Of a DNA stretch of 64,000 nucleotides, positions 1-64,000 are shown piece after piece. Under the pieces are notes generated by a model that was not told where the DNA came from, did not search any database, and was given only the letters and a program-made list of their open reading frames with translations. The stretch comes from Billgrantia tianxiuensis (GTDB lineage Bacteria; Pseudomonadota; Gammaproteobacteria; Pseudomonadales; Halomonadaceae), in NCBI RefSeq assembly GCF_009834345.1, contig NZ_CP035042.1, forward strand, positions 2,976,001 through 3,040,000. Reading direction: 5' to 3'. How positions within the stretch are numbered: the stretch's first letter is position 1; each line of letters begins with the position of its first letter. Made by a program: the position numbers and the translations under genes.

Positions 1-2
1 CG

Positions 3-938
3 TCGATCGGTATCGCGCTGTATCCCACTGACGCTCAGGATGACGAGACGTTGCTGACGGCGGCACGCAGCGCCATGTACATCGCCCGCAAGAAAGGCCC
101 CGGTCGCGTAGCTTTCGTCGACCACCGGCTGACGACACGACTCAAGGAAAAGCACCGCCTCGAGAGCCTGCTCAGCGAAGCCATCCATATGCCGGACCAG
201 CACTTTGCACTACAGTACCGGCCGGAGCTGGATCGGCATGACAATCTTCGCTGCACCGGCCTGGAAGCCATACTTCGCTGGAAGCAGCCCAAGCGCTGGC
301 AGCATTCACCTGCGCACTACCTCGAGATGATCGCCCGTCAGGGCCTTGGCGTACGCCTCAATCGTTGGATGATCCAGAAGGTCATTGCCGATCATCGCCA
401 GTGGCTCACGGATGATTCCCCCTTGAGCCAACTGCCGATATCCATTCACCTGTGTGAATCTCATTTGTCTCACGACACGTTCGATCGCCGACCGCTGGAC
501 CATTTCCTGCGCCATCAGGACATGGACTCCTTCGAATGGCTGACGCTGAAAGTACCCGCACAGGGTCTTGGTAACGACCTAGACACGGCAACGCATATGC
601 TCAAGCGGCTCGAGCAACTCGGTATCCGCCTCGCCGTAGAAGACTTCGGCAGCAGCCCCATCGACCTGAACTGGCTATCTCGCCTGCCTCTGCACAAGGC
701 AAGCATCGACGTTCGCCCAATCGAGACCCATCATGGATTGCGCCAGATAGAGGCTTCATGCCGAATGTTAAACGCACTCGACATCGAACCCGTGCTCATA
801 GGCATCCATGACGAGAACCTAGCAGATCGGCTGAAAACAGTTTCGGCTCACCTGGTACAAGGCAATCACTATTGTCCTCCCCTGGCTCCCGAGGCGCTGC
901 AAACATGGCTTGACGGGCGTCAGCCGCCCAGCGCATGA
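3..938 (+). CDS. GGDEF/EAL domain protein, C-terminal part, EAL domain degenerate
   Basis: The gene enters from the left edge. The first ~45 residues match the end of a GGDEF domain (SIGIALYP, then ARSAMYIARKKGPGRV). The rest is an EAL-type phosphodiesterase fold of ~240 residues. The catalytic signature is worn: EAL reads EAI in GLEAILRW, the metal-binding asparagine region reads IHLCESHL, and the DDFGTG motif reads EDFGSS. Intact EAL domains hydrolyse cyclic di-GMP; this one is probably inactive and may act as a nucleotide sensor or scaffold. The domain call is firm; loss of activity is inferred from the missing residues. Convergent with the amidase at 976. Confidence 0.85.
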   Translation, partial: SIGIALYPTDAQDDETLLTAARSAMYIARKKGPGRVAFVDHRLTTRLKEKHRLESLLSEAIHMPDQHFALQYRPELDRHDNLRCTGLEAILRWKQPKRWQHSPAHYLEMIARQGLGVRLNRWMIQKVIADHRQWLTDDSPLSQLPISIHLCESHLSHDTFDRRPLDHFLRHQDMDSFEWLTLKVPAQGLGNDLDTATHMLKRLEQLGIRLAVEDFGSSPIDLNWLSRLPLHKASIDVRPIETHHGLRQIEASCRMLNALDIEPVLIGIHDENLADRLKTVSAHLVQGNHYCPPLAPEALQTWLDGRQPPSA

Positions 939-975
939 CGCCAGGCACCCTGTGCCGGACAGGACGGCACCAACC

Positions 976-2424
976 TCAACTCCGATACGGCTCCGGACTA
1001 TCTGTGCAAGATCGGGCTCGGGCAAGATCGAGCTTCTCGGGAAAGGCCGGAGGAAATGCCGCCAGGTAGGCATGGCTAACGCGCAGTATCCTGGCATCGT
1101 CATGCTTGCCACCCGCCAATTGAAACCCCACGGGCAGGCCATCCGGCGTAAAGCCGCAGGGCACGGATGCGGCAGGCTGTTGGCTCAAGTTGAACGGGTA
1201 GGAAAAGGGCGCCCACTCCTCCCAGTCACGCATGCCACTACCTGGCGGCACGTCATGGTTCAAGGGAAAAGGGCGCACCGCCACCGCAGGCGTCATGACC
1301 AAGTGATAGCGCTGATTGAAGTGCTCGAGCTTCTCCGTCAGCCGCGCCCTGTCCTTTAGCGCATAGAACATGTCCAGCGCGCTCAACCTCTCGGCGCGCT
1401 TCGCGTCTGCCACCATACCGGAATCGAGCAGCCGACGCTGTCGCTCGTCATGCTCGCGATATACGGCAAGTGAGGCGGTGAACCAGAGCGTATTGAAGAT
1501 GCGTATGGGAGACTCAAAGCCAGGATCTACTTCCTCGACCACAGCACCCAACGTTTCAAGGCGGCATGCGGCCTGGCGCACGCATTCGGCAACCGTCGGC
1601 TCCACCCGGGCATAACCCAGCGTGGGTGAAAAAGCGATGCGCATACCCTCCAAACCCAAGCCAAGCTCTTCTCCCCAGTCAGCCGGCTGGCCACGCAGCG
1701 CATAAGGGTCGCGATAGTCGTAGCGACCTATCACATTGAGCATGCGCACCGCATCGGATACGGTGCGCGTCAGCGGCCCCAGGTGAGAAAGCGACGCCTC
1801 TTTCGACCGCGGCCACTCTGGCACCCAGCCGAAAGTGGGCTTGAAGCCGAACACGCCACAGAACGATGCAGGGATGCGAATCGACCCGCCTGAGTCTCCT
1901 CCTTGGTGCAACACTCCCATGTTGAGCGCCGCCGCCACCGCGGCACCTCCTGACGAGCCGCCAGGCGTCAGCCGCGTATCCCACGGATTGGCGGTGGCAC
2001 CGAATACGCGATTGTCGGTGATGGCCTTCCAGCCGAATTCCGGGGTATTGGTCTTGCCCAGAATCACAGCTCCAGCCTCACGCAACATGCGTGCCGGAGG
2101 AGAATCCCGTTCGCAGGGAGCTTCGGATACCGTCAACGAACCCTTCCGCGCTGGCAGCCCTACCGATTCGGTCAAATCCTTCAATGAAACGGGCACGCCA
2201 TCAAGGTGACTCAACGGGCGGCCCTTGCGCCAGCGCCGGGTCGAAGCATCGGCAGCGGCTAGCGCCCCTTCCCTGTCGACCACAACGTAGGCATTGACGG
2301 TGTCGTTGAAACGATCGATACGCTCGAGCGCAGCACGGGCGGCTTCCAGCGGCGAGGCTTCGCCACGCTCGAAGAGTTCGCGTAGTTGCCCAGCATCCAT
2401 GATGCCAAGATCGGTGTCGCTCAC
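976..2424 (-). CDS. Amidase signature family enzyme
   Basis: 482 aa with a GTG start at 2424, preceded by a GGAGG five bases upstream. The amidase-signature Ser-cisSer-Lys triad is visible: the lysine in VSLKDLTES, the cis-serine in PGGSSGGA and the nucleophile serine in GGDSGGSIRIPA. These enzymes hydrolyse amide bonds; the substrate cannot be read from sequence. Relatives include GatA, indoleacetamide hydrolases and 6-aminohexanoate cyclic dimer hydrolase. A stand-alone gene without gatB or gatC beside it favours a catabolic amidase over the tRNA amidotransferase subunit. The open frame runs upstream without a stop into the neighbouring dehydrogenase, but the start signal shows these are separate genes. 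Confidence 0.85.
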   Translation of the reverse strand: MSDTDLGIMDAGQLRELFERGEASPLEAARAALERIDRFNDTVNAYVVVDREGALAAADASTRRWRKGRPLSHLDGVPVSLKDLTESVGLPARKGSLTVSEAPCERDSPPARMLREAGAVILGKTNTPEFGWKAITDNRVFGATANPWDTRLTPGGSSGGAAVAAALNMGVLHQGGDSGGSIRIPASFCGVFGFKPTFGWVPEWPRSKEASLSHLGPLTRTVSDAVRMLNVIGRYDYRDPYALRGQPADWGEELGLGLEGMRIAFSPTLGYARVEPTVAECVRQAACRLETLGAVVEEVDPGFESPIRIFNTLWFTASLAVYREHDERQRRLLDSGMVADAKRAERLSALDMFYALKDRARLTEKLEHFNQRYHLVMTPAVAVRPFPLNHDVPPGSGMRDWEEWAPFSYPFNLSQQPAASVPCGFTPDGLPVGFQLAGGKHDDARILRVSHAYLAAFPPAFPEKLDLARARSCTDSPEPYRS

Positions 2425-2597
2425 AAGAACCTCCGTTTTCCCAGTGAGTCCTCTACGATTGTGGGAAAAAGCCGCCCATGAGGGCAAATTGACGCAGTCC
2501 TCGAACGATTCGACCTTGTCACGCAACCCACCCCTTGGCAGGCAGCGATCATGAACCTTGCCGACGAGTTCACGCCCTAGGTCGTAGCGCTGAGCGA

Positions 2598-3561
2598 TCA
2601 CCTGCCCCTGCGCACCAACCAGTTGCCTACCGCCAGACCAGCAGCGGCGGCCGTTACTGCCAGCATGCCTTGGTGCAGCCGTGGCGAACGATAACGGCCA
2701 TCGATGCGCCGCTCTCCCTCGGGTGGCGCGAACAGATTGCCCGATGACCTCGATTGTGGCCGAGCCCGACGTAGCGAGAGATCTACCAGGCTGCCGTTGA
2801 GCAGGCTGTAGCCGGAATGCACTGCACCAACGGCGACAACAAGGCGGGTAGACCGACATAAACGCTGTGCCGTGGCTGTCGGGCAAGTCTCGCGATCGCC
2901 CTGGCCGTACGACGCGGATCGTAGACTGGAGGCACCGGTTTGACATTGCGACCGGTGAAATTTCCCCATCGCGAAACCCTGGCGTATCCATGACCGAAGG
3001 ATAGACATTGCAGATGTGGATCCTTGGCCAGCGTCGCAGCTCGCCACGCAAGCTTTCGGCGAAGGCGCGCATGCCAAACTTGGCCGCACTGTAGGATGCG
3101 GCATAAGGCTGTGGTGCCCAGCCGCCCAGCGACACATTGTTGATGAGAATGCCGTGCCCTTGACGCTTGAAGTAAGGAATCACCGCATGGGCCCCGCGCA
3201 TGCCGCCCAATAGATCGGTCTGGACCACCTGTTCGTGCGCCTCGAAGGGAATCTCCTCGAACACACCCAATGCTCCAATCCCTGCGTTGTTGACCCAGAC
3301 ATCGATGCGACCCGCTGTCTCGAACGCATTCCTTGCCAGTCGCTCCATTTCGCCGAATTGGCTGACATCGGCAACCAAGATCCTGGCCTGCCCTCCCAAG
3401 CGGTGACACGCTTCCGCCACATCATGCAGCGCCTGCCGATCCCTCGCCGCGAGGAACAGCGCCACGCCACGCCGAGCAAACTCATAAGCAGTGGCTCGGC
3501 CGATGCCACTCGATGCCCCCGTCAACACCACAACCTCGCCACTCAGCTCAGGCATATTCAT
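2598..3561 (-). pseudogene. Short-chain dehydrogenase/reductase, broken by two frameshifts
   Basis: Starts at ATG 3561 behind a strong AAGGAGGAG. The first ~200 residues are a classic SDR: cofactor motif TGASSGIG, NNAG, and active-site YSAAK. The frame then changes near the CCCC run at 2964-2967 (the next frame reads FTGRNVKPVPPVYDPRR) and again around 2785-2830 (the last frame reads SGNLFAPPEGERR, then a hydrophobic C-terminal tail). All three pieces align with one typical SDR of this type, so the gene was intact recently. Each break equals one lost base. A sequencing error at base runs is as likely as real decay. Confidence 0.8.
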
Positions 3562-3759
3562 CCCGCTTCTCCTCCTTGAAGACCTCTTTCCGTTGCCAGT
3601 GCCCGCCGGCTCCGCCCTACTCGCCAGCATGCTCAACATGCTCCCAACGTAGTCGACGGGGGCATGCAGAGCCCGCCGAAGCGTCATCGGCTTTGTATCG
3701 AAGCGTTGCCAGGAACTACGCTAAGTAAAGAAGACTTAACCAATGACAAGGCAAAAGCC

Positions 3760-4002
3760 ATGAACAAGGCATTGGCGGCTGCCGTCTGCCTGGCCGGCAT
3801 CGGTGCCGGTGTCCATCTGCTCAACACTGCAAGGGATCAGGCGGTCACGGTCGATCCGGAGGATCTCACACCGGACCAACAGCGCTACTGCGAGAAGGTC
3901 GAGCAGTGGTACAGGGAGGAAATGCTCGATGTCGCGCCGAAGTGGCGTCTCGGCCACCCTGACGAACAGGGCACCTATGCACAATGGTGTGCGGAAAGGT
4001 AG
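3760..4002 (+). CDS. Small exported or membrane-anchored protein, unknown function
   Basis: 80 aa. ATG at 3760 follows a modest AAGG about nine bases upstream. Residues 4-22 are hydrophobic (ALAAAVCLAGIGAGVHLL), consistent with a signal sequence or single membrane anchor. The rest is polar and rich in acidic and aromatic residues, with two cysteines (RYCEK and AQWCAER) that could pair outside the cytoplasm. An in-frame start at 3664 would add 32 residues but places a basic stretch before the hydrophobic segment and is less likely. No family recognised. It stands alone between the divergent SDR and tRNA-Ala. Confidence 0.55.
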   Translation: MNKALAAAVCLAGIGAGVHLLNTARDQAVTVDPEDLTPDQQRYCEKVEQWYREEMLDVAPKWRLGHPDEQGTYAQWCAER

Positions 4003-4015
4003 CACCTCGCGGCGA

Positions 4016-4056
4016 AGATAAAGAAAAAGCCGCTTGGCACGATGCGCCAAGCGGCT
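4016..4056 (-). terminator. Rho-independent terminator of tRNA-Ala
   Basis: Read on the minus strand, an 11-bp arm AGCCGCTTGGC pairs across a seven-base loop with GCCAAGCGGCT and is followed by TTTTTCTTT. It lies 18 bases beyond the 3' end of tRNA-Ala, as expected for its transcript end. Confidence 0.85.
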
Positions 4057-4073
4057 GATTCGTATAGGCTTGT

Positions 4074-4149
4074 TGGTGGAGCCTAGCGGGATCGAACCGC
4101 TGACCTCAACACTGCCAGTGTTGCGCTCTCCCAGCTGAGCTAAGGCCCC
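4074..4149 (-). tRNA. tRNA-Ala (anticodon GGC)
   Basis: 76 nt including an encoded CCA end. The acceptor stem starts GGGGCCT and closes with AGGCTCC. The anticodon arm is CAACA, loop CTGGCAG, then TGTTG, placing GGC as the anticodon for alanine codon GCC. The T arm GGTTCGATCCC is present. A promoter and a terminator flank it as a single-gene unit. Confidence 0.97.
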
Positions 4150-4179
4150 ACATATTCTCGCCCGGCGAGAACGAGGCGT

Positions 4180-4208
4180 ACTTTACCTACTGCGGCGGGG
4201 CCCGTCAA
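4180..4208 (-). promoter_or_regulatory. Promoter of tRNA-Ala
   Basis: On the minus strand, TTGACG (4208-4203) is followed 17 bases later by TAAAGT (4185-4180), about 31 bases before the tRNA 5' end. The fit to a sigma-70 promoter is good. Confidence 0.65.
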
Positions 4209-4398
4209 GAGCAAGTCGCGGAACTTTGCCTTCGTTGATAAAGAAGGAGAAATCGGGACACCCATTCAATTTCCCTCGCCTCACGAGTATGGCAAGCTTG
4301 CCCTGAACAGCTTGGGTTCTCGGTATCGCATCGCGGAACTCGCTTCAAGCTCCGCAGCGGCTCTGCTCGTTGCCGCAAGCTATCCGTAATGACGAGGA

Positions 4399-5055
4399 AT
4401 GTCAGCCTTGATCAAGGTGCTCATTGTCGACGATCATCATCTGGTTCGCACCAGTATTGCTCACCTGCTCGAGAATGAAGAGGACATCGACGTAGTGGGC
4501 GAGGCTGCCAGCGGAGAGGAAGCCATCACTCTGTGCCGCAAGCTCAAACCGGACGTCATCCTGATGGACCTGCGCATGCCAGGCATCGGCGGTCTCGAGG
4601 CCACCCACAAGATCATGCGCAACAATACCGATGTTCGCATCCTGGCGCTGACAGGTTTCATGGAAGACAATTTCGCCCAGCGCATGCTCGAAGCCGGTGC
4701 CGGCGGATTCATCAGCAAGGACACTCCCGTACCCGACATGGTCGAGGCCATTCGCAGCGTCTTCGCCGGGCATCGCTACATCAGCCCCGACATCGCCCAG
4801 CGCCTGGTGCTGTCCCGCTTCGATTCGGAAGAGAACCCATTCGACAAGCTCTCGCAGCGCGAACTACAGGTGGCCATGATGATCGTCAACTGCCAGCGGG
4901 TCTCGGAGATTTCCGACCGGCTGTTTCTCAGCCCCAAGACCGTCAATACCTACCGCTACCGGATCTTCGAGAAACTCGGCATCGAGACTGACGTGGAGCT
5001 GACACACCTGGGCCTGAAACATGGCCTGGTCGACGGGTTCGACGCCACCAACTGA
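4399..5055 (+). CDS. gacA: Response regulator GacA/UvrY
   Basis: 218 aa. An N-terminal receiver domain (about 1-120) has the acid pocket D11/D12, phosphoacceptor D57 in ILMDLRMPG, T85 and K107. A C-terminal LuxR/NarL helix-turn-helix follows (about 150-212; LSQRELQVAMMIV, VSEISDRLFLSPKTVNTYRYRIFEKL). GacA/UvrY is phosphorylated by the sensor GacS/BarA and drives CsrB-type small RNAs that titrate CsrA/RsmA. The gene sits directly upstream of uvrC, the arrangement conserved across gammaproteobacteria, which supports the assignment over other NarL-family regulators. GAGGA lies just before the start. Confidence 0.93.
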   Translation: MSALIKVLIVDDHHLVRTSIAHLLENEEDIDVVGEAASGEEAITLCRKLKPDVILMDLRMPGIGGLEATHKIMRNNTDVRILALTGFMEDNFAQRMLEAGAGGFISKDTPVPDMVEAIRSVFAGHRYISPDIAQRLVLSRFDSEENPFDKLSQRELQVAMMIVNCQRVSEISDRLFLSPKTVNTYRYRIFEKLGIETDVELTHLGLKHGLVDGFDATN

Positions 5056-5083
5056 ACGCGCGCTTCTGGTAAGCTATGCCACC

Positions 5084-6919
5084 ATGCCAGACAGCCACAG
5101 CACCATGACTTTCGATTCGCGGCAGTTCCTTGCCAATCTCACGCAGGCGCCGGGCATATATCGAATGCTCGACGAGCGCGGCGACACGCTCTACGTTGGC
5201 AAGGCCAAGCGGCTGAAAGCCCGCCTGGCCAGTTATTTCCGCGGGGCGCTCAATGCCAAGACCCAGGCCATGGTGGCACGCATCGCGGATGTCCAGGTCA
5301 CGGTGACGCGCAGCGAGATCGAGGCCCTGCTGCTCGAGCAGACCCTGATCAAGGAGCTGCGCCCGCCTTACAACATCCTGTTGCGCGACGACAAGTCGTA
5401 TCCTTTCGTTTTCGTCACCGACCACCACCCCTACCCCGCCCTCGAGTACAAGCGGGCCCGCCGGCGCCACGACGACGGACGCTATCTTGGCCCCTACCCC
5501 AGCAGCGGTGCGGTACGCGAAAGCCTGTCGTTGATGCAGAAGATCTTTCGAATCCGCAACTGCGAGGACAGCGTCTTCGCCCACCGTACGCGCCCGTGCC
5601 TGCAGTATCAGATCCAACGCTGCAGCGCTCCCTGCGTCGGATATATCAGCGAAGCGGACTACCGGCGCGACCTGGAGCATGCCGTGATGTGCCTGGAGGG
5701 GCGCAGCGAGCAGGTAACCGAGGAGCTGACCGAGGCCATGGAAGCCGCCAGCCGCAACCTGGCCTTCGAGGACGCGGCCCGGCTACGCGACCAGATCCAG
5801 CACCTGCGCCAACTGCAGCATCGCCAGTTCGTCGACACCGAAGGCGGCGACGCCGATGCCTTTGCGCTGGCCGAACGCGAAGGGGTGCTCACCATCTCGG
5901 TGCTGGCGGTACGCCAGGGAAGGCTGCTGGGTGCACGCCACCATTCGCCGGACAACGGCCTGGGGCTGGACGCGGCCGAACTGCTGGGCGAGTTCGTCAG
6001 CCAATTCTATCTTGGCCAGGGTCGTGAAATTCCGCGCGAAGTGATCACCAGTCTGCCGATTCCCGACGACGACATTCTGGAAAGCGCCCTGAGCAGCCGG
6101 GCCGAGCGGCGCGTTCGCGTGACCCACAAGGTACGCGGCCACCGTAGCCAGTGGCTCGAACTGGCCCGGACCAATGCCGAGCAGCAATTGGCCAGCCGTT
6201 TGGCCAGCCAGAACGAACTCGATCGACGCTTCGACGCGCTGCAAGAGGCCCTGGTATTGGATACACCGGCCGAACGCCTGGAATGCTTCGACATCAGCCA
6301 CAGTCACGGTGAGGCGACCGTTGCCTCGTGTGTGGTCTTCGATCGCAATGGACCGCGAAAATCGGATTACCGACGCTTCAACATCGAAGGAGTGACCGCA
6401 GGCGACGACTATGCCGCCATGCGCCAGGCCCTCACTCGCCGATTCCGACGCCTCGCCGAGGGCGAAGGCGTCGCACCGGATATCCTGCTGTTGGATGGCG
6501 GCAAGGGGCAGCTCAACCTGGCGCGCGAGGTACTCGGTGAGCTGGGCCTTGCCCATGTTCGGCTGCTTGGCGTGGCCAAGGGCACTACTCGCAAGGCCGG
6601 CCTCGAGACGCTGTTCATCGAAACCATCGATCGCACGCTCGACCTGCCGGCGGCTTCGCCGGCCCTGCACCTGATCCAGCACGTCCGTGACGAAGCACAC
6701 CGCTTCGCCATCACAGGGCATCGCAACCGACGCGACAAAGCTCGCCGCAGTTCGGCACTCGAAGACATTGCTGGGATCGGCCCCAAGCGTCGCAGGGAAC
6801 TGCTGCGCTTCTTCGGCGGACTGCAGGGCGTCAAGCAGGCCAGCAGGGAGGAGCTCGCCCGGGTGCCCGGGATCAGCGCTGCCCTGGCAGAGACGATTCA
6901 TCGCTCCCTGCATGGATGA
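5084..6919 (+). CDS. uvrC: Excinuclease ABC subunit C
   Basis: 611 aa, matching the usual ~610. It makes both incisions around UV-type lesions after UvrA/UvrB loading. Domains in order: GIY-YIG nuclease (G24-I25-Y26 and Y37-V38-G39), a UvrB-binding UVR helix pair near residue 205-240, the RNase H-like 5' nuclease ([16 protein letters not shown]), and two C-terminal helix-hairpin-helix motifs ([25 protein letters not shown]). ATG 5084 gives the family length; ATG 5105 is an alternative, and an upstream start would sit inside gacA. It probably shares a transcript with gacA and pgsA. Confidence 0.95.
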
Positions 6920-6987
6920 TGACGCCCGGTACAGATAGAATGGGGCCCCACTTCGGCTGTCCAGACCTAGGCGAGGAAATCCCGTCA

Positions 6988-7536
6988 ATGAACATCCCCA
7001 ACATCCTGACGCTGGCAAGAATCGCCTTCATCCCGCTGCTGGTGGTGTTCTTCTATCTCCCCCATTCCTGGAGCATGCCCGTCGCCGCAGGCCTGTTCGC
7101 CCTGGCCTCGGTCACCGACTGGCTTGATGGCTATCTGGCTCGGCGCTGGGATCAGTCCACGCCCTTCGGTGCCTTTCTCGACCCGGTGGCCGACAAGCTG
7201 ATGGTTGCCGTGGCACTGGCCCTGCTCATCGAACGCTACGATACGCTCTGGCTCACCCTGCCGGCGCTGGTGATCATCGGACGCGAGATCGTGATCTCGG
7301 CGCTGAGAGAGTGGATGGCCGAAATGGGCAAGCGGGGCAGCGTGGCGGTTTCGTGGCTGGGCAAGGTCAAGACCACCTTGCAGATGGTTGCCTTGCTGCT
7401 GCTGCTGGCCTTTGCCCCGGGAACTGCGCTTGCCCACCTCGGGGTGGTCACGCTGCATGTCGCCGCGATCATGACGCTGTGGTCGATGGCCATGTACCTG
7501 CGCGCCGCCTGGCCCCACCTGTCGCGCTCGATGTGA
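6988..7536 (+). CDS. pgsA: CDP-diacylglycerol-glycerol-3-phosphate 3-phosphatidyltransferase
   Basis: 182 aa integral membrane enzyme that makes phosphatidylglycerol phosphate, the committed step to phosphatidylglycerol and cardiolipin. The CDP-alcohol phosphatidyltransferase signature DG-x2-AR-x8-G-x3-D-x3-D is complete in [10 protein letters not shown] followed by [11 protein letters not shown]. Several membrane helices are evident. ATG 6988 follows GAGGAAA and puts [12 protein letters not shown] at the N terminus, typical of PgsA. The uvrC-pgsA-tRNA-Gly order is common in gammaproteobacteria. Confidence 0.95.
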
Positions 7537-7563
7537 TCGAGGCCACTCAACGCCATCAAGTGA

Positions 7564-7591
7564 TTGACATCAGCGAGCTTATCCGTATAAT
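7564..7591 (+). promoter_or_regulatory. Strong sigma-70 promoter of the tRNA-Gly/Cys/Leu cluster
   Basis: TTGACA (7564-7569), a 16-base spacer and TATAAT (7586-7591), 15 bases before tRNA-Gly. Both hexamers are perfect consensus. Confidence 0.85.
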
Positions 7592-7606
7592 TCGCACTCG
7601 AGTCAA

Positions 7607-7681
7607 GCGGGAATAGCTCAGTGGTAGAGCATCGCCTTGCCAAGGCGAGGGTCGGGAGTTCGAATCTCCTTTCCCGCTCCA
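7607..7681 (+). tRNA. tRNA-Gly (anticodon GCC)
   Basis: 75 nt with encoded CCA. The acceptor GCGGGAA pairs with TTCCCGC. The anticodon stem CGCC/GGCG holds loop TTGCCAA, giving anticodon GCC. First gene of the three-tRNA cluster. Confidence 0.97.
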
Positions 7682-7775
7682 ACTCTCTTGTGGATACCCC
7701 ATGGGAGAGGCGGCATCGAGAAGATCATGAGTCTCTGCTCCGATCGATCTCTTTCCGCTCCATGCGACTCTTCGA

Positions 7776-7849
7776 GGCTGGATGGCAGAGTGGTTATGCA
7801 GCGGACTGCAACTCCGTGTACGCCGGTTCGATTCCGACTCCAGCCTCCA
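7776..7849 (+). tRNA. tRNA-Cys (anticodon GCA)
   Basis: 74 nt with encoded CCA. The acceptor GGCTGGA pairs with TCCAGCC. The anticodon stem GCGGA/TCCGT holds loop CTGCAAC, giving anticodon GCA. Confidence 0.97.
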
Positions 7850-7888
7850 TTTCCCGTTTCCTTTCAGCTGACTGCTCGAAACCGTGCC

Positions 7889-7975
7889 GCCCGGATGGCG
7901 AAATTGGTAGACGCAAGAGACTTAAAATCTCTCGGTGGTAACACCGTGCCGGTTCGAGCCCGGCTCCGGGCACCA
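7889..7975 (+). tRNA. tRNA-Leu (anticodon TAA), prophage integration target
   Basis: 87 nt with a long variable arm and encoded CCA, a class II tRNA. The acceptor GCCCGGA pairs with TCCGGGC. The anticodon loop CTTAAAA gives TAA. The 3' 56 nt (from the anticodon stem on) recur at 57984-58039, so this gene is the phage attachment target. The intact copy is kept at the left end of the prophage. Confidence 0.97.
7920..7975 (+). repeat. Left attachment repeat (tRNA-Leu 3' half)
   Basis: These 56 bases match 57984-58039 with one difference (T at 7939, C at 58003). The repeat runs from the anticodon stem to the CCA end, the usual core for tyrosine-integrase phages that rebuild the tRNA on insertion. 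Confidence 0.93.
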
Positions 7976-8014
7976 ATCCTTTCAAGCCCTTACGTCATCC
8001 AATCTCTTGTTGAC

Positions 8015-9013
8015 CTAGTGCGTGGTCGCATTTTGGTCGCAGAACCTCGGCAGCCTCCCTGCGACCTGGTCCAGTCTCGAATCGAACATGTGAGCGTATC
8101 GGCTCGTCACCACCAGACTGCTGTGACCCAATAGCGCCTGCACCGTCGTCATCACCTCGCCGGCTTCTGCCAGCAGTGATGCATACGTGTGTCGCAGATC
8201 GTGGAACCGCAAATCAGGCCGACCTACTGCCGCCCTCGCCTTCTCGAACGCCGACCGTAGCCGTTGTTCGCTGGTGTCGAAAGGCAGTTGCTCCACCAGG
8301 GCATGGCCATCTTCCGGCAACGGGATCACCCTCGCCTTCCCGCTCTTGGTTTGCCCTGGTCGCAACACGATGCGCCCGGCCTGGAGGTTCGATCGCTCGA
8401 GACTGAGCAGCTCGCCCTTCCGCAGCCCGGTGAGGCAGGCCAGAAGAATCACCTTTCGCTCGACCTCCTTGCCTTCCGGTACCGCGGTGACCAGCGCCCG
8501 GATCTCGTCCGCCGTGAGGTAGACGTGCCGCTCGTTCTTCGGCGCCGGCTTCGAGAGCTTCGCGCCCAGCGGCTGGTCGATCCAATCCCACTCCTTGAAC
8601 GCCAGACCCAAGACCCGCTTCACCACCTGCACGCGGTTGTTGATCGTGCTCTGGCTGAGCCGAGCCTTGCGCATCTCCTTCACCATTCGCCGAGCGCCGT
8701 CGAGCGTCTCTTGTCCCAGCAAGACACCCGGCGCGTGCACATCGAACCACCGCGCCACCCAGTTGATGCTGGGCGCCTGGCTCTCCGTGTCGTATTCCTC
8801 GACCCAGCGCAACAGCCCTTCCATGAACGTCTTGCGCCGAGCCCTGCCCATCACGCCATTGAAGCGCGCCTCGTTCAGCTCAGCGCGTCGCTTCGTGGCG
8901 TACTCTTCTGCATCTTCTTCTGTTGTAAACGTGCATTGATGTCGGCCGCACTCACCCGTTTCGGTGACAACCCACCGATCCCGGGCGGCACGGTACCTGA
9001 CCGTGACTCCCAT
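8015..9013 (-). CDS. int: Phage tyrosine integrase
   Basis: 332 aa. Residues ~1-50 form a small N-terminal arm-binding-like domain, ~60-155 the SAM-like core-binding domain and ~160-330 the catalytic domain. Catalytic residues are R198 (TGLRKGEL), a lysine at 223-226 (TKSGK), H271 and R274 (HDLRHTY), H297 (LLGHSS) and nucleophile Y306 (SRYAHM). The gene ends 40 bases from the tRNA-Leu target, the usual position. ATG 9013 follows GGGGAGAG. It mediates integration at tRNA-Leu, and excision together with the upstream xis gene. Confidence 0.95.
   Translation of the reverse strand: MGVTVRYRAARDRWVVTETGECGRHQCTFTTEEDAEEYATKRRAELNEARFNGVMGRARRKTFMEGLLRWVEEYDTESQAPSINWVARWFDVHAPGVLLGQETLDGARRMVKEMRKARLSQSTINNRVQVVKRVLGLAFKEWDWIDQPLGAKLSKPAPKNERHVYLTADEIRALVTAVPEGKEVERKVILLACLTGLRKGELLSLERSNLQAGRIVLRPGQTKSGKARVIPLPEDGHALVEQLPFDTSEQRLRSAFEKARAAVGRPDLRFHDLRHTYASLLAEAGEVMTTVQALLGHSSLVVTSRYAHMFDSRLDQVAGRLPRFCDQNATTH
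8023..8041 (+). promoter_or_regulatory. Putative integrase arm-type sites, left end
   Basis: Two direct copies of TGGTCGCA start at 8023 and 8034, 11 bases apart, overlapping the last codons of int. The same pair with the same spacing occurs at 57860 and 57871 near the other end, as expected for P and P' arm sites. Confidence 0.6.
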
Positions 9014-9198
9014 TGTGTCTCTCCCCTATCCCTGGGGCTGCGCTTGCACCGCTCAATGTATGCTTCCACGGCGTCACGCTCAAATCTCACGTTGCCGCCG
9101 AGCTCGACATAGCCGATCTCGTCCTTGAGGGCATAAGCCTTGCGCTGGCTGACCTGCAGCAGCTCGGCGACCTCGCCGGGCGTCATGAGTGGTTGCAT
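8875..9198 (-). CDS. Excisionase-like DNA-binding protein (MerR/HTH_17 type)
   Basis: 107 aa. Residues 1-50 are a winged helix of the excisionase family (LMTPGEVAELLQVSQRKAYALKDEIGYVELGGNVRF). The family binds phage attachment arms and steers integrase toward excision. The last ~46 residues overlap the start of int in another frame for 139 bases and look unconstrained; a missing base upstream may have removed the true stop. The start at 9198 follows GGGAG. Confidence 0.75.
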   Translation of the reverse strand: MQPLMTPGEVAELLQVSQRKAYALKDEIGYVELGGNVRFERDAVEAYIERCKRSPRDRGETQWESRSGTVPPGIGGLSPKRVSAADINARLQQKKMQKSTPRSDALS

Positions 9199-9212
9199 GG
9201 CAATCTCCCAGG

Positions 9213-9237
9213 CAAAAGAAAAGCCGCACTAGGCGGC
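9213..9237 (-). terminator. Hairpin with T-rich tail ahead of xis
   Basis: On the minus strand GCCGC, a five-base loop and GCGGC are followed by TTTTCTTTT. It lies between the small gene at 9258 and xis, so it could end or attenuate leftward transcription before xis-int. Confidence 0.6.
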
Positions 9238-9257
9238 GTGTTCTGTGGTGTGGCGGC

Positions 9258-9413
9258 TCAGGGCAGCCAGGCATAGCAGCCCAGGTCGGGCCGCCATCGG
9301 ACATCCTCGCCGCGGCGGCGAAGCTTTCTCGCACGCATGGTGCTGATTGGCCTCCAGCCTTGGCGAATGGCCGGAACGGTCGAGGCCTGTCGGTGGCGGT
9401 TCAAGGTGAGCAT
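9258..9413 (-). CDS. Small basic protein, unknown
   Basis: 51 aa. ATG at 9413 overlaps the end of the upstream gene by 13 bases, with GAGGA in front. The sequence is arginine- and tryptophan-rich (GWRPIST, MRARKLRRRGEDVRWRPDLGCYAWLP). It has the look of the small basic proteins common near phage integration genes, but no family is recognised. It could also be a chance frame. Confidence 0.45.
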   Translation of the reverse strand: MLTLNRHRQASTVPAIRQGWRPISTMRARKLRRRGEDVRWRPDLGCYAWLP

Positions 9414-9943
9414 GGCGGCTGGTCCTCGGCTTGGCGGCGGAGTTCGGCGACTTCCTTCTCAAGCTCGGCGATTCGCTTTGAGCACACCGGCAATTTCTGC
9501 GTGACGAGGCGGTCGAGCGCCCTTCGGAACTGCTCGACGTAATCCTCCCGGCTCTTGGCGCCCCAACTGTTCACGAGGCAATCGTCCTCCGGTTCGTCGT
9601 CTGGATAGTCGTCATCAGGCTCGCCAGGCACCATGAGGAACTCTTGCTCCGCGGCATGTAGGTAGTCGGCGAAACGACGAGCGTTCTCGATGTTCGTGAC
9701 GACAACGCTGGTCCTGCGGCGGTTTTCGTTGCGCGGCGGGAAACCAATGGCGTCGGCAACCGCCTCCACATGCGCCTCCAGGGCTTCGATCTTCTCTTGT
9801 TGGGCGAGCCAGGCCCGCCAAGCAGCATTTACGTGGACGTAGGCATAGCGACCTTCCTGATCTATCTCCAGTATGGCCTCGGCGACACCCTTATCGCCTT
9901 TGGCGATGACCTGGTTTACCCACTGCTTGAATTCAGGCGACAT
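9401..9943 (-). CDS. Phage protein of unknown function, coiled-coil C terminus
   Basis: 180 aa. ATG 9943 follows a strong GAGGAGGTGG. Residues ~1-60 look folded and helical, a central acidic stretch near 105-120 contains EPDDDYPDDEPEDD, and the last ~30 residues (RIAELEKEVAELRRQ) form a short coiled coil. The gene overlaps the Cys-rich gene upstream by 11 bases, indicating coupled translation in the leftward operon. No family recognised. Confidence 0.65.
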   Translation of the reverse strand: MSPEFKQWVNQVIAKGDKGVAEAILEIDQEGRYAYVHVNAAWRAWLAQQEKIEALEAHVEAVADAIGFPPRNENRRRTSVVVTNIENARRFADYLHAAEQEFLMVPGEPDDDYPDDEPEDDCLVNSWGAKSREDYVEQFRRALDRLVTQKLPVCSKRIAELEKEVAELRRQAEDQPPCSP

Positions 9944-10094
9944 TCCCCACCTCCTCGCTCTGCTGTTTCTCGTCTTCCCGCCACGGCTCCTTCGCCTTGA
10001 TCACATCGCCACACACGGTGCAGCGATGCTCGCAGGTATAGGTTCCTGGCCACTTATCGGCACAGGTCGGGCAGTAGTAGTCGCACGTGGTCAT
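9933..10094 (-). CDS. Cys-rich zinc-ribbon-like small protein
   Basis: 53 aa. ATG 10094 overlaps the methyltransferase stop as ATGA. Cysteines appear as YYCPTC and, about 15 residues on, CEHRCTVC, a pattern fitting a zinc ribbon. Phage proteins of this size with paired CxxC motifs include Com-type translational regulators of phage methyltransferases (Mu Com). A role with the adjacent methyltransferase is tempting but only inferred from position. Confidence 0.6.
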   Translation of the reverse strand: MTTCDYYCPTCADKWPGTYTCEHRCTVCGDVIKAKEPWREDEKQQSEEVGNVA

Positions 10095-10981
10095 GAAGCA
10101 GCTCCCGAAAACATGTCCATGGGTTCCTGCTCAGCATCACGCAGGTTCCGAACAGCCAGCTGCCAATAGCTCTCCTTGAGCTCAACGGCGACGGCCTTGC
10201 GACCCATCTTGATTGCGCTTACCGGCTCGCTACCGATGCCGCCAAAGGGGCTCAGCACCGTGTCTCCGGGGTTGGTCCAGAGATCGATCGCTCGCTCGAT
10301 CACATCGAGCTGCAGCGGGCAGATGTGGCGCTCGTCGTCCGGGTCGCGTCCGTCGCGAAATGCCAGCGTCCGGCTGGGGTTGATATCCATCCATACCGGC
10401 GAGGCGTAGCGCTGCCACCGCTCCACCGGGAAGGTTTCGTTGGTGTGCGTAACAGGCTCGGTGTTCTCGCCAGGCTTGCGCATCGTCACCAGATAGTCGG
10501 GGATGCCCTGCCGGCTCATGGCGCTGTCTTTCTTGATCTGCTTGTGCAGCAGCCCCAAGGCCTTGGTTCTCTGCATGGCGGTCACCGGGTCTTTCCAGAT
10601 GCAGACCTCGGAGTGGAAGATCCAGCCCTCAGCGATGAAGGCCTTGATCAGCTCGCCGCGGAAGTCCTTGAGGCCGATGTAGCCGTCTCTCACCTTGCTC
10701 GCCGGCAGGTTCATGCAGTGGAAGGACAGCAGGCGGCCCGGCTTGGTGACGCGCATCAGCTCGCGAACCAGGAAGCGGAACTGCTCGCTGAATTCCTCGT
10801 CGCTCTGCACGTTACCCATGTCGAAGTCGCTGTTGGAGTAGGTGTAGAGCGAGGCGAATGGCGGTGAGAAGATGGTGTAGTCGATGCTGTCATTCGGCAT
10901 GTTACCGATGACGTGCACGCAGTCGCCGTGATACATGGCCCAATCCTGGCCGAACTCCTGATTCAGCACCTTGTTCTTCAT
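10091..10981 (-). CDS. DNA methyltransferase, beta class (N4-cytosine or N6-adenine)
   Basis: 296 aa. Catalytic motif IV (SPPF, residue ~39) precedes SAM-binding motif I near the C terminus (SPFGGIGSEPVSA), the beta-class order. SPPF-type motifs occur in N4-cytosine and some N6-adenine enzymes, so the modified base is uncertain. There is no cognate endonuclease nearby, so it is likely an orphan phage enzyme protecting phage DNA from host restriction. It follows the helicase by eight bases and overlaps the zinc-ribbon gene. Confidence 0.85.
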   Translation of the reverse strand: MKNKVLNQEFGQDWAMYHGDCVHVIGNMPNDSIDYTIFSPPFASLYTYSNSDFDMGNVQSDEEFSEQFRFLVRELMRVTKPGRLLSFHCMNLPASKVRDGYIGLKDFRGELIKAFIAEGWIFHSEVCIWKDPVTAMQRTKALGLLHKQIKKDSAMSRQGIPDYLVTMRKPGENTEPVTHTNETFPVERWQRYASPVWMDINPSRTLAFRDGRDPDDERHICPLQLDVIERAIDLWTNPGDTVLSPFGGIGSEPVSAIKMGRKAVAVELKESYWQLAVRNLRDAEQEPMDMFSGAAS

Positions 10982-10989
10982 GTCGTCTC

Positions 10990-12378
10990 CTATGCCACCC
11001 AGGCGGGCAGCACCATGTCTTGTGTCGGGTTGTACTCGGCCTTCTCGACGCCAGCCGACTGCACCTCTCGCTGCATCATGCCGACCATGTGCTCGACCAT
11101 GCTGGCCTGCATGGCTTCCATCTGGCGCTCTTTGCTCTCGACGTTGGCCTTGATCGCGCCCAGGCTCTCAGCGCTGACGATATGGCTATGCACCTCACGG
11201 GCCTGGCCGAACCGCCAGCAGCGCCGCACGGCCTGGTACATCTGCTCGAATGAGTCATCCAGGCCAACGAATGCCATGCGGGCGCAGTGCTGCAGGTTCA
11301 GGCCCATGCCGGCAATTGATGGCTTGGTGATCAGCACTCGGACGGTGCCATCGAGGAACCCGTTGATAGCATCTTCCTTACGCAGCAGATGGTCGCTGCC
11401 GCGAATCTCGACGCTCTCGGGTATCGACTTGCGCAGCAGGTCGGCCTCATCGTTGGTGTGGCACCAGATCAACCAGGACTCCCCCGGCTCTTGAGCCACG
11501 ATCTCGGCAACCTTTGCCACTCGCTGTTCCAGCGTCTCTTTCTTCGCCTGTCGGCGCTCCGTGAGGCTCTGCGCAATGCTGGTGAACATGTCGTCGCCGT
11601 ACTGGCTGGCGACTAGGTGCTCGTGCATGTGCAGCGCCGGCAAAATGTAGCCGGTATCGTCGAATCCGAGATCTGATGGCAGGCGAATCGTCACCGCCCA
11701 AGATGCGAGCCACTGCCAGAACTTCTTGCGACCATGCCCCTTGAGCCGCCATTTCGATGTGTCGCCGCCGTCATGGGTGAAGAACATGGCAAGCATCTCG
11801 TCCATGCCCATGATTCCCAGGAACTCGCTCTGGTTGCCCAGCTCCATGTAGTCGTTGGGAGAAGGCGTGGCGGTGCAGCTCAGGCGGTAGGGGCAGCGCT
11901 TCCAGTCATTGATGATGCGGGTTCGCGTCTTGCCGTCCCGGTTCTTCAGGATGCTCGACTCGTCCAGCACGACGCCGGCGAACGCCTCGGGCTCGAATTC
12001 ATCCAGCATCTCGTAGTTGGTGACGTAGACGCCTTGTGGGTCGGCCGGCATCTCCCTGACGTACTCGACATGGACGCCGAACTTCTTGGCCTCCTGCTGA
12101 GTCTGTCGGGCAACGCACAGCGGCGCGGCAATCAGCACCGCCCCGCCAGCATGCTCAGCCACATGGCCGGCCCATGTGGTTTGCATCGCGGTCTTGCCCA
12201 GACCGGTGTTGGCGAAGGTAGCCGCGCGACCGCGACGCAGTGCCCACTTCACGATGTGGCGCTGGAAGTCCTTTAGCGGCATTCCGCCGAAGCCAACATC
12301 AGCTTCGTGAATATCGAAACCGGACGGCTCGTCCAGCTTTGTCTTGCGCTTTACGAACTCGAGGTATTCGACGTTCAT
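10990..12378 (-). CDS. SF2 helicase, SNF2-like, phage type
   Basis: 462 aa. Motif I is ANTGLGKTA, motif II VLDESSILKN (a DExx variant), motif III CTATPSPND, and motif VI QAVRRCWRFGQ, the SNF2-like arginine-finger motif. The start at ATG 12378 has GGAGG in front; the in-frame codon four residues upstream lacks one. It lies between two methyltransferase genes, suggesting a DNA modification or DNA-remodelling set. Related phage helicases are widespread in prophages of proteobacteria; their function is unproven. Confidence 0.85.
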   Translation of the reverse strand: MNVEYLEFVKRKTKLDEPSGFDIHEADVGFGGMPLKDFQRHIVKWALRRGRAATFANTGLGKTAMQTTWAGHVAEHAGGAVLIAAPLCVARQTQQEAKKFGVHVEYVREMPADPQGVYVTNYEMLDEFEPEAFAGVVLDESSILKNRDGKTRTRIINDWKRCPYRLSCTATPSPNDYMELGNQSEFLGIMGMDEMLAMFFTHDGGDTSKWRLKGHGRKKFWQWLASWAVTIRLPSDLGFDDTGYILPALHMHEHLVASQYGDDMFTSIAQSLTERRQAKKETLEQRVAKVAEIVAQEPGESWLIWCHTNDEADLLRKSIPESVEIRGSDHLLRKEDAINGFLDGTVRVLITKPSIAGMGLNLQHCARMAFVGLDDSFEQMYQAVRRCWRFGQAREVHSHIVSAESLGAIKANVESKERQMEAMQASMVEHMVGMMQREVQSAGVEKAEYNPTQDMVLPAWVA

Positions 12379-12387
12379 GCGAGCCTC

Positions 12388-12414
12388 CAAAGAAAAGCCG
12401 CCTCAGCGGGCGGC
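12388..12414 (-). terminator. Hairpin with T-rich tail between C5 methyltransferase and helicase
   Basis: On the minus strand GCCGCC, a six-base loop and GGCGGC are followed by TTTTCTTT, only a few bases before the helicase ribosome site. It overlaps the stop codon of the methyltransferase. It may be an attenuator rather than a full stop. Confidence 0.55.
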
Positions 12415-14204
12415 GGGTTGATCGGGTCGGTTGAGGGATAGGCCGGCGGCGGCCTGGCGCACCCAGATCGGCGTTGAGCCAAGGGCGAAGGTTTCGCCAG
12501 ACCAGGCCAGCAACAGGGTGGTACCCATAACGCCGGCAATCGCCTCGGCAGCTGGCGGCGGCACGGCATTGCCGATGCGCTCGCGCCAATCGCTGTCGTT
12601 AAGGCCGTCGAGTTCGAGTAGCTCGCCGGGATCAACAAGGCCCTGCAGGGCGGCCAGTTCCAGGGTGGTAAAGGGGCGGTGCCAGGTGCCGTCCAGTGCA
12701 CGGATCACAGCAACGAGCTTGTCGGTTGCCGCTGGCAGTCGTGGGTCGGCCACTGACCAGAAGCCGTTGTCCTGGCGGGCCGAGGCCGAGACAGCACCAC
12801 AGCTCGAGGACCAGGGCACCACGCCGTAGTGTCCGCCAGTCAGGTAGTGATCGCCCTTGCTGCGAACCATGCCCGGGCGCGGGTCGGCCACAGCGAATGG
12901 CCCCTGTCCGGTGGTGCTGCCCGAGATGACCGTTCCTGCCGCCTGGTCGAATGGCGTCACGCGGTACTTGCCGGCAAAGGTGCTGCCACGAGGGTCGGCC
13001 ACGGCCAAGCCGCCAGCGGTGGGCCCGGTTCCGGCGGTAATCGCGGGCTATGCTCCGACCAGGGCGCGACACGAAAGACGTTGTTGTGTCGCACGCCTGT
13101 GGGTCGCGGATCCGCCACGCTGAACTGGCCTTGTCCTGGCGACTGCTGGCCAGTCACCGCGCCCGTAGTGTCACTCCAGCGACGCACGCCGTAGGCCTGG
13201 CCATGGTTCCAGTGGGCTGACTGATCGAAGCGAGGGTCGGCAACACTGAAAGCTCCGTTGGTCGGGCCGCTGCGCCCGGCCACTGCGCCCATACTCTCTT
13301 CCCAGGCATTCACGCCCATGAAGCCAGAGTGGTATTCCGGCACGATGAGGTAATCGCGCAGATGGCCGTCCTGTACCGCCAGCTTGTTGAGCGATCGCCA
13401 GTCGCTGCCGGCCTCCACGAAAGCGAGCCTGACCCACGTTTTCCACTGCAAGCGCGGCACCCGGTGCATCGGCCCAGCGAGCTCGTCACCCGGCAACGGC
13501 ATATCGCCAAGAATCTCGCCCACGGCGCGCAATGGGCGCTTCACCGGCTCGTAGAGGAACGGAGGCACCTTTTCGGCATGACGGGCCACCAGCAGGAAGC
13601 GCTTGCGGCTTTGTGCCAAGTTGCCCAGCTCCCCACAGTCGTGCGTGGTCTCGGCGACGTGATAGCCGTAGTGCTCGAGCATGGCCACGATCTTGTCGAG
13701 CAGCGGCCGGCCACGGTTGGCGATGCGCGGCACGTTCTCGAAGACGAACAACTCGGGCGGATCGTCGGCGAAGGCCTCGAGGGCCAGCCACATCCCGCGC
13801 AGGGTAAGGCGGTTCAGTGCCTGATACTTGGGCGTGGTGCTACGGCTCTGACTCAGCAGTCCGGAGAAGCCTTTACACGGCGCTGACAGGAAGATTATGT
13901 GAGGGCGCTCATTGCCGGCTGCCGCCTGGATGTCTGCCGGCGTCGCCTCACGCCAGCCGACGGGTGGCTCTGTGCCATGGAAAGCCCGATATTGGTCACG
14001 ATCGAACATGTCGAGCACAGTACCGGGCGTGCCGGTCAGCCGGCCGAAGTCGGCGATGGCGGCCGGATCCACGTCCACGCCGCCTATGCAGCGGAATCGC
14101 GCTTCCATACTGCCAACGCGGGCGTGGCCACGGTTGAAGCCCTTGGCGCCGGCACCCAGGCCGCAGAAGAGGTGGAAGTGTCTAACTTCTCGTGTTTCTA
14201 TCAT
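12403..14204 (-). pseudogene. C5 cytosine DNA methyltransferase with VADPR repeats, one frameshift
   Basis: About 600 aa once one base is restored at the GGG run 13045-13047. Motif I is HLFCGLGAGAKGF, motif IV APCKGFSG with the catalytic cysteine, motif VI FENV, motif VIII QSRKRF and motif X RIGNAVPPPAAEA. Between VIII and X, where target recognition sits, is a run of five FSVADPR-type repeats. The break falls inside the repeats. All motifs are intact, so a sequencing error is likely and the enzyme is probably functional. Start ATG 14204 follows AAGGAG. It is the first gene of the modification set. Confidence 0.85.
12739..13250 (-). repeat. Five degenerate VADPR repeats in the methyltransferase recognition region
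   Basis: Copies of [FLW][SA]VADPR lie at 13250-13230, 13124-13104, 13008-12988, 12897-12877 and 12759-12739. Spacings are 126, 116, 111 and 138 bases, or 42, 39 (after restoring a base), 37 and 46 codons. Between copies a second motif like YxV-x-PW followed by GAV/GTV also recurs. Confidence 0.8.
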
Positions 14205-14335
14205 AATGTCTCCTTAAAGGCGGCATGAGGGTGGCAGGTGAGAAAACAGGAAATGAGCGGAGATATTGTTTGCTTTTACCCTGAACATTCTTCATTCGCG
14301 CAGGATGGATTACTTAAGCAAAATCTTCGATAACG

Positions 14336-14989
14336 ATGGGTATGGCTGTGGAAAAACTATTCGAATACATGGCGAAAGAATGGAGCGTAGTTTCCCAGGC
14401 ACCATTCGCTTTTTTAATTATTTCAGCAATTATTTTTGGATTGGTCTATCTGGTTTCCAAATGGCATTTCACTGGAACACTGAATGAAACAAAGGCTGCT
14501 AACGAAACATTAAGAGAAAGATTGTTACTAAAATCTGAGCAGGCCGAATCCTATAAGGAAAGAGCGCTAAAATACGATGATAAAGTACAGAAGGTAATTG
14601 AATCAGACTCAATCTCTTTGAGAGAGCGGGCCCTAGAATTAGTTAAATCGATAAGAGAGTTTAGTGAGCGACATAAGCGTGAAGATCAACACAACAGCCA
14701 GGCTCAGCAAGCGGCAATGCGAAAAGCCAAAACCGAAGAAGAGAAAAATGCTACCTGGGATTACTTCACTAACGAGATGATGAGACTCGGTAGCGAACGA
14801 AATGCTGAATACGAACGCCGCTTTAGGATTGATGCAATCCTGCTAAGGGATGAATATAGATCTCGCATGCCGGATTACGAACCACTAGACCAACACATAG
14901 ACATGCTGTATGAACATCCCACTAACTATTTTGGCTATAGTGCTGTTGCTGATGACCTTGAGCGCATGGCCAAGACGCTAAAACAATAA
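14336..14989 (+). CDS. Membrane-anchored coiled-coil protein, probable accessory (moron) gene
   Basis: 217 aa, or 215 from the second ATG at 14342. One membrane segment spans about residues 23-41 (FAFLIISAIIFGLVYLVS). Next comes a helical, charged coiled-coil region to ~130, then a C-terminal helical domain without recognised motifs. The gene is visibly A+T-richer than its neighbours and opposite in strand to the leftward operon it interrupts, the hallmark of a recently acquired lysogen-expressed gene. No good ribosome site is seen. A cell-surface or phage-exclusion role is plausible but unproven. Confidence 0.75.
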   Translation: MGMAVEKLFEYMAKEWSVVSQAPFAFLIISAIIFGLVYLVSKWHFTGTLNETKAANETLRERLLLKSEQAESYKERALKYDDKVQKVIESDSISLRERALELVKSIREFSERHKREDQHNSQAQQAAMRKAKTEEEKNATWDYFTNEMMRLGSERNAEYERRFRIDAILLRDEYRSRMPDYEPLDQHIDMLYEHPTNYFGYSAVADDLERMAKTLKQ

Positions 14990-15013
14990 CAAAATTACGG
15001 CCATTAATTACAA

Positions 15014-15220
15014 TTATAAAACATGCGTATCGCAAAAATTATTATCGTCTAGATCAAATTTGCGTATCGAAATAACTGCCGCCCTCTTCTGCCGCTTCAC
15101 GCCCCCGAATCGCGGCTTGGGCGGCGCCTGGTGGCGCTGGATGGGGAAGCCAAGCGGAGCAGTGAGAGCGCCGAGCGAGGCGAAGATGCTGGCGGCGGAG
15201 AGCCTGGTGAGCATGTTCAT
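15014..15220 (-). CDS. Small phage protein with altered C terminus
   Basis: 68 aa. ATG 15220 overlaps the upstream stop as ATGA with GGAGG in front, which decides the start. The N terminus is hydrophobic (RLSAASIFASLGALTAPLGF), then basic. The last ~15 residues (KFDLDDNNFCDTHVL) are read from A+T-rich DNA belonging to the inserted accessory segment, so the original C terminus was probably replaced when that segment arrived. Function unknown. Confidence 0.55.
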   Translation of the reverse strand: MNMLTRLSAASIFASLGALTAPLGFPIQRHQAPPKPRFGGVKRQKRAAVISIRKFDLDDNNFCDTHVL

Positions 15221-15759
15221 GCGGCCTCCGCTCTCGTCTCGTCGATCTGAGCCAAGATCCATAAGTGGCCTTCATCCTTGCTCGGGTCGTAGCTGCGGCG
15301 CTCCTCGCCATCCTCGTCCCATATCAGCCACTCGGTATCGCATACGCTCGTCTGCAACCACCCGATGCCTGTCACGTCCTTCCCGGCCTCGGATTCCATT
15401 GCCTGGCGCAACGCGGCAGCTTGCTCGCTGTAGCTGCTGTCCGGGTGCTCGGAACCGTATTTCTCGAACGCCTCGGCCAAGCGCTCCCACTGGTCCGGCT
15501 CCAGCAGAGCGTGGTCCATGGTGCTCAGCAGAACGATGGCATCGTGCTCCGGCATGTCGGGGTTGCGGTTGCCGTAATTCCAGACATCCATCTGCTGCTC
15601 TTTCCCCTTATCGTCAAAGCCCAAAGGGAAGCGTTCGAATCCGCAGTAGCGCTTGGCAATGTCGTTCCAGACGTACATGGCTCCTCGCCAGGCATTCCTG
15701 AACTCGAGCACGTGGACGCCACCGTTGGGCTGCAGCAGGAAGATTTCTGTTCTGCTCAT
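15217..15759 (-). CDS. Phage protein of unknown function
   Basis: 180 aa, acidic and rich in tryptophan and tyrosine. The N terminus MSRTEIFLLQPNGGVHVLEFRNAWRGA is followed by blocks such as MYVWNDIAKRYC and WLIWDEDGEERR. No signal peptide or membrane segment. It is part of the leftward early operon and is coupled to the next gene by an ATGA overlap. The 258 bases upstream (15760-16017) hold no convincing gene. Confidence 0.65.
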   Translation of the reverse strand: MSRTEIFLLQPNGGVHVLEFRNAWRGAMYVWNDIAKRYCGFERFPLGFDDKGKEQQMDVWNYGNRNPDMPEHDAIVLLSTMDHALLEPDQWERLAEAFEKYGSEHPDSSYSEQAAALRQAMESEAGKDVTGIGWLQTSVCDTEWLIWDEDGEERRSYDPSKDEGHLWILAQIDETRAEAA

Positions 15760-16017
15760 GATGATCTCCAGGTATGCAAAGCCCCGGCACTGCCAGGGCA
15801 GATTGAATTCGAGGGGGCGTGACGTGCCCCGGTCGGCATTGCCTACGCCTACCGCTTGGCGGTGCCGCTCATCACGCCTCAGCCGGCCCCATGCCGGCGT
15901 TGGCGAGGTAGAGCAAGGGAGATCGGCGTATCGCCGCTGCTCGTGGATATTCCGTACAGGTGACCCACCGGCCGTGCCCGTCCGAGCGAGCAGCGCGGTG
16001 ACGGCCGGATGTGCGTA

Positions 16018-16299
16018 TCAGGAGAGCCGGATTCGGCTCAGGGGATGTTCAGTGGCTTCGGCCAGGTCGCGTGCCTGCTCGGCCTCAGCCTGGCGCCGTA
16101 GCCTGTCCTCTGCCCAGGCGATGCCGATCCGCCGGCGAACATCTTTCACCGGCTCGACCAAGGCCCATCCTCGCAGCCCCCGCCAGTGACGCCGGGCTAC
16201 GCAGTAGTAGCCAAGCCCGTGACGGCGAGCTAGAACGCGCAGGCTGACCTGGTCGCCTGTCGCAGGATCAGTGACGGTGTGAACGGGGGAAGCGGGCAT
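16018..16299 (-). CDS. Small basic phage protein
   Basis: 93 aa. ATG 16299 follows CCGGAGG. A stretch resembling a short DNA-binding helical segment is seen (VSLRVLARRHGLGYYCVARRHWRGLRGWALV), followed by an arginine- and alanine-rich helix (DRLRRQAEAEQARDLAEATE). Binding to nucleic acid is a guess from composition. It lies downstream of DUF2303 in the recombination part of the leftward operon. Confidence 0.55.
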   Translation of the reverse strand: MPASPVHTVTDPATGDQVSLRVLARRHGLGYYCVARRHWRGLRGWALVEPVKDVRRRIGIAWAEDRLRRQAEAEQARDLAEATEHPLSRIRLS

Positions 16300-16343
16300 G
16301 CTGGCCTCCGGAATGAGAAAGGACCCCGCAGGGCCCGGTGTCG

Positions 16344-17140
16344 TCAGGGGGTGAAGATGCCGAGCAGGCATTCGCACTCGGGCAGAGTGCGGGTGATGTC
16401 GCCGGCGAACTCTTTGGCGATCTCCTTCTCGGTGGCTTCCAAGGCCATGGCGCGCAGGCGGAAGCTCGGCCCGCCCTTGGTGATTGTCGCCACACGCATA
16501 TCGAAGCGGCGCTCTGCCAGGCCCTCGTAGGGCTGCAGCGTCCAGGTGATGACAGTGGGCAGTCGCTCGGCCTGCTTCACCGTGACCTTGTTCATGACGC
16601 CGATCTGCGAGCTGTGCTCCTGCTTCTCGCTGTCGATGCTGGTCAGGTCGTCGATCGACACCTTGCGGAAGGCGTGAATGACCTTGCTCTTCTCCAGCGC
16701 CTCGCCCTTGGAGTTGGTGAACTCCATCAGGTGGCCCCAGTCCTCGATCAGCTCGACCATCCCTCCTGGTCATAGATAGAGCCGTCGGCGCCGTGGAAGG
16801 CGAGGAAGTCGGGTGTCTTGGGCAGCGTCAGCGTGGCGCTGTGCTCGCAATGCCCCGGCGCATCCTGGCCGCCAATGTCGAGGAAGCTGCGCGCGGCCAT
16901 GCGGTCCTGGTCGATGAAGACCGGCACACCAGACTCTGCCCAAATTTCGACATAGCGCAGGAACGCGGTCAGGTCCTGGGTCTGGTACTTCCCGCGGAAA
17001 CGGCGGCGGTGGTCCTGGTACTGCTCAAGGTCGGCGAGATTGAACTGCTCACCCAGAATCAGGGCGTTGCCGCCCGCGACCTCGGTGCCGGTCTTGTGCG
17101 ATTGCTCGATATGCTGAAGCGCTTCCTTGGTCAGGCTCAC
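16344..17140 (-). pseudogene. DUF2303 family phage protein, one frameshift
   Basis: About 265 aa after restoring one base at the CCC run 16761-16763. The N-terminal part reads LEQYQDHRRRFRGKYQT; the C-terminal part reads MVELIEDWGHLMEF and VITWTLQPYEGLAERRFDMRV, both typical of DUF2303. The function is unknown, but the family travels with RecT/exonuclease modules in phages, as here. The start is GTG 17140 overlapping the upstream stop (GTGA), with AGGAG in front. Confidence 0.8.
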
Positions 17141-17502
17141 TGGTCATTCTCCTGGCGCTGTTGGGTGGGCTTGCGGTGGGCGTGGCCGATCATGTCGAGC
17201 TGGTTCTTTGGCTCGAGCGTCATCTCGCCGCCCTGGTTGACGTACATCACCGTCTCGGTGGTGTGGGTTTCGGCCTGGTCGCCGTGCTCGGTCGGGATCT
17301 TGAAGGCCAGCTTATGAATGATGGCCACCTGCGAGCCCTTGCCGATATTGGAGACGATCAGGTCAATGCTGACCTTCGCCTTCTTGGTCGGGTTGTTGGT
17401 GGCCGCGCCTGCGGCATGGCTGAGGATGGTGCCCAGGCGTTCAGCCAATACGCCGCCGTCCAGGTCCTCGAAGAACCTGGAAACATCTGTCGGTTTCGAC
17501 AT
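17137..17502 (-). CDS. Phage protein of unknown function next to DUF2303
   Basis: 121 aa. ATG 17502 follows GAGAGGG. It contains an N-terminal helix (VSRFFEDLDGGVLAERLGTILSHAA), then beta-rich blocks (KAKVSIDLIVSNIGKGSQVAIIHKLAFKIPT and ETVMYVNQGGEMTLEPK). The gene is translationally coupled to DUF2303 and lies directly downstream of the exonuclease, so a role in phage recombination or replication is likely by context only. A GGGGCC/GGCCCC hairpin precedes it. Confidence 0.65.
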   Translation of the reverse strand: MSKPTDVSRFFEDLDGGVLAERLGTILSHAAGAATNNPTKKAKVSIDLIVSNIGKGSQVAIIHKLAFKIPTEHGDQAETHTTETVMYVNQGGEMTLEPKNQLDMIGHAHRKPTQQRQENDQ

Positions 17503-17554
17503 GGTGTTCCCTCTCGGGTGGGGAGTGAGGGGCCTGGCGGCCCCGGGTGGGTGA

Positions 17555-19170
17555 TCAGGCAGCCTTGAGCGAGGCCATGGCATCGTCGTAGCCGGTCCAG
17601 TTGTCCACGCCGGCATCCAGCAGAGCGTAGAGCTTCACCTGGTCGGCGAGCAGCTGCTCGTATTCCTTCTTCGAGATGGTGACCGTCTCCGGCTGGGCGA
17701 TCTGGCTGGCCGGCTTGAGTGCGGCGCCACGGTCGGCAGCGGCGTTCAGTCGGCTGGTGTCGATCGGCCAGCGTGGGTCCTCTGCGCTCTGGACTTCGAC
17801 CTTGGTTGGCTCGGCAGACTGCTGTGCCCTGGCAGCTTCGGCCTGGGCCTTCTCCGCCTCTTCCTGCCGGATCTTTTCCCGCTCGGCATCGAGCTTCTTC
17901 TGCTCTTCCTGCTTGTGGTGGGCGATGCGGTTCTCGACCTGCAATTTGATGAACTCGGCATCCTTCTGGACCAGCTCACGCCAATCGCTGAACAGAAAGG
18001 CGTAGTCGCCCTGCTCCCGCTCGATCAGTGCCTTGTTGTCGGCCAGACGCTTGGCTTCCTGCTGGGCTTCAACCTTGGCCCGGGCTACCTCGTCATCAGC
18101 GGCGGACTGCAGAGTGGCGATGGTCTTCTTGCCCTTCATGGCGCCGGCAACGTCCAGGGTGTGCGCGGGCGGTACCGGTGAAGTGAGGCTGCCCAGCCAG
18201 GCTTGGAAGTTCTGTTCGGCCTGCCGCTGGATCTCGTTGCGCCGGTTGGTCTTCTCGGCCTTCACCAGCTTGTCGAGCTCCAGGCGCTTGGCCCGCATCT
18301 TCTCGCGCAGCTCATCGATCGTGGAGAACAGATCGGCGATGCTCGCCGTCTGCTCGAGTGCGGCCTGTTTGCTGGCCTCGAGCTGCTTCTCGCCCTTCTG
18401 CAGGAACTTGACGGTGCTCTCGGCATCGGCAAAGTCCTTGTCGGTGACCAGCTTGGTCTTGATGCCCTCAATCATGCGCAGGGCGCCGGCCTTGAAGTCG
18501 GGCAGGTTGCTAGCCTGCACGTCGCCGGTCAGCTCGATACGCAGTGCCGGCAGCGCCTCAGGCGCTTCTCCAGCGGGGCGCACCACTTCATCAGTGGGCT
18601 GGTAGTCGGCCAGGTCCTGGCGGAACTGCTCCCAGCCTGCCAGCAGGCGCTTGAAGCGATCTTCGTCCGCGTGATACCAGCACCAGACGCAGCGCTCCTC
18701 GGTGCCATCCGAGACCATGAACAGGCATTTCTCTGCGCCGCTGACCAGCAGTTGCTGATCCATCTGCACCTTGTAGGCCTCGGGCAGATCCTCGGCACGT
18801 ACTGCGGCGGCCAGGTCTTCGTTCCAGAGCTTGTGCTCGAACAGCACATCCTCGAGCAGGGTGCAGCCGTCGAGACTGGCCAGCAGATGGGGATGATCCT
18901 CACTGGTACCGGTGACCGGATAGAGCTCCTCGCCAATGACCCCCTCGGCAATAGGGCGCGCCGCGGCCTCGGCGGCGTGGCCCTTGTCGAACAGGTGCTG
19001 CTGGGCAGTGCTGGCCTCGGGATTTCGCCGGTGTACTTCTGCTTGAGCAGCTCGGCGCGGCTCTGGTACTTGCTGACCCCGGCCATTGCCGGGGCTTCGC
19101 TGGCGGTGAAGTGGTTGGCACGCAGAGCATGCCACTCCTCGGTGCCTTGGCGGACGGTTTGGATTTTCAT
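17555..19170 (-). pseudogene. YqaJ-type viral recombinase exonuclease, one frameshift, long C-terminal extension
   Basis: About 538 aa after restoring one base at the GGG run 19019-19021. The N-terminal ~200 residues are a YqaJ/lambda-Exo nuclease: TVRQGTEEWHALRANHFTASE, an aspartate in LLASLDGC and the E-x-K pair in LFEHKLW. It degrades one strand of dsDNA ends to feed RecT. The remaining ~330 residues are unusual: a helical region, then coiled coil (EEQKKLDAEREKIRQEEAEKAQ). ATG 19170 overlaps the recT stop, so the pair is coupled. Because the break lies at a base run, the gene may be intact in the real genome. Confidence 0.85.
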
Positions 19171-19916
19171 GCGGCCTCCTGGGCAATGTTCTCGATCTGT
19201 TGTTTCTGCTCGTCAGTCAGCGACGCACGACTCTCGACCTTGGCAATGATCTGCTCGGGCGTGGCTTTGCCAGCCGCGATGGCGGCTTGCCACTTCGGCA
19301 AGTTGGCGTCGAACGACTCGGCGGGGTAATACGGCAGCGCTGCCGGCTCCTGCCGCTGTGGCGCCGGGTTGATCTCCCGCTCTTGCGGAATGTCCTGCGC
19401 TTCCTCGACGGTGATCAGGCCGCCCAGGGCGTCGGCAAACTTGTCGCGTAGGGCGTAGCCTCTGGCTCGCCACATGAGCATGCGCTTCGGGTACTGCTTC
19501 CATGGCCCCGCCTTGTCCCAGAGGCCTGCCTGTTGAGCATCGGCCTTGCTGAACGTGACGGTATGCCGGGCCGGGTCACCCTTGCGCCACACCGTGCAGG
19601 TGGCGGTCATGCTGGCCTCGTCGAAGCTCTCCTCATGTCCGCCAAAACGGGGATGGCTCTGCACCAGGGCGAGCAAGGCATCGCCGTAGATCGCCGGCTT
19701 CCCGTTGATCACTGCGATGTTCTGCAATGCTTGGATGGGATTCAGGCCCAGCTCCGAGCCCATCATCATGGCGACGAGTGTGTCTTGAGGCCGGTTCTGG
19801 TAGCACTTGGGAACCATCTGGCTGTGGGCCAGCATCTCGGCCATCTGCATGGCCTCGCCCATGCTGGTGGGCTGCAAGGCGAAGCCGTTGCCGCCTTGCC
19901 GTGTCAGTGCTGTCAT
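19167..19916 (-). CDS. recT: RecT-family single-strand annealing protein
   Basis: 249 aa from ATG 19916, which has AAGGAG seven bases upstream. The RecT core is clear: AEMLAHSQMVPKCYQNRPQDTLVAMMMGSELGLNPIQALQNIAVINGKPAIYGDALLALV, and further on CTVWRKGD and WPKRMLMWRARGYALRD-like blocks. It anneals complementary single strands made by the YqaJ exonuclease encoded next, a Red-like pair. The C-terminal ~50 residues are a low-complexity tail with a small helical end. Confidence 0.9.
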   Translation of the reverse strand: MTALTRQGGNGFALQPTSMGEAMQMAEMLAHSQMVPKCYQNRPQDTLVAMMMGSELGLNPIQALQNIAVINGKPAIYGDALLALVQSHPRFGGHEESFDEASMTATCTVWRKGDPARHTVTFSKADAQQAGLWDKAGPWKQYPKRMLMWRARGYALRDKFADALGGLITVEEAQDIPQEREINPAPQRQEPAALPYYPAESFDANLPKWQAAIAAGKATPEQIIAKVESRASLTDEQKQQIENIAQEAA

Positions 19917-19988
19917 GTGTATTCTCCTTGTTGATTCATTGCCCAATGGATCCGGCCCCGTACCCGTTCGCCCAGGGCGGGGCCTTCT

Positions 19989-20293
19989 TTATGCCGCCTC
20001 GTACTGGCAGCTGATCGCCTCTTCGAACTGATCCTCTGCCACCTGTGTCGCCCAGGCGCGCAACTCCGCCCGGCCATCATCGGTTTGGATGTATCGCTCG
20101 ATCAGGTGCGCCACGGTGGTGCCCAGCGAGAGGTTGTCGTACCAGCAGCCGAGTAGCCCTTCGTCGCGCACATGGGTGGCGAACGACAGCATTGCGGCGG
20201 GTTGCAGTCATCGACGGCCTGGGCGATCACGGCGGCGCGCTGGCTGACGTCGAAGGGGCGGCCGCGGGTGGGGATGTTGGGGATTGCGTTCAT
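19989..20293 (-). pseudogene. Small phage protein, one frameshift
   Basis: About 101 aa after restoring one base at the GGG run 20199-20201. The N-terminal piece reads MNAIPNIPTRGRPFDVSQRAAVIAQAVDD; the second reads LSFATHVRDEGLLGCWYDNLSLGTTVAHLIERYIQ. The pieces join as one smooth protein, and ATG 20293 overlaps the upstream stop (ATGA), so this was a single gene in the coupled chain. Function unknown. Confidence 0.6.
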
Positions 20294-20523
20294 GATGTGC
20301 GCTCCAGTTCGGCCAGAAGGGCATCGGCGTAAGCGACCGCCTCTTTGGCAGCTTCCTTGTCCGAGACGGTGAGGAATTCACCGTTCCCGCACCAAGCCAG
20401 CTGCCCAGATAGGTATCCCTGCATCGCCATGGCGGCGAAGTGCTCGCGCTTGGTGAGACCGATAGTGCGTGTAGTGTCCTGATCTTGAGTGACCGGCATT
20501 GCCGGCATGTCTGCGTTGCTCAT
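20290..20523 (-). CDS. Small phage protein of unknown function
   Basis: 77 aa. The middle (LTKREHFAAMAMQGYLSGQLAW) and the end (KEAAKEAVAYADALLAELER) resemble a widespread class of small early-phage proteins in which a TKREYFAAMAMQG-like motif recurs; their role is unknown. ATGA overlaps on both sides put it in the coupled early chain. Confidence 0.7.
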   Translation of the reverse strand: MSNADMPAMPVTQDQDTTRTIGLTKREHFAAMAMQGYLSGQLAWCGNGEFLTVSDKEAAKEAVAYADALLAELERTS

Positions 20524-20816
20524 GCCGCCTTCTCCTTCCGATGCTCTGCGATCCAGCTGGCAAGCGCGTCGCGCTGCTGGGCAAGAGTGGTGATCTCCGC
20601 TGCGCCGGATACCCGGACCTCGCTGCCATCCGCCTGGATATCAATGAGGGTGCCGAAGATCGGATCGCAGTTGCCGCCCAGCGCTCGTACCTGGCTCCAG
20701 GTATGGCCGTCGGGCCATGCCTGCACTTCGTGGTAGATGCGAATTCCGGTCTGGTCCCGGCATGCCAGCGTTAGGGCTGTGATGCCGGCCAGCAGCGCTA
20801 TCTGCTCATTGGTCAT
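20520..20816 (-). CDS. Small phage protein of unknown function
   Basis: 98 aa. ATG 20816 follows GAGGAG. The N terminus is hydrophobic-helical (MTNEQIALLAGITALTLACRD), then a beta-like middle (GIRIYHEVQAWPDGHTWSQVRALGGNCDPIFGTLIDIQ). No family recognised. It overlaps the previous gene by 11 bases and the next by four. Confidence 0.6.
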   Translation of the reverse strand: MTNEQIALLAGITALTLACRDQTGIRIYHEVQAWPDGHTWSQVRALGGNCDPIFGTLIDIQADGSEVRVSGAAEITTLAQQRDALASWIAEHRKEKAA

Positions 20817-21036
20817 GTCCGCTCTCCTCGATGAATCGACGTGTCTCGTCCGCAATCTCATCGACAGGAACCAACTCGATGGTGATGCGGTACATGCGGC
20901 GATCGTGTATCACCGGCTCGCTGGCCCGGTCGCGGCCATGGTCCAAAAGCATTTGCTGGATCAGTGCGGCCTGGGCGATGTGGCGAGGGGTGTCGGCCGC
21001 ACGACGCTGCTGCTGTCTGCGATCCGACATGTTCAT
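20806..21036 (-). CDS. Small phage protein of unknown function
   Basis: 76 aa. ATG 21036 is chosen because it overlaps the upstream stop (ATGA) and has GGAGG eight bases ahead. The N terminus is basic and glutamine-rich (SDRRQQQRRAADTPRH), followed by QAALIQQMLLDHGRDRASEPVIHDRRMYRITIEL. It could be a small nucleic-acid-binding protein; that is a composition-based guess. Confidence 0.6.
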   Translation of the reverse strand: MNMSDRRQQQRRAADTPRHIAQAALIQQMLLDHGRDRASEPVIHDRRMYRITIELVPVDEIADETRRFIEESGHDQ

Positions 21037-21272
21037 GAATCGAACCTCCACAGCTGCAGGTGGGCGGGCTTCACGCCATTTCGGCGAGCGATGTAGTCCG
21101 CCTCACGCCTGGCGTTCTCTCGCTCAGCCACGCTGAGGGGCTTGTCTTCAGCGGTGCGGCGCGCGGCCGGCCGTAGCCAGCGCAGCCGCTGCCCAGACTT
21201 GACGAGGTCCGCCACGCGGACGCGCTCGTCTACCAACATCACGACGTTGCCGCCGTTCTTGATGGGGATCAT
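21033..21272 (-). CDS. Small phage protein, first of the coupled early chain
   Basis: 79 aa. ATG 21272 with AGGAGG six bases upstream clearly sets the start, although the frame is open for 430 bases further upstream through the structured region. The protein is basic (VKSGQRLRWLRPAARR and RENARREADYIARRNGVKPAHLQLW). A chain of start-stop overlaps runs from here to 19989. Function unknown. Confidence 0.65.
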   Translation of the reverse strand: MIPIKNGGNVVMLVDERVRVADLVKSGQRLRWLRPAARRTAEDKPLSVAERENARREADYIARRNGVKPAHLQLWRFDS

Positions 21273-21296
21273 GGCGAACCTCCTGGAAATGGGCGT

Positions 21297-21321
21297 AAAA
21301 AAAGCCCGGCGGGTGCCGGGC
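21297..21321 (-). terminator. Strong intrinsic terminator or attenuator in the leftward early transcript
   Basis: On the minus strand GCCCGGC, loop ACCC and GCCGGGC are followed by seven T residues. It sits between the structured region and the gene at 21272. Either the leftward transcript must be antiterminated to reach the recombination genes, or they have another promoter. Confidence 0.85.
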
Positions 21322-21404
21322 AATACGCAGGGAACTTGCTGGCGTATTCTCGGCCCGCCAGCGGTGGCCATGCTCCTCACTACGCAGTGGATCGCGGATG
21401 CTGT

Positions 21405-21580
21405 GCATCGATAAGCAGGCTCCACCGAGGCGCTACCCTCGCTTACTTCCGGGCCGTGGTTTTTACGTGCACGTCCGCCAATTCGGACACAGGACGTTTC
21501 CCCGGTCTTTCCTATCCCGACGGTGCAGCTCGCTTGAGCACGGAACCTGCTTATCGATGCGCCCTGGCTCACCAGGGCGC
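21405..21580 (-). ncRNA. Candidate structured RNA in the leftward early transcript
   Basis: A perfect 15-bp stem (arm GCATCGATAAGCAGG at 21405-21419, partner at 21546-21560) encloses 126 bases. It is stacked against a perfect 9-bp hairpin GCGCCCTGG/CCAGGGCGC with a 4-base loop (21559-21580). Inside are further short stems on the minus strand: CCGTG with CACGG, GCTC with GAGC, GTCCG with CGGAC, and GAGG with CCTC. No convincing gene overlaps it on either strand. It ends about 85 bases before the terminator at 21297. Class not recognised; an RNA gene, an antitermination element or a remnant ribozyme-like element are all possible. Confidence 0.5.
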
Positions 21581-21621
21581 CTTTCTCAGACTTGCTCGTG
21601 GACTCTGGTCGCACACTTCTG

Positions 21622-21807
21622 TCATTGCGCCTGCGTCCAGACCGCGCCGAGTCGCGGCAGCTGGGGCGCTTCGATATTGCCTTCCTGGCTGGGTGGTGGC
21701 TCATAGCGCCCCGGCAGCGATTGTGCTCGCGCAGCTGCAGGAGGCTTGAGTTCCAGCGGTCTCGGTCCCGCCACCCATGCCAGGAGTACCAGCCAGATCA
21801 TCAGCAT
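21622..21807 (-). CDS. Small single-pass membrane or exported protein
   Basis: 61 aa. ATG 21807 has AAGGAG seven bases upstream. The N terminus LMIWLVLLAWVAG is a hydrophobic anchor or signal, followed by a proline-rich tail. It lies between two strongly hairpin-rich stretches of the leftward transcript. Unknown function; small membrane proteins in this position often act in superinfection control, but that is only context. Confidence 0.5.
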   Translation of the reverse strand: MLMIWLVLLAWVAGPRPLELKPPAAARAQSLPGRYEPPPSQEGNIEAPQLPRLGAVWTQAQ

Positions 21808-21831
21808 GGCGTTCTCCTTGTTGGCATCGGT

Positions 21832-21992
21832 AGAGCGCCCTCGCCTCCAACCATCTCCGGCATGGAGACCGTGACGGCCTTCATCGGCACTGAAGGCGCT
21901 CTCCGATGGCCATCGATACGCTCGATGGCCAGCGTTTAACGTCATGGCCGGTTCAGTCCGGCCCATCTCGGCTACTGGCAACTCAGTCCAGC
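21832..21992 (-). other. Hairpin-rich non-coding segment upstream of the small membrane gene
   Basis: The 303 bases from 21810 to 22112 hold no gene I can support. They contain an outer stem AGAGCGCC (21832-21839) with GGCGCTCT (21895-21902), an inner hairpin GCCTTCA/TGAAGGC (21877-21897, an alternative partner for GGC), CTCC/GGAG near 21856, a perfect 10-bp hairpin TGGCCATCGA/TCGATGGCCA (21907-21931) and GGCCGG/CCGGCC around 21947-21966. Such density suggests selected RNA structure in the pL leader. Confidence 0.5.
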
Positions 21993-22112
21993 TCGCCCTC
22001 GGCTGCGCAATCGTTCTGCGGGGCTCTTCCGAGCCGCTACCCCTATGTGTCAGACGTTTGGGGCGTCGAAGCGTCGGCCACATTGCCCGGTGGCTCGGGT
22101 ACCTCTACTGCT

Positions 22113-22490
22113 TCAAGCGAAAATCTGTACTTCCGTTTCCCGGCGAGTCAGGCGATGCGTCCGCCCTCCCCTCCGAATTCCTTCCTCTCCGCCGGTACCG
22201 ATCGCTATGGCCAGCACGGCGCAGAGAAGAGTGCGTGCAACGGGTCGGATCCATCCGAGCGCCTGGGCTCGTGCCACAGCGGCAGTTGCCCGGGAGACGC
22301 GAAGCTTGGCGTAGGCACGCTCGAGGCCCTTTTTCACGGTGTTGGGCTGGCGGCCGGTGGCCTTCGCTGCTTCCTTCTGCGTCATGCCGTTGACGACACA
22401 GAGCAGGTAACGGGCTTCCATCGGAGTCAGGCCCTGGCTTCCGCGGGTCTCATCGACCTGTGCCGCCCAGTTGCCGAAAGTGATCTCCAT
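22113..22490 (-). CDS. LuxR/sigma-4-like helix-turn-helix protein with membrane segment
   Basis: 125 aa, first gene after the pL-like promoter. Residues ~20-80 form a LuxR-type helix-turn-helix (GLTPMEARYLLCVVNGMTQKEAAKATGRQPNTVKKGLERAYAKL). A hydrophobic stretch near 84-97 (ARTLLCAVLAIAIG) suggests a membrane anchor, followed by a basic tail. There is no receiver domain. Its place matches lambda N, but it is not an N homologue; it may be an early transcription regulator. ATG 22490 follows GAGGGG. Confidence 0.75.
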   Translation of the reverse strand: MEITFGNWAAQVDETRGSQGLTPMEARYLLCVVNGMTQKEAAKATGRQPNTVKKGLERAYAKLRVSRATAAVARAQALGWIRPVARTLLCAVLAIAIGTGGEEGIRRGGRTHRLTRRETEVQIFA

Positions 22491-22520
22491 GTCTGCCCCT
22501 CGCTCTCTGTCTATGTCACA

Positions 22521-22563
22521 AATATAGGCATACCTATCTATCTCGTCAACAGGTGTCCCTATA
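22521..22563 (-). promoter_or_regulatory. Leftward early promoter pL with CI operators
   Basis: On the minus strand TTGACG (22549-22544), 17 bases, then TATATT (22526-22521). An operator TATAGGCATACCTATC (22523-22538) covers the -10 and spacer, and AGGTGTCCCT (22551-22560) abuts the -35. A further half site CCTATA lies near 22578. The same AGG-N4-CCT pattern occurs three times between cI and cro, so one repressor should control both. Confidence 0.75.
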
Positions 22564-22614
22564 TTTTTTACCCGATTCCTATATTCCGCTTTTGCGTCTA
22601 TACCTTACGGTCAC

Positions 22615-22639
22615 AAAAAAACCCGCCTCGATGGGCGGG
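22615..22639 (-). terminator. Intrinsic terminator after the cI operon
   Basis: On the minus strand CCCGCC, a short loop and GGCGGG are followed by seven T residues. It ends the cI-22658 transcript before the pL promoter. Confidence 0.9.
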
Positions 22640-22657
22640 CTCGTGGGGTCCTGGGAC

Positions 22658-23338
22658 TTATCTTCGGGTGAAAATGCCTCTCTCGGCCATGCAGTCGGCT
22701 GTAACCGACTCTCTGGCTGCCTCAGCAGATGCTGACCTTTCGCTGGCCAGGTGCTCGACCAGGTCGCGCTGCATCTGACGGGTCATGACGGGGCTGGTGG
22801 AGATCGAGCGCTCCATGATCTGCGGAACGCCAAGGCCTACCTCGTACATAGAGTGATGTAGCAGATAGGCCTTCGGCCCATAGCCGCGCTGGCAGGCGAA
22901 CTCGAGAACCTCTTCGGGTGTGGGGTCAGGGGCCGTCAGTCCATGCTGGTAGGCATGGAGAGCCTCTGCAAACACACTCTCTCCACGCCGGCATTGCTGC
23001 CCAAGAATGGCACTGACGAGATCATGGCTCCCGCCGTCTTGGTAGGCGAAATTGACGGCGTGCTCAATGAAGGTGCTTTCGTCTATCAGGGGATGATCGT
23101 AGCTTTGACCATCGTGAGCCCTGGCAAGGGACTGGTGGTAAGGGATGCCGCGACGTGCATTTAGGGCAGCAGTGAATCCCGCCTGAGCAACGTTTTCACA
23201 GAAACCTGAGTAGCTGTTCAGCTCGACTGCCTGCTCGATGTAGCCCTCTCGGGCATGTGCGAGCCAGTCACCGGCAACGGCATCTGGAGGGAGTACCGTT
23301 AACAACGATGATGCCGCCACAGCTGCCAATCGGATCAA
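22658..23338 (-). CDS. Exported protein of unknown function downstream of cI (rex-like position)
   Basis: 226 aa from TTG 23338, which overlaps the cI stop as TTGA and has GGGAGG eight bases upstream; a GTG at 23353 would add five residues. Residues ~1-22 form a signal peptide (LAAVAASSLLTVLPPDAVAGDW). The mature part has four cysteines (SGFCENV, GQQCRRG, EFACQRG, TADCMAE), suggesting periplasmic disulfides. It is co-transcribed with the repressor, so it is made in the lysogen. In lambda this slot holds rexBA. Superinfection exclusion or host fitness is a reasonable inference, not shown. Confidence 0.7.
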   Translation of the reverse strand: MIRLAAVAASSLLTVLPPDAVAGDWLAHAREGYIEQAVELNSYSGFCENVAQAGFTAALNARRGIPYHQSLARAHDGQSYDHPLIDESTFIEHAVNFAYQDGGSHDLVSAILGQQCRRGESVFAEALHAYQHGLTAPDPTPEEVLEFACQRGYGPKAYLLHHSMYEVGLGVPQIMERSISTSPVMTRQMQRDLVEHLASERSASAEAARESVTADCMAERGIFTRR

Positions 23339-24063
23339 TCGAACACCTCCCACCAGAACACGCGCCCAAGGATCTGAGGCGCCTCGTCCCCCATCATGCT
23401 GTAAACCTCTTCGGGGTGCTCGTCGCTGTTGTCGCTGACGAGCCGGACGCGGTTCAGCGGAAGCCGGTAAAGACGCTTGATGCGGAGCATGCCGCCGTGG
23501 TCGAGCGCGTAGATTTTGCCGTCGATGATGTGCGTGCAGCCGCGATCGATCGCGATCGGGCTGCCATCGGCAATTGTGGGCTCCATTGAGCTACCGGAAG
23601 CCGTGGCGCAGGCAGCGTTATGAGGCTGGACGCCTGCCCGGAGCAGCCTGGGCAGGCTGAACTTCATGGTACGGCCGTGGTTCTCGATGACCTGGGTGCG
23701 GCCATCACCGGCCGCGAACTCGACCTCGCGCAGGTACGGCAGCTCCACCTCGTCGGGGCGGAGTGGCTCTTCCCCTTCCGTGATCTCGGTATCGTGTATT
23801 ACCAAATCGTCGCCGCTACTTACAGGCTTGGGGTGTAGCTCGGTGACGTTGTTTGATGCCTCCATCTCGCCCCGGCCGGTCGCCAACCAGTCAGCGTTTA
23901 CCTTGCAGGCGCGCGCGATCTGCACCAGGTAGGCGCTACTGCGGGAATCACCCTTCTCGAGGTCAGACAGAGTGGGCTGGCGGATACCGACAGCTTCGGC
24001 CAGCTGCTTCTGGGTCAGGCCTGCGTATTTGCGGGCGCGGCGCACCCTTTCTCCGATGGTCAT
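23335..24063 (-). CDS. cI: CI-like repressor with S24 self-cleavage domain
   Basis: 242 aa. ATG 24063 begins MTIGERVRRARKYAGLTQKQLAEAVGIRQPTLSDLEKG, an HTH_3 (XRE) domain (1-65). The C-terminal S24/LexA-like domain (~115-240) has the cleavage dipeptide A118-G119, nucleophile S159 (GSSMEP) and general base K196 (MLRIKRL). RecA-stimulated self-cleavage should therefore couple induction to DNA damage. It represses pL and pR through AGG-N4-CCT operators. The open frame upstream of 24063 is not used: it would read through the operators. Confidence 0.93.
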   Translation of the reverse strand: MTIGERVRRARKYAGLTQKQLAEAVGIRQPTLSDLEKGDSRSSAYLVQIARACKVNADWLATGRGEMEASNNVTELHPKPVSSGDDLVIHDTEITEGEEPLRPDEVELPYLREVEFAAGDGRTQVIENHGRTMKFSLPRLLRAGVQPHNAACATASGSSMEPTIADGSPIAIDRGCTHIIDGKIYALDHGGMLRIKRLYRLPLNRVRLVSDNSDEHPEEVYSMMGDEAPQILGRVFWWEVFD

Positions 24064-24073
24064 ACCAGCCAAC

Positions 24074-24138
24074 AGTATAGGCGAGCCTATAGCGTTGCAA
24101 AAAGGAGTTCCTGTGCCTACTATATAGGCATTCCTATC
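24074..24138. promoter_or_regulatory. Right operator region with pR and pRM
   Basis: Three operator-like sites share AGG-N4-CCT: TATAGGCGAGCCTATA (24076-24091, a perfect palindrome), AAAGGAGTTCCTGT (24101-24114) and TATAGGCATTCCTATC (24123-24138), spaced 24-25 bases. Rightward pR is TTGCAA (24095-24100), 17 bases, TACTAT (24118-24123). Leftward pRM has TATACT at 24079-24074 and a poor -35, as expected for an activated promoter. Confidence 0.8.
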
Positions 24139-24154
24139 CGAACAGGCCGTCCCC

Positions 24155-24367
24155 ATGGATTCACCTATCTCTCGATTGATCTCCTTCTTTGGCACGCAGG
24201 ACCAGACCGCCAAAGCCATGGGCGTCTCGCAGCCTACCGTTGCTGGCTGGGCGAGTGGCAAGCATGGCGTGTCGGAACTCAATGCGCTCAAGGCTGAGCG
24301 GATTACCAAAGGAAAGATCAAGGCTTCCGAGCTTTGTCCCCGGCTGGAAGGCCTTGATGCCGCCTGA
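24155..24367 (+). CDS. Cro-like repressor (YdaS family)
   Basis: 70 aa, divergent from cI. Helix-turn-helix: LISFFGTQDQTAKAMGVSQPTVAGWASGKHGVSELNALKAERITKGKI. This is the YdaS/Cro type that binds the same operators to shut down repressor synthesis during lytic growth. The ribosome site is weak (AGG eleven bases upstream). Confidence 0.85.
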   Translation: MDSPISRLISFFGTQDQTAKAMGVSQPTVAGWASGKHGVSELNALKAERITKGKIKASELCPRLEGLDAA

Positions 24368-24522
24368 CCTTCCAGCTGCTTTTAAGGATAAGCGGATATA
24401 GGCCAGGAAGCATCGACCCCGATGGGTCTGGTCGGATGTACAGGAATGTAAACGGCGAAGCCCGGCGCTGCTGGGGAGCATATGCCGGGCTTCAAATCCA
24501 TTCGATGGATGAGGAAATCTTA

Positions 24523-24723
24523 ATGCAACCACCAGATTGCCGCAAGGCGATAGCAGATTCAGAGCCCAGCTACCGGTCGTTTCGACACCTGCCCGAACAG
24601 CAGCGCTGGCAGTGGTACGAGAACGCCAAACGAATCCGCCAGGGCCGAGAGGCGGCCGGCATCGTGATGACCGAGACCTACGACCAGTTTATTGCTCGCC
24701 TGACTCGCGAGCTGGAGCTGTGA
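24523..24723 (+). CDS. Small phage protein of unknown function (CII position)
   Basis: 66 aa. ATG 24523 follows GAGGAAA. Arginine- and tyrosine-rich (SYRSFRHLPEQQRWQWYENAKRIRQGREAAG). It sits between cro and the O-like gene, where lambda has cII, but no helix-turn-helix is obvious. A stem AAGCCCGGC/GCCGGGCTT around 24459-24492 lies in its leader. An alternative start at 24508 would add five residues. Confidence 0.55.
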   Translation: MQPPDCRKAIADSEPSYRSFRHLPEQQRWQWYENAKRIRQGREAAGIVMTETYDQFIARLTRELEL

Positions 24724-24725
24724 TC

Positions 24726-25646
24726 ATGAGCAACGTCGCCTACCTGCCAGGACACGAACCGGAGTCGGTGCCCGCCGAGACACCAAGGGGCCCTCAAGTG
24801 GAAGACGGATATACCCGGATCGCCAACGAGCTGTACGAGGTGGTCAACAACGTCCACACGTGCCCGGTTACGATCCGCCAGATGCGTGTCATTCATGCGG
24901 TGATTCGCCGCACCTACGGGTTCAACAAGTCCTTCGATCGTATTGCCGACACCCAGCTTGCAGCTGATACCGGGCTCCCCCGTCAGATGGTCAACAAGGC
25001 CAAGAACGAGCTGATCGACATGCACGTTCTGGTTCTGGATGGCCGTAAGCTGGGCATCAACAAGCATTACGCCGAGTGGGATTTCTCTGCGAAGCCGAAG
25101 AAAAAAGCACCCGCTCCAAAGCAAAAACAAAATGCTGACAGTGTCAGCAAAATGCTGACACAAAATGTCAGCAAAACGGAGACACACAAAAGACAGAAAG
25201 ACACTCATATGAATACTTACGTATTCATAGCGCATCGGCTGGCGCCGAACGCGCTTGTCGATCTGCGTCTGAATCACTTCCCGATCAAACGCCCGAAGGC
25301 TCCTGCCCTGCCGAACTGCCCTCACAACGAGATCATTGATCTCTGGGGCGAGGTCATGCCTGAAAAACCGCAGCCCGCGAAAAACCTGTGGGCTGGAACT
25401 GAGCGCGCGCGCAACCTCGCTGCTCGCTGGAAGGCCGGGTTCTCGATTAAGCACGAGCGCACTGGCAAGCCGCTGTACACCAATCGCGAAGAGGGAATTG
25501 CTTGGTGGGGCCGGTTCTTCAAGTTCCTGCGCAAATCCGAATTCCTGATGCAGGACCATCGCTGGTTCAAGCTCGACTGGGTCGTCAACAAGACGAACTT
25601 CACCAAGATCATGGAGCTGAGCTACCACGAGGATATGGCCCAATGA
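24726..25646 (+). CDS. Phage replication protein O-like
   Basis: 306 aa. The N-terminal ~120 residues match the phage replication protein O DNA-binding domain (GYTRIANELYEVVNNVHTCPVTIRQMRVIHAVIRRTYGFNKS, then LPRQMVNKAKNELIDMHVL). A linker follows that is encoded by the iteron region, then a basic C-terminal domain expected to recruit the helicase encoded next. ATG 24726 is three bases after the previous stop. The gene overlaps the dnaB start as ATGA. It binds the internal iterons to start phage replication. Confidence 0.85.
   Translation: MSNVAYLPGHEPESVPAETPRGPQVEDGYTRIANELYEVVNNVHTCPVTIRQMRVIHAVIRRTYGFNKSFDRIADTQLAADTGLPRQMVNKAKNELIDMHVLVLDGRKLGINKHYAEWDFSAKPKKKAPAPKQKQNADSVSKMLTQNVSKTETHKRQKDTHMNTYVFIAHRLAPNALVDLRLNHFPIKRPKAPALPNCPHNEIIDLWGEVMPEKPQPAKNLWAGTERARNLAARWKAGFSIKHERTGKPLYTNREEGIAWWGRFFKFLRKSEFLMQDHRWFKLDWVVNKTNFTKIMELSYHEDMAQ
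25133..25228. other. Putative phage replication origin within the O-like gene
   Basis: Four 8-base iterons: TGCTGACA (25133), TGTCAGCA (25142), TGCTGACA (25153) and TGTCAGCA (25166), arranged as two inverted pairs with spacers of one and five bases. An A-rich stretch follows, then a palindrome ATGAATAC-TTAC-GTATTCAT (25209-25228). The position inside the initiator gene, between its DNA-binding and C-terminal domains, mirrors lambda ori. Confidence 0.75.
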
Positions 25647-27034
25647 GTCATTTCAGCTTGGAAGCCGAACAGTCCGTGATCGGCGGCGCCATGCTGAACA
25701 GCAAGGTGATCGATAGCCTCGCTGACATCGTGAGCGCCGGGGATTTCTACGACCCAGCCCATGCTGCCATCTGGAGCGCCATCGTTCACGTCGCCTGCCG
25801 GCTGGGCGTGAAGCCAGACATCGTCACCGTGAGCGAACACCTCGAAGAGCACGGCCACCTGAACGCTGCCGGCGGTGTCGGTTATCTCGCCGAGATTACG
25901 AAGAACACCCCGTCTGCAGCCAATGCCGAGGTGTACGCCGGCATCGTAAGGGACAAGGCGCAGCGCCGCCGCCTGGTCGCCAGCCTGGCCAATCTGACCG
26001 AAGAGGCAACAACCAGCCGAGAAGCGTTTTCCGACCTGATCGACAAGGCCCAGGGTCAATTGCTCTCCCTGGTCGGTGGCGAGCAGAAAGGCGCCGTGAT
26101 GATCAAGGATGCTCTCAAGTCACTCCTCGATACCGTAGAGCGGAAGAGCAGCGGCGAAGAGTCCTCCATGGGACTGTCGTTCGGCCTCACCGATCTCGAT
26201 CGCATGACCATGGGTATGAAGGCCGGGGAGATGATCGTCGTAGGTGCCCGCCCATCGATGGGGAAGACGGCGTTCTCGCTCAACATCTTGCGCGCCGTCC
26301 TGACCCACAACCGGCGCCCGGCCATGATCTTCTCCATGGAGATGGGCTCCGAGGCAATCACCACGCGCCTGGTGGCGGCTTCCGGCATGCTGCCGCTCGA
26401 CAAGCTGCGCGATCCCACGACGATGGAAGCCGGGGATTGGGATAAGTACACCGCGGGCAACCAGCTGCTGCACGACACCCAGCTCGTCATCGATGACCGC
26501 CCCGCCCTCACCCCCAGCCAGATCCGCGGCGCCGCCAAGCGCTGGAAGCAGTACTTGGGTGACATGGGCGTCGTGGTGGTCGATTACCTGGGCCTGATGA
26601 AAGCCGAGGGCCGCCACGGCAACCGTGAGCAGGAAGTGGCCGAGGCCAGCCGCGCGATGAAAGCCCTTGCCAAAGAGCTGGAGTGCCCGGTCGTCGTGCT
26701 CTCCCAACTCAACCGAAACCTCGAGAACCGCGACCTCAAGAACCGTCGGCCGCGCATGTCCGACCTGAGGGAGTCGGGAGCGATCGAACAGGACGCTGAC
26801 CTGATCCTGTTCCTGTACCGCCACGAGGTCTACGACGAGAACGACCAGCGCAGCAAGGGCGTTGGCGAAATCATCATCGGCAAGCAGCGCGAGGGGCGCC
26901 TGGGCACGGTTTACACCGCCGCCAGGCTCGAGCTTAACCGCTTCGATGATCTGTCTGCTGAGAAGATCCACGAGCTATCCCAACCACCCGTGCCGGAAGC
27001 GCCGCGGCGCAAGTCGGCCATGGCGGAGTTTTGA
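25643..27034 (+). CDS. dnaB: Replicative DNA helicase DnaB
   Basis: 463 aa. An N-terminal DnaB domain (~5-105; LEAEQSVIGGAMLNSKVID) precedes the RecA-like hexameric helicase domain. Walker A is GARPSMGKT, Walker B VVVDYLGLM, with QLNRNLENRDLKNRRPRMSDLRESGAIEQDADLILFLYR as the conserved end. Start ATG 25643 overlaps the upstream stop. It is a full-length phage copy that spares the phage from loading the host helicase. Confidence 0.95.
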   Translation: MSHFSLEAEQSVIGGAMLNSKVIDSLADIVSAGDFYDPAHAAIWSAIVHVACRLGVKPDIVTVSEHLEEHGHLNAAGGVGYLAEITKNTPSAANAEVYAGIVRDKAQRRRLVASLANLTEEATTSREAFSDLIDKAQGQLLSLVGGEQKGAVMIKDALKSLLDTVERKSSGEESSMGLSFGLTDLDRMTMGMKAGEMIVVGARPSMGKTAFSLNILRAVLTHNRRPAMIFSMEMGSEAITTRLVAASGMLPLDKLRDPTTMEAGDWDKYTAGNQLLHDTQLVIDDRPALTPSQIRGAAKRWKQYLGDMGVVVVDYLGLMKAEGRHGNREQEVAEASRAMKALAKELECPVVVLSQLNRNLENRDLKNRRPRMSDLRESGAIEQDADLILFLYRHEVYDENDQRSKGVGEIIIGKQREGRLGTVYTAARLELNRFDDLSAEKIHELSQPPVPEAPRRKSAMAEF

Positions 27035-27036
27035 TC

Positions 27037-27336
27037 ATGGGAACCGTCACTCAAATCAAGCCCAGCCCCAATCGTCTGGAGAACCCAGAGGGCCAGCTCG
27101 GCCGCGTGCACATGGTGTTGCGCGATGCCACCTACTGGATGCAACTCCACGAGATCGGCGAGGCCATCCTGAGCCGCTTCCAGCGCATGGACAGCCATGC
27201 CGCCATCTCAGCCCGCATCCGTGAACTGCGTGGCCTGGGCGTGACGATTGTCAGCCGCGAGGTACCGGGCAAGGGTGCGGCCCGCCCGCATGAGTACCGG
27301 CTGGTGCCGGATTGGGATGGAGGTGCTGCGGCATGA
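27037..27336 (+). CDS. Small winged-helix-like phage protein
   Basis: 99 aa. Residues ~30-90 look like a winged helix (DATYWMQLHEIGEAILSRFQRMDSHAAISARIRELRGLGVTIVSREV). Similar small proteins follow dnaB in many phages. A regulatory role is inferred from the fold. The stop overlaps the next start (ATGA). Confidence 0.65.
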   Translation: MGTVTQIKPSPNRLENPEGQLGRVHMVLRDATYWMQLHEIGEAILSRFQRMDSHAAISARIRELRGLGVTIVSREVPGKGAARPHEYRLVPDWDGGAAA

Positions 27337-27650
27337 AACTCACCGCCTACGAACAGGGCAAGAAGACGCCCGCCGAGCTGTTCCCAGCCCCGGGCAGCGG
27401 CCCGAACGCCAAGCCCTGCCCGCACATCAACCGCCGGTTCAATCTCTCGGGCGAGGAGAAGCAGCGCCGCCGCAAAGTTCTGGCCAAGGCGCTGAAGAAA
27501 GCCGGCTCAATTTCAGCCCTATCTACAGCTATAGGCTTTCGGCCCATGGTCATTCGCAACTGGGATATGGCCAAGCACGCCATACCAGACGAGCGGCTGG
27601 CGGTGTTGGAACGGTACCTGGCTGGGGAGGTGCCCCATGAAGCCCATTGA
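27333..27650 (+). CDS. Phage protein, possible Cro-like helix-turn-helix
   Basis: 105 aa. ATG 27333 follows GGAGG. The C-terminal half KALKKAGSISALSTAIGFRPMVIRNWDMAKHAIPDERLAVLERYLAGE resembles a YdaS-type helix-turn-helix (self against non-self choice by alternating helices), preceded by a basic stretch EEKQRRRK. It may be a second regulator. Confidence in the fold is moderate. Confidence 0.6.
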   Translation: MKLTAYEQGKKTPAELFPAPGSGPNAKPCPHINRRFNLSGEEKQRRRKVLAKALKKAGSISALSTAIGFRPMVIRNWDMAKHAIPDERLAVLERYLAGEVPHEAH

Positions 27651-27924
27651 GCCTGGATGTCTGGCACTGATCCTGCGCGGGAATATGGCCAATCACGTTT
27701 GCACGGCGGTGGAGAAGATCCCGGCCAATCAGCCCTTCACGATCCATCCAGATAGGACCTGGGAGAGCGAGAGGCAAACGACCTTCAGCTGCGACGCCTG
27801 GCGTGTCGACTTGGCGAGTGATCCGAGCGTTGGTTACACGGTCGCTGAACACAACCTGATGCGCATCGACGGCGGCGAAGACGAGAGCGTCACCACTGAG
27901 CAGGACCAGGAGTTGCCGGCATGA
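27637..27924 (+). CDS. Phage protein of unknown function
   Basis: 95 aa; a small beta-rich protein (MKPIEPGCLALILRGNMANHVCTAVEKI ... TFSCDAWRVDL ... AEHNLMRIDGG). Such proteins with a P-G-C-A-x-I/L start occur in the nin-like region of many phages without known function. It overlaps the previous gene by 14 bases and the next by four. Confidence 0.65.
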   Translation: MKPIEPGCLALILRGNMANHVCTAVEKIPANQPFTIHPDRTWESERQTTFSCDAWRVDLASDPSVGYTVAEHNLMRIDGGEDESVTTEQDQELPA

Positions 27925-28424
27925 CCCTGCCCAAGCAATACGTCAGCCGGGCCAGCACCCTGCAGGAATCCCTGGCTGCCGTAGCCAAGCTTCCCTGGAT
28001 CCTGGCCGAAGCCATCACACGTTGGGGTGAGATCGAGGTCATCGTGCGTAAGCGCGAGAAGCACCGCAGCCAAGAGCAGAACAAACTCCAGCGGAAGTGG
28101 TGCAAAGAGGCCGCCGCCCAAGGTGACATGACCGCCGAGGAGTACCGCGGCTACTGCAAGCTGCACTTCGGCGTGCCGATCCTGCGCCGTGATAGCGAGG
28201 CCTTCCGCGAGGTTTACGACCGCCTCATCCGGCCGCGCGATTACGCCGAGAAGCTCGAACTGATGATGGAGCCGCTGGACTTCCAGGTAACCCGGCTGAT
28301 GACCACCGCGCAGAAGGGCGAGTACCTCGATGCCATGTGGACGCACTTCACCGGCCTGGGCTTTCGCCTGACCGATCCGAACCTCAAGGGCATGGATCCT
28401 AGCCAGTACAAGGAGGCAGCGTGA
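27921..28424 (+). CDS. ninB: NinB-like recombination protein (Orf family)
   Basis: 167 aa. It contains the NinB pattern: WGEIEVIVRKREKHRSQEQNKLQRKWCKEAA, then MTAEEYRGYCKLHFGVPILRRD and TAQKGEYLDAMWTHFTGLGF. NinB/Orf binds single-stranded DNA and assists RecA-type recombination in place of RecFOR. Overlaps on both sides fit the tightly packed nin-like operon. Confidence 0.85.
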   Translation: MTLPKQYVSRASTLQESLAAVAKLPWILAEAITRWGEIEVIVRKREKHRSQEQNKLQRKWCKEAAAQGDMTAEEYRGYCKLHFGVPILRRDSEAFREVYDRLIRPRDYAEKLELMMEPLDFQVTRLMTTAQKGEYLDAMWTHFTGLGFRLTDPNLKGMDPSQYKEAA

Positions 28425-28869
28425 CTATCAAAATCAGAAAACTGCAGCAGCCGACACCGAGAACCTGTGTTCATACCTGCCTCGCCATGGTGACGGGCGT
28501 GTCTATCGACTCACTTATTGATCGGTTTGGAGATCGCCCCCTAGGAATCAAGGAAGAGGTTTCGGTGCTCATTGAGCATGGAATATTCCACACCCCACCA
28601 CCGGGAACCTTCATGAGTTCCCGTTCTTTGGGACATACCTAGTATCAACACCCAGCCTGAACCTGCCTGGGAAGCTTCACATGGTAGTGGTGGTCCTCGA
28701 TGACGAAGGCTACAGCGTCATCGACCCCAACGAGGGCCGGGAAGGTGTTCAGGCATACACCTCGGATGCGCTTCCATCTGGCGACCTGGCTCGGTGCGAG
28801 GTCACGTATTTGAATCCCAGCCTGCTTGATGAAATGCGGCTAACAGAGAAGCGTACGGAGGCTGCATGA
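28421..28869 (+). pseudogene. C39-like cysteine peptidase-type phage protein, one frameshift
   Basis: About 149 aa after restoring one base between ~28560 and 28615. The first piece has the papain-like/C39 nucleophile region (QPTPRTCVHTCLAMVTG, with cysteines); the second continues FFGTYLVSTPSLNLPGKLHMVVVVLDDEGYSVIDPN, supplying the histidine and aspartate. The joined protein looks like a small C39-type peptidase of unknown target. The end overlaps the next gene by four bases. Confidence 0.65.
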
Positions 28870-29303
28870 AGCGTTCCGGCACACTCAAGCGCAAGACACC
28901 TCTCGCCCAGGGCGCCCCGCTCAAACGCACGCCCATGAATCGCACATCGCCGAAGCGCCGGCCGGCCAAGGCTGCAAATGACGAGCAGTGGCGCAGCGAG
29001 ACCTACATCGGCTGGATCAAGTCGCTTCCCTGCTGCAACTGCGGCGGCCCCGGTGGTGATCCGCATCACGTCATCGGTCTGCACTGGGGCCTGTCCGGCA
29101 TGGGCATGACGGCGCCCGACTCATTCGCCATGCCGGTCTGCCGCGCATGCCATCGGGCCATTCACGAATCGCCCGAGCTGCAGCGCTGGCAGCCGACCTG
29201 GTTGCGGCATGTCATCTCGCTTGGCGTTCGCCAGTTCGATGGCGACATCAAAGAGGCCCTGTTGCGGGCCTGGGCATTCATCGACTCGAAAGAGGTGGCG
29301 TGA
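28866..29303 (+). CDS. DUF968 / HNH-like zinc nuclease (P1 Ref-like)
   Basis: 145 aa. A basic, disordered N terminus (SGTLKRKTPLAQGAPLKR) precedes a zinc-binding HNH-like core: LPCCNCGGPGGDPHHV and VCRACHRAIHESPELQRWQPTW. DUF968 proteins resemble phage P1 Ref, a RecA-dependent nuclease. Its place between NinB and a RuvC-like gene fits a recombination role. Confidence 0.75.
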   Translation: MKRSGTLKRKTPLAQGAPLKRTPMNRTSPKRRPAKAANDEQWRSETYIGWIKSLPCCNCGGPGGDPHHVIGLHWGLSGMGMTAPDSFAMPVCRACHRAIHESPELQRWQPTWLRHVISLGVRQFDGDIKEALLRAWAFIDSKEVA

Positions 29304-29785
29304 TGCGGGCAGTAGTGGGGATAGACCCGGGCAAAGCTGGTGGCGTGGCGTTGATCACGCCTACCGGCGCCAGTGGCCTGCCGATGCCATTGGTCGGCAA
29401 GGAGATTGACGGCCGCTACCTGGCCCAGTGGCTGCGCCGCGTCGGCCCGGAGCTGGTAATCGTTGAGAAGGTCGGCGCTGCCCGGGTGAATGGTCGGCCC
29501 CAAGGAGGCACTTCGATGTTCACGTTCGGCACCGGCTTCGGGAAGCTGCTCGGCGTGCTCGAGGCCATGGGTATCCCTCACCGATTGGTCACCCCCCAGA
29601 CATGGAAAGCGGTGGTGCTCAAAGGCACGGCCAAGGACAAGGCGGCAGCCATCGAATTCGTGCATCGCGCCTACCCGCTGGTAGACCTGATGCCCGGGCG
29701 ATGCCGAACCCCTCAAGACGGCATTGCTGACGCCGTATGCCTGGCCGAGTACGGCCGCCAACTGATGACCCGGGAGGCCGAATGA
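29303..29785 (+). CDS. RuvC-like Holliday junction resolvase
   Basis: 160 aa. RNase H-fold start VVGIDPGKAGGVALI with the first catalytic aspartate; next LVIVEKVGA gives the glutamate; and DGIADAVCLAEY the C-terminal acidic pair. Phage RuvC-like enzymes of this size resolve recombination intermediates before packaging. The start codon overlaps the previous stop (TGATG), and its own stop overlaps the next start. Confidence 0.8.
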   Translation: MRAVVGIDPGKAGGVALITPTGASGLPMPLVGKEIDGRYLAQWLRRVGPELVIVEKVGAARVNGRPQGGTSMFTFGTGFGKLLGVLEAMGIPHRLVTPQTWKAVVLKGTAKDKAAAIEFVHRAYPLVDLMPGRCRTPQDGIADAVCLAEYGRQLMTREAE

Positions 29786-30397
29786 GCTACATCGATCACA
29801 ACCCCGCGTGGCCTGGGCCATGGCCTTCGAGTCCGGTATCAGGACGCAGGCCGCCGCCGACCTGGCCGAGGCCGGCAGCAAAGTCCAGACCAGCGGCGCC
29901 AAGGGCGGCAACTGCTACGGCGATCACTACACCCGGTCTACTCCGTCATCCGACGCATGGAGCGCGAGCAGCCGGTGATCGCTGCCGTGGGCCACTGGCT
30001 CTGCCTGGCAGACACCGGCGAGGCCAACCAGTACCTGGATGACGTCGCCGATACGGTGCTGACGCGCTATATCGTGGCCACTCCCGAATGGGCCACCTAC
30101 CGCAAGGCGCGGCGAGAGCGCGTCGAGGCCCTGGTACAGGCTCGGCTGGCGATGGACCGCAACGACATGGACGGCAGCAGGCCTCTGTGGCAGCCCCTGG
30201 AGATCTGCGAGTTCGTCGCCGGCTGGGTGGGCGTGACCATTGTCAGCTACAACTGGCAGCGCGATGGTTGGGAGCAGGTATGGGCTCAGCTGGGGCGGAT
30301 CATCTCCGAACTCGAGGATGAGGCAATGGCACCGGTGGCGCGGGTGGCCAGGGAGGCCAACCGGGCAATGCGTGACGACCTGAAAAATGCAGCTTGA
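29782..30397 (+). pseudogene. Q-position protein, two frameshifts
   Basis: About 205 aa after restoring one base in CCCC 29802-29805 and one in CCC 29932-29934. The joined protein reads MSYIDHN, then RVAWAMAFESGIRTQAAADLAEAG, GNCYGDHYTPVYSVIRRMEREQPVIAAVGHWLCL, and ends VAREANRAMRDDLKNAA. No family is recognised. Its position as the last rightward early gene, directly before tandem terminators and the lysis/late operon, is that of antiterminator Q; this is inference from context only. Confidence 0.6.
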
Positions 30398-30473
30398 CTA
30401 ATTGAAGGTCAATTGATACCGTATTTTCTAAGCTGGACCAGATGCGCTCTTCCAGCCCTTGATTTAAAGGCCC

Positions 30474-30627
30474 TGCCCTCCCCGGCGGGGCTTTCGCGTT
30501 TCTGGCCCCTCGCCAGACGCAGACCCCACACGTACCCCCATGCGTGTTCTCCCGGCCACGGACGGCCACCCCTGATTTCGCGATAGCGCCGCCTGGCGTT
30601 TGCCCGTTCGTGCGGGCCTTTTCTTCT
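30474..30627 (+). terminator. Tandem terminators before the late operon
   Basis: The first is CCCC-GGC-GGGG (30480-30490) followed by CTTTCGCGTTT. The second is GCCCG (30602-30606), a 6-base loop and CGGGC (30613-30617), followed by CTTTTCTTCT. Late genes start at 30639, so late transcription must read through or start nearby. The 240-base gap holds no gene. Confidence 0.7.
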
Positions 30628-30638
30628 GAGGTGCGCCC

Positions 30639-31268
30639 ATGCACTGGTACGACGAGCTCGAACTGGCGCGCCCTGCCGTGTCTGTCGATCTGCTGCGTGC
30701 GGCCATGCCTGGCGCGCCAGACGTCGAAGAGTGGGCGGATGAGCTGAGCGAGGCGCTGGCGTGGGCGAAGATCCGCGACAAGGCTGAAGTGGCGATGTTC
30801 CTGGCCCAGGTCGGCCATGAGTCCAGCGACCTGACGCGCCTCGAGGAGAACATGAACTACACGGCGAAGCGCCTTACCGAAGTGTGGCCCCGTCGGTACC
30901 CAACGCTCGAGGCCGCCGCCCCATACGCACGGAACCCCAAGGCGCTTGCCAACCACACCTACGGCGGCCGGATGGGCAACACCATGCCCGGAGATGGATG
31001 GCGGTTCCGAGGCCGCGGACCGATCCAGCTCACTGGTCGCGAGAACTACGCGCGCTGCGCCAAGGCCACCGGCCTGAAGCTGATCACCCACCCCGACCTG
31101 CTGGCCACCATGCCCCGATATGGGGCGATGGCGGCAGCCTGGTACTGGCTCGACCGGGTTACCCCGGGCGCCGACATCATAACCGTCACCAAGCAGGTGA
31201 ACGGTGGACGCCACGGCCTGGACGACAGAAAGCGCCGCTACGAGCGCATCCTGGCCCATCACAGATAA
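30639..31268 (+). CDS. GH19 chitinase-like endolysin
   Basis: 209 aa. The glycoside hydrolase 19 lysozyme core is clear: MFLAQVGHESSDLTRLEENMNYTAKRLTEVWPRRYP with the catalytic glutamate in GHES, ANHTYGGRMGN, and GWRFRGRGPIQLTGRENY. No signal peptide, so release needs a holin, two candidates of which follow. It cleaves the glycan backbone of peptidoglycan. Confidence 0.92.
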   Translation: MHWYDELELARPAVSVDLLRAAMPGAPDVEEWADELSEALAWAKIRDKAEVAMFLAQVGHESSDLTRLEENMNYTAKRLTEVWPRRYPTLEAAAPYARNPKALANHTYGGRMGNTMPGDGWRFRGRGPIQLTGRENYARCAKATGLKLITHPDLLATMPRYGAMAAAWYWLDRVTPGADIITVTKQVNGGRHGLDDRKRRYERILAHHR

Positions 31269-31303
31269 ACCTTGAGTACGCAGGCCCGCCCCAGAGGTGC
31301 GCC

Positions 31304-31660
31304 ATGAATGCCCTACGAAACGAGAAATCGCCCATGCCGGGACGCGACCCGAACAACTGGGGATGGCTGTTATCGGTCGTCGCCAGCCTCTGGCCGTCGC
31401 TGTACGCAGCGGGATTGGCCTTTGCCATTGCGCTGATCCGCGGCATCCATGCCGGCGGCAAGCCGGTGAAGAGCCTCCTGGAGGCTGTCCTGTGTGGCTG
31501 CCTGACGCTCGCCCTGGTCCCGCTGCTCGACTATTTCGGGTTGCCGAGAGACCTGGCGGTCGCGATTGGCGCGGCCATTGCCTTTCTCGGCGTCGATTGG
31601 TTCCGGCGCCATGCCGACACGGTTGCGCGCCGGCTCATCGAAAAATGGGTAGGCAAGTAA
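31304..31660 (+). CDS. Lambda-family holin
   Basis: 118 aa. Three hydrophobic segments: about 20-45 (WLLSVVASLWPSLYAAGLAFAIALI), 55-75 (LLEAVLCGCLTLALVPLLDYF) and 80-97 (LAVAIGAAIAFLGVDWF), with the RDPNNWGW start typical of PF05106 holins. ATG 31304 follows GAGG; a second ATG ten residues on (31334) gives a dual-start arrangement like lambda S. It forms membrane pores to release the endolysin. Confidence 0.85.
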   Translation: MNALRNEKSPMPGRDPNNWGWLLSVVASLWPSLYAAGLAFAIALIRGIHAGGKPVKSLLEAVLCGCLTLALVPLLDYFGLPRDLAVAIGAAIAFLGVDWFRRHADTVARRLIEKWVGK

Positions 31661-31688
31661 CCCTTTCAACTCAAGCCAGGAGCGCGTC

Positions 31689-32183
31689 ATGAGGTGGAGC
31701 GATGTCGCACAAACAATCGGCAAAGCGGCGCCTGCCGTGGGTGCTGCGCTGGCGGGTCCAGGTGGTGCTGTGGTGGGTCACATGGCAGCTCGTGCGCTTG
31801 GCGTTGAGGCATCTCCTGACGCTGTCGCTGAGGCCATTCATCGCGATCCGGAAGCGGCTACCAAGCTGGCCGAGATCGAGGCAGAGGCAAGACGCGCCCT
31901 GATCGACGCGCAAGCCAGAGTCGTTACGGCTGAGGTCCAGGGCGAGTCCTGGCTGCAGCGCAACTGGCGACCGATCGTCATGCTCTGGCTCTCCATCCTC
32001 GTCGGCGCCCACTTCCTCGGGTTCACGCCTGACAACCTGAGCGAGCCCATGGTCCTGGCTCTGTTCGACATCGTGCAGTACGGCCTGGCTGGGTACATCG
32101 CAGGGCGCTCTGCCGAGAAGATCACCAAGACGCTCTCTGGTCGGGGTGTGGCGGAGACGTTTATGGATCGGATCAAGAGGTAA
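31689..32183 (+). CDS. Holin of the 3TM (gene-transfer release) family
   Basis: 164 aa. A helical N-terminal half (APAVGAALAGPGGAVVGHMAARALG, then an alanine-rich amphipathic region) is followed by RNWRPIVMLWLSILVGAHFLG and FDIVQYGLAGYIAGRSAEK, typical of the 3TM holin family PF11351. It could be a second holin, an antiholin, or a membrane spacer. No clear Rz/Rz1 spanin genes are seen in this cassette. Confidence 0.75.
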   Translation: MRWSDVAQTIGKAAPAVGAALAGPGGAVVGHMAARALGVEASPDAVAEAIHRDPEAATKLAEIEAEARRALIDAQARVVTAEVQGESWLQRNWRPIVMLWLSILVGAHFLGFTPDNLSEPMVLALFDIVQYGLAGYIAGRSAEKITKTLSGRGVAETFMDRIKR

Positions 32184-32187
32184 CGAC

Positions 32188-32757
32188 ATGACCAAGACTG
32201 CGGAGGCGGTCGAGCTGACCCCCAAGCAGTCTCGATTCGTCGATGAATATCTCGTAGACCAGAACGCCACCAAGGCGGCAGAGCGTGCTGGCTATAGTGC
32301 GAAAACCGCGTACTCCCAAGGTCAGCGGCTGTTGAAAAATGTTGAGATCCGCAGGCGAGTAGATGATGGCCTGCTGAAGCAGCAAGAGCGGACGCAGATC
32401 ACTTCCGATGATGTTCTACAGCAGCTGGGGCGCCTGGGCTTCTCCGACATCCGCAAGCTGTTCACGCCTGCTGGACAACTCCGCAGCGTTGCCGACCTGC
32501 CCGACGACATCGCCGCGGCTATCGCCAGCATCGAGGTCGTCACCAAGACCATCCCCGGCATGGGCGACGAAGAGCCCGAGGTCGAGTACATCCACAAGAT
32601 CAAGCTGACGGACAAGGTGAAGCCGCTTGAGCTGATCGGTAAGCACATGAAGATGTTCACCGAGCGGCACGAGCACTCCGCCCCTGGTGGCGGCCCCATC
32701 CAGCACGAACACAAGGTTACCAAAGAAGAGATAGACGACTTCATCTCGGGGTTCTGA
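32188..32757 (+). CDS. terS: Terminase small subunit
   Basis: 189 aa. The N-terminal Terminase_2 motif LTPKQSRFVDEYLVDQNATKAAERAGYSAKTAYSQGQRLLKN is a pac/cos-binding helix-turn-helix. A central oligomerisation region and a charged C terminus (HEHSAPGGG, then KEEIDDFISGF) to contact the large subunit follow. ATG 32188 sits just after AAGAGG and abuts TerL. Confidence 0.88.
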   Translation: MTKTAEAVELTPKQSRFVDEYLVDQNATKAAERAGYSAKTAYSQGQRLLKNVEIRRRVDDGLLKQQERTQITSDDVLQQLGRLGFSDIRKLFTPAGQLRSVADLPDDIAAAIASIEVVTKTIPGMGDEEPEVEYIHKIKLTDKVKPLELIGKHMKMFTERHEHSAPGGGPIQHEHKVTKEEIDDFISGF

Positions 32758-34413
32758 ATGGACTGGGAAGACACGCCGCCCGAGGTCAAGGCTCGGATCA
32801 AGGGGGCGTGCGAGCCCTTCCGCCATGGCCTGGATACGGCGCGCGAGTCGATCTACCGCAACGTGTTCACCCGCATCTGGTTCCGCTATGACCAGGGCCA
32901 GCAGTTCCTGAGCAACTGGCACCACGTCTACGTGGGCCGGGTGTTCTATGACGTCCTGGTCGGCGAGCGCACCAACGTGGTGGTCAACCAGCCGCCCGGC
33001 TCTTCGAAGTCGGAAGCCTGGTGCATCTTCCTGCCGGCCTTCGCCAGCGTGAACTTCGACCGCGTGCGGATCCTGCAGCTCTCGTATTCGAAGGCCCTGG
33101 TCACCGAGCACGCCAACCGGGTCAAGGCCCTGCTGGGCAGCGCCGAGTTCCAGGAGCTGTGGCCGCGGGCGTTCGGACGGACCAACGCCGAGAACTTCAC
33201 TCTGCTGAACGAGCAGGGCAAGGTCAGCTTCCAGGCGTTCGCCCGATCACTGGCCGGCCAGGTCACTGGCGCCCGGGGTGGGTACATGGTGCCCGGCTAC
33301 TCCGGCCACATCATGCTGGACGACCCGCAGAAGCCGGTGGACATGCTCTCCAACGTGAAGCGGTCCAACTCCAACCAGATGCTGGTCAACACCGTGCGCT
33401 CTCGCCGGGCCCTGCCCACGACGCCGGTGATCATCGTTCAGCAGCGGCTGCACACCGAGGATGCCAGCGGTTTCGCCCTGAGCGGCAAGCTCGGCATGGA
33501 CTTCGATCACGTGAACATCCCGGCGCTGGTCGATGAGGAGTACATCGAGAGCCTGCCCGAGGACATCCGCGAACTGTGCTGGGCCGACGTGAAGGACTCG
33601 CCCAGCCGGGTAGTGAACGGCACGCGCTACTGGTCGTACTGGCCCGCCAAGGAGACCGTGGACGACCTCATCGCGCTGTGGGAGCGCGACCTGTACGTCT
33701 TCATGTCGCAGTACCAGCAGCAGCCCCACGAGCTGACGGGCGGCGTGTTCGAGACGTCATGGTTCCAGGAGTACACCACCCTGCCCCGGCTCAGCCATCG
33801 GGCGGTGTACGTCGACACCAACAGCGGCAAGGTCGGCGACTACCTCGACTACACCGTGTTCACCCTGGTCGGCGTGGGCAAGGACGACGGCAACCTCTAC
33901 GTCATCGACGTCGTGCGCGGCCGCTGGGACCCCGAGGAGCTGCTCGACAAGGCCCGCGAGCTGTGGGCCAAGTGGCGGCCGTTCGACCACCGGCAGCCGA
34001 TGCCGCTGCGCCATATGGGCATCGAGGACAAGCAGGCCGGCCAAGGCCTGATCACCACCCTCAAGAAGAAGCCCAAGCCCGGCGAGAAGCTGTTGCAGAT
34101 CCCGGTGGTGGAGATTCCTCGAGGTGCCGATCAGAACAAGCTGGTCCGGGCGCTGAACTGCGTCCCGCAGATCAAGAGCGGCCAGGTCTTCATCCCGGCC
34201 ACGCACGACGCCGAGGGCAACAAGATCAGCCGGGTCTGCTACCACGACGGCACGCCTGCTGCCGGTACCGACTGGGTGGTGACCGCCCTATCCGAGTTCG
34301 CCGACTTCTCGGCTGACGACAGCCACGACCACGACGACATCGTGGACACGATCATGGATGCCATCGACCGCGAGCTCATCCAGGGCGGCGCCGGCGGCTT
34401 CAACTGGGTATGA
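32758..34413 (+). CDS. terL: Terminase large subunit
   Basis: 551 aa packaging motor. The ATPase has a Walker-A-like NQPPGSSKSE (~78-88) and Walker B IMLDDPQ; the coupling motif region TTPVIIVQQRLHTEDASG follows. The C-terminal RNase H-like nuclease starts VYVDTNSGKVGDYLDYTVFTLVGV and ends with DDSHDHDDIVD metal ligands. Length is normal. Start immediately follows the TerS stop. Confidence 0.93.
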   Translation: MDWEDTPPEVKARIKGACEPFRHGLDTARESIYRNVFTRIWFRYDQGQQFLSNWHHVYVGRVFYDVLVGERTNVVVNQPPGSSKSEAWCIFLPAFASVNFDRVRILQLSYSKALVTEHANRVKALLGSAEFQELWPRAFGRTNAENFTLLNEQGKVSFQAFARSLAGQVTGARGGYMVPGYSGHIMLDDPQKPVDMLSNVKRSNSNQMLVNTVRSRRALPTTPVIIVQQRLHTEDASGFALSGKLGMDFDHVNIPALVDEEYIESLPEDIRELCWADVKDSPSRVVNGTRYWSYWPAKETVDDLIALWERDLYVFMSQYQQQPHELTGGVFETSWFQEYTTLPRLSHRAVYVDTNSGKVGDYLDYTVFTLVGVGKDDGNLYVIDVVRGRWDPEELLDKARELWAKWRPFDHRQPMPLRHMGIEDKQAGQGLITTLKKKPKPGEKLLQIPVVEIPRGADQNKLVRALNCVPQIKSGQVFIPATHDAEGNKISRVCYHDGTPAAGTDWVVTALSEFADFSADDSHDHDDIVDTIMDAIDRELIQGGAGGFNWV

Positions 34414-36011
34414 CGATGAGCGAAGACACCAAAATGCGCCTTCGCTTCACGGCGGACGGCTCCGTACTCATGCGCGACGGACTGCGCAACGTGGTTAGCG
34501 GCATGGGTACCGACCGCGACATGCGCTCGTTCTCGAAGTTCGCCTATGGCATCTACCAGGACTTCGCCGAGCTCGAGGCGGCGTACAGCGAGAACTGGAT
34601 TGCCCGCCAGGTGATCGACGTACCAGTGGATGACGCCACCCGCGAGTGGCGCTCGTTCAGTTGCAAGGAGGCGCAGGAGATCCAGCGCGAGGAAAAGCGC
34701 CTCAACCTGCAGGGCGTGACGCAGGAGGCCTTCAAGTGGGCCGGGCTGTATGGCGGCGCCGGCGTGCTGATGATCACCGACCAGCCCCTCGATGCACCGC
34801 TGGACGTCACCAAGATCAAGAAAGGCTCGCTCAAGCGCTTGATGGTGCTCGACCGCATGCTGCTCGCCGGTCAACGCTACAACGTCACCGACCCCCTCAG
34901 CCCGAACTACATGCTGCCCGAGGTCTACCGTGTCGCCGGCGGCGTGCAGGAGATCCACCACTCACATTTCGTGCGTGCCCCGGGCGCCAAGCTGCCCCTT
35001 CGCATTCGCATGATCAACGGCGGCTGGGATGACAGCCAGCTGCGCCGCTGCATGGAAGACATCAAGGATGCAGTCGCGGCCAAAGGCGGCATTGCCTCGC
35101 TCATCCAGGAAGCCAACGTCGATATCATCCAGAAGGAAGGCCTGGCCGAAGCGCTGGGCTCCGGCGACATGGATGGACAGGTGGCAGAGCGCTACCGCCT
35201 GTTCGGCATGATGAAGAGCCTGTTCCGCCTGGGGCTGCTCGACAGCAGCGAGGAATACCATCGCCACCCGGCCAGCTTCGGCGGGCTGGGTGAGGTGCTG
35301 CGCTCGCTCATGGAGTGGGTCTCCGGTGCCGCCGAGATCCCGATGACGCGCCTGTTCGGCGTTCAGTCAAAGGGCATCGGCGATTCTGGCGAGGGTGACA
35401 GCCGCAACTACTACTCAGCGATCGGCGGCCGGCAAGAGGCCGACTACCGACCCTTCCTCGAGCGCATCGACGAAGTGCTGATCCGCTCTGCTCTGGGCAA
35501 CATGCCCGATGATTGCGAGTTCGAGTTCAACCCACTCAGCCAACCCAGTGACACCGAGCTGGCACAGCAGGAGCTGGGCTTCGCCAATGCCGACGACGTG
35601 CGCCTGCAGCAGGGCGTGGTTCGCCGCTCGCAGATCATGCGCAAGCTGCAGAGCCAGGGCGTCTATGCCATCAGCGATGAAGAGATCGAGGCGCAGGCCG
35701 CCCTTGAGCGCGAGCCCATCGGGGCCAATGAGCCTGACCTCGATCTTGACTTCGATCTACCCGACGCTGCCGGTGCAGCTGCAAGCGCCGACCCGGACGA
35801 GTCACTCAACGGCGCCCAAGTCACGGCCATGCTGGAGATCGTCGCCCGGGTTCGTGAGGGCCAGATCACGCGCGGCACTGCCGCCAAGCTGATCGCCGCG
35901 TCCTTCCCGCTCTCTATCGATCAGGCCGAGGACATTGTGTCCGAGGTGAGGGAAGGCGTAGCGCTGCCGGAGGAAGGCAATGTCACTGGAAGCCCTGACG
36001 GCAGCGAATGA
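34410..36011 (+). CDS. Portal protein (DUF1073)
   Basis: 533 aa. DUF1073-type portal: FAYGIYQDFAELEAAYSENWIARQVIDVPVDDATREWRSF, GLYGGAGVLMI, and MEWVSGAAEIPMTRLFGVQSKGIGDSGEGDSRNYY. It forms the 12-fold vertex channel for packaging. The C-terminal ~90 residues are acidic and probably disordered. It overlaps the next gene by 32 bases. Confidence 0.92.
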   Translation: MTMSEDTKMRLRFTADGSVLMRDGLRNVVSGMGTDRDMRSFSKFAYGIYQDFAELEAAYSENWIARQVIDVPVDDATREWRSFSCKEAQEIQREEKRLNLQGVTQEAFKWAGLYGGAGVLMITDQPLDAPLDVTKIKKGSLKRLMVLDRMLLAGQRYNVTDPLSPNYMLPEVYRVAGGVQEIHHSHFVRAPGAKLPLRIRMINGGWDDSQLRRCMEDIKDAVAAKGGIASLIQEANVDIIQKEGLAEALGSGDMDGQVAERYRLFGMMKSLFRLGLLDSSEEYHRHPASFGGLGEVLRSLMEWVSGAAEIPMTRLFGVQSKGIGDSGEGDSRNYYSAIGGRQEADYRPFLERIDEVLIRSALGNMPDDCEFEFNPLSQPSDTELAQQELGFANADDVRLQQGVVRRSQIMRKLQSQGVYAISDEEIEAQAALEREPIGANEPDLDLDFDLPDAAGAAASADPDESLNGAQVTAMLEIVARVREGQITRGTAAKLIAASFPLSIDQAEDIVSEVREGVALPEEGNVTGSPDGSE

Positions 36012-36846
36012 GGAAGCCGCCAGTCGCCGCCGACGGCCGGCGCAGCCCATCCCCCACCCTGACGACGTCGAGCGCCGGTACCGGGCCCAGCTGCGGGCGC
36101 TGGTCCGGCGCATCACCCGACAGGTGCAGGAGAGCGTGCTGCCGATCCTGAAGGGCTCGGACTACACACAGGATGCCATTCTCACCCGCGACCAGTGGAG
36201 CGAGCGTGTCGCCTCCGAGCTTGACCGCCTGGCCGAGGAATACACCAGCGCCTCCTTCGCCGCACAGGTTCGCCGCCTGGCCACCGCCGTGGTCATGCAG
36301 GCCAACGACGAGACGACCGGCGCCTTCATCCAGTCGGTGAGGCGCGCCATCGGTGTGGACTACCGGGCCGTGCTCAGTGAGCGCGGCATGGCCGAGTATC
36401 TCAACGCCGCGATTGCCCAAAACGTCGGCTTGATCAAGTCGGTGCCCGAGGAGCTGTTGAAGGGCCTGCGCACCGTCGTGCTCCAGGGCGCGATGGACGG
36501 CGAATCGATCACCAGCATCATGCGTCAGATCCAGCAGCAGACCGGTGTGGCCGACCGCCGGGCCCGGTTCATCGCCCGCGACCAATTGGCCAAGATCAGC
36601 GGCCAGGTGACGGAGCGCCGGCAGAAGCAGGCCGGCATACAGTATTGGCGCTGGGTCACGTCGAAGGATGAGCGCGTGGGCACAGACCACCGCCTCGCCG
36701 CCCGGCGAGACATCGGCTTTGGCCCAGGCGTCTATCCGGTGGGCTACGAACCGCCCGAGGGCCAGCCCGGCAACGCCAAGCGGCCGAACTGCCGCTGTAC
36801 CCGATCCCCTGTCTTTGAATTCGAGCTGCCCGAGAGGAAGCGATGA
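35980..36846 (+). CDS. Head morphogenesis protein (SPP1 gp7 / Mu gpF-like)
   Basis: 288 aa. The minor-head motif lies in the C-terminal half: ARFIARDQLAKISGQVTERRQKQAGIQYWRWVTSKDERVGTDH, then QPGNAKRPNCRCTRSPV. Such proteins bind the portal and help capsid assembly or early ejection. The start at 35980 lies within the portal end. The expected HGxxF/W block after DERV reads LAARRDIGFGPG, a small local variation. Confidence 0.88.
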   Translation: MSLEALTAANEEAASRRRRPAQPIPHPDDVERRYRAQLRALVRRITRQVQESVLPILKGSDYTQDAILTRDQWSERVASELDRLAEEYTSASFAAQVRRLATAVVMQANDETTGAFIQSVRRAIGVDYRAVLSERGMAEYLNAAIAQNVGLIKSVPEELLKGLRTVVLQGAMDGESITSIMRQIQQQTGVADRRARFIARDQLAKISGQVTERRQKQAGIQYWRWVTSKDERVGTDHRLAARRDIGFGPGVYPVGYEPPEGQPGNAKRPNCRCTRSPVFEFELPERKR

Positions 36847-38030
36847 CCAAGATCCTGCTGAAGGACCGGGCCGGCATTCCCCTGGCGCCGGGGTCCGCCC
36901 GTGTCGTGACGGACGAGGGCTATCTGCGCGTACCCGGCCGTGTCGCGCGCGCCGGCAACGTCCAGCAGTACCTGGCCAGCGAGCTCGAGCTGACCGACCG
37001 CGGCCCGAACGAGATCGTCAACGTCTACCGGCCGCCTGAAAGCGTGTTCGCACCAGACTCGCTTTCCACCTACGACAATTCCGACATCACGGTCCAGCAC
37101 CCTGACGACCTGGTCACGGCTGTGACGTGGCAGGGAGTGTCGGTTGGCCATGCCATCTCCGCCGGCCGCCAGGAAGGCGATTGGGTGGTGGTGGATCTTC
37201 TGATCAAGGACCAGGAGGCGATTAAGGCCATCGACGCGGGCACCGTCGAGCTCTCCGCCGGCTACCTCGCCGAGTACGTGCACCAACCCGGCGTCACGCC
37301 CGACGGGACGCCCTACGAGTTCATCCAACGCGGCATCGCCGTGAACCATATCGCCCTGTGCGATCACGCCCGAGCGGGCCGAGAGGCTCGTCTGTTCGAC
37401 CACAAGCCAGCCCAGGAGGCTGTCATGACTCACAAGGTAACTCTGGACAATGGCGTCAAGGTGGAGGTTGCCGACGAGCAAACCCAGACCCTGATCCAGT
37501 CCACGCTGGACGGCCTCCGCAAGCAGGTCGCCGACTCACAGAAAGCCGTTCAGGACGCCGAGGAGGCGAAGCAGAAGGCCGAGGCCAAGGCCGATGCTGC
37601 CGACGAAGAGAACGAGGAGCTGAAGAAGAAGGCGTCTGACGATGCCATCTCAGCCCGCGTGACTGAAGTTATCTCCGCCATGGACTCCGCCCGCAAGGTC
37701 GCTGGTGATGAGTTCACCTGCGACTCCGTGGTCCCGGTTGTGATTTACCGCTCCGCCCTCGACTCGGCTAAAGCCCCCTGCAAGCGCTATGAGAGTTGGG
37801 ACAAGGCACCCGAGGCTTACGTGGTCGCTGCAATCGACATGGCCGTCGAGAAGAAGGAAGCCGAGGACGAGGAGGAAGAGGAGCACGAGAAGCGCACCTC
37901 CGATTCCCACCGCCGCTTCGCCGACGACATGGCCAAGAGCAAGACCAAGACCGGGGATGCTCAGGCGACCCGTGATGCCAACTACCAGGCGTTTCTCGAC
38001 AAGCGCTACGGCAAGAAGGAGACCGCGTAA
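36843..38030 (+). CDS. DUF2213 prohead protease-scaffold protein
   Basis: 395 aa. The N-terminal ~190 residues are DUF2213 (EGYLRVPGRVARAGNVQQY, HPDDLVTAVTWQGVSVGHA, GTVELSAGYLAEY, VNHIALCDHARAG), a probable prohead maturation protease. The C-terminal ~200 residues are a highly charged coiled coil (AVQDAEEAKQKAEAKADAADEENEELKKKA), the expected scaffold. An internal start at 37425 could give the scaffold alone, as lambda C/Nu3. Confidence 0.88.
   Translation: MTKILLKDRAGIPLAPGSARVVTDEGYLRVPGRVARAGNVQQYLASELELTDRGPNEIVNVYRPPESVFAPDSLSTYDNSDITVQHPDDLVTAVTWQGVSVGHAISAGRQEGDWVVVDLLIKDQEAIKAIDAGTVELSAGYLAEYVHQPGVTPDGTPYEFIQRGIAVNHIALCDHARAGREARLFDHKPAQEAVMTHKVTLDNGVKVEVADEQTQTLIQSTLDGLRKQVADSQKAVQDAEEAKQKAEAKADAADEENEELKKKASDDAISARVTEVISAMDSARKVAGDEFTCDSVVPVVIYRSALDSAKAPCKRYESWDKAPEAYVVAAIDMAVEKKEAEDEEEEEHEKRTSDSHRRFADDMAKSKTKTGDAQATRDANYQAFLDKRYGKKETA
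37425..38030 (+). CDS. Nested scaffolding protein from an internal start
   Basis: 201 aa in frame with the DUF2213 gene. ATG 37425 is preceded by AGGAGG with a 5-base spacer, an unusually strong site in mid-gene, right where the protease domain ends and the coiled coil begins (MTHKVTLDNGVKVEV). In lambda, scaffold Nu3 is made the same way within gene C. Direct evidence is only the site and its position. Confidence 0.65.
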   Translation: MTHKVTLDNGVKVEVADEQTQTLIQSTLDGLRKQVADSQKAVQDAEEAKQKAEAKADAADEENEELKKKASDDAISARVTEVISAMDSARKVAGDEFTCDSVVPVVIYRSALDSAKAPCKRYESWDKAPEAYVVAAIDMAVEKKEAEDEEEEEHEKRTSDSHRRFADDMAKSKTKTGDAQATRDANYQAFLDKRYGKKETA

Positions 38031-38548
38031 TGGCGATCGCACAGTCTGACTTCAACACCTTCCGGGGCCGCGGTTATGACGGCCAGGTCTCCACCATCGA
38101 CGTCAGCGATGTCGTGTCGCGCACCGTCGAGGATGGCCTGCTCCAGTTCGGCCGTGCCGCCGTACGCGGCACTGGCACACGTTCCTGTGCCCCGGTAACC
38201 GGCGCGTCCACCGCTGGCGATGTGATCGGCTTTGCCGTGCGCTCCCTGGCCGAGTTCAGCAACACGCCCCCGGCCAACCCGGACAACTACGAGACCGGCT
38301 ATCAGGAAGGCCATGTCGCTTCCGTCATCCGCGACGGTCGCATGTACGCCACCTGTCTGGGCGGCGCTTCCGCTGGCGACACCGTGCACGTGGTGATCAA
38401 CACCGCGGGCGGCGAAGAGCTGGGCCAGCTGCGCGGGGCGGCCGACAGCACCAACACCATCGAACTCAACCAGGTCCGCTGGATCGACGACGTCGTTGAC
38501 GGCGAAATCGGCGAGATCCAGATCGACGGCATCCTGACCACCGCTTAA
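38030..38548 (+). CDS. Capsid structural cement/decoration protein
   Basis: 172 aa, beta-rich. Family features of cement proteins located just before DUF2184 capsids: SRTVEDGLLQFGRAAVRGTG, AGDVIGFAVRS, EGHVASVIRDGRMYATC, GASAGDTVHVVI. It should stabilise the expanded capsid. Start TAATG overlaps the upstream stop. Confidence 0.82.
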   Translation: MAIAQSDFNTFRGRGYDGQVSTIDVSDVVSRTVEDGLLQFGRAAVRGTGTRSCAPVTGASTAGDVIGFAVRSLAEFSNTPPANPDNYETGYQEGHVASVIRDGRMYATCLGGASAGDTVHVVINTAGGEELGQLRGAADSTNTIELNQVRWIDDVVDGEIGEIQIDGILTTA

Positions 38549-38559
38549 GGAGCGATAGC

Positions 38560-39492
38560 ATGAAAGCGACATTCGATACGAACCCGGCCGCTGCGCTGTC
38601 GTTCCTGCAGCAGCAGGCCGCGCACATCGAGGCCGAGGTCTACCGCCTGGAGTACCCGCAGTTCAAGTACACCGACCTGGTGCCCCTGGACAGCTCGGCT
38701 CCCGACTGGACCAAGGTGGTGATGTTCCGTGCGCTCGACGCACGCGGCCAACTCAAGGTCTTCGGCCCGAACTCCACCGACATCCCGACAGTGGACATCG
38801 CGGCCTCGCAAGGCTTCCACGAGGTGAAGACCGCGGCGCTTGGCTACACCTACTCCATCGAGGAGTTGGGTTTCGCCATGCTGAACAACGTCAACCTCGA
38901 CGGCGAGAAAGCCCAGGCTACCCGCGACGTGGTCGAGCAGGACCTGAACCGCATCTACCTGCTAGGCCGCGAGGGCATCGGCGAGGGCCTGTATACCTCC
39001 GGTGGCGTGCCGACCGATAGCGCAGCCGGGACGCTGGCCTCGCTGGTGGCTGACATTCCCACTAACGGCGCCCAGCCGATCCTCGACTTCTTCGGCGGCG
39101 AGTACAATAAGGTGTATCTGACCAACACCAACACGGTGCATCGTCCGAACACCTTTGCCCTGCCTCCGGAGCAGTACCAGCTGCTGATGCGCACCCTGTT
39201 GTCCACCGACAACGCCTCCAATGTCACCCTGCTGGAGTTCCTCAAGAAGAACTTCCCGGACATGACCTTCGTGGACGACATCCTGCTCAAGGGTGCGGGC
39301 GCCGGTGGCGTTGATCGGATGGTGACCTACAAGCGCGACCTGCGCGTCGTGAAAGGCCACGACGTCATGCCGATCCGCTTCCTCGCGCCGGCGACCGCCG
39401 ATAACGTGAATTTCAAGGTTCCGGCTCTCGTGCGCACCGGTGGTACCGAATGGCGCATCCCGAAGGCCGGCCAATACGCAGACGGGGTGTAA
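38560..39492 (+). CDS. Major capsid protein (DUF2184)
   Basis: 310 aa. DUF2184 HK97-fold capsid: FLQQQAAHIEAEVYRLEYPQFKYTDLVPL, KVVMFRALDARGQLKVFGPNSTDIPTVDI, YTYSIEELGFAMLNNVNLDGEKAQATRDVVEQDLNRIYLLG, and a C-terminal APATADNVNFKVPALVRTGG. GGAG lies before ATG 38560. One copy, no fused domain. Confidence 0.92.
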   Translation: MKATFDTNPAAALSFLQQQAAHIEAEVYRLEYPQFKYTDLVPLDSSAPDWTKVVMFRALDARGQLKVFGPNSTDIPTVDIAASQGFHEVKTAALGYTYSIEELGFAMLNNVNLDGEKAQATRDVVEQDLNRIYLLGREGIGEGLYTSGGVPTDSAAGTLASLVADIPTNGAQPILDFFGGEYNKVYLTNTNTVHRPNTFALPPEQYQLLMRTLLSTDNASNVTLLEFLKKNFPDMTFVDDILLKGAGAGGVDRMVTYKRDLRVVKGHDVMPIRFLAPATADNVNFKVPALVRTGGTEWRIPKAGQYADGV

Positions 39493-39494
39493 CC

Positions 39495-39896
39495 ATGGGC
39501 AAGCTCACAAATCAGCACTCCTCTCGTGTCGGCGTCTACGATGACGCCGACTCTCCCAAGGAGAAGCACAAGCTGGTACACATCGAGCCAGGGCGCAGCG
39601 CGGAGGTGAAGCGCGACTTCTCGAAGCATCCGATGGTCAAGGCTGGCTGGCTGAAGTTCGAGGGCGGCAAGGCCAAGGCCGAGCCCAAGGCGCCGGAAGG
39701 TGGTTCGGGTGATGATCCGATCACCGTCGAGGATGTCACCGGCGAGGATGGTGTCTTCACTGTCCAGGCCAGTGACGGCGTGACCTTCCAGCCCGCCAAG
39801 AACCAGGTGCGTGAGGACGGCACCCTGACCGGTGGCGGCATGAAGGCCTACGAGGAAGCCAAGGCCAAGGCCGAGGCGGAAGGCGGCGAGGAATAA
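39495..39896 (+). CDS. Head-associated protein of unknown function
   Basis: 133 aa. The start MGKLTNQHSSRVGVYDDADSPKEKHKLVHIEPGRSAEVKRDFSKHPMVKAGWLKFEG resembles small beta proteins found next to capsid genes. The rest is low complexity, rich in Lys, Ala, Glu and Gly. Possibly a second decoration or head fiber component. Confidence 0.65.
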   Translation: MGKLTNQHSSRVGVYDDADSPKEKHKLVHIEPGRSAEVKRDFSKHPMVKAGWLKFEGGKAKAEPKAPEGGSGDDPITVEDVTGEDGVFTVQASDGVTFQPAKNQVREDGTLTGGGMKAYEEAKAKAEAEGGEE

Positions 39897-39912
39897 CCAA
39901 GGGGCGGCAGCC

Positions 39913-40053
39913 ATGGCAAAGCAGCTCACCATGAAGATCTCAGTGAGGCGAAAGGCGGCGCTGATGCTGCTGCCCCTGTGGTTGATCCAGACGAGACTGG
40001 GCCGGCGCCCTTGGGTGCCGCGCTGGGCGATCAAGATTGAAGGACCGTTCTGA
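39913..40053 (+). CDS. Small basic membrane-like protein
   Basis: 46 aa. ATG 39913 to TGA 40051-40053, whose A begins the next ATG (TGATG). A basic amphipathic protein with a hydrophobic core (RRKAALMLLPLWLIQTRLGRRP). Small genes of this type recur at this place in related phages' head-tail operons; function unknown. Tight coupling to the downstream gene supports it being real. Confidence 0.55.
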   Translation: MAKQLTMKISVRRKAALMLLPLWLIQTRLGRRPWVPRWAIKIEGPF

Positions 40054-40469
40054 TGGACATCACTCCCGACATCGTGAGCGCCTTCCGCGCCTACTACCCC
40101 GGCTTTGCCGACGCCGACGACTGGCCTGACGCCACGGTCACCCGCTACCTGGAAGAGGCCGACGACGAGACCGGCAAGCGCTGGGGCGAATACGGCGCGC
40201 GCGGCATCAAGAAGCGCGGCATGTTCGCCTTTGCTGCCCACCGCCTGGTGCTGGCCAAGGCGGCAGACATTGCCGTCGCCAACGGCGGCACGCCGGCGGC
40301 GCCTGCCCGGCTGGCCTCGAAGTCCATCGGCGGCGAGTCGGCATCCTTCGCGGTGCCGACACCTTCTGCGGCTGAGCAGGAGCGCTACGGGGACCTGCTC
40401 ACCACAATCTACGGCCTGGAGTTCATCCGCCTGCGGCAGCGGGCGGCCATGGGCGGGGTTATGGTGTAG
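40053..40469 (+). CDS. Head-tail connector protein (DUF4054)
   Basis: 138 aa. DUF4054 pattern: FRAYYPGFADADDWPDATVTRYLEEADDETGKRWGEYG, MFAFAAHRLVLAKA and the end ERYGDLLTTIYGLEFIRLRQRA. A helical adaptor under the portal. Start shares a base with the preceding stop. Confidence 0.82.
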   Translation: MDITPDIVSAFRAYYPGFADADDWPDATVTRYLEEADDETGKRWGEYGARGIKKRGMFAFAAHRLVLAKAADIAVANGGTPAAPARLASKSIGGESASFAVPTPSAAEQERYGDLLTTIYGLEFIRLRQRAAMGGVMV

Positions 40470-40471
40470 CC

Positions 40472-41071
40472 ATGATCAAGTCTCGCATCCGTGGCGGCCA
40501 GGGTGTCTCCCGCCGGCTGCGCGAGATCCAGCAGCGCCTGACCGACCAGAAACGGGTCTATGTCGGCCTGCCCGAGGGTTCGGGCAACAGCGAGGATGGC
40601 ACTCCCCTGGTGGTGATCGGGGCCATCAACGAGTTCGGCGGCACCATCAACCACCCGGGCGGCACCAAGTACGGCTACCGCAATCGGCAGGAAGCCGAAG
40701 ACGGCAAGGTGCGCTTCCTCAAGGATGGCCAGGGCTTCATGGTGCTGGGCGAGACTGGGCCCCACAAGATCACCATCCCTGAGCGCTCATTCCTGCGCGT
40801 GCCGCTGCGGGCCAACCAGAAGGAGTTCGCCAAGGCCTTCCGGCAGATCATGCCCAAGGTGGCCCGAGGCGAGCTGACCATTGAGCAGGCACTGGACCAG
40901 ATCGGCGCCAAGGCGGCATCGGTGAGCCAGGAAGCCATCTCGGCAGGGATTGGCCCGCCGAACGCAGATTCGACAGTGCGTCAGAAAGGCTCGAGCAAGC
41001 CGCTCATCCGCGATGGGCATCTTCGCCAGGCCATCACCTGGGTCATCAAGAACCCGAAGGAGCTGTCATGA
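40472..41071 (+). CDS. Head closure or tail completion protein (HK97 gp10-like)
   Basis: 199 aa. KRVYVGLPEGSGNSEDGTPLVVIGAINEFGGTINHPGG and IPERSFLRVPLRANQKEF, then a C-terminal PLIRDGHLRQAITWVIK, are typical of neck proteins in this family. Role: joining the head to the tail terminator. The end overlaps the next gene by four bases. Confidence 0.75.
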   Translation: MIKSRIRGGQGVSRRLREIQQRLTDQKRVYVGLPEGSGNSEDGTPLVVIGAINEFGGTINHPGGTKYGYRNRQEAEDGKVRFLKDGQGFMVLGETGPHKITIPERSFLRVPLRANQKEFAKAFRQIMPKVARGELTIEQALDQIGAKAASVSQEAISAGIGPPNADSTVRQKGSSKPLIRDGHLRQAITWVIKNPKELS

Positions 41072-41472
41072 GCCTCGACATGTACGGCTTCGTCGATCCG
41101 ATGTTCGCGTCCCGCCCCGAGGGCGGCGTGACCCTGCTCGGCTCCGAGTCGGACGGCTACTACGACGATGACGGCATCTGGGTGCCGCCCACCCAGCAGC
41201 CGCCCCGCACCTTGTCGAACGTCAGCATCCAGCCAGCCAGCAAGAAGACGGTCGAGATGATGATCGGCATCGGCGGCACGGCCAATCCGCGCGACCTACG
41301 TGAGCTCTGGATCAACGACGGCACCATGCTCTACCCCGAAGACGACGGGCGAGCAGCCGACCGGCTGGAGTTCTCGGACGGGCTTGCCGTGCGTACCTGG
41401 AAGGTGGTGCAGGCAGACAACCGGCCGTGGCACACTTACTGCCACGCCATCGTCGAGCGGGTGAGGACATGA
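41068..41472 (+). CDS. Neck/tail protein of unknown exact role
   Basis: 134 aa. Beta-rich (MYGFVDPMFASRPEGG, KKTVEMMIGIGGTANPRDLRELWINDGT, DRLEFSDGLAVRTWKVVQADNRPWHTYCHAIVERV). It stands in the fixed order between the gp10-like and neck terminator genes, where a head-closure protein is expected. Confidence 0.7.
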   Translation: MSLDMYGFVDPMFASRPEGGVTLLGSESDGYYDDDGIWVPPTQQPPRTLSNVSIQPASKKTVEMMIGIGGTANPRDLRELWINDGTMLYPEDDGRAADRLEFSDGLAVRTWKVVQADNRPWHTYCHAIVERVRT

Positions 41473-42011
41473 TCGAGAGCATCGATGAGCTGAACGGTGT
41501 CTTCGCCAAGCTCGTGCGGGATGCGTCAGGCGTGCCGCTGGCCATCCTGGCCAACCAGGGCGGCGACCGTCCCTCTGGACTCTACGCCACCTACAACCCG
41601 ATGCCGGTTCGCGCCTACGGCCACCCTCGTCGCCTGCGCAACGAAGTCCCTGCGGTGGAGCCGGTGCCGGACTTCGAGTGGACCGACTTCGAAGAGGTCA
41701 CGATCTCGAACCTCGAGCTGCTGCTCAGTCTGAATTTCTTCAACGACGGATCGAAGAACGCGGCGACGCGCATGCTCGACTGCTACTTCCGGCAGCCCAT
41801 CGGCGAGTATCTCTACCACAACGGCATCTCGTGCCGGGAGATCGGGCCGGTGCGCAACCTGACGGGGCTGGAGTCGGCCGAGATCCAGAGCCGCCATCAG
41901 GTGGACGTGCACATGTTCGTCGAGATCAGCATCACCGACACCGTGCTGAGAGCCGCCGGCTTCAACGTCCAGATCGAAGACGAGAACGGCAACGTGCTCT
42001 CGCCCCCGTAA
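41469..42011 (+). CDS. Neck/tail terminator protein (LIC_12616-like)
   Basis: 180 aa. The start at 41469 overlaps the upstream stop (ATGA). It contains SGLYATYNPMPVRAYGHPRRLRNE and RHQVDVHMFVEISITDTVLRAAGFNVQ, resembling neck terminator proteins of the LIC_12616 type preceding DUF3383 sheaths. It caps the tail tube so the head can dock. A terminator follows. Confidence 0.75.
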   Translation: MIESIDELNGVFAKLVRDASGVPLAILANQGGDRPSGLYATYNPMPVRAYGHPRRLRNEVPAVEPVPDFEWTDFEEVTISNLELLLSLNFFNDGSKNAATRMLDCYFRQPIGEYLYHNGISCREIGPVRNLTGLESAEIQSRHQVDVHMFVEISITDTVLRAAGFNVQIEDENGNVLSPP

Positions 42012-42034
42012 CCCACGCCCTACCCCAACCACGA

Positions 42035-42064
42035 AGCCCAGCCACCGCGCTGGGCTTTTCTTTG
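42035..42064 (+). terminator. Intrinsic terminator between neck and tail sheath genes
   Basis: AAGCCCAGC (42035-42043), a six-base loop and GCTGGGCTT (42050-42058), then TTCTTT. It separates head and tail gene blocks and could lower tail gene expression or be bypassed by late antitermination. Confidence 0.85.
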
Positions 42065-42088
42065 CCTGTCGAACCCAGGAGCTGAACC

Positions 42089-43264
42089 ATGGCGTATCCC
42101 GTCGACAATATCCTCAACGTCAATCTGCTGCTCACGCCGGCGGGCATCGGTTATGCCAACTTCGCCACCGGCTTCATCATCGCCCGCCAGGCCGACCTTC
42201 TCGACGGCGTGACCTTCGATGTCGACACCTACCGCGACTATGCCGGCGTAGACGAAGTGGGCGAGCATTTCGCCGAGAACTCCCCCGTCTACCTCATGGC
42301 CACGCGCTGGTTTGCCAACATCCCGAAGCCGCTGCAGATCAGCGTGTGGATGTGGGATGACGATGAGGTCGAGGGCGACACCATCATTCAGACCCTGAAC
42401 AAGGCCGACAACGAAGCCTGGCGCTACTGGTACTTCGTGCCGGCTGACGTCTACGAGGACGAGGCCACGGCCATTCAGCTCTCCGACTGGTCTGATGCGA
42501 CAGAGCACCCGGTACCGATCACCCTGACTGGCAATGCCGTGATCGACCCGCAGAGCGACACGGATCTTGCCAGCGTGCTGCAGGCCCAGGGCAACCGCCA
42601 CATGATGGTCGGCTACGTGCCGCAATCCATCATCGACAGCAACCCAAGCCAGCAGTACGCCATGGTGCAGCTCGCCGCCAGCTTCCAGAAGTTCCGGCCG
42701 CTGGGCGACCGCACGGCGATCACCGCCGAGTATCAGGTGCTGCCCGGTGTCGTCGGCGCGCGCGACCAGCTCAACACCACCGCCTACAACGCGCTCAAGG
42801 AAAAGAGCGTCGTGTTCTTCACCGCCGTGGAGCTCAAGGGGCAGATCGACAACAGCCGCGTCATCAACTCCAAGTCGATGTCCAGCTTCGGCGAGTTCAT
42901 CGATGACGTGGTGAACCTGGACGTGCTCAAGAACTACCTGCAGGTGGACGGCTACAACTACATCACCGGCACACCGACCAAGCGCGGCCTGACGCCCCGC
43001 GGCTATGCCGGCCTGCTCGACACCCTGAGCCAGACCTGCAAGCAGTTCTACAACAACGGGGTGCTGGGCGAGGCATCCTACACCGACCCTGTGGACGGGC
43101 AGGAGAAGATCGCCGAGTACGGCTTCGTCAACTTCGGCCAGCCCGAGGACGTGTTTGGCCTCACCCAGGCGCAGAAGCGCGCGCGCCAGTACCCCGAGAC
43201 GTCGATCCTGGCCATCCTGGCCCGGGCCGGCCACGCCGCCACCATCAACGTGACTGTGGAGTAA
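42089..43264 (+). CDS. Tail sheath protein (DUF3383)
   Basis: 391 aa. DUF3383 sheath: FATGFIIARQADLLDGVTFDVDTYRDYAGVDEVGEHFAENSPVYLMATRWFANIPKPLQISVWMWD, RWYYFVPADVYEDE-like block, and a C-terminal RQYPETSILAILARAGHAATINVTVE. It forms the contractile sheath, showing this is a myovirus. ATG 42089 has AGGAG upstream. Confidence 0.9.
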   Translation: MAYPVDNILNVNLLLTPAGIGYANFATGFIIARQADLLDGVTFDVDTYRDYAGVDEVGEHFAENSPVYLMATRWFANIPKPLQISVWMWDDDEVEGDTIIQTLNKADNEAWRYWYFVPADVYEDEATAIQLSDWSDATEHPVPITLTGNAVIDPQSDTDLASVLQAQGNRHMMVGYVPQSIIDSNPSQQYAMVQLAASFQKFRPLGDRTAITAEYQVLPGVVGARDQLNTTAYNALKEKSVVFFTAVELKGQIDNSRVINSKSMSSFGEFIDDVVNLDVLKNYLQVDGYNYITGTPTKRGLTPRGYAGLLDTLSQTCKQFYNNGVLGEASYTDPVDGQEKIAEYGFVNFGQPEDVFGLTQAQKRARQYPETSILAILARAGHAATINVTVE

Positions 43265-43268
43265 CCGC

Positions 43269-43673
43269 ATGGCCATGCACCGCTACGGCGCCGACGGCGC
43301 GAACCTTACCGTGTTCGGCATCCCCATTGAGGAATTCGGCGACACCGATCCGGCTATCACCATTGAGGACATCGAGCAGCGCTCGACACTCAAGCGCGGC
43401 ATCGGCGGTACGTCCAACCGCATCGACAACCAGACCCGGCCCAAGCGGCTGACCATCAGCCTGCTACCGGGCTCCGACGAGGTGCGCCAGATCCTCGCCG
43501 CCGAGAAGTCCGGCGTCGATGCAACGGCCACATTTCGCCAGACCGGTACCGCCGAGGTGGTGGCCATGTTCGATGGCGTGCTGATCACCCGCGGCTCCAT
43601 GGGCCGCGCCGGCAAGACCAACGTCTCGGACGAAACATTCATCTTCGAGTTCGCCGACAGCGAGGAGACCTGA
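43269..43673 (+). CDS. Tail tube protein (DUF3277)
   Basis: 134 aa. DUF3277: ANLTVFGIPIEEFGDTDPAITIEDIEQRSTLKRGIGG, TRPKRLTISLLPGSDEVRQILAAEKSG, and ITRGSMGRAGKTNVSDETFIFEFADSEET. It is the inner tube monomer, always right after the sheath in this tail type. Stop and next start overlap (TGATG). Confidence 0.88.
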   Translation: MAMHRYGADGANLTVFGIPIEEFGDTDPAITIEDIEQRSTLKRGIGGTSNRIDNQTRPKRLTISLLPGSDEVRQILAAEKSGVDATATFRQTGTAEVVAMFDGVLITRGSMGRAGKTNVSDETFIFEFADSEET

Positions 43674-44050
43674 TGGCCCGTTTCGAGATCGAGGTAGCCG
43701 GCGTCGAGTACGTCGGCGAGACGGCCAGCGCCCGGGACCAGTTCCAGGCGCTGCACATCGCCGCCAACTCCCGGCTGCTGGTGGGCATGCAGGAAGGTGT
43801 TTCCGACCAGGCGTTGGTGCTCTCCCTCTTGGCGCTGGACTGGCCTGACTTGCAGCGGTTGGAGTCGCTGCTGGTCAAGGAGAAAATCAAGCGGGCGGAA
43901 GACGACGCACCAGTGGCGGGCAACCTCTTCCGTGACGATCCAGCCAACTACGCCCTGCTGATCGGGCTGGCGGCCCGCGAGAACCTGGCGGGTTTTTACG
44001 CGCTTCGCGGCCAGAAAAACGCCGGCGCCGAGCAGGCCGCGAAGCCGTAG
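43673..44050 (+). CDS. Tail assembly chaperone, probably extended by -1 frameshift to 44241
   Basis: 125 aa in frame zero (VEYVGETASARDQFQALHIAANSRLLVGMQEGVSDQALVLSLLALDWPDLQRLESLL). A second open segment in the -1 frame crosses the stop and reads VETQEAKPGVPWYLWRPCLGIPGLVPPLSQWSQMLDG to a stop at 44239-44241. This is the tube-chaperone-tape-measure order where phages make a short and a frameshifted long chaperone. Slip candidates are TTTTTAC (43993) and GAAAAAC (44014). A lost base in AAAAA is the alternative explanation. Confidence 0.7.
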   Translation: MARFEIEVAGVEYVGETASARDQFQALHIAANSRLLVGMQEGVSDQALVLSLLALDWPDLQRLESLLVKEKIKRAEDDAPVAGNLFRDDPANYALLIGLAARENLAGFYALRGQKNAGAEQAAKP

Positions 44051-44233
44051 AGACGCAGGAAGCCAAGCCCGGCGTACCTTGGTACCTGTGGCGCCCCTGC
44101 CTGGGCATCCCCGGGCTGGTCCCGCCCCTCTCCCAGTGGTCGCAGATGCTCGACGGCACACTCACGATCGAAGACGTCCAGCAGATGCATCAGGTGATGG
44201 ACGACATCAAGCAGCATGCCGAGGAGTCGCGGA

Positions 44234-45738
44234 ATGTCTGAGAAGATCGACAGCCTGCTCGTGGAGCTGGGCCTTGAAACCGATGCTCGGTCGTTCCGCC
44301 AGGCAGAGGGCTTGTTCAACAACCTGCGCTCGGCGGCCCTCAAGTTGGGTGCAACCGTCGGTGGCGTGGCCACCGCGCACCAGATGACCTACGGCTTTGC
44401 CCGTGCAAACGATGTCGTGGGCAAGTTTGCCGATAACCTCGGCGTCTCCGTCGAGCTCGTCGACGGCCTCGGCCACGCCCTGCAGCGCAGCGGTGGCAAT
44501 GCCACGGATGCCTTCCGCACCATCCAGAGCCTGACCGACCTCATGGCCGGTATTCGCATGGGCGACACGGCCGCACTCGAGGAAGCGGCGCGCTGGGGAT
44601 TCGACCCGTCCGCCGTGCTTGAAGCCACCAGCATGGCGGACGCCCTGGAGCGCATTGCCGACGCCACGGCCGGCATGAGCCCAATGGCGCGCCAGAACGT
44701 GCTCAATGCCCTGGGGCTCGGCTCACAGGCAGAAATGACCCTGCTTGCCGGCGGCTCCCAGGCCATCCGTGACTACATGGCCGAGGCAGAGCAACTGGCG
44801 CCCATGACTCGCCGCCATGCTGAGCTCTCTGCTGAACTGAACGACGAGACACTGCGTCTGCGCCGCGCGTTCAAAGGGCTGACCGACGAGATCAGCTTGC
44901 GCACCATCCCGCGCCTGATCGACGCCACCCAGCTGATGACGCGCATGGTCTCCAGAGAGGAAGGGGAGTCGGTCGAGCAGTTCCGGGAGCGCTTCGGCGG
45001 CGAGGAAACCGACTCCACAGGGCGTATTGCGAACTTCATTCGCATGCTGATCCGCAGCGATGATGCCCCCAAGCTGCTGCCGCGGGGCCGGGATACCTCG
45101 TCCACGGTCTCCCCCGAAGTGATGGAAGCCCTGGCCCGGGTGGAGTCTGGCGGCAGGCACCGGGACGCCAGCGGAAACCTGACCCAGAGCCCTGCCGGTG
45201 CGCTCGGCCGTTACCAGATCATGCCGGCGACCGGCATGTCTCCCGGCTTCGGCGTGGCCCCGCTGCGCAACGACAGCGAGGCGGAGCATCGACGCTTTGC
45301 CGAGGAATACCTCTCCGCCCTGCTCCATCAATTCGATGGCGACATGGAGAAGGCGCTCGCCGCCTATAACTGGGGGCCGGGCAATGTCATGCAGCACGGC
45401 GACGATTGGCGCCACCACGCCCCTGATGAAACGCTGCAGTATGTGCCCAAGGTGCTGGACGAGCTTCGCCGCATGCCGCATGGCGACCTCATGCCCGACG
45501 AACTGGCCTACCAGCCCAGTCCGGACGAACTGATCCCCCGGGCAACCGGTCGGAGCTGCGTGAGGGAAACCTGCGCCTGATGCGCGACCAGTTCCCCGAA
45601 CAGTACCAAGGCAACAGCCAGACGCATAACTGGTACATCACCGGCACCAATGCGCGCGAGATCGGCGAGGAAGTGAACCGCGTCCTGGCGCAACACGCCT
45701 CGCAGGCCGCCCGCGACTGGCAGGAGCCCTACGCATGA
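44234..45738 (+). pseudogene. Tape measure protein with lytic transglycosylase domain, one frameshift
   Basis: About 501 aa after restoring one base in CCCCC 45535-45539. The N-terminal ~270 residues are helical (SEKIDSLLVELGLETDARSFRQAEGLFNNL), short for a tape measure, fitting a short contractile tail. Residues ~295-390 form an SLT transglycosylase: VMEALARVESGGRHRDASG with the catalytic glutamate, then GRYQIMPATG and ALAAYNWGPGNV. The tail NRSELREGNLRLMRDQFPEQYQGNSQTHNWYITG continues in the second frame to a stop overlapping the next gene. ATG 44234 follows GAGGAG. Confidence 0.8.
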
Positions 45739-46658
45739 GCCAACTGTTCGGCCGCGTCTACCGCCTCGAGATCGGCGACGAGGGCGAGACGCTGCTGCTG
45801 GACGGCTTCGACCCGGGTCGGTTCTCGGGTGGCGTTGCCAGCCAGCCCGCCCAGATCCGCTTTCGCGTGGTGCACAACATCACCGGCTACCAGAGCCTGG
45901 CCGAGATCACCGTCTACGGCCTGAGCTACGCCAGCCGCATGAAGGCGTACACCCGCTACGACCGGGTACGGCTGACGGCCGGGTTTGCCGATCGCCACGG
46001 AGAGATCTTCAGCGGCACCGTCTACAACGTCGGCATCGGGCGGGACGGACCGGACAGCTTCATCACCCTGCTCTGCACGGCAGGTGGACGGCCCTACGAC
46101 TTCGCTTTCCTCAATCAGTCGTTTGGGCCGAACACACCGGTGCGAGAGCTGATCGAGGCCGCGGCCAGGCAGATGGGCATCCCCACTACCTATGTCGGTG
46201 ATATGGGTGATCTCGGGCGGACCCAGGGTGGCATGACGATCTCGCAGACGGCGCGGTCGTTCCTGCGCCGCCTGGGCCAGACCTTCCGCTTCACCTGGCA
46301 TATCGAGAACGACGAGCTCGTCATCTCCAACGACGACTCCATGCGCGACGTTCAGCACCGCTACAGCGCCGAGACCGGCATGATCGGCTCGCCACAGATC
46401 CACGAGCGCGGCCTAGACGTGCGCGTACTGATGGACGCCACGCTAAAGCCACTGGACGAGGTCATCGTCGAGAACGCCACCGGCGACCTGGCCTTTGCCA
46501 GCCGCGTGCTGACCTACCAGGGCACCATCGGCGTCGGCCGCTACGTGGCGCGCAGCGTGGTGCACTCAGGCGACTTCTACGGCGACGACTGGTCCACGGT
46601 CATCGAGTGCTTCAACCCTCGGGAGCCCAGCGTGAGGCGGCCCGGCGACCCGGAGTGA
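45735..46658 (+). CDS. Baseplate hub protein
   Basis: 307 aa. It is beta-rich, with the hub-type layout of two gp27-like barrels: VYRLEIGDEGETLLLDGFDPGRFSGGVASQPAQIRFRV, LTAGFADRHGEIFSGTVYNVG, and a middle TISQTARSFLRRLGQTFRFTWHIENDELVISND. It caps the tail tube and binds the spike. The start overlaps the tape measure stop. Confidence 0.8.
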   Translation: MSQLFGRVYRLEIGDEGETLLLDGFDPGRFSGGVASQPAQIRFRVVHNITGYQSLAEITVYGLSYASRMKAYTRYDRVRLTAGFADRHGEIFSGTVYNVGIGRDGPDSFITLLCTAGGRPYDFAFLNQSFGPNTPVRELIEAAARQMGIPTTYVGDMGDLGRTQGGMTISQTARSFLRRLGQTFRFTWHIENDELVISNDDSMRDVQHRYSAETGMIGSPQIHERGLDVRVLMDATLKPLDEVIVENATGDLAFASRVLTYQGTIGVGRYVARSVVHSGDFYGDDWSTVIECFNPREPSVRRPGDPE

Positions 46659-46661
46659 GCC

Positions 46662-47341
46662 ATGGCCATCACTGGCATCTTCACCAGATCCCGCCCAAGC
46701 ATCGGCGGGATTTTTTTCGACGCCACGCTCGAGGAATCCGACGAGCTGCAGACGGACGTGACGCGCTACCCGGTCGAGACCGGCTTCGAAGGCAATGACC
46801 ATGCCGTAAACCGCAACGCGCGCATCACCATGTTCGTGGCGCTCTCGGACAATCCAGTGCGCTCGGCTACCGCGCAGGCCACCCAGGGCGATGCGCTGGA
46901 GCGACTCAACAACCTCAACCTTCCGGCCGGCATCCTCCGGGCGGGAGTAGGCATCGGCGTGGGCCGGGCTATCAGCCCCCTGCCCCTGGGGTAGCCGCCG
47001 CGGTCGGCCTTGGCGCATCGGTGGCGACCAATACCGTAGGCCAGGCGCTCTCCCGCTCCGCTTCTGTCCTTGAGGAGATACGCGCCCTGCAGAGCAGCCG
47101 AGAGGTCATCACCGTCGTCACGCAGAAGGCCAGCTACCAGAACGTGCTGATCACCAACACCCGGCGCACCACCAACCCGCGCAATGAGGGCGGTCTGGAG
47201 CTGGTGGTCGAGATGGAGCAGCTCAACATCCTGTACAGCTCCCTGCGTCAGCAGGGCATCGTCGCCCCGAACGACCCGGCCGCCGCCATGGCGTCATCGG
47301 TTCGAGACCGTGGGCGCGTCAGCGTGGAGCGGCTGCCATGA
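46662..47341 (+). pseudogene. Dit-like baseplate/tail protein, one frameshift
   Basis: About 226 aa after restoring one base in CCCC 46983-46986. The first piece is a Dit-like domain (SRPSIGGIFFDATLEESDELQTDVTRYPVETG, RITMFVALSDNPV). The second reads GVAAAVGLGASVATNTVGQALSRSASVLEEIRALQSSREVITVVTQKASYQNVLITNTRR. Both fit one baseplate protein. An intrinsic-terminator-like hairpin lies within the first 20 codons. Confidence 0.78.
46688..46717 (+). terminator. Terminator-like hairpin inside the Dit-like gene
   Basis: ATCCCGCC (46688-46695), an 8-base loop and GGCGGGAT (46704-46711), then TTTTTT. All features of an intrinsic terminator, yet it lies at codons ~9-19 of the gene. It may be fortuitous codon use or a real brake on downstream baseplate genes. 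Confidence 0.5.
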
Positions 47342-47631
47342 GATACGAGATCCCGCTCGAGCAAGGCGCCTATCAGCGCATGACCGTCACGCTGTCAGAG
47401 CGCGTCATTACGCTGCGCCTGCGCTGGCTGCACCAGTACGGCTTCTATGCCATCGACATCCTCGAGGGCGGCGACCCCATCACCCTGGGTCGCGGCCTGC
47501 ACCCGGGCATCAACCTGCTGGCCGGGCTCAATACCGGCCTCGGCACGCTGATGCTGGAAGGCCGACAGCCGACGCTCGACAACCTCGGCCGCCGCAATCG
47601 GCTGATCTACGAGGAGCCGGCCGATGATTGA
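47338..47631 (+). CDS. Baseplate plug protein (cyanophage Pam3 gp18-like)
   Basis: 97 aa. Short beta protein (RYEIPLEQGAYQRMTVTLSERVITLRLRWLHQYGFYAIDILEGGDPITLGRGLHPGINLL, then GTLMLEGRQPTLDNLGRRNRLIYEE), matching the plug family described in Pam3-like minimal myoviruses. It seals the hub. Overlaps at both ends with its neighbours. Confidence 0.8.
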   Translation: MRYEIPLEQGAYQRMTVTLSERVITLRLRWLHQYGFYAIDILEGGDPITLGRGLHPGINLLAGLNTGLGTLMLEGRQPTLDNLGRRNRLIYEEPADD

Positions 47632-48271
47632 TCCCCGGGAAGCCGGCCAGAACCCGCTCTCGCACATGTTGGGCGAAGCGTTCAACGGCTTATTGCGTCA
47701 ATTGATGGTGGGCATGCCGGGGCGCGTGGTGGCGTTCGATCCCGAGCTGCAGCGCGCTCAGGTGCAGTGTGGCATCCGTCGCGTCGTCGAGGGTCAGCCA
47801 GTCACCCTGCCTGTCATCTCCAACGTGCCGGTACAGTTCGCCGGCAACGACCAATGGTATGCCTGGCACGAGATCACCCCCGGCACCGAGGGATACATCC
47901 ACTTCTCGCAGCGAGCAGTCGATACCTGGCTGTCGCAGGGCGGCCCGGCCACCCCGGCCGACTTTCGCATGTTCGCCGCCGAGGACGCCTTCTTTGCCCC
48001 GGGCTATCGCTCGAACCCTGGCTCCATTCCCGGCTTCGTCAACGAGGGTTGCGGTCTGTCGGACTACGGCGGCACCACGCGCATCCACCTGACCGCCGGT
48101 GCCATCGTCATCAAGGCCGGCGGATCGACGATCACCGTCGATGGTTCGGGGGTGGCCATCAATGGCGAGTCCCTGACCCACAACGGCACCAACGTCGGCG
48201 ACACGCACTCGCACCCGCAGGGCGACGACAGCGCGGGCGATAGCCAGCAGGACACCGGAGGGCCGAAATGA
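47624..48271 (+). CDS. Baseplate spike protein (gp138 / gpV-like)
   Basis: 215 aa. N-terminal OB-fold (MVGMPGRVVAFDPELQRAQVQCGIRRVV, PVISNVPVQFAGNDQWYAWHEITPGTEGYIHFSQRAVD), then a C-terminal beta-helix (IHLTAGAIVIKAGGSTITVDGSGVAINGESLTHNGTNVGDTHSHPQ) ending in an HxH-like tip that can bind metal. It is the membrane-piercing spike. Confidence 0.88.
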   Translation: MIDPREAGQNPLSHMLGEAFNGLLRQLMVGMPGRVVAFDPELQRAQVQCGIRRVVEGQPVTLPVISNVPVQFAGNDQWYAWHEITPGTEGYIHFSQRAVDTWLSQGGPATPADFRMFAAEDAFFAPGYRSNPGSIPGFVNEGCGLSDYGGTTRIHLTAGAIVIKAGGSTITVDGSGVAINGESLTHNGTNVGDTHSHPQGDDSAGDSQQDTGGPK

Positions 48272-48624
48272 TCCGCGAGTGGAACCGAGACAACGGCGAC
48301 ATGGCGACGCGGGGAGAGCCCTTCCTGACAGGCAAGGAAGCCACGGCCGCGGGTATCTACCACCGCCTGCGGCTGTTCTTCGGCGAGTTCTGGCTGGACG
48401 TCACCGAGGGCACTGCGTGGTTTCAGTCCATCCTCGGCAAGGCCCCGCAGGATCTCGCCGAGCTCACGCTGAAGCAACGCATCCTGACCGCCCCCGGCGT
48501 GGTGTCAATCACCTCGTTCTCGTTCACCACCGACGCCGCCAGCCGGCGCATCACCGTGGATGCCACCGTGCTCGACGTGAACCACGAATCGATCCGTATC
48601 CTGTTTGATGAGGGCTTCCTGTAA
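48268..48624 (+). CDS. Baseplate wedge protein (gp25/DUF2634-like)
   Basis: 118 aa. It contains LTGKEATAAGIYHRLRLFFGEFWLDVTEGTAWFQSILGK and a C-terminal ITVDATVLDVNHESIRILFDEGFL, typical of the small wedge protein that precedes gpJ. It links the sheath to the wedge. Stop overlaps the gpJ start (TAATG). Confidence 0.82.
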   Translation: MIREWNRDNGDMATRGEPFLTGKEATAAGIYHRLRLFFGEFWLDVTEGTAWFQSILGKAPQDLAELTLKQRILTAPGVVSITSFSFTTDAASRRITVDATVLDVNHESIRILFDEGFL

Positions 48625-49823
48625 TGGCTGAGATCACCGCCGACGGCATCACCGGGACCACGCTGCAGGAGTACCTCGCCGAGATCCAGGCGCGCTACGA
48701 GGCCATCGACCCCGACTGGAACATTGAGCCGGAATCGCCGGACGGACAGGCCATCAGCATCTGGTCCGAGACCCTGGCGCTGCTAGATGAGCAGGTCCAG
48801 TACGCCTACATGAGCCGTGACCCGGCCACGGCAACCGGCCAGGCACTCAACGACATTGCCGCCTATGCCGGCCTGGAGCGTCAGGACGCGACGTTCTCCA
48901 CCGCTACTGTGGTCATCACCGGTGTGGACGGCACGGTCATCCAGGCAGGCTCCCGGGTGAGAAACAGTGACACCGGCACGACGTGGGCGCTTGATGAGGA
49001 CGTCGAGATCGACGGCCCCACCACAGCCAACGCCACTGCCACCGAGCGCGGCGCGCTGACGGCCGCTATCGGAACGCTGACCGAGATCGCCGACCCCGTA
49101 GCCGGCTGGCAGTCGGTGACGAACGACGAGGCTGCAGCCATCGGGCGCGACGAGGAGAGTGACAACCAATTCCGCCTACGCCGTAACCGCTCTGTCGCCC
49201 TACCCGGCCGCAACCAGGTGGATAACATCTTCGCCGCCGTCAGCAACGTCGACGGCGTGACTCAGGTTCGAGTCTATGAGAATCCTGAGCCGACTACAGA
49301 CAGCAACGGCCTGGCGCCGCACAGCATCGCGGTTTTCGTTCAGGGCGGAGAGGTGGAGGCGATTCTAGAGGCCATTGCCGCGAATAAGAACCCCGGCTGC
49401 GGCATGAACCGATATTCGGGGTTTCCGAACACCATCAGCGAGGACACCACCACCCCGCTGGGCAACCCGGTCAACATCACCTTCTTCCGCCCTGAGCTCA
49501 TCAGTATCTATGACGTAGTCACGATCAACACCACGGAAATGAGCGAGGCCACGAAGGAGACGATCAAGCAGGCCATCGTGGATTTCTCGCTCGAGGGCTT
49601 CATTCCCGGCGAAGGCTTTACGAAGCGTGGCTTCCGCATCGGCGAGCGCGTCGCCGCCGGCAAGCTTTACACCCCGGTGAACAACATCGTCGGCGACCAG
49701 GGCGCGACCGAGTCGATCACAGTCGGCACGGACCCCGATCCCACCGGCGCCGTGGTGCCGATCGACTTCAACCAGCTCGCCGTGTTCGACGTCGCCAACA
49801 TCGAGGTGGAGTACGTCACATGA
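48624..49823 (+). CDS. Baseplate J-like protein
   Basis: 399 aa. Baseplate_J domain: TTLQEYLAEIQARYEAIDPDWNIEPESPDGQAISIWSETLALLDEQVQYAYMSRDPATATGQALNDIAAYAGLER, then SDNQFRLRRNRSVALPGRNQVDNIFAAVSNVDGVTQVRVYENPE. It forms the wedge arms. Length and place are normal; it overlaps the DUF2612 gene by four bases. Confidence 0.92.
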   Translation: MAEITADGITGTTLQEYLAEIQARYEAIDPDWNIEPESPDGQAISIWSETLALLDEQVQYAYMSRDPATATGQALNDIAAYAGLERQDATFSTATVVITGVDGTVIQAGSRVRNSDTGTTWALDEDVEIDGPTTANATATERGALTAAIGTLTEIADPVAGWQSVTNDEAAAIGRDEESDNQFRLRRNRSVALPGRNQVDNIFAAVSNVDGVTQVRVYENPEPTTDSNGLAPHSIAVFVQGGEVEAILEAIAANKNPGCGMNRYSGFPNTISEDTTTPLGNPVNITFFRPELISIYDVVTINTTEMSEATKETIKQAIVDFSLEGFIPGEGFTKRGFRIGERVAAGKLYTPVNNIVGDQGATESITVGTDPDPTGAVVPIDFNQLAVFDVANIEVEYVT

Positions 49824-50470
49824 GCCTGACCGACAAGGCCCTGGATCGGATCGTCTGGCAGTACCGCAACGGGCAGAAGTTCCGGGCGTGGATCGCGCAC
49901 TTTCCGGAGATCGCCGAGGAGCAGATCACCACCGCCGCCGACCAGGTCGTGAACCTGATCAACCTCGACAACGCAGTCGGCGACCAGCTCGACATCTGTG
50001 GGCGCATCGCCGGCATCGACCAGCGGCCCACCATCCTATCCGATGACGTGGCGTTCTTTGGCTACGCCGGCACGCCAGGCGCGGTGAACTACGGTGTCGG
50101 CCCCTACAAGTCGCCGACCGAGGATCCCGCCTCGATCCCTGCCCCGGACTGGCTGTTCCGGCTGATCATTAAAGCCAAGATTTTCCGAAACAACACCGAG
50201 ACCACTATCGACGACGTGAAAACCGCCGTCGATTTCATCCTCGGTGAGAACTCGACGGTCATCGACGGGCAGGACATGACCGTTCAGACCGTGTGGGTCG
50301 AGGGCGATATCAGCCCGACGATCCGCATGCTCATCGAGAACTTCGACCTCATCCCCCGCCCCCAGGGCGTCAAGATCACCCGCGTGGAAAAGACAGTCCC
50401 GGCGTTTGGCTATGCCGGCACGTTCAACGCGCGCAACTACGGCGTAGCGCCGTATAAGGAGCCGAACTGA
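49820..50470 (+). CDS. Baseplate/tail protein DUF2612
   Basis: 216 aa. DUF2612: MSLTDKALDRIVWQYRNGQKFRAWIAHFPEIAEEQ, TAADQVVNLINLDNAVGDQLDICGRIAGIDQRP, and VKTAVDFILGENSTVIDGQDM. It functions like gpI, attaching the fiber to the wedge. FGYAGTPGAVNYGVGPYK and FGYAGTFNARNYGVAPYK repeat near the middle and the end, an internal duplication. Confidence 0.85.
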   Translation: MSLTDKALDRIVWQYRNGQKFRAWIAHFPEIAEEQITTAADQVVNLINLDNAVGDQLDICGRIAGIDQRPTILSDDVAFFGYAGTPGAVNYGVGPYKSPTEDPASIPAPDWLFRLIIKAKIFRNNTETTIDDVKTAVDFILGENSTVIDGQDMTVQTVWVEGDISPTIRMLIENFDLIPRPQGVKITRVEKTVPAFGYAGTFNARNYGVAPYKEPN

Positions 50471-51600
50471 TGGCACGTGAGCCGTTCAATGAAGAGTGGG
50501 CCAATAACCCCGATCCCGACCAGTTCGAAAAACCGCCTGCCGGCACCTTCGCCAGTGGCTGGGTGGGTGGCGCTCAAGGCCAGCTTCCTGAGGCCAAGTG
50601 GGAGAACTGGTGGCATAACCGTGTCGATGCCGCCATGCAGCAGATCGAGCGCTACGGCGTGATGGACTGGCATGCCGAGGCGATCTACGGGATCGGAGGT
50701 CAAGCCCGAGGAAGCGACGGGATCTATTACAAATCAATCTCAAGTCAAAATACGGGAAACGACCCAGCCCTTGATAGTGGCGATAATTGGATCCCGCGCG
50801 ATGCAACTGCACTTAATACGCCAGGTCAAGTTTCTGTCACAGAAATCAATGACGGAACCATCGAGCTAACGGAGGCTCGCGGCCGATTCCTCGTGTTGCA
50901 AGGGCATGGTGCATCCAATCATGAAATAACCGGCTTCGGCAGCGCCTGCCCGATCGGCTGGAAGATCACGCTGTATATCCCTCGTTCGATTGCTAACACT
51001 GGCGGCACAGCCAATGCCCTCGGCAACTACGTTCAGTTCCTGCATGCGGCCAGTGGGGCCGGACTAGATCTGACACTCAATGCTCGACAGGACGGGGCCA
51101 GTACGCTCTATACATACCAGGCCTACCCGGATGCCAACGACGCACTAGGGCACAGAGCCGCGCTGCATGAGCAATTGACCTTCGTGCATGAAGGGAGCGG
51201 GCGATGGCGCCTGATGCGGCTACCTGAGCCCTCGTGGTCACAAAACTCCAGAGGAAGGATTTACAGGTGCGCCAGCGGCAGGATGGTCTCACATGTAATT
51301 CCATCTCAATTTCAAGTTCAGCGTAATAACTCTCTAGGGGGTATGTATGCTACCCCTGCGCTCAATGCACAACTGCCAGTTGCCATCTTGAGCGGCCAGG
51401 AAATCCGGCAGGAATGGTCTATCGCGTCAGCATCAGACGATAACTATCTCTTCGTATTAACCAATCCACAGATTGGCTCAACCGAAGGTGGCAATGCCGA
51501 AGAGATGACGTTGATTGTCGCTGGTCCAGTGCAACAAGGTAACACCCGTAACTACCGTCCAGTCGGTAGGATCGAGTCCCGCTGGAAGCCCAACGTTTAA
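50470..51600 (+). CDS. Tail fiber / receptor-binding protein
   Basis: 376 aa. A conserved-looking N-terminal attachment part (EPFNEEWANNPDPDQFEKPPAGTFASGWVGGAQGQLPEAKWENWWHNRVDAAMQQIERYG, as in many fibers) precedes a beta-rich, lower-GC distal part with no recognised enzyme motif. The distal domain should bind the host receptor. Composition shifts after about 50,700, typical of exchanged receptor domains. Confidence 0.85.
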   Translation: MAREPFNEEWANNPDPDQFEKPPAGTFASGWVGGAQGQLPEAKWENWWHNRVDAAMQQIERYGVMDWHAEAIYGIGGQARGSDGIYYKSISSQNTGNDPALDSGDNWIPRDATALNTPGQVSVTEINDGTIELTEARGRFLVLQGHGASNHEITGFGSACPIGWKITLYIPRSIANTGGTANALGNYVQFLHAASGAGLDLTLNARQDGASTLYTYQAYPDANDALGHRAALHEQLTFVHEGSGRWRLMRLPEPSWSQNSRGRIYRCASGRMVSHVIPSQFQVQRNNSLGGMYATPALNAQLPVAILSGQEIRQEWSIASASDDNYLFVLTNPQIGSTEGGNAEEMTLIVAGPVQQGNTRNYRPVGRIESRWKPNV

Positions 51601-51609
51601 AGGTGCCCT

Positions 51610-52146
51610 ATGAAAATCAAGGTCTACGCAACATCGTCGGGCGACCGCAACGCCTGCATGCTGATCGATGCGGACAGTCCTATACCGCCCGGCTTCACTG
51701 ACCAGGAGCCGCTTCCGCCGAAAGCGGGGAACCGTGTCGTCTTCGTCGATGGTGGGTGGGTATACGAGCCGATCCCGCCGGTAACCGGGCCGTCGGTTTC
51801 TGATCTCGCCGCCGACCGCCGCGCAGTGATCGATGCCGCCTCGGTGGCAGAACTTGACCAAGTGCGCAGAGATTACCCCGACTACGAGCAACTGAGTTGG
51901 GAGCGCCAAGAGCGCGAAGCGCGCGAAGGTGGAGGACCGTTGATTCAAGCCATAGCCGATGCTCGCGGAGTGGCCATCGAGGAGCTGATCAGCCGCATCA
52001 TCGCAAAAGCCGACGCCTATCAGCAGGCCGCCGCCGCAGTGATCGGCCGCCGCCAGGCCCTGAGAGACCAGATCGTCGCTATTGAACATGAAGACAGCCT
52101 TGACAACGATGCCAAGCGAGAGGCGATCAATTCCATTAACTGGTAA
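51610..52146 (+). CDS. Tail fiber assembly-like protein
   Basis: 178 aa. MKIKVYATSSGDRNACMLIDADSPIPPGFTDQEPLP resembles the start of tail fiber assembly/DUF4376-type proteins; the C-terminal half is helical (GVAIEELISRIIAKADAYQQAAAAVIGRRQALRDQIVAIEHEDSLDNDAKREAINSINW). It follows the fiber gene, where a fiber chaperone is expected. Last gene of the tail operon. Confidence 0.75.
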   Translation: MKIKVYATSSGDRNACMLIDADSPIPPGFTDQEPLPPKAGNRVVFVDGGWVYEPIPPVTGPSVSDLAADRRAVIDAASVAELDQVRRDYPDYEQLSWERQEREAREGGGPLIQAIADARGVAIEELISRIIAKADAYQQAAAAVIGRRQALRDQIVAIEHEDSLDNDAKREAINSINW

Positions 52147-52171
52147 CAGCCAAGGTGTCTATAAGACAAGA

Positions 52172-52203
52172 TCGGGGCCCGCAGGAATGAATGCGGACAC
52201 CCC
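52172..52203 (+). terminator. Terminator after the tail operon
   Basis: An imperfect stem GGGGCCCGCA with TGCGGACACCCC around an 8-base loop, followed by TTTAC. It lies in the short gap between the tail operon and the convergent acyltransferase, and may serve both strands. Confidence 0.55.
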
Positions 52204-52204
52204 T

Positions 52205-54172
52205 TTACTCATGAATGTTGTAGGCTAGATTATCAGAATTCTCAATTTCGGTGAATATATTGCCAGTCGAAATAGCAATCTTACCCAGGGCCTCAGAACC
52301 TTTCATGCTGAGATGAGTAGGGTTGAAATAGATCGGATCGCCATTAAGATAGGCGGAGCATCCACTGGATCCGCAAACATGCTCTCTAATGGACACAGTC
52401 CTGACATTCTCGTAAGTGGAAGCCAGGCTAATTAAGAAGTTGTTAATGTCATGGTCGCTACCGTACCTGATGTAACTTCGTTCGGAGCAGTTCATCCATG
52501 GTATCTTTAGGCTTTTACTAGAGCAGTACCTGTCGTACAGCGGGAAAACTGGCACTTTCAGAGCAATAACAACATTTCTAACATTATCGCTCAAAAAACC
52601 AATCGTTCTTGACACATCTTCTCTATAATCTTCGCCTACAAATCCTGTCCAGTTCGCCCCAATGATTACAACAGAAAAATCGGACACTATACGCTCCACT
52701 TCCTGGAGATATGATCTGCAGGAAGACTTGTTTGCTCTCGCATATTCCCACCCCGAACCAAATATAGGTGGACACGACGAGTGAGAGATATTCATGATTG
52801 AAAGCTCCTCATCACGAGCTAGCTCTCGAAAGTAACCTAGATAGTGCGCTGCGTTAGAGTCCCCAAATAACAATATGGAAGGATCTCCTTGACCAAAATC
52901 ACTGACACAACGAGGATGTCGTATAAGTGATGCATTAAAATTCGAGGTCTGGCAGTTGTACCTGTATCTATTTGCAGCAAGCGTATTGTCGTTAAGATTC
53001 TCTAGTCTAGCCAAATAGTCATTTGGAGAAAGCGAAGCTACAAATCCATTCTTCGCTACTACTAGGCTGGAGAATGCTAACAGGATGATTGTTAACGATG
53101 CGTATGGCGCAGACCTATTTAACAACGACCCACTACGCTGCCCCCTAAAAGGCTTTTCAATCAAAAAATACGAAGCGGTAGAAAGGAAGACAATAAGCGA
53201 TAGGCAGATGATAAGTGGCAAGCCTTTATACGGGTCGCCAAACGCATATCTATAGAAAGACAATACAGGCCAGTGCCAAAGATAAAGCGAGAACGACAGT
53301 AGTCCAATGCTAGTCATTGCCTTAATTGAGAGGACTTTCGAAACAATTGTTTTTTGATTGACTCCTGCCAGAATCAATAATGCAGTGCCTACTGTGGCCG
53401 GGATCGCAGCAAAACCCGGGAAGCCCGTTGCTGAGTCAATAATCCAGAGAGAATAAGTGATTAGTGCGACCCCTGCAAATCCGGCCAGAGTAGAAGCGAA
53501 ATATGACGAAAACATGCCCCTTCTGTCGCTAATAAAGTATGCTAGGCCACCAATCATTAGCTCACCAGCACGCGATGGAAGCATGTAGTAGGAAAAAAGC
53601 GAATCCTTATCTAAGTAGTATTCGCCGACGGCGAATGAAGCTACTGTTACCAGCACGCTTGCTATAATTACCGCTCGTTTTCCACCAATAGACAAAGCAA
53701 ATATTAGCACGGCAGGCCATATTAGGTAGAACTGCTCTTCTACACCAAGCGACCACATGTGCAAGAGAGGTGATAAGTCTGACGATGCAGCGAAGTAGTC
53801 AGTATCCAAAAAAAGCCAGAAATACACGTTCGCGACTGAAAGGGCTGTAGCTATTGCCGACTCAGATAGTGATTGAGCGTCCTCAGGAAGGAATAAGACA
53901 CTTCCAGCTATAACAGTGACCAGGGTGACAAAGAAGGAGGCAGGGACTATTCTACGAATACGACGAGCATAGAAATCAATAAAAGAAAATGACCCATCTT
54001 CAGCAGATTTGTAAATTATGCTGGTTATCAAATAACCCGATATGACAAAAAACATGTCTACGCCAACGAAGCCGCCCGAAAGCCACTCATTGTTTACGTG
54101 GTATATAATAACAGACAGCACCGCAATTGCTCTTAACCCATCTATGTCTGGCCTGTAGTGCGGGCTACCCAT
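52205..54172 (-). CDS. Membrane O-acyltransferase with SGNH domain (lysogenic conversion candidate)
   Basis: 655 aa. ATG 54172 follows GGAG. The N-terminal ~360 residues are an acyltransferase-3 (OafA/YrhL) domain with about ten membrane helices: YRPDIDGLRAIAVLSVIIYHVN (active-site histidine region), FFVISGYLITSII, FYARRIRRIVPA, MWSLGVEEQFYLIWP. The C-terminal ~240 residues are an SGNH hydrolase-like domain (LLFGDSNAAHYLGYF, then IYFNPTHLSMKGS). Such proteins O-acetylate O-antigen or other surface glycans and often block superinfection. The gene is markedly A+T-rich and opposite to the late operon, a classic accessory gene. Confidence 0.9.
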   Translation of the reverse strand: MGSPHYRPDIDGLRAIAVLSVIIYHVNNEWLSGGFVGVDMFFVISGYLITSIIYKSAEDGSFSFIDFYARRIRRIVPASFFVTLVTVIAGSVLFLPEDAQSLSESAIATALSVANVYFWLFLDTDYFAASSDLSPLLHMWSLGVEEQFYLIWPAVLIFALSIGGKRAVIIASVLVTVASFAVGEYYLDKDSLFSYYMLPSRAGELMIGGLAYFISDRRGMFSSYFASTLAGFAGVALITYSLWIIDSATGFPGFAAIPATVGTALLILAGVNQKTIVSKVLSIKAMTSIGLLSFSLYLWHWPVLSFYRYAFGDPYKGLPLIICLSLIVFLSTASYFLIEKPFRGQRSGSLLNRSAPYASLTIILLAFSSLVVAKNGFVASLSPNDYLARLENLNDNTLAANRYRYNCQTSNFNASLIRHPRCVSDFGQGDPSILLFGDSNAAHYLGYFRELARDEELSIMNISHSSCPPIFGSGWEYARANKSSCRSYLQEVERIVSDFSVVIIGANWTGFVGEDYREDVSRTIGFLSDNVRNVVIALKVPVFPLYDRYCSSKSLKIPWMNCSERSYIRYGSDHDINNFLISLASTYENVRTVSIREHVCGSSGCSAYLNGDPIYFNPTHLSMKGSEALGKIAISTGNIFTEIENSDNLAYNIHE

Positions 54173-54212
54173 CCCTACGCTCCGTTCATTGCATTGATTG
54201 AGGGGGAGGATA

Positions 54213-54384
54213 ATGTCACATCTCAACGCCTCCCGCTGAACGAAAGCAGATCGTAAAGACTAACCTCTATCGCGTCTACTCCGGGCGCACGGCCGATGAT
54301 CTGCTGAGTGTGGCTAAGGTATGGGCGTCAGACCTGCGTCGTGACGGCCTCTTACGAATCCCCATCGCGACCCACCTCCAGTAG
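54213..54384 (+). pseudogene. Small gene, apparently frame-disrupted
   Basis: ATG 54213 has an excellent AGGGGGAGG but stops after eight codons (MSHLNASR). If two bases are missing in the CCC run 54232-54234, it continues PAERKQIVKTNLYRVYSGRTADDLLSVAKVWASDLRRDGLLRIP to a stop at 54382, about 57 aa. The downstream frame looks coding. Two lost bases, or one gained, are needed, so confidence is low. It overlaps the Arc-like gene end in convergent fashion. Confidence 0.35.
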
Positions 54385-54615
54385 CCCCCTCACCACCTCC
54401 AGCCTGGCTGACAGATCCGCCATGACCTTCGCCAGGCTCTCCTCCCCTATCGGCTCGCCTGTGGCGGGATCGATGCCCTCACGCCTGAAGCTTTCCTCGA
54501 GACGAACGAGCACCTCGGCCGTGGCCGATCGACGGCTGCGCTCTGCTGCCTCTTCGATCCGCTCGCGGAGCGTTTTCGGCATGCGCAGGTTGAATTGAGT
54601 ATCTGAGTCGTCCAT
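54352..54615 (-). CDS. Arc-family ribbon-helix-helix repressor
   Basis: 87 aa. Arc-like DNA-binding start QFNLRMPKTLRERIEEAAERSRRSATAEVLVRLEESFRRE, then a helical C-terminal half (SLAKVMADLSARLEVVRGLLE) likely for oligomerisation, as in Mnt. It is divergent from a second Arc-like gene across 85 bases with palindromic operators, an arrangement like the P22 immI region. Confidence 0.85.
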   Translation of the reverse strand: MDDSDTQFNLRMPKTLRERIEEAAERSRRSATAEVLVRLEESFRREGIDPATGEPIGEESLAKVMADLSARLEVVRGLLEVGRDGDS

Positions 54616-54625
54616 GCGCCGAGAA

Positions 54626-54688
54626 TGTAGCAGTTTGCTACATCGGGCAATGCATCACTCTGCTACATTGATAAAGCAAAATGATGCA
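54626..54688. promoter_or_regulatory. Operators between divergent Arc-like genes
   Basis: A perfect palindrome TGTAGCA-GTT-TGCTACA (54626-54642), another TGCTACA at 54661, and a TGCATCA/TGATGCA pair (54651-54657 and 54682-54688). Two different half-site words suggest that each repressor has its own site. Confidence 0.65.
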
Positions 54689-54700
54689 AAGAGGCCATGC

Positions 54701-54871
54701 ATGGACGGTTTTGTTCAGACCAACGTTAGGCTGCCGCGAGGTATCGTGAAGTGGCTGAAGGAGGAGGCGAGGAGGAACAGGCGCAGCTACAGCGCCGAGG
54801 TGGCGATTCGGCTAGAGCGATCCAGACGGGAGCAGGAGCAGAGGGAGAGGCATGCGCGGGAAGGTGGTTGA
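54701..54871 (+). CDS. Second Arc-family ribbon-helix-helix protein
   Basis: 56 aa. The Arc fold is visible: FVQTNVRLPRGIVKWLKEEARRNRRSYSAEVAIRLERSRREQEQ, with the beta strand VQTNVRLP contacting DNA. ATG 54701 follows AAAGAGG. It is close to Arc in length. With the divergent gene it probably forms a mutual switch controlling accessory or antirepressor functions. Confidence 0.8.
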   Translation: MDGFVQTNVRLPRGIVKWLKEEARRNRRSYSAEVAIRLERSRREQEQRERHAREGG

Positions 54872-54953
54872 CCCTGTTGCTGGAAGCGGAAGCTTCATGT
54901 GGAAAGACCCTGAATTTTTGAAGAGAGATCACGCTCAAAAATGAGGGAAAGTG

Positions 54954-55006
54954 TTGTCAGGTATCAACCTGACAATCTACTGGCAATATCAGGCGTGAAC
55001 CTGACG
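54954..55006. promoter_or_regulatory. Pair of palindromic operator-like sites
   Basis: Site 1: perfect 9-base arms TTGTCAGGT / ACCTGACAA around a 4-base centre (54954-54975). Site 2: TATCAGGC / ACCTGACG around GTGA (54987-55006), 33 bases away. The surrounding 54,872-55,257 stretch holds no gene otherwise. A dimeric repressor is the likely ligand; which one is unknown. Confidence 0.55.
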
Positions 55007-55191
55007 CAATGTCAATAGATGGCAATACAACCCACTGTTCTGTTTAGGGTAGTGCTTTCTCATTCCTGAGCGACCCGCCGCGCCAGTTGAGCTCCAAGAA
55101 TCAACCGTTGCTCAACTAACGGTGGATAATTCCACAAAAAGTGGAGACTTCATTCTCCTGGAAAAGGCTGAATTTTTCCGCTACAAAAGGA

Positions 55192-55224
55192 GAAGCCCCC
55201 GAGGGTCGCATCCTCGAGGGCTTC
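55192..55224. other. Strong hairpin ahead of gene 55258
   Basis: GAAGCCC plus CGAGG pair with CCTCG plus GGGCTTC around a 7-base loop, with one or two unpaired bases. Read on the minus strand it is followed by TCTCCTTTTG and could stop leftward transcription; on the plus strand it is a stable leader structure. Confidence 0.5.
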
Positions 55225-55257
55225 AATGTCAACCAATCTGCTAGGAGTGGAGACACC

Positions 55258-55656
55258 ATGCAGTCTAGCCCACGTCCGCCCAGCGGCCAAAAACAGTCGA
55301 CAATGGCCGACATCGTTCGGCACCTCGAAGGAGCCGCACAGTCATTATCCTGGCTCTACCTTGTTGAGGAGAAACGCCAGCCTGCGCTGGCTGCCGCGGC
55401 CTTCTTTCTCACGAAGTATGCAGATGCTGCCCGGAAGGCCATCGACGCCAACGACACCGAGGTCCTCGATGGATACGTGACGCTCAGGCTCGGTACCCTG
55501 GCCGCCCTGCTGCAGGTCGTTCGGGCCCACTGGGAAAATGGCGTTATCGCCATGACCGCCTGGACGGCGGATGCGCTGGCGGAGATTGCGCACTGGATCG
55601 AACGCGCACGAGAGGCGATCACCCAGGTGCTGGACGGGGTAATGCGAGCAGCGTGA
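55258..55656 (+). CDS. Helical protein of unknown function
   Basis: 132 aa. ATG 55258 has AGGAG upstream, better than the in-frame start at 55141. Almost wholly helical (MADIVRHLEGAAQSLSWLYLVEEKRQPALAAAAFFLTKYADAARKAIDANDTEVLDGYVTLRL and TALAEIAHWIERAREAI-like end). No membrane segment. It lies among right-end accessory genes and is convergent with umuC. Confidence 0.55.
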   Translation: MQSSPRPPSGQKQSTMADIVRHLEGAAQSLSWLYLVEEKRQPALAAAAFFLTKYADAARKAIDANDTEVLDGYVTLRLGTLAALLQVVRAHWENGVIAMTAWTADALAEIAHWIERAREAITQVLDGVMRAA

Positions 55657-55665
55657 TCGGTATGA

Positions 55666-56952
55666 CTAGCGCGCGTTCGCGACCGGCAACTCATCCCAAC
55701 GGGTCGAGTATCGTTGAGTGAGGTTAGCACAGCGCAGGTGCCAGGCCGCTCCGGGGCTGGGCGTGCCGAGCTTGACGGTGCCTCGGCCCATCCTCTGGTT
55801 CAGCTCGTCCATCACGCCCATAAGCTTCGCGCTGCGCTGCCTGTCGGCATCGCTCTGGGGCGTGTCGAGCAGCGAGAGCTGCTGCCGATCTGCGTCGATC
55901 AGGTCGAGCAACATCACTCCACCCTTCTGATAGAGATAGTGTGGCCGATAGATTCGCTCCAGGGCCTGACCTGCTGCGCGGAGGATCTCTCGACTGTCAT
56001 CAGTGGGACGGGGCAGCTCGACGGCTACGCTGGGCGAGTACTGCGGCAGGTCCTCTCTAAAGGGGTTGGTCTTGAGGAACACCAGCACTGCGCGCGCGAG
56101 GCTGCCCTGGCTGCGCAGCTTCTCGGCTCCGCGCTGGCCGTGCTGCCGCATGGCTTCTCGGATTTCGCCCAGGTTGTTGGTCAGCTTGCCGAACGATCGA
56201 CTGGTCATGATGCGCTGCCGTGGTTCGTGAAAGTCGTTCATCTCGATACAACTGATGCCCCTCAACTCCAGGGCGGTGCGCTCGAGCGTGACGCTGAACT
56301 GCCGTCGGATTCGCTTGGGGTCGGCTTGGGCGAGGTCCCAGCCGGTACGGATGCCGATAACTGCGAGGCGCTCCACGAGTCGCCTACCGACACCCCAGAG
56401 GTCCCCCAACTCGAACCGCTGCAGCAACGCCTTGGTTTCTGCGGTACCGGCCTGGAGCACACAGACGCCTCGATAGGCGGGGATCTTCTTGGCGGCCCGG
56501 TTGGCGAACTTGGCCAGGGTGTGCGTCGGAGCGACGCCGACGCAGACCGGAATGCCGGTGTACTGACGCACCCGAACATGCAGCTGCCGGGCATGCTCGA
56601 GCAGTTGGTCGGGCGTGAAGCCACCGAAGCGGACGAACATCTCGTCGATGCTGTAGGGCTCGACGCCGGCGGAAAACTCCTCGAGCACTGCTTGCACCCG
56701 GGCCGACATGTCACCGTAGAGTTCGTAGTTCGACGATAGCAGGCGGATCTGCCCTCGGCGTACCAGGTGCTGCAGCTCAAAAGCCGGCGTTCCCATGGTG
56801 ATGCCGATGGCTTTGAGTTCGGGCGAGAGCGCGATCACGCAGCCGTCGTTGTTGGACATCACGCCTACCGGCAGGCCGCGCAACCGCGGCTGGAACACGC
56901 GCTCGCAGCTGACGTAGAAGCTGTTGCAGTCCACGAGACCGATCATGCTCAC
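55666..56952 (-). CDS. umuC: UmuC-like Y-family DNA polymerase V subunit
   Basis: 428 aa. Y-family palm MIGLVDCNSFYVSCERVFQP and YSIDEMFVRF with catalytic aspartates, SNNDGCVIALS in the fingers, then HhH and little finger domains. A UmuC-type C terminus follows. GTG 56952 overlaps the umuD stop (GTGA). It performs error-prone bypass synthesis with UmuD'. Prophage-borne copies are frequent. Confidence 0.92.
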   Translation of the reverse strand: MSMIGLVDCNSFYVSCERVFQPRLRGLPVGVMSNNDGCVIALSPELKAIGITMGTPAFELQHLVRRGQIRLLSSNYELYGDMSARVQAVLEEFSAGVEPYSIDEMFVRFGGFTPDQLLEHARQLHVRVRQYTGIPVCVGVAPTHTLAKFANRAAKKIPAYRGVCVLQAGTAETKALLQRFELGDLWGVGRRLVERLAVIGIRTGWDLAQADPKRIRRQFSVTLERTALELRGISCIEMNDFHEPRQRIMTSRSFGKLTNNLGEIREAMRQHGQRGAEKLRSQGSLARAVLVFLKTNPFREDLPQYSPSVAVELPRPTDDSREILRAAGQALERIYRPHYLYQKGGVMLLDLIDADRQQLSLLDTPQSDADRQRSAKLMGVMDELNQRMGRGTVKLGTPSPGAAWHLRCANLTQRYSTRWDELPVANAR

Positions 56953-57395
56953 ACCGTATACTCATGGATAACAGACCTGACAACTCCCCAGACCTGACAC
57001 TCCAGGTCGATGAGCGGTATCGGTGCGTAGCGCGGGTTGCCGGAGCATAGGCATGGCACTCCGTTTACCATCTCGTAGCGCTTGACCGTGATCTCGCCAT
57101 CCACCATTGCGACAATGATATGCCCCGGCCGAGGATCGAGAGAGCGATCGACGACGAGGGTATCGCCCTCCTGAATCCCCAGCCGGACCATGCTGTCACC
57201 GGTAACGGACAGAAAGAACGTGGCCGAAGGCCTCTTGATGAACCTCTTATTGAGGTCGAGCGTTCGCCCCTCATAGTCCTGTGCCGGTGATGGGAAGCCC
57301 GAGAGACCGGCACGGCCTAGGGCCAGTGGGTAAGGCAAGGCAAGTGCCGGTGCAGCATCATCGGCACGACCGAGAATTTGCAGTTGGATGGTCAT
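56949..57395 (-). CDS. umuD: UmuD-like S24 self-cleaving protein
   Basis: 148 aa from ATG 57395, which overlaps the upstream stop (ATGA). Cleavage region GLSGFPSPAQDYEGRTLDLN, nucleophile S68 (TGDSMV), base K105 (EITVKRY). The usual CG cleavage dipeptide reads S32-G33. RecA-triggered cleavage yields UmuD', which activates UmuC. Longer in-frame starts upstream are not needed. Confidence 0.92.
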   Translation of the reverse strand: MTIQLQILGRADDAAPALALPYPLALGRAGLSGFPSPAQDYEGRTLDLNKRFIKRPSATFFLSVTGDSMVRLGIQEGDTLVVDRSLDPRPGHIIVAMVDGEITVKRYEMVNGVPCLCSGNPRYAPIPLIDLECQVWGVVRSVIHEYTV

Positions 57396-57583
57396 GGCGT
57401 CGTCCCTGCCCGCCACTCCACAAGGGCGCTTCCGTCGGACTGGCGCGTCACCGTGGCGGCGCCGCCCTGCGCAATCGCCGCCAGGGTTTTCTCCCATTGC
57501 ACAGCGCTCTCGCCGGGCTGCCGTTCAAGGATAATATGCTTCGATCGAGCTGGAGGCGTCACCGCCTTGGGCTTCTTGGCCAT
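57392..57583 (-). CDS. Small protein leading the umuDC operon
   Basis: 63 aa. ATG 57583 has GGGAG upstream. MAKKPKAVTPPARSKHIILERQPGESAVQWEKTLAAIAQGG, then ATVTRQSDGSALVEWRAG. It is the first gene after the LexA box and overlaps umuD by four bases, so it is SOS-induced. Unknown function; it may modulate UmuD or RecA. Confidence 0.65.
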   Translation of the reverse strand: MAKKPKAVTPPARSKHIILERQPGESAVQWEKTLAAIAQGGAATVTRQSDGSALVEWRAGTTP

Positions 57584-57605
57584 GATGGGTCTCCCTGTTG
57601 TCCAA

Positions 57606-57624
57606 TACTGATATTTATACAGTA
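57606..57624 (-). promoter_or_regulatory. LexA (SOS) box of the umuDC operon, one base short
   Basis: TACTG, nine A/T bases, CAGTA. The consensus CTG-N10-CAG has one more base in the middle. It lies 23 bases upstream of the first gene. The short spacer is either a variant or another lost base in the TTT run. Confidence 0.7.
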
Positions 57625-57761
57625 CGCTTAGGGAAACGCGCCAGAGATGTAAGCCATATCGTACAAGGCTAATGGGCGATCGCTTACAGAAACCCACAAG
57701 ACGTGAGTGAAGCCAGGTGCCACGCTGAGAGTGTGTCAGGGAGCGATGCGCAACGGGATGG

Positions 57762-57783
57762 GCCCGGCCGGAAACGGTCGGGC
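57762..57783 (+). terminator. Hairpin, possible terminator
   Basis: GCCCGGCC, loop of six, GGTCGGGC, then TCTTCGTGTGTTT. The flanking 57,625-57,983 stretch has no gene that I can support. The T tract is weak, so this may only be a structural element. Confidence 0.35.
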
Positions 57784-57859
57784 TCTTCGTGTGTTTGGTC
57801 TTACGCAGTTGGTAGAGAACCACCTGCCAAGGCTGGCTTGACAGGTAGCACTCGCATAG

Positions 57860-57878
57860 TGGTCGCAGACTGGTCGCA
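57860..57878 (+). promoter_or_regulatory. Putative integrase arm-type sites, right end
   Basis: Two direct copies of TGGTCGCA at 57860 and 57871, 11 bases apart, in the same orientation and spacing as the left-end pair at 8023 and 8034. They lie ~106 bases inside the right attachment repeat. Confidence 0.6.
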
Positions 57879-57983
57879 AACTGCATGCTACAATCGCGCA
57901 ACTTTCGAACATATCAGCCAGCTAAGTGCTTGAAGTGACAGGAAACAGCGGTGCAAGCGCAGCCCCGTTTAGTCTGGAAACGA

Positions 57984-58039
57984 ACTTAAAATCTCTCGGT
58001 GGCAACACCGTGCCGGTTCGAGCCCGGCTCCGGGCACCA
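57984..58039 (+). repeat. Right attachment repeat (tRNA-Leu 3' half copy)
   Basis: Matches 7920-7975 in 55 of 56 bases. It lacks the tRNA 5' half, so it is not a functional tRNA. It marks the right end of the prophage. Confidence 0.93.
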
Positions 58040-58128
58040 GACTCTTCGCTATCGCGCCCTCGTTACGATTCCGCCGCACACTCCTCGAGCCTAGCTGGCT
58101 GATGCAATAGGCTTCAGCGAGACTGCCC

Positions 58129-59727
58129 ATGCCCCCAAGCACACTGGTTCGTAGCGAGCATGATGTACTGGTGATCGGCGGTGGCGTCGCCGGCCTGACG
58201 CTCGCCTTGCACGTCGCCGGGACACGCCGCGTGACCTTGGTGCGCCCCGCCAGCGATGATCAGGGGGCCAGCCGCTGGGCCCAGGGCGGCATTGCCGCCG
58301 TACTCTCGCCCCAGGACGACTTCGATGCCCATGTCGCCGACACTCTGGTCGCTGGCGATGGCCTGTGCGATGAGCGAGCCGTGCGCTTCACCGTCGAGCA
58401 AGGCCCCAGTGCCATCGAGTGGCTGCTCTCGCTTGGCGTGCCGTTCACCAGGGATACCAGCCCGACGGCCAACTACCCCTATCATCTGACCCGCGAGGGC
58501 GGGCACGGTGCGCGGCGCATCATTCACGCCGAGGATGCCACCGGACGTGCCGTACTCGACACGCTGAAGCATCATGCCCAGACACATCCGGATATCACGA
58601 TCCGCGACGATCTCGTGGCCATTGGCCTGCTTGCCGATGCTCAGCAGCGCTGCCGCGGTGCCCGCTGCCTGGACAGTCGTGGCCAGCTGCAGGAACTGGT
58701 GGCCGGCGATACCGTGTTGGCCACTGGAGGCGCCAGCGGTATCTATCGGCACACCACGAGCCCCCACCCGGCCAGTGGTGAAGGCATGATGATGGCGGCC
58801 GAACTGGGGGCCGAGTTGATGAACCTGGAGTTCCAGCAGTTTCACCCCACCTGCCTATACGATCCGGACGGCCCCCCCTTCCTGATCAGCGAGGCAGTGC
58901 GCGGCGAAGGGGGGCGGTTGCTGAGCACCGACGGACGCCGCTTCATGCTCGAACTCGACGAGCGTGCCGAGCTGGCTCCGCGCGACATCGTCGCGCGTGC
59001 CATCGATGCCGAGATGCAGCGTACCGGCTCGCCTCACGTATGGCTCGACGTGACCCACCTCGGCGACGAAGCCATACGTCATCACTTCCCCACCATCCAT
59101 GCCCACTGCCTCAAGCGCGGACTGGACATCACCCGACAGCCGATTCCCGTCGTACCCGCCGCTCACTACAGCTGCGGCGGCGTTGCAACCGACCTCGACG
59201 GCGGCTCCAGCGTGCCGCACCTGTACGCCATCGGCGAGGTTGCCTGCACCGGGCTGCATGGTGCCAATCGCATGGCCAGCAATTCACTGCTGGAGTGCCT
59301 GGTCTATGCGCGCAGCTGCGCGGCGAAACTCGCCACGCAACGTGGTCCGACTACGCCCCCCACGGCGTCTACACAACCGGGAGCCGGCGTCGTGGAGGTT
59401 CGACACGTTCAGCAGTGGCGTACGGCCCTGCGTGACATCATGAGCCGTTACGTGGCGATCGTACGCCGTGATGCCGGCCTGGATACCGCTTCACACGAGC
59501 TGAGCGAACTGAGCCGAGAGGTACAGGCCGCTTTCGAAAGCGCTGCGCCCAATACGGCACTGGCCAGCCTATGGCATGCCGTGAGACTGGCCCGCCTGAC
59601 CGTGCTTGCGGCTCGCCAGCGCCGCGAGTCGCGCGGCCTGCATTTCAACCCCGACTGTCCGCCCCATACCGAAACCGGCCTCGCACCCCGCCCTTCCCGG
59701 CTTCATCTGGACGACCTTTTCGCCTGA
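58129..59727 (+). CDS. nadB: L-aspartate oxidase
   Basis: 532 aa. FAD-binding start DVLVIGGGVAGLTLALH; GASRWAQGGIAAVLSPQDD, THLTREGGHGARRI-like region (HLTREGGHGARRIIHAEDATG), QFHPTCLYD and RGEGGRLL active-site elements; HYSCGGVATD and ANRMASNSLLECLVYA near the end. It oxidises aspartate to iminoaspartate, the first step of NAD synthesis. Length matches the family. It is the first host gene after the prophage. Confidence 0.95.
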   Translation: MPPSTLVRSEHDVLVIGGGVAGLTLALHVAGTRRVTLVRPASDDQGASRWAQGGIAAVLSPQDDFDAHVADTLVAGDGLCDERAVRFTVEQGPSAIEWLLSLGVPFTRDTSPTANYPYHLTREGGHGARRIIHAEDATGRAVLDTLKHHAQTHPDITIRDDLVAIGLLADAQQRCRGARCLDSRGQLQELVAGDTVLATGGASGIYRHTTSPHPASGEGMMMAAELGAELMNLEFQQFHPTCLYDPDGPPFLISEAVRGEGGRLLSTDGRRFMLELDERAELAPRDIVARAIDAEMQRTGSPHVWLDVTHLGDEAIRHHFPTIHAHCLKRGLDITRQPIPVVPAAHYSCGGVATDLDGGSSVPHLYAIGEVACTGLHGANRMASNSLLECLVYARSCAAKLATQRGPTTPPTASTQPGAGVVEVRHVQQWRTALRDIMSRYVAIVRRDAGLDTASHELSELSREVQAAFESAAPNTALASLWHAVRLARLTVLAARQRRESRGLHFNPDCPPHTETGLAPRPSRLHLDDLFA

Positions 59728-59761
59728 AAGCCCTGCCCGCCTATAGCAAAAAGCCTTGAGC

Positions 59762-60154
59762 CTAGCGAGCCAGGGCGCGCCGCAATTGACGCAGCGCTTC
59801 GCGCGATGCGCTATCAGGCCATAGCCATGCCCGCTGGCGATCGACCTCCAGACCGATCAGCCATGGGCCGAGGTAGACACAGCGCAACTCGACGGGAAAG
59901 GCTTCTGTAGCGGTGAAGGGGCGCCACGACCAGCGCCAGCCTCCCCCGGTTTCCGGCTGCATGAGCAGCTCACCACGGAACTGACCGCGCCACGCCCACC
60001 AACCAAGCGGCACGAGCCATGCCAGAACCGGCAACGTCAGCCAGCCAGGGGCATGGCTCAATACGCTACCGGTGACGACCAGCCCGAGCAGCCCCTGGCT
60101 GCACCAGGCCAACCTAGACCGGACGACGTGGATCGTTGTCGGCGTTCTCGGCAT
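59762..60154 (-). CDS. ygfX: YgfX-like membrane protein
   Basis: 130 aa. Two close hydrophobic segments (~18-50: CSQGLLGLVVTGSVL, LTLPVLAWLVPLGWWAW), then a soluble C-terminal domain with WRWSWRPF and FPVELRCVYLGPWLIGLE. It follows sdhE with a 41-base overlap, the conserved sdhE-ygfX pair. YgfX (CptA) has been described as a toxin acting on cell division proteins, with SdhE as counterpart; that role is debated. Confidence 0.8.
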   Translation of the reverse strand: MPRTPTTIHVVRSRLAWCSQGLLGLVVTGSVLSHAPGWLTLPVLAWLVPLGWWAWRGQFRGELLMQPETGGGWRWSWRPFTATEAFPVELRCVYLGPWLIGLEVDRQRAWLWPDSASREALRQLRRALAR

Positions 60155-60407
60155 GAGCCTGGATCAGCGACACGATACGACGAAACTCGGGAGCAGGCGT
60201 TTCACGCTGCATCAGCCAGGCGAAGAGGTCCTGGTCTTCGCCCTCGATCAGGGCCCGATAGGCCGCCTGGTCCTCGGCAGCAAGCGCGTCATAGCAGTGC
60301 TCGAGAAAGGGAATCAGCAGCAGATCGAGCTCCCACATTCCACGCCGGGAGTGCCAGTAGAGCCGCTTGCGTAGGGCTGCGGCATCGGAGGTATTCGCTT
60401 CGCTCAA
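60114..60407 (-). CDS. sdhE: Succinate dehydrogenase flavinylation factor SdhE
   Basis: 97 aa. Five-helix SdhE with the RGMWELD signature (HSRRGMWELDLLLIPF), which binds SdhA and promotes covalent FAD attachment, and LIEGEDQDLFAWLMQR. Length normal. Confidence 0.92.
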   Translation of the reverse strand: MSEANTSDAAALRKRLYWHSRRGMWELDLLLIPFLEHCYDALAAEDQAAYRALIEGEDQDLFAWLMQRETPAPEFRRIVSLIQAHAENADNDPRRPV

Positions 60408-60607
60408 CGTCGGCCTCGGTGATAAAAGAATGAGTCGTCCAGTATACCGGAGCCGTGAAAATGAGGCAGCGCTTCGACCAGCTTTGCCATCTTTTCTTGA
60501 CCATGGTCGTAGTGCGTTGTTTTATCTCGGTTTGAGCAGTATGCTGACGGTAGAATAAGAATGCCGCCCGGGTCCCACCGGACCGGGAATCGCCTGGAGA
60601 TGACCCG

Positions 60608-60904
60608 ATGACCAAATCCGAATTGATCGAACAGATCGCCATGCGACAGCCAGAGCTTTCGATCAAGGAAGTCGAATCCGCGGTGCGCCTGATTCTCGAC
60701 GACATCACCGATACGCTGGCCGAAGGGGGCCGGGTCGAGATCCGAGGGTTCGGCAGCTTTTCCTTGCATTACCGGGAGCCAAGGGTAGGCCGTAACCCCA
60801 AGACCGGCGAACCGGTCGCGCTGGATGGCAAGTTCGTGCCACACTTCAAGCCTGGCAAGGAGCTTCGCGAGCAGGTCAATGCCAGCCGCGCCCTCGGCTA
60901 TTAA
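60608..60904 (+). CDS. ihfB: Integration host factor beta subunit
   Basis: 98 aa. Whole-length Ihf[64 protein letters not shown] and [17 protein letters not shown]. The Pro of the DNA-intercalating arm (RNPKTGE) is present. IHF bends DNA and may also help this phage's integration. GGAG lies before ATG 60608. Confidence 0.96.
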
Positions 60905-60933
60905 CATTTTCGTCATTTACAAGGGATAGAATC

Positions 60934-61239
60934 ATGCGTTGGCTCAAAGGCCTGATCCTGGCCATCATCCTGCTGGCGGTCTTGCTTGTCGGCATTCTGT
61001 TCGCCGTCAACAACCAGCAGACGGTACCGCTCAACCTGATCTGGGTGGAACTACCGGCCATTTCGCTTTCCGTCTGGCTCCTGGCAGCACTGGTCTGCGG
61101 CGTGGTGCTGGGCATGTTGGCGATGACAGGGGTCTGGCTAAGGCTACGCACCGCTCTTTCCCGCGCCCAGCGCCTGAACCGACAGCAGCGCAAGGAACTC
61201 GACCGTCTTCGCGTTCAGGAGCTCAAGGAACTTCCCTAA
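60934..61239 (+). CDS. lapA: LPS assembly protein A (LapA family)
   Basis: 101 aa. Two membrane helices (8-26: LILAIILLAVLLVGILFAV; 41-65: AISLSVWLLAALVCGVVLGML) with the family NNQQTVPLNLIWVELP loop, and a C-terminal basic coiled coil. With LapB it tunes LpxC turnover through FtsH. The stop directly abuts the lapB start. Confidence 0.9.
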   Translation: MRWLKGLILAIILLAVLLVGILFAVNNQQTVPLNLIWVELPAISLSVWLLAALVCGVVLGMLAMTGVWLRLRTALSRAQRLNRQQRKELDRLRVQELKELP

Positions 61240-62427
61240 ATGCCCGATGCCCTGCTGCTTGTGCTGCTGGTGGCTGCCGTTGCCATTGGCTGGTGGCTAG
61301 GCCGCCGTGAGCGACAGGGCAGCCATGACCCCGCGCCACCGAATACGCTGTCGCGGGATTATTTCGTCGGTCTCAACTACCTGCTCAACGAGCAGCCGGA
61401 CCGCGCCATCGAGACGTTCGTCAATGCGCTCGAGGTCAATAGCGAAACCGTCGACACTCACATCACCCTGGGCAACCTGTTCCGCACTCGCGGCGAAGCC
61501 GATCGCGCCGTCAAGATCCATCAGAACCTGCTGGCACGCCCTACCCTGACGGCTTTGCAGAGCGATCAGGTCCAGCTCGAACTCTCCCGGGACTTTCTGC
61601 ACCTGGGACTGTTCGACCGCAGCGAGCGCCTGCTCCAGCAGTTGATAAACGACTCCAGTCACGACGACATCCGCCATGCCGCCAAGCGCCTGTTGACGGA
61701 CCTCTTCGATCGCGAAGGAGAATGGCAAGCCGCCTTCGACGTGGCCTACCCCAACCTGATACGCCAGCATGAGGACATCCGCCGGGCGGCGGCCCACTGG
61801 CTATGCGAGATGGCCGACCAGGAGCGTCGCTCGGCAAGCCCCGGGTTGGCCCGCAAGCATCTGCGCCGCGCGCTCTCCATTGACCCACGCTGCGTGCGCG
61901 CCAACCTGCTATTGGCGGCACTGGCTCAGGATACCGGGCACTATCGCGAGGCCATCCGGATACTCATGCGTATTCCGGACCAGGATCTCGACATGATGCC
62001 GATCATCCTGGAGCCGCTTCACCACGCCTATGCCATGCTCGATGATGAAGCAGGGCTCGTCGACTGCCTGCAACGCCTGCTGGAACGTGCCCACGTGACC
62101 AGCTTGATCATTCTGCTGGCGGAAACCCAGCGCAAGCGACATGGCTTGCAGGTGGCCATCGAACTGGTCAGTGAGCAACTCAATCGTGCGCCGAGCCTGG
62201 GAGCGCTAGATTATTTGCTCGATCTCTATCAGCACCAGCAGCAGGAGCAGGGCCCACCCGACAACCGGTTGCAACTCCTCAAGCAGCACACCCATACCCT
62301 GCTGACGGCACGGCCTCGCCACCGTTGCCAGCGCTGCGGCTTTGCCGGCCAGCCCCTACACTGGCAATGCCCCAGTTGCCGCAGTTGGGGCACTACCCGT
62401 CCAATTACCGGCATTGAGGGGGAATGA
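61240..62427 (+). CDS. lapB: LPS assembly protein B (YciM), TPR protein
   Basis: 395 aa. An N-terminal membrane anchor (LLLVLLVAAVAIGWWLGRRER), several TPRs (DYFVGLNYLLNEQPDRAIETFVNALEVNSETVDTHITLGNLFRTRGEADRA), and a C-terminal rubredoxin-like zinc site with two CxxC pairs (CQRCGF, CPSCRSWG). It recruits FtsH to LpxC and balances LPS synthesis. Length ~390 as usual. Confidence 0.95.
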   Translation: MPDALLLVLLVAAVAIGWWLGRRERQGSHDPAPPNTLSRDYFVGLNYLLNEQPDRAIETFVNALEVNSETVDTHITLGNLFRTRGEADRAVKIHQNLLARPTLTALQSDQVQLELSRDFLHLGLFDRSERLLQQLINDSSHDDIRHAAKRLLTDLFDREGEWQAAFDVAYPNLIRQHEDIRRAAAHWLCEMADQERRSASPGLARKHLRRALSIDPRCVRANLLLAALAQDTGHYREAIRILMRIPDQDLDMMPIILEPLHHAYAMLDDEAGLVDCLQRLLERAHVTSLIILLAETQRKRHGLQVAIELVSEQLNRAPSLGALDYLLDLYQHQQQEQGPPDNRLQLLKQHTHTLLTARPRHRCQRCGFAGQPLHWQCPSCRSWGTTRPITGIEGE

Positions 62428-62430
62428 GGC

Positions 62431-63131
62431 TCAGCCTCCAGCGAGTTCCTGCTCGATGGCCGTCAATGCCGCCATGGGATCATCCGCCCGAGTGATCGGC
62501 CGGCCAATGACCAAGTGCGTGCTGCCCGCCGCCATTGCCTCGGCCGGCGTCATCACGCGACGCTGATCGCCTTGCTCGGCGAAGCGCGGCCTGATACCCG
62601 GTGTGACCTTGAGGAACGCCTCGCCGCAAAGCTCACGCAGCCTGGTTGCCTCCTGCGCCGAACAGACCACTCCATCCATACCGCATTGATGTGCCAGCAC
62701 GGCCAGGCGTTCGACATGCTCGGCCGGCGTTGCGGTGACGCCCACCTCTGTGAGGTCCTCCGCCGACATGCTGGTCAATACGGTGACAGCAATCAGATGC
62801 GTATTCAGACCATGACGGTCCAGCCGCTCACGTGCCGCCTCCATCATGCGTCTGCCACCGCCGGCATGCACATTGACCATCCATACGCCCTGCTCGGCAG
62901 CAGCCTGCACGGCCCCGGCGACGGTATTGGGAATGTCATGAAACTTGAGATCGAGAAAAACCTGAAAACCTCGCCCATGGAGTGCCTCGATCACTTCCGG
63001 GCCACTGCGGGTGAACAGCTCCTTGCCCACCTTGACGCGACAACGCTCGGGTCGAGCCGGTCGGCCAGGCACAAGGCGGCATAGAGGGAGGGGTGATCCA
63101 GGGCGATGATCAGCGGCGAATCGCTAGACAC
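62431..63131 (-). pseudogene. pyrF: Orotidine 5'-phosphate decarboxylase, one frameshift (probably intact in reality)
   Basis: 233 aa after restoring one base at GGG 63049-63051. N terminus in the first frame: [25 protein letters not shown]; second frame: [13 protein letters not shown], then [13 protein letters not shown] with the catalytic Lys/Asp set, and [20 protein letters not shown]. It makes UMP. GTG 63131 has GGAG upstream. Because pyrF is needed for pyrimidine synthesis and only one base in a run is missing, a sequencing error is likelier than a null gene. Confidence 0.88.
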
Positions 63132-63313
63132 GTTGACGAGCTCCGGCTGCGGGATGAAAGCTCCGAGTATACCAGTCGAGGATGGTTAACCGTTCTTTCC
63201 AGGCTGGACTATCCTCTGAACTAAGCTTTACCTAGCAGCTTGCGCACGCACGACGCGCCCAGCAGTTCAGGCTTCAACGACCATGCCTTGAATCGATGGA
63301 CCGGGAGGACTCC

Positions 63314-64000
63314 ATGACAAGCGAACAACGCATTGGCCCGATCGTCCTGCCTGACACCCGAGCCCAGCGAGTACTGACTTCCTTGCTGGAAGGTTCCGGC
63401 GTGACCCTCAACGGCGACGCACCCTGGGATCCACAGATTTACCATCCTGACTTCTGCTCAAGGATCCTGCGCCAAGGCTCGCTCGGGCTGGGAGAGTCTT
63501 ACATGGACGGCTGGTGGGAGTGCGAACGTATCGACGAAATGGCCTGCCGGCTGCTCCAGCATGGCCTCGGTGAACGTGCTCGCCCCCCTTCCGACCGCAT
63601 CATGTATCGCCTCCAGGCCGGCCTGCTCAACCTACAAAGCAAGGCCCGAGCCTATATCGTCGGCGAAGCGCACTACGACCTGGGCAACGACCTGTTCGAG
63701 CGCATGCTCGACCCCACCATGTGCTATTCCTGCGGGTATTGGAAAGAGGCCAGGACCCTTCACGAAGCCCAGCTCGCCAAACTCGAGCTGGCCTGCCGCA
63801 AGCTGGAACTGCGCCCCGGCATGCACGTACTCGATATCGGCTGCGGCTGGGGCAGCTTCGCAGAATACGCTGCCCGCCACTATGGAGTCTCCGTCACCGG
63901 GATCACCATCTCCAAGGAGCAGGCCGAACTCGCTCGGGAACGTTGCGCCGGCCTGCCGGTAACGATCGAACTCAAGGACTACCGCGAACTCAGCGGGAGC
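63314..64000 (+). CDS. cfa: Cyclopropane-fatty-acyl-phospholipid synthase, N-terminal part
   Basis: 229 residues before the right edge. LGLGESYMDGWWECERIDEM, HYDLGNDLFERMLDPTMCYSCGYWKEARTLHEAQLAKLELACRKLEL, and SAM motif VLDIGCGWGSFAEYAA. It transfers a methylene from SAM to unsaturated lipid chains. ATG 63314 follows GGGAGGA. The gene continues beyond the window. Confidence 0.93.
   Translation, partial: MTSEQRIGPIVLPDTRAQRVLTSLLEGSGVTLNGDAPWDPQIYHPDFCSRILRQGSLGLGESYMDGWWECERIDEMACRLLQHGLGERARPPSDRIMYRLQAGLLNLQSKARAYIVGEAHYDLGNDLFERMLDPTMCYSCGYWKEARTLHEAQLAKLELACRKLELRPGMHVLDIGCGWGSFAEYAARHYGVSVTGITISKEQAELARERCAGLPVTIELKDYRELSGS

Follow-up and report, generated by a model that had tools for sequence, protein, structure and literature searches.

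A pseudoknotted RNA in early leaders of halomonad and enterobacterial phages, a candidate exchangeable cassette

The leftward early transcript in the 64,000-nt stretch of Billgrantia tianxiuensis DNA analysed here (the window) contains a genuine new structured RNA, of a family that is not in Rfam 15. Computation establishes that its structure, strand and position are conserved, that it is present in some sister leaders and absent from others, and that there is one strong copy per phage record. With a probability of roughly 0.55, we take the element to be an accessory, exchangeable RNA cassette (an "RNA moron") that sits mostly in the pL leader and serves as a stable, trans-acting RNA with a target in the host; the trans-action of the core RNA on the host is our best guess. 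Strong covariation and a pseudoknot, occurrence in phages of two bacterial families and absence from Rfam 15 come together in this RNA, which is a ready target for deletion, over-expression and structure determination. Searches of open-licence PMC text, judged by title and the start of the abstract, listed no account of this RNA or of such a cassette site.

The element and its surroundings in the window

The stems that had drawn attention to this region in the initial annotation, namely a 15-bp stem of 21546-21560 with 21405-21419 (GCATCGATAAGCAGG/CCTGCTTATCGATGC), a 9-bp hairpin at 21580-21559 and a 10-bp hairpin at 21931-21907, are present in the sequence, and so are a AGAGCGCC/GGCGCTCT stem and a strong intrinsic terminator at 21321-21297 (Table 1). 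Folding of the 21290-22112 minus strand gives -381.4 kcal/mol, and its dinucleotide-shuffled versions give -340.6 +/- 10.2 (20 shuffles, 0/20 as good, z -4.0); the fold of the element alone has z -3.5, with 1/200 shuffles as good. Since bases 21559-21560 are common to the hairpin at 21580-21559 and the long stem, the two cannot both form fully. A counterpart of this hairpin is kept, with changed sequence, in the related loci G190, G186/L034 and L035 (as read from the sequences; in L035 the 5' half lies outside its fold).

Table 1. Features of the leftward early region of the window
Feature	Positions	Strand	Details
CI-type repressor gene	23335-24321		phrog_4; the putative pL promoter stands to its left
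Terminator upstream of the putative pL promoter	~22639-22615	-	from sequence
Putative pL promoter	22521..22549	-	TTGACG-17-TATATT; good sigma70-type, read from sequence
pL transcript gene 1: sigma70-region-4/LuxR-like HTH protein, 125 aa	22113..22490	-	PF08281, phrog_3282
Smaller second module, similarly built	21825..21931	-	hairpin 21931-21907 and stem CATCGGAGAGCGCC/GGCGCTCTaCCGATG (21908-21895/21839-21825); sequence and fold
Small ORF, 61 aa	21622..21807	-	hydrophobic N-terminus, ribosome site AAGGAG; from sequence
5' hairpin just before the closing stem	21559..21580	-	9 bp, from sequence
Whole element	21405..21560	-	18-bp closing stem 21559-21542/21423-21406 around the conserved core
Conserved pseudoknotted core RNA	21416..21549	-	model R2 positions 1-135, 96.6 bits; the window is among the 33 R2 seeds
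Segment B	21297..21395	-	CTGCGTAGTG...CCCTGCGTATT, two CTGCGTA repeats, then terminator 21321-21304 and T7 21303-21297
First gene past the terminator	21033..21272	-	ATG 24 nt past the T-run; matches phrog_16647 (E 2.3e-4), of unknown function

Gene 1 of the pL transcript codes for a protein that matches PF08281 (E 1.1e-6) and phrog_3282, "sigma factor" (E 2.8e-19), and a leader of about 300 nt follows it. At E <= 0.001, 81/275 genomes of the family contain relatives of this sigma70-region-4-like protein, general HTH matches included. The region had been described as nearly gene-free, a description that must be corrected for the 61-aa ORF with its AAGGAG ribosome site (21807-21622), for which Pfam and PHROG searches gave no match. 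Behind pL-type promoters, the stretch at 21964-22100 shares conserved noncoding sequence, 78-95% identical in pieces, with L004 (1442-1541) and L007 (1403-1535), and is possibly a further leader RNA. The hairpin at 21931-21907 is found as well in two halomonad prophages (L005 and L008), each time before a different stem-closed module.

Pieces resembling segment B also occur in leaders that have no core (L007, L008) and at host loci (L009, L011 and others). Its TTCCCTGCGTAYT and terminator part (21297-21336 in the window) recurs in further genomes of the genus and of the family (L009, L011, L012, L013, L015, L016 and L022-L025) and a second time in the genome of the window (G000:C1:784184-784225); upstream of it, L009 has an acetyltransferase-like frame. 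This part has the look of a 3' end that phages copied from a small RNA of the host.

No Rfam 15 family matches the element. At gathering score there was no match at the element in the window (four tRNAs lie elsewhere) or in L204, L205, L206, L219, L222, L224 and L226, and the matches away from the element were two tRNAs in L206 and C4 and isrK in L224. Neither ARAGORN nor the Rfam tRNA search made a call at the element, and the annotated records examined have no RNA feature there. A likeness of GTGCGACC to a group II intron, also remarked on in the initial annotation, gained no support, as no Rfam match falls there at gathering score; with E up to 10, the window gave seven sub-threshold matches, none of them an intron, the best by E-value being SorX (24.8 vs 46.6 bits).

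Fold, distribution and genomic position

The core consists of the helices P1, P2 (GCTC-AAGC-GAGC), a/a' (GGAT/GTCC), b/b' (CCGGG/CCCGG), P6 (GTCC/GGAC) and P5 (CGAGG/CCTCG), where b sits in the loop of a/a' and its partner b' outside it, forming a pseudoknot. Members of the family are RNAs of about 135 nt that combine three hairpins and the pseudoknot with a closing stem of unconstrained sequence. P1 keeps its pairing and varies freely in sequence, and the closing stem reads CATCG..CGATG in halomonad phages and GTTGTG..CACAAC in most enterobacterial copies.

Homologues covary, pseudoknot included. In a MAFFT alignment of 33 seeds, 92.7% of the cells were paired and 22 of 33 pairs had changes on both sides, with 0-3 of 500 shuffles as high. 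Among 63 distinct sequences 95.8% of 2061 cells were paired, with both-side changes in 27 of 33 pairs (334 cells) and 0/500 shuffles reaching these values on any measure, and slid controls on the same sequences gave 13.6-48.5% pairing. Alignments fitted to a model lean towards it; the MAFFT seed alignment still gives the values above. The 25 distinct later members, which took no part in model building and some of which are near copies of seeds, repeat the result (94.4% paired, 25/33 pairs, 0/500). At the pseudoknot pair of columns 55-120, CG, UA, GC, UG and AU all occur. Support is weaker elsewhere, as three of the four b/b' pairs show no both-side change among the 63 sequences, and pairing fails there in up to 8 sequences for a/a', in 11 for the innermost P6 pair and in 22 for the last P5 pair. 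That a structured RNA lies in the pL transcript, as had been proposed from the window alone, is strongly supported by this covariation and by synteny. We also considered a tRNA mimic, with P1 acceptor-like and P2 D-arm-like, and rejected it: there is no conserved 3' CCA, and RNAalifold lengthens P2 into what would have been the linker.

When 275 genomes from the window's family (Halomonadaceae) were searched at the DNA level, the element was found in two besides the window's own (2/275). The first, G190, has a 162-nt match of 95.7% identity, where the other DNA matches within the 3 kb reach 73.6-78.9%; the second, G186, has a 72% match across 155 query bases. Both matches end at the closing stem, and the remaining listed matches in the family are short pieces. 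Among the matches listed by a search with the closing stem, L096 (NZ_MSDO01000004) is the sole true copy, and it is the same element as that of G186. As in the window, the element of G190, G186/L034 and L035 belongs to the leftward early transcript and is followed by a CCCTGCGTA-terminator segment, from which about 700 nt of cargo separate it in L034 and L035.

Beyond the halomonads, the element was found in Klebsiella phages and in phiNP, a phage of Citrobacter (together 8 of 50,697 phage records), in two Leclercia phage-plasmids, in IMG/VR viral contigs and in E. coli, where 10/5426 genomes match, 5 of these over at least 80% of the query. A first covariance model from four sequences (R1) hit only the window's own genome at order level (1/390), and 23/275 genomes of the family at E <= 1, where G000, G190 and G186 were strong and 20 at E 0.02-1 were left uncounted. 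A second model from 33 sequences (R2) found 16 places in 15/382 genomes of the family of Buttiauxella, which we take to be Enterobacteriaceae (strict filters may lose some), none in five named enterobacterial genomes (0/5), and in a class-wide sample 1/350, again the window's own. A script compiled a set of 102 loci with 63 distinct cores, in which L174 duplicates the window and L203 comes from the same genome as L034; L209 was removed by hand. Matches of 49 nt in Shewanella and Hujiaoplasma phages were judged by eye to be chance, and the loci L270, L275, L281, L301 and L031-L033 were dropped on the same ground.

All 27 records searched whole had one strong match, some of these records being fragments, and eight extra matches appeared only at E 0.0055-0.88; one genome (G1323) has two full copies. 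Weak second matches lie about 500 nt upstream of the full element in L266 (~2868-2968, 18.7 bits) and L254 (~794-921, 16.8 bits), and are probably a decayed copy.

A CI-type repressor gene lies upstream on the same strand in 68/102 loci, and the divergent genes include a CII-like one at 58/102 and an O-like one at 49/102 loci; the element is therefore positioned in the pL leader, and from this position it should be among the first RNAs made after infection or induction. At six loci a same-strand Q-like gene lies 144-653 nt upstream, and in the two of these that were inspected (L266 and L226) holin and endolysin genes then follow; in L266 and L254 a late promoter, as read from the sequence, possibly begins just behind the element. 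Elsewhere tRNA-Met follows the core by 7 nt (L237) or 12 nt (L382), and in L206, L208, L325 and L396 the core lies about 580 nt behind tRNA pairs. T-arm-like hairpins of the GGTCCGTTCGATTCGGACACC type stand just before the element in the leaders of L205 (5840-5960), L233 and L253.

Exchange among sister leaders and the rival readings

Sister leaders were drawn from 50 IMG/VR contigs whose CI repressors are 63-100% like that of L271, 48 of them with a leader of at least 700 nt. Only one of the 48 (L332) has the core. In six others, all enterobacterial prophages (L335, L339, L354, L355, L365 and L379), a tRNA-Arg(TCT) lies 0.4-0.9 kb 3' of the CI gene, and among the leaders listed the rest have tRNA-like modules, further GTTGTG..CACAAC spans, or genes. 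A tRNA-like module closed by GTTGTGG..CCACAAC is found in L334 and two more of the leaders listed; that of L334 (~4006-4136) has GTTGTGG/CCACAAC as an acceptor-like stem and long inserts, with no tRNA call by ARAGORN. A regular expression for GTTGTG..CACAAC returned 84 spans, 61 of them distinct, in 14 sequence clusters, some overlapping, of which the core is one.

The halomonad phages give a similar picture, with CATCG-started modules of quite different interior after a boxA-hairpin part. Compared with L203, the sisters L196, L197, L199, L201 and L202 are 81-89% identical in the boxA-hairpin part and 40-47% in the next 120 nt, where chance identity is about 45% by estimate rather than by measurement, and R2 finds no core in any of the five. 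In two of seven halomonad modules (L199 and L202) a perfect closing stem of at least 8 bp was not found within the sequence at hand. Decayed or truncated cores scoring 30-33 bits also occur (L329, L330, L331; E. coli SCU-308, L37, D53-1). Among otherwise related phages the element is present or absent at one and the same site, as is characteristic of accessory cargo. The 47/48 sister leaders that lack the core, the changed interior in the halomonad sisters and the truncated copies argue for an accessory cassette and against an indispensable antiterminator.

The cassette stem may insulate the fold of the core from the surrounding leader, and the core RNA would act in trans on a target in the host, with take-over or counter-defence as its likeliest role; other cargo at such sites, such as tRNA genes and small opposite-strand genes, may act likewise. 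Tentatively, one can go further and regard the leader as an RNA-cassette exchange site of temperate phages, where stem-closed modules (pseudoknotted RNA, tRNAs, tRNA-like modules and others) are swapped as anti-host or anti-defence payloads, the core family being a trans-acting RNA inhibitor common to halomonad and enterobacterial phages. If true, such leaders would be an RNA counterpart of anti-defence gene islands. With the cassette pattern, the content of long noncoding early leaders becomes testable module by module.

Several observations sit less comfortably with the cassette reading. The pL leader position in 68/102 loci also fits a role in cis, and the element near Q genes may lie just upstream of the late promoter, judging from sequence features. 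Cargo alone does not explain a TGCTCTTT-like boxA placed exactly 10 nt before the core, which is found in 71/102 loci. Moreover, the conservation of the fold goes far beyond the needs of idle cargo, which means that a specific function exists.

That function could be processive antitermination, as the initial annotation had suggested: the folded RNA would bind RNA polymerase in the manner of HK022 put, either by itself or together with Nus factors at boxA, and carry it past terminators like the one at 21297. In support of this are the pL leader position and the boxA motifs, since in 84/102 loci the 70 nt preceding the core contain a match to TGCTCTTT of at least 6/8, vs 18.6 expected (from mononucleotide shuffles; the loci are related and not independent), a boxA GCTCTTTAACAA precedes the element in L034/L035 (and is found in several core-less halomonad leaders), CGCTCTTTAAAT does so in G190, and L002 has a boxA as well. 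Behind the element stands a strong terminator (window, about 100 nt away; G190, 50-60 nt; L034 and L035, some 790-800 nt), with a gene start within about 25 nt of it in the window, G190 and L035 (in L034 none is evident); in the window the gene starts 24 nt past the terminator, and transcription must therefore read through. Near the Q genes, same-strand terminators are found behind the element in L226, L254, L266 and L279.

Against this reading, the window's own leader has no boxA (bases 20001-23000 were searched), and phage phiNP has no strong terminator within 3.7 kb behind the element. In L007 and L008, where R2 finds no core, a gene start likewise follows a terminator; the need for antitermination is thus common and the core is not. 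To this may be added the 47/48 sister leaders without the core, the truncated copies, and the single strong copy per phage record, rather than one per early operon. Given the boxA in many of these leaders, antitermination probably occurs in them; antitermination by the core itself is possible, if rather doubtful, and less likely than an accessory cassette. The initial annotation's second alternative, a stand-alone phage ncRNA, fits better.

Alternatively, the core, or an alternative pairing of its 5' strand, could act in cis as a switch or stabiliser of the leader, governing how the early mRNA is attenuated, degraded or translated and perhaps using a ligand; we regard this as unlikely. Pseudoknots are common in riboswitches, and boxA with the 5' strand of P1 can pair with an arm 48-144 nt upstream, with 43/62 distinct loci beating all 62 shuffles (largest 11.5); there are therefore two mutually exclusive folds. 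The arm is no better than shuffles in the four halomonad copies, L226, L254, L311, L206 and L208, though L215, near Q, has it; also, the downstream genes vary between contexts and we saw no constant expression platform.

It is very improbable that the inverted repeats matter as DNA, in a hairpin-ended mobile element (MITE-like or attC-like). The edges are indeed sharp between the window and G190, with 95.7% identity inside and little just outside, but it is the pairing of the ends, not their sequence, that is conserved across the family; furthermore, the internal helices and pseudoknot covary, no target duplication was seen by eye, and each record has one strong copy. A coding or chance feature can practically be dismissed: in the window an open frame of 223 aa (21033-21704) runs across the element and a 46-codon hypothetical CDS is annotated over the copy in Klebsiella phage MK448232, yet homologue matches of 128-140 nt do not keep the frame, the changes are compensatory and other records have no CDS there.

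Comparison with known systems

The put RNA of HK022 suppresses termination via the beta' zinc-binding domain of RNA polymerase. Like putL and putR, the element described here is an RNA behind pL, in a temperate phage early leader, with no adjacent dedicated protein. Further put-like RNAs were reportedly described by King et al. in 2011. The put RNA is about 70 nt long, has two stem-loops and occurs in one copy each behind PL and PR (PMC9378689), whereas the element is about 135 nt, stem-closed and pseudoknotted, has one strong copy per record and is absent from most sister leaders. With the nut sites of phage lambda it shares, in many of these leaders, a boxA-like motif and a nearby hairpin. 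The nut sites consist of boxA and boxB and act with N; in contrast, no N was recognised here, the window's leader has no boxA and the core is far larger than boxB. N proteins are hard to recognise; none is annotated in phiNP or ST147-VIM1phi7.2, and none of the seven window proteins scanned is N-like. The mEpimmI phages, which use an N-like protein (PMC11893012), are a different case from the element.

Size separates the element from GOLLD, ROOL and similar ornate RNAs (see PMC12286853), which are several times larger, and it has no Rfam match. These are large structured natural RNAs, some of them phage-linked, of unknown function.

The tRNA cargo of phages and other RNA morons offer a parallel: the element is likewise accessory and on the same strand, it lies in the leader region where sisters have tRNA-Arg, and elsewhere it lies beside tRNA-Met. 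Unlike a tRNA, it receives no call from ARAGORN, its P2 loop has mostly four bases, it has a pseudoknot and it lacks a conserved CCA. For phage RNAs that act in trans against defence, RNA anti-CRISPRs (Racr) are a precedent.
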